5,819 nt of DNA from contig MNYV01000133.1 in assembly GCA_001873285.1 (NCBI GenBank), forward strand, positions 1 to 5,819, read 5' to 3'. Numbering within the stretch: the stretch's first letter is position 1; each line of letters opens with the position of its first letter. Origin of the DNA: Nitrospirae bacterium CG2_30_53_67 (GTDB lineage: Bacteria; CG2-30-53-67). Positions 1 to 5,819 of the stretch are shown in pieces. A program made the position numbers and the translations under genes. The notes under the pieces are model-generated. The model was not told the origin of the DNA. It saw nothing but the letters and a program-made list of their open reading frames with translations, and made no database searches.

Positions 1-209
1 GGTTCGAGGATTCAAGAACCTATAGAGATCCAGGGTTCAAGGATTCAAGTGGTTTTTTGATTTCTGTTACCTTTCAGTTTTTTCTATGCTTTTCACTTGG
101 ACCCTAAGCCCCTTAACCCCTCGGACCCTTGAGTTTTTAAAAAGCACTTCACTTGACCCCTGGAATCCTTGACCCCTTGACCCCTGATGTTTTCACCCAC
201 TCTTTTGGA
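1..209 (-). repeat. Octamer-array intergenic element, copy 1 (cut by the window edge)
   Basis: Non-coding DNA built from 8-bp units. Read on the minus strand, positions 52-1 give CCACT then units such as TGAATCCT and TGAACCCT. Read on the plus strand, two further arrays start with CACT at 92-95 and 147-151 and run in units such as TTGACCCC, TTAACCCC and TGGAATCC. Thus two half-elements face away from an AT-rich core at 53-91. The right end is ACCCACTCTTTTGGA (195-209). Positions 143-184 and 187-209 are exact reverse complements of 5541-5582 and 5466-5488, so this is the same element as the one at the right edge, inverted. The other end lies just outside the window. It has no ORF, and its function is unknown. 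Positions 210-256 hold nothing recognisable. Confidence 0.8.
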
Positions 210-256
210 GATGATCCTAAAATGCATTTTAATGGGTCTTCCCTCTCTTTTTTCCA

Positions 257-284
257 TTGACAAGATGATTTTTTTTTCTATAAT
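257..284 (+). promoter_or_regulatory. Consensus sigma70-type promoter of the SWIB gene
   Basis: A perfect -35 box TTGACA (257-262) and a perfect -10 box TATAAT (279-284) are separated by 16 bp that include a run of nine T. Transcription would start near 291, leaving a leader of about 55 nt with a strong Shine-Dalgarno sequence, AAGGGAGG (332-339), before the ATG at 346. A match this close to consensus suggests high constitutive expression, which suits an abundant chromatin-type protein. No operator is evident. Confidence 0.85.
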
Positions 285-345
285 TCAGATAATCATTTAT
301 TTGATGGGGGTATTGCATCTAAAATTTTTTTAAAGGGAGGCTTCA

Positions 346-771
346 ATGGCTGCTAAGAAGAAAATTACAAAGAAGGCTTCACCCAAGAAGAAAACTGCAA
401 AGAAAGCCGCACCCAAGAAAAAAGTTGCAAAGAAAGCCGCACCCAAGAAGAAAACTGCAAAGAAGGCCGCACCCAAGAAAAAAGTTGTAAAGAAAGCCGC
501 ACCCAAGAAGACGAAACGCAAACCCAATGTTGCATTCATGAGACCGGTTCAACCTGACGGCGCACTCAGTGCCGTGGTTGGGTCAACGGCCATCCCGAGG
601 ACAGAGGTGACCAGAAAGTTATGGGATTACATCAAACGGAACGGCCTTCAGGACCGGATCAACCGGAGAATGATTAATGCGGATGATAAGCTCCGGACGA
701 TCTTTGGAGGAAAGAGCCAAGTCAGTATGTTTGAGATGACCAAACTGGTCTCAAGACATATCGGCGCCTGA
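346..771 (+). CDS. SWIB/MDM2-domain protein with lysine-rich histone H1-like N-terminal tail
   Basis: The 141-aa product has two parts. Residues 1-60 contain 29 lysines in a decapeptide repeat, KKK[ITV][TAV]KKA[SA]P, present about five times, resembling histone H1 or bacterial Hc1/AlgP-type tails. Residues about 61-140 are a complete SWIB domain: FMRPVQPDGALSAVVG, then an alpha-helical RTEVTRKLWDYIKRNGLQD, and a C-terminal DKLRTIFGG...VSMFEMTKLVSRHI. SWIB domains in eukaryotes sit in SWI/SNF chromatin remodellers. Bacterial stand-alone forms are known from Chlamydia and many environmental genomes, with poorly defined roles. The tail should bind DNA by charge, so a nucleoid-associated role is likely but inferred. 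The start is supported by AAGGGAGG 6 nt upstream and the consensus promoter. It is a single-gene unit ended by a hairpin. Family identity is clear; function is not. Confidence 0.93.
   Translation: MAAKKKITKKASPKKKTAKKAAPKKKVAKKAAPKKKTAKKAAPKKKVVKKAAPKKTKRKPNVAFMRPVQPDGALSAVVGSTAIPRTEVTRKLWDYIKRNGLQDRINRRMINADDKLRTIFGGKSQVSMFEMTKLVSRHIGA
385..504 (+). repeat. 60-bp coding tandem duplication within the lysine-rich tail
   Basis: Positions 385-444 and 445-504 are near-identical 60-bp units encoding KKKTAKKAAP-KKKVAKKAAP and KKKTAKKAAP-KKKVVKKAAP. The T/V alternation at the fourth residue of each decapeptide shows that the last expansion copied two decapeptides at once. Such in-frame repeats are prone to length change by slippage, so tail length may vary between strains. 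Confidence 0.85.
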
Positions 772-781
772 ATGAATCCGT

Positions 782-842
782 TGCTCCCTTGATCTTCTCT
801 CGAAAGGGAGAGATCAAGGGAGCATAAAAAAGCCGGGTTTTT
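782..842 (+). terminator. Strong hairpin downstream of the SWIB gene, probable terminator
   Basis: A perfect 14-bp stem TGCTCCCTTGATCT (782-795) / (811-824) continues, after one bulged T, into five more pairs closed by a GAAA tetraloop (802-805). It begins 10 nt after the SWIB stop codon. A run of A follows instead of T. The first T-tract comes at 838-842, after a small AT hairpin (825-843, loop AGCCGGG). It is therefore not a textbook intrinsic terminator. It may stop RNA polymerase or protect the mRNA 3' end. Confidence 0.6.
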
Positions 843-866
843 ACCTCGAAAACTCCCATCTTGTTG

Positions 867-983
867 CCTAGGGTTTTCATAAGATTTGGTGTTTCCTTTT
901 TTAGTTTGCGTTTCAGTCTTTCACTTGACCCCTCGACCCCTCCACCCCTCGACCCCTTTTACCCACTAAATGATAGAAGAACC
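867..983 (+). repeat. Octamer-array intergenic element, copy 2 (half element)
   Basis: TTGCGTTTCAGT (906-917) is followed by CACTTGACCCC and three 8-bp units, TCGACCCC, TCCACCCC and TCGACCCC, and then by the end motif TTTTACCCACT (957-967) and AGAAGAACC (975-983). The same TTGCGTTTCAGT, CACT start, units and ACCCACT...AGAAGAACC end occur in the right-edge element (5648-5750). Only this half is recognisable. The mirrored half expected upstream is missing or decayed, and the left limit (CCTAGG at 867) is approximate. No convincing promoter for the TPR gene is visible between here and 1037. Confidence 0.7.
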
Positions 984-1036
984 TTATTTTTTATGTTACA
1001 GTAGGCCTGCATCATATCTCATGTCAGGGAGAGCGC

Positions 1037-1714
1037 GTGTCCAAGCTTTTTCTTTTCTACATTCTCATGCTGATCACCCGGAATTCGCTTCTTTCCCTCC
1101 TGATTGTCCTGGTTCTTTATTTTGTCCTGGACCGCCGGTATATCGGTCTGCTCCCGGATTTCTCGGCGCCCTTACGCACCCGCAGAGAGGTCTCAAGGCT
1201 TAAAAGAGAAGTCATGCTCAATCCCCACAATGCCGAGGCGCTGAGCGACCTTGGACGGGACCTGGTACGCATGAAACGGTATCGGGAGGGGGTGGAGTAT
1301 CTCGGCCGGGCCCTGAATAGGATGTCAGATATTCCTGAAACACAGTTCTATCTCGGGGTAGGATATCTCTATCTCAAGGACCTGGATCGGGCAAAGAACC
1401 ATCTTCAAAAGGCCGTTCAACTCGACCCTCGGTACCGGTACGGCGAGCCTTATCTTCGGATGGGGGATTATCATGTCGAAAGAAATGAACTGGATGAAGC
1501 CCTCAAATCCTATGAAGCCTTTACAGGAATTCATACCTCCAGCTCGGAAGGGTTTTTCAAGATCGGTGAGTTGCAGCTTAGAAAAGGGGACTCCGATAAG
1601 GCTAAGATATACTTCAGGAAGTCCATGCAGGCATTCCGGGGGTCCCCGGCGCATAAAAAAAGGATTGACCGGCCATGGTATTGGAAGGCAAGGTTGAGGC
1701 TTTTGAGGCTGTAG
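1037..1714 (+). CDS. Membrane-anchored tetratricopeptide repeat (TPR) protein
   Basis: This 225-aa product begins with a short N-terminus and one hydrophobic segment (about residues 16-32, LLSLLIVLVLYFVL) followed by DRR. It is therefore probably a signal anchor; which side of the inner membrane the TPRs face is not certain. Residues 64-203 form four TPR units (about 64-97, 100-133, 135-168, 170-203) with typical spacing, for example AEALSDLGRDLVRMKRYREG and TQFYLGVGYLYLKDLDRAKN with the AVQLDP turn. A basic, Trp-rich tail ends the protein. TPRs bind partner proteins; no enzymatic domain is present. The start is GTG, supported by AGGGAGA (1026-1032) a few bases upstream. The ATG at 1021 is in another frame. 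It stands alone, with no partner gene adjacent that would name its complex. Many membrane TPR proteins of this size act in envelope assembly, but that is only a possibility here. Confidence 0.88.
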   Translation: MSKLFLFYILMLITRNSLLSLLIVLVLYFVLDRRYIGLLPDFSAPLRTRREVSRLKREVMLNPHNAEALSDLGRDLVRMKRYREGVEYLGRALNRMSDIPETQFYLGVGYLYLKDLDRAKNHLQKAVQLDPRYRYGEPYLRMGDYHVERNELDEALKSYEAFTGIHTSSSEGFFKIGELQLRKGDSDKAKIYFRKSMQAFRGSPAHKKRIDRPWYWKARLRLLRL

Positions 1715-1752
1715 ATCCTGCTTATGATCGTATGGACGGGATGCGGACGTAA

Positions 1753-1804
1753 GGGGATTCCATTGCGCAGGCGGGCGGATTTTAATAAAAATAATCCCCC
1801 TTCT
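1753..1804. other. Gap between convergent genes, weak terminator-like pairing
   Basis: The 174 bp between the TPR stop and the convergent 61-aa gene hold no ORF with a ribosome site. GGGGATT (1753-1759) can pair with AATCCCC (1793-1799) across a long loop, with TTCTTTT following at 1801. This could act as a poor terminator for the TPR gene. The remainder, rich in C-runs on the plus strand, looks like degraded intergenic repeat. Confidence 0.2.
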
Positions 1805-1888
1805 TTTAAATCTAAATGCCTATCACCCCTTCCCCGCCCCAAAAGAGGGTATGACATTCTTACGGGCAAAGGTTTGCACAAGCGATTC

Positions 1889-2074
1889 TCATGCAGCAAC
1901 AACCGTCTTTTCCAGCCGGTCGAACAGACCCATCAGAATCATTTTCCGTTCTTTCAGATGATCCCGGAAATCCTTCTGATCGGTATCCCTGATCTCCATA
2001 CTGAGTTCGGAAATCATGCAGGTCAGGGCCTCTTTGAGGAGCAGGACCTCTTCTCCAGTCATTTCAATCCTCAT
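1889..2074 (-). CDS. Small helical protein of unknown function (61 aa)
   Basis: I do not recognise a named family. The sequence reads as two amphipathic helices, about residues 7-30 (EEVLLLKEALTCMISELSME) and 33-57 (KDFRDHLKERKMILMGLFDR). They are joined near DTDQ, giving a likely helical hairpin or a coiled-coil dimer. It is soluble and highly charged, with one cysteine (C19), and has no signal or membrane segment. Evidence that it is real: protein-like composition, a Shine-Dalgarno-like AAAGGGG about 8 nt before the ATG, and a good promoter (2133-2161) placed 52 nt upstream. The overlapping 157-aa plus-strand frame lacks all of these. It is a monocistronic unit on the same strand as the FIST gene but separated from it by a repeat element. 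A regulatory or adaptor role is possible but unsupported. Confidence 0.72.
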   Translation of the reverse strand: MRIEMTGEEVLLLKEALTCMISELSMEIRDTDQKDFRDHLKERKMILMGLFDRLEKTVVAA

Positions 2075-2099
2075 AAGATCATCCCCTTTCGTTCATTTG

Positions 2100-2122
2100 A
2101 AACCCCTTGGAATAAACCCCTT
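2100..2122 (-). repeat. Direct repeat AAGGGGTTT x2 in the leader of the 61-aa gene
   Basis: On the minus strand AAGGGGTTT occurs at 2122-2114 and 2108-2100, 14 nt apart, just downstream of the predicted transcription start (about 2126). A third AAGGGG, at 2088-2083, is the presumed ribosome site. The pair could be an operator or RNA-level site, or chance in a purine-rich leader. Confidence 0.35.
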
Positions 2123-2132
2123 ACGTCTCTAA

Positions 2133-2161
2133 TTAATAGCACAAAACTCCTTTTTTGTCCA
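2133..2161 (-). promoter_or_regulatory. Sigma70-type promoter of the 61-aa gene
   Basis: On the minus strand TGGACA (-35, 2161-2156) and TATTAA (-10, 2138-2133) are 17 bp apart. TGC precedes the -10, giving an extended -10 motif. The predicted start near 2126 leaves a 52-nt leader before the ATG at 2074. Confidence 0.65.
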
Positions 2162-2217
2162 GAAGAGGATTACCCCGGGTGTGAGACAAATTTATAGGTA
2201 AATATTTCTCTGAAAGC

Positions 2218-2328
2218 GTCATTCCCCGACTCGATCGGGGAATCCACCCTTCGGCAGGCTCAGGGTGACAATTGTCATGGTGAGCTTGTCGAACCATGGA
2301 TTGTCCGATCGGGGGACCGGACAATGAC
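2218..2328. repeat. Composite REP/MITE-like element of four hairpins
   Basis: About 111 bp bounded by GTCATT (2218-2223) and its inverse AATGAC (2323-2328). Inside are four consecutive imperfect palindromes with perfect outer stems: ATTCCCCG/CGGGGAAT (2221-2243), CACCCT/AGGGTG (2245-2267), CATGGT/ACCATG (2276-2298) and ATTGTCCG/CGGACAAT (2300-2325). A 12-bp palindrome TGACAATTGTCA (2266-2277) joins the second and third. The minus-strand frame through it translates to HPEPAEGWIPRSSRGMT, a spurious peptide often seen when such dispersed intergenic repeats are mis-annotated as genes. Elements of this sort are usually non-autonomous. Here it lies between the FIST stop and the promoter of the next minus-strand gene, so it may also act in transcription termination or mRNA 3' protection. 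Confidence 0.8.
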
Positions 2329-2352
2329 AACCATATTTAATCAAAGGTTGTC
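2326..2352 (-). terminator. Short hairpin abutting the FIST stop codon
   Basis: GACAACC (2326-2332) pairs with GGTTGTC (2346-2352) over a 13-nt AT-rich loop, 1 nt from the FIST stop (2354-2356) on the minus strand. No T-run follows, so it would not be a standard intrinsic terminator by itself. Together with the four hairpins downstream it could shield the transcript end. Confidence 0.3.
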
Positions 2353-2353
2353 T

Positions 2354-3544
2354 TTACTCCATGGGGTCTGAAATCAGGGCGAGGACCCCGGATAAGGTGT
2401 GAAGGCAGTTGATCTTGCCTACGGGTGCGATCTCCCCATCGGAGAAGAAGCCGATCAGGGGCATGGTTCCAAAGTATTTCCGGATAAGATGGATTTTAAG
2501 AGGCATGGTCCTGCAGAGGGAGTCTCTCCTCCCGGCGTACTGGAAATAGAGCCCGAACCGGGGCGGACATGCAAGATGGGCCTGTGAAAGGTTTTCGAGC
2601 ATCTCTTCGAATTCCTGGGCTGCCCTTGTTTCATCACGAACCACAAACGACAGGGGCTGGCCTTCAGTGACCGTCTCCGAGGTCAGAATGCTCCCGTCCG
2701 AAGGATCTATCCCTGTGATCTTGCGGACAATGTAGTTGCCGCTTTGGAGCTCGGTGCTGGACGGATCCACCGGAAGGCCGATCAACAGATTTCGCAGGGC
2801 AGAAGGGAGGTTCTCGGCTACGGGTTCCTGGATGAGCTGCAGCAGGTGCTCCAGCGCCGGGCGTCCGCGAAGCTCCTGTATCCGTCCCCCCATGGCACGG
2901 GTCACGAGCAGGGGGCCGCTGACCGGATGGCAGGCCTGGGCGATCCCGATGGCATGTGAAAATTCTCCGGTTAGATAGATCCCGGAGACGGAGCCGGATG
3001 CCGTATCATGGTCACCGATCTGGTAGGTCTGCTTCCGGCTTTCCTCTCCGGATGCACAGCCCCCGATCAGGGTGAGCGGTGAACCGCACTCTTCTTGAAT
3101 GCTGTTCAGAAGTGCCGGAACATGAACCGAGTTGGGGTCCGGGAAAAGAATGAGCAGTTCGGATTTCTTCCTCATTTGCTTGGCAAACTCCCCGATGGCA
3201 TGGCCTATCATGGAGTCTCTCTCAAAGAGGTTGCGGTAGAGAAAGGTGTATCCGGAAATCATGTTCGAGTGTACGGCCATCACGGCGATTCCTGGGCCGA
3301 TCTCGATCTCTTCCTGATGGGTCAGGACACCGATCCCGCTGCAGCCCGTGATGCGGGAGGCCCCGGTTACGGTTTTGACCTCACGGATGATCTCGTCGAA
3401 ATGGCCTGAGTGATGAGGGGTCGCAAAGACCAGCGCAAAGTCTGAGCGGATGATCCCAGCGCTGGACACGGCAAGGCTCCCGGCCTCTCTGGCGGCCTCT
3501 CGGGCATTCTCTTTTTTGGAACAACCGACCCCTGCCTCGATCAT
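2354..3544 (-). CDS. Stand-alone FIST domain protein (FIST_N + FIST_C)
   Basis: The 396-aa product fits a full FIST protein. Landmarks are TGCSGIGVL (66-74), the ELLILFPDPN strand (129-138), GGCASGEESR (161-170), and the C-terminal part with GLYFQYAGRRDSLC (331-344), GFFSDGEIAPVG (365-376) and LHTLSGVLAL (381-390). FIST_N spans roughly residues 33-225 and FIST_C 226-390. FIST is described as an intracellular sensory domain, proposed to bind small ligands such as amino acids, and is often fused to kinases, chemoreceptors or cyclase-type outputs. No output domain is fused here, and no signal peptide or membrane segment is seen, so it is probably a cytoplasmic ligand binder acting through an unidentified partner. 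The ATG at 3544 has GAAGGA 6 nt upstream and a good promoter. It is divergent from the MBL hydrolase gene with about 155 bp between starts, which suggests, but does not prove, co-regulation. Confidence 0.9.
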   Translation of the reverse strand: MIEAGVGCSKKENAREAAREAGSLAVSSAGIIRSDFALVFATPHHSGHFDEIIREVKTVTGASRITGCSGIGVLTHQEEIEIGPGIAVMAVHSNMISGYTFLYRNLFERDSMIGHAIGEFAKQMRKKSELLILFPDPNSVHVPALLNSIQEECGSPLTLIGGCASGEESRKQTYQIGDHDTASGSVSGIYLTGEFSHAIGIAQACHPVSGPLLVTRAMGGRIQELRGRPALEHLLQLIQEPVAENLPSALRNLLIGLPVDPSSTELQSGNYIVRKITGIDPSDGSILTSETVTEGQPLSFVVRDETRAAQEFEEMLENLSQAHLACPPRFGLYFQYAGRRDSLCRTMPLKIHLIRKYFGTMPLIGFFSDGEIAPVGKINCLHTLSGVLALISDPME

Positions 3545-3575
3545 GTCAGATCCTTCTTATGATGGCATGAATACC

Positions 3576-3604
3576 ATTAGACCATTTTCCACTTTTTCTG
3601 TCAA
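3576..3604 (-). promoter_or_regulatory. Sigma70-type promoter of the FIST gene
   Basis: On the minus strand a perfect TTGACA (3604-3599) is followed after 17 bp by TCTAAT (3581-3576). The predicted start near 3569 gives a leader of about 25 nt carrying GAAGGA (3556-3551), well placed for the ATG at 3544. Confidence 0.75.
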
Positions 3605-3663
3605 ATTATCGGTAAAATCCTGCGGCTGTTTCAGGGGTCAAAATGGAGAAAAATTCTTCCCGG

Positions 3664-3692
3664 TTGACTTGGTCCGCTTTCCCGTGTATTTA
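3664..3692 (+). promoter_or_regulatory. Candidate promoter of the MBL hydrolase gene
   Basis: TTGACT (3664-3669) and TATTTA (3687-3692) are 17 bp apart; an overlapping TATAAT (3691-3696) sits at a 21-bp spacing. Either would start RNA at about 3699-3703, on or next to the ATG at 3700, so the mRNA would have essentially no leader. If the upstream ATG at 3643 is the real start, this match is coincidental coding sequence. Confidence 0.4.
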
Positions 3693-3699
3693 TAATTTA

Positions 3700-4524
3700 A
3701 TGACGACTGATATTCTGATAGGCGATTTCCGGTGTATCCTTCTGGATGGCGGGACCTTCCGGGTGGATGGCGGGGCCATGTTCGGGGTGGCGCCCAAAGT
3801 CCTCTGGGAGAAGAAGGCCCGGCCTGATGCAAAGAACCGGGTCACGCTTTCCATGAATCCTCTCCTGATCCTGGCGCCCGGCCTCAGGATCCTTGTGGAT
3901 CCCGGCATTGGGGAGCGGGAAGCGGGGAAGTTTGGGGAGCATTATGCCGTTCTCAATGCAGGAAATCTGGAACAGGAGCTTGCCCGATCCGGTGTGAGGC
4001 CGGAGGAAATCGATATCGTGATCAACACTCACCTCCATTGGGATCATTCAGGAGCCGGCATCCGCCTCCTTTCAGACGGAGGGCTTGTCCCGATGTTTCC
4101 GAATGCGGTCTATCTGGTACAGCAGGGCGAATGGGAGTCGGCCTGCCGGCCGGATGAATGGACCCGGGCGAGTTACGTCTTTCAGGGGGAACCTGTTTTG
4201 ATCCGGACCGGGCAGATGGAACTGCTTCACGGAGAAGCCGAGATCGTGCCGGGAGTCCGGGTCATCAGGACGCCTGGGCATACCCCTTTTCACCAGTCCG
4301 TGCTCATCGAATCCGGGGGAGAGGCCCTGCTCTATGTCGGGGACCTGATTCCCATGGCGGCCCATATGCGCCTGCCTTATATCACCTCCCTGGATCAGGA
4401 TCCGTCCCTGACCCTGAGGATCAAGAGGAGAATCCTCAAACAAGGAGGGGATATGGGATGGACGCTCGCCTTTTGCCATGAACCGGAGAAAGAGAAGAGG
4501 ATCCTCCCCTGCAGGAAGGTATAA
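3700..4524 (+). CDS. MBL-fold metallohydrolase (metallo-beta-lactamase superfamily)
   Basis: From the ATG at 3700 the product is 274 aa and carries the full binuclear metal site. This is THLHWDH with H111, H113, D115 and H116; then H194 (TPGH), bridging D215 (YVGDL) and H260 (FCHEPE). The N-terminus, DGGTFRVDGGAMFGVAPKVLW, is typical of a lactonase-like COG0491 group. The substrate cannot be read from sequence; lactone or other ester hydrolysis is a reasonable class-level guess. It is cytoplasmic, with no signal peptide. Start choice: ATG 3643 in the same frame has AGGGG (3633-3637) at good spacing and adds 19 residues (MEKNSSRLTWSAFPCIYNL) that do not look like the family. ATG 3700 gives the expected N-terminus but has no Shine-Dalgarno and would be leaderless. 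I prefer 3700 on family grounds, with real doubt. It is divergent from the FIST gene; the next gene follows 125 bp downstream. Confidence 0.88.
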   Translation: MTTDILIGDFRCILLDGGTFRVDGGAMFGVAPKVLWEKKARPDAKNRVTLSMNPLLILAPGLRILVDPGIGEREAGKFGEHYAVLNAGNLEQELARSGVRPEEIDIVINTHLHWDHSGAGIRLLSDGGLVPMFPNAVYLVQQGEWESACRPDEWTRASYVFQGEPVLIRTGQMELLHGEAEIVPGVRVIRTPGHTPFHQSVLIESGGEALLYVGDLIPMAAHMRLPYITSLDQDPSLTLRIKRRILKQGGDMGWTLAFCHEPEKEKRILPCRKV

Positions 4525-4530
4525 ATTCGA

Positions 4531-4559
4531 TTGTCAGAAATAAAATTCTGTGTTAATTT
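4531..4559 (+). promoter_or_regulatory. Possible promoter upstream of the AmrB gene
   Basis: TTGTCA (4531-4536) and TAATTT (4554-4559) are 17 bp apart in an AT-rich stretch after the MBL stop. The match is moderate only. Transcription would begin near 4566 and pass through the hairpin at 4589-4609 before the AmrB start. Confidence 0.35.
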
Positions 4560-4588
4560 TGATCAATTCTTAAAAAGTCTGAAAGCTC

Positions 4589-4624
4589 CCTCTCCCTCGA
4601 TGGGAGGGGATAAAGGATTTTTTT
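4589..4624 (+). terminator. Hairpin plus T-run between the MBL and AmrB genes
   Basis: CCTCTCCC (4589-4596) pairs with GGGAGGGG (4602-4609), with one G-U pair, over loop TCGAT. Seven T follow at 4618-4624, but 8 nt from the stem, so it should be a weak terminator. It most simply ends the MBL transcript. It also lies inside the leader of AmrB if the candidate promoter at 4531 is used. Confidence 0.45.
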
Positions 4625-4649
4625 ACGAAGCTTTTAAGAGGGTTGGCGA

Positions 4650-5447
4650 ATGATCCGCAAACCGGCTGTCTCGGGCATGTTCTACGACTCGGACCCTGCC
4701 AGGCTCCGGAGGATGGTGCGGGGTTTTATCAAAGATGAGCCGAAAACCGAGGCCCTGGGTGTGATCGTTCCTCATGCGGGATATATCTATTCCGGGACCG
4801 TGGCCGGCGTGGTCTATTCCAGGATCACCCCGAGAGAGACCTATATCCTTCTCGGTCCGAATCATACCGGGCTGGGACCGGCCGCTTCGATGATGTGCCG
4901 CGGGGAATGGGAAACCCCGCTCGGCGCCATGAAGATTGATCAAAGACTGGCCTCCTCTCTTCTCGGGGGATCAGAACTTCTCGAAGAGGATACCCAGGCC
5001 CATCTTCGGGAACATTCCATCGAGGTTCAGCTTCCCTTTCTGCAGATTCTGGGCGGCGGGACCTTTATCCCAATCACGCTTATGGGGATCGATTACCAGG
5101 GCTGCGAGAAGGTCGCCTCCGCCATTGTTGAGGCGGTCAAGGCGTGCGACCGGCCCGTGCTCATCGTGGCCTCTTCGGACATGACTCATTTTGAGAGCCG
5201 GGAGTCGGCCGAGCGCAAAGACCGTCTGGCCCTTGACAGGGTGGAGGCACTGGACCCCGAAGGGTTTTATGAAACCGTCCGGCGCTACAGGATCAGCATG
5301 TGCGGCTATATTCCTGCCACGATCATGTTGATCGCAGCCAAAGCGCTGGGAGCGGCCCGCGCTGCGGTGGTCCGGTACGCCACCTCCGGGGATGTGACCG
5401 GAGACATGGATCAGGTGGTGGGGTATGCAGGTGTGATCGTGGAGTAG
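4650..5447 (+). CDS. amrB: AmmeMemoRadiSam system protein B (MEMO family)
   Basis: The 265-aa product matches the MEMO family along its length, from the canonical start MIRKPAVSGMFY to the end DQVVGYAGVIVE. The family's metal-site-like residues are all present: H42 in VPHAGYIYSG, H72 in LGPNHTG, H122 in EHSIEVQLPF, D177 and H180 in SSDMTHF, and C218 in CGYIP. They correspond to the His/His/Cys plus Asp/His set of human MEMO1. The fold is related to class III extradiol dioxygenases (LigB). The bacterial protein is usually encoded with an AMMECR1-like protein (AmrA) and a radical-SAM enzyme (AmrS). The system's chemistry is not established. Neither partner is in this window. The start is supported by AAGAGGG 7 nt upstream. 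Length and motifs are intact. It is probably transcribed alone or with distal genes, since an octamer element follows directly. Confidence 0.92.
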   Translation: MIRKPAVSGMFYDSDPARLRRMVRGFIKDEPKTEALGVIVPHAGYIYSGTVAGVVYSRITPRETYILLGPNHTGLGPAASMMCRGEWETPLGAMKIDQRLASSLLGGSELLEEDTQAHLREHSIEVQLPFLQILGGGTFIPITLMGIDYQGCEKVASAIVEAVKACDRPVLIVASSDMTHFESRESAERKDRLALDRVEALDPEGFYETVRRYRISMCGYIPATIMLIAAKALGAARAAVVRYATSGDVTGDMDQVVGYAGVIVE

Positions 5448-5465
5448 AATAAGCGTTCAAACCGT

Positions 5466-5750
5466 TCCAAAAGAGTGGGTGAAAACATAAGGGTTACGCT
5501 GCGCGTGCCCCGCTGTTCTCTATATTTGCCGGGGCATCTTGGGGTCAAGGGGTCAAGGATTCCAGGGGTCAAGTGAAGTGCTAAAATCATAAGGGGCCTA
5601 GGATTATAGGGTCCAAGGGTTCCAGTGTTTTTCTCTGAAGATTTTGCTTGCGTTTCAGTATCTCACTTGAACCCTTGACCCCTCGACCCCTGGAACCCTA
5701 TGGATCTTCAACCCTCGAACCCTTTTTACCCACTCGATGGGAGAAGAACC
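5466..5750 (+). repeat. Octamer-array intergenic element, copy 3 (complete)
   Basis: This complete copy begins TCCAAAAGAGTGGGT (AGTGGGT 5474-5480) and ends ACCCACT (5728-5734) plus AGAAGAACC (5742-5750). The first half is two arrays on the minus strand, units such as GGGGTCAA and GGATTCCA ending in GTG (5541-5575 and 5593-5628). A core follows with TTGCGTTTCAGT (5648-5659). The second half starts with CACTTGA and has plus-strand units such as TTGACCCC, TCGACCCC, TGGAACCC and TCGAACCC. The two halves mirror each other around the core. It starts 18 bp after the amrB stop. No ORF is convincing. Confidence 0.8.
5506..5536. other. GC hairpin in a 52-bp segment unique to copy 3
   Basis: TGCCCCG (5506-5512) pairs with CGGGGCA (5530-5536) over a 17-nt loop. 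It lies in 5489-5540, a stretch with no counterpart in copy 1, where only 2 nt (185-186) separate the same flanking blocks. It may be an insertion here or a deletion there. Being about 60 bp after amrB it might also serve as a terminator, though no T-run follows. Confidence 0.5.
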
Positions 5751-5819
5751 GTAATAAAAGACCTCCTCCAAGGTGATTCGGGATAGACAAAATTCTTGTT
5801 GACGATCTTCTAAAACATG
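5751..5819. other. Right edge, no gene; possible -35 box
   Basis: No ORF is supported. TTGACG at 5799-5804 could be the -35 box of a plus-strand gene beyond the window; its -10 would fall outside. Nothing else is recognisable. Confidence 0.15.

Follow-up and report, generated by a model that had tools for sequence, protein, structure and literature searches.

The octamer-rich feature at the right edge of the window (i.e., the whole stretch of 5,819 nucleotides that was analysed, corresponding to an entire contig, C133, of the genome G000, 2.36 Mb in 183 contigs) is very probably a non-autonomous transposable element of the ISL3 family, that is, a MITE, carrying an older cargo of short-repeat arrays. 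The element is non-coding, with no transposase gene inside, and about a hundred copies of it are present in G000.

The contig starts and stops in or near repeat copies, in keeping with a fragmented assembly, and the genes located between the repeats are ordinary-looking ones, coding for SWIB-domain, TPR, FIST-domain, metallo-beta-lactamase-fold and Memo-like proteins. The SWIB/MDM2-domain protein (346-771; SWIB E 1.4e-26, plus a weak HC2 match) has an N-terminal lysine-alanine-proline-rich tail, similar to the histone H1 type and built of a 30-bp tandem repeat. A long imperfect palindrome (CCCTTCGGCAGGCTCAGGGTGA...GTGAGCTTGTCGAACCATGG) embedded at 2219-2330 looks like a further dispersed intergenic repeat, and similar strings exist in the genome G003. 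No match to Rfam was retrieved anywhere in the window. The three copies of the element and their parts are the following:

1-217, minus strand: left-edge MITE copy, inverted and truncated by the contig start; left end at 190-217
97-128 and 153-184: arrays of the left-edge copy, both after CAC; further G-rich units in 1-51
894-983, plus strand: middle copy, right half only; 5' limit approximate
Parts of the middle copy: core, then CAC at 922-924, array at 925-956, MITE right end at 957-983
5458-5485, plus strand: MITE left end CAAACCGTTCCAAAAGAGTGGGTGAAAA of the right-edge copy, first 11 bases degenerate in the alignment with the left end of the family, GGATCATCTCCAAAAGAGTGGGTGAAAA
5493-5543, plus strand: nested element B (GTTACGC..CGCGTG ... 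CATCTTGGG), shortened to 51 bp from the usual 72 or 119 bp
5541-5572, minus strand: four-unit octamer array, then GTG; G-rich strand on top, GGGGTCAA GGGGTCAA GGATTCCA GGGGTCAA
5591-5622, minus strand: second octamer array, then CAGTG; G-rich strand on top, AAGGGGCC TAGGATTA TAGGGTCC AAGGGTTC
5628-5663, plus strand: core spacer TTTTTCTCTGAAGATTTTGCTTGCGTTTCAGTATCT, with 81 core matches in the genome
5664-5722, plus strand: CAC anchor (5664-5666) and plus-strand octamers, with four good units at 5667-5698
5723-5750, minus strand: MITE right end TTTTTACCCACTCGATGGGAGAAGAACC, matching the ISL3 end GGGTCTTCTCCCAA..GAGTGGGTAAAA on the minus strand

The right-edge copy (5458-5750) is composed, in this order, of a degenerate left end containing AGTGGGT, minus-strand octamers, GTG/CAGTG, an AT-rich core with TTGCGTTTCAGT, CAC, in-phase plus-strand octamers (5667-5722), and TTTTTACCCACT...AGAACC, which closes the element at 5750. 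The four good units of the last array are followed by three others, in phase and partly degenerate; the first bases of the array at 5541-5572 overlap the match to the end of insert B, and the layout of the second array is common to most copies. This is the mirrored layout depicted in the earlier note, to which the shortened nested insert at 5493-5543 has to be added. All the three copies reported there are present, but they differ in their state, one being truncated, one reduced to its right half and one, at the right edge, complete, although its left end is degenerate and it has no clear target duplication itself.

The boundaries of the element are not AGTGGGT and ACCCACT, previously taken as its ends: the family ends are GGATCATCTCCAAAAGAGTGGGTGAAAA and GGTTCTTCTCCCATTTAGTGGGTAAAAA, located about 16 bp further out, where the sequence is still conserved. 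The alignment of 96 matches to the left end and 75 to the right end revealed that conservation reaches GGATCATCTCC.../...GGGAGAAGAACC and stops at A/T-rich flanks; in line with the interpretation in the earlier note, the dispersed copies have ends and a core in common. The 48 copies possessing both ends (42 in G000 and 6 in G001, a genome of the same genus) are bordered by an 8-bp A/T-rich duplication. Their flanking eight bases agree on average at 5.56/8 positions, versus 3.55 with shuffled flanks, and scanning lengths from 3 to 12 disclosed a peak at k=8 (z 10.9), with weak shoulders at 7 and 9 and no signal at 3-4 or 11-12 bp in the same paired copies. Exact duplications are represented by TAAAAAAT (L052), TTAATTTT (L065), GAAAATGT (L067) and AAATAAAA (L027). 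This repeat is a target-site duplication and identifies the element as transposed. Several copies, that at the right edge of the window included, exhibit a poor or absent duplication, as expected of old insertions or end deletions.

The length of the paired copies ranges from 151 to 426 bp, i.e., about 150-430 bp for the MITE. Genome-wide counts were obtained through searches, whereas the statistics on arrays and ends refer to 67 stretches plus the window, those from G000 having been picked because they bear copies. The end pattern has 100 matches in G000 and 14 in G001, versus 0 with the reversed pattern; six further genomes of the same phylum gave 0 matches. Searches of G000 with the 285-bp element also retrieved many partial matches, and no match to the element emerged from phage and plasmid records. 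The comparison of syntenic blocks of G000 and G001 (82.6% identity) revealed sites occupied in the former and element-free in the latter. Further sites are shared and differ by nested inserts. Some flanks are diverged at the element-free sites, and at one of these sites (L068/L089) a deletion between TTCTTCTC repeats could alternatively have occurred in G001. Identity among the near-full-length copies that match best is 94-98%, which suggests that part of the spread is fairly recent. Copies of the MITE occupy many contig ends of G000 (29 of 97 examined), so that they probably fragment the assembly of this genome.

The combination of 8-bp A/T-rich duplications and ends starting with GG.TC.TC pointed to the ISL3 family. 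The search for PF01610 in the G000 assembly (183 contigs, from which a source could be missing) did not retrieve any ISL3 transposase gene; G001 harbors one broken ISL3 transposase gene (PF01610 E 2.5e-38; NF033550 E 7.4e-60), with an end GGGTCTTCTCCCAAACGAGTGGGTA at a distance of about 300 bp, on a contig that corresponds to the Hainich groundwater assembly H32-bin143-1. The absence of the gene from the G000 assembly and its broken state in G001 count against the ISL3 reading, as no active source emerged. When named genomes were scanned with the G001 protein (79 loci), complete ISL3 elements, about 1370 bp long, were disclosed, having the same kind of ends as the MITE; for instance, L117 has ends GGGTCTTCTCCCAAGCGAGTGGATAAAA and GGCTCATCTCCAAAGTAAGTGGGTGATT and the duplication AAAAAGTT, and the protein encoded by L122 belongs to the ISL3 transposase family (NF033550, E 2.1e-80). 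Perfect 8-bp duplications surround 13 of the 22 ISL3 end pairs. The MITE retains both distinct ISL3 ends, the CCC type on the right and the CCAAA type on the left, paired as in L117 and L122, and it resembles the subgroup with ends GGGTCTTCTCCC..GAGTGGGT (L114, L117, L122, L152 and others) in both ends and in the 8-bp A/T-rich duplications. The shared ends, the duplication and the occurrence of these ends in insertion sequences of the ISL3 family thus lead to the assignment of the element to the ISL3-family MITEs. The complete elements differ from it in their length, in the presence of the transposase gene and in the lack of octamer arrays, of which the 79 loci contain a single weak two-unit match; for this reason, the idea that the arrays are subterminal binding sites of the ISL3 transposase was rejected.

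An ISL3 transposase provided in trans would recognise the two slightly different terminal inverted repeats and would move the MITE into A/T-rich intergenic DNA, generating the 8-bp duplication. As to its origin, ISL3 ends would have come to flank an older convergent pair of CAC-anchored four-unit arrays, which would then have been amplified as cargo within the genus.

A container of this kind is already known, since Microcystis aeruginosa harbors a published ISL3-type MITE (187 nt, with ends starting with GGCTCTTCG and 8-nt direct repeats; PMC11448079). The two elements share the non-coding nature, the many, mostly intergenic copies, the ISL3-like ends, the 8-bp duplications and the inferred mobilisation by ISL3. 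The interior is what distinguishes the element described here, being formed by convergent octamer arrays with small nested elements, within a length of about 150-430 bp.

The organization of the arrays follows strict rules. Each arm consists of CAC followed, on the C strand, by typically four TNGANNCC octamers, and the arms form pairs around a spacer with convergent G strands. Neighboring GAMYCC motifs are 8 bp apart in 545 cases, versus 5 at 7 bp and 8 at 9 bp (793 kb of G000), and a Markov control yielded only 7 neighbors at 8 bp. Moreover, 247 of the 285 arrays detected in G000 come after CAC; the mirrored architecture, the anchor and the 8-bp phase, as first perceived in the window, were confirmed. 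The arms are also detected by TRF as period-8 repeats. The variable units and the simple-looking short strings might evoke low-complexity sequence or a chance periodicity; this explanation has scarcely any probability left, given the common ends, the target duplications and the reversed-sequence controls, which returned 1, 0 and 0 arrays versus 285, 35 and 72 in the three groups.

In every group, arrays most often consist of four units (184/285, 23/35 and 38/72). Geometric slippage fits poorly, as 10 four-unit arrays would be expected in the mixed group, versus the 38 found; common descent of the copies also narrows the distribution of unit number. The T, G, C and C of the units hardly vary, in contrast to the other positions, and GG (CC on the opposite strand) is conserved at about 99%. 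All the 126 pairs are convergent (96, 12 and 18 by group), with 0 in the opposite orientation. The earlier note had asked whether the copies are strictly intergenic, and the arrays are mainly so: with genes called by simple ORF length only, 10%, 2% and 17% of the array bases fall within ORFs in the three groups, versus an ORF coverage of 71-85%. Most arrays sit between same-strand genes, and they are nearer to the ORF located 5' of the G-rich strand (160/190, 27/33 and 41/54).

These features recall the G-rich heptamers GGGAATC of Xanthomonas and GGGGA(C/T)T of Nostoc described by Rehm et al. in 2015, for which G-quadruplexes have been proposed and no function has been found (PMC4692102). Like them, the octamers are short G-rich units, preferably four in number and intergenic, seldom located between divergent genes, nearer to the gene 5' of the G strand, and arranged in convergent pairs, which are frequent in Xanthomonas (70 convergent cases in one genome; PMC4692102). 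The rules match those of the Xanthomonas repeats and, in part, those of Nostoc. The differences concern the unit, of 8 rather than 7 bases, the CAC anchor, the frequent loss of the third G, and the packaging in a transposable element, heptamer repeats being generally not found with mobile elements (PMC4692102). Since their 8-base unit is not GGGNATC/GGGGAYT, the arrays represent an analogue, not a member, of the heptamer class; they fall within a wider class of intergenic arrays that are convergent, G-rich and made of short units. No established name was found for the octamer arrays, and the literature on the unit strings gave only chance matches, judged by title among the matches listed. The absence of a named family, claimed in the earlier note, thus holds for the arrays and not for their container.

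The quadruplex idea can be checked on the octamers themselves. If the arrays were kept as simple repeats able to form G-quadruplexes, as proposed for the heptamers, the conservation of GG, the four modal units, the intergenic position and the gene-side preference shared with the heptamer repeats (PMC4692102) would be accounted for. Nevertheless, fewer arrays have four GGG tracts in a row than expected after shuffling the units (34 vs 44.4, sd 3.1, in G000; 4 vs 5.2 outside it), which argues against selection for three-tetrad quadruplexes and makes this explanation quite improbable.

It is also unlikely that the arms are maintained in order to form a hairpin between genes, in RNA or in single-stranded DNA, that would act as a terminator, attenuator or stabiliser. 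The RNA fold of the window copy (-78.5 kcal/mol, z -2.9), the broad complementarity of arms that follow one consensus and their position, mostly between same-strand genes, are in agreement with a hairpin. However, good folding is expected of any inverted repeat, and the two arms of a pair are no better matched to each other than to arms taken from other pairs (0.782 vs 0.81 and 0.811 vs 0.822, with or without G-U), so that there is no covariation, which argues against a selected stem.

Arrays of this type are not restricted to the MITE, as at least 10 other genomes of several lineages, including other genera of the family, contain them without ISL3 ends. The strict anchored pattern matches 11 of the 386 sampled genomes, with one control match overall, and a family mate of the genome G194 contains 16 more matches. 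The layout in most arrays read elsewhere is (AAGGGTTC)n AAGTG, spacer, CAC (TTGAACCC)n T. Viral contigs gave 13 array-pattern stretches in 2.9 million, indicating that the arrays are not a viral feature. Two differing arrays, G005:C58 (L274) and G002:C60 (L286), occupy equivalent positions in a gene cluster syntenic between two genera of the family, which suggests either that the sites are old and shared or that arrays arrived repeatedly at one place. In G386, other convergent arrays are located inside or beside the octamer arrays (L239, L240, L241, L243), with units represented by AAAAATC heptamers or by ATAAGNN ending with ACAAGTG; a CAAGTG end may be common to several array types.

The most likely reading of the cargo, which is put forward tentatively, is that the octamer pair is itself mobile in a REPIN-like manner, i.e., an inverted doublet with its arms round a spacer, copied by some enzyme and spread by a putative factor reading the CAC anchor and the octamers. 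The ISL3 ends would then be a late addition in one genus, a view compatible with the existence of the ISL3 MITE there. REPINs are inverted REP doublets moved by RAYTs (PMC3116915), and the octamer pairs are similar to them in being inverted doublets round a spacer, extragenic and present in many copies. This reading is supported by the arms without ISL3 ends in members of the family and in other lineages, by the convergent orientation (126 to 0), by the core spacer of some G005 copies, which resembles that of the MITE, and by the anchor; the frequency of the latter in other genomes is partly selected, because the search used a CAC-anchored pattern, but CAC also precedes 15 of the 34 partner arms that the pattern had not selected. 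On the other hand, the spacers within G194 and G386 are mostly non-homologous between copies, no clear target duplication was seen on inspection at the outer ends of their arrays, and no trans-acting factor was found. When G005 and G003 were compared for the boundaries of array pairs outside the MITE, the flanks turned out to be strongly diverged. Unlike the palindromic REPs of REPINs, the octamer arms are tandem repeats and have no Y1/RAYT linkage: Y1 transposase genes were found in 17 of the 17 genomes checked, with and without arrays, and just 1 of 30 loci, in an array-dense genome, is adjacent to arrays. Being almost all devoid of arrays, the Y1 loci do not indicate a RAYT.

As a reason for the constant period, the earlier note suggested spacing on the DNA helix or repeated protein binding, either of which would be possible. 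A binding role, in which the arrays would be a tandem site for a host protein, the 8-bp spacing being kept for that protein, is a rather less probable alternative. The nearly fixed T, G, C and C, the fixed CAC anchor and the four units are compatible with it, but the fixed positions could equally come from common descent of the copies, and there is no candidate protein.

Two small elements are nested in the arrays. Element B (GTTACGCTTCGCGTG...GCCGTCTGCGACGGC...GGTATCTTGGG; 40 copies with both ends compared) is 72 bp long, or 119 bp with a further insert, and is located inside octamer units or at their margin, in a fixed phase, in the genus as well as in G002 and G004 (window 5493-5543, L031, L038, L051, L094, L285, L287 and L293). 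On one strand it shows GTAG followed by a hairpin, a REP-like arrangement. Element C is a 28-31-bp palindrome (CCCCGTTAGAG...CTCTAACGGGG), which in all the copies read within array-bearing stretches is inserted at the anchor TTCA|CTTGA and is flanked on either side by TTCA or the complement of TTCA (L311, L312, L314, L317, L320, L322-L324); at least two variants of it occupy two different anchors. It also exists outside arrays (L310, L313, L316, L318 and L321), as in one copy read from G000 (L321) and in those of G002. In L315, element C constitutes the entire spacer between two arms. The anchor may be a preferred insertion site of element C, co-copying with the MITE explaining part of the pattern.

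On the whole, it is conceivable, at the same tentative level as the REPIN-like reading, that convergent, CAC-anchored four-octamer pairs form a cross-lineage class of intergenic element with its own means of spread or maintenance, related in principle to the heptamer repeats; one such pair might have been captured and amplified by an ISL3 transposon, and tiny elements might insert specifically at the anchor or in the units. A puzzling repeat becomes a two-part, testable one, whose container has a named transposase family. The four-unit convergent arrays of Xanthomonas and Nostoc have an 8-base, fixed-anchor counterpart in several other bacterial lineages, and what is preserved in it is not a set of four intact G tracts, which speaks against quadruplexes being the general reason why such arrays exist.
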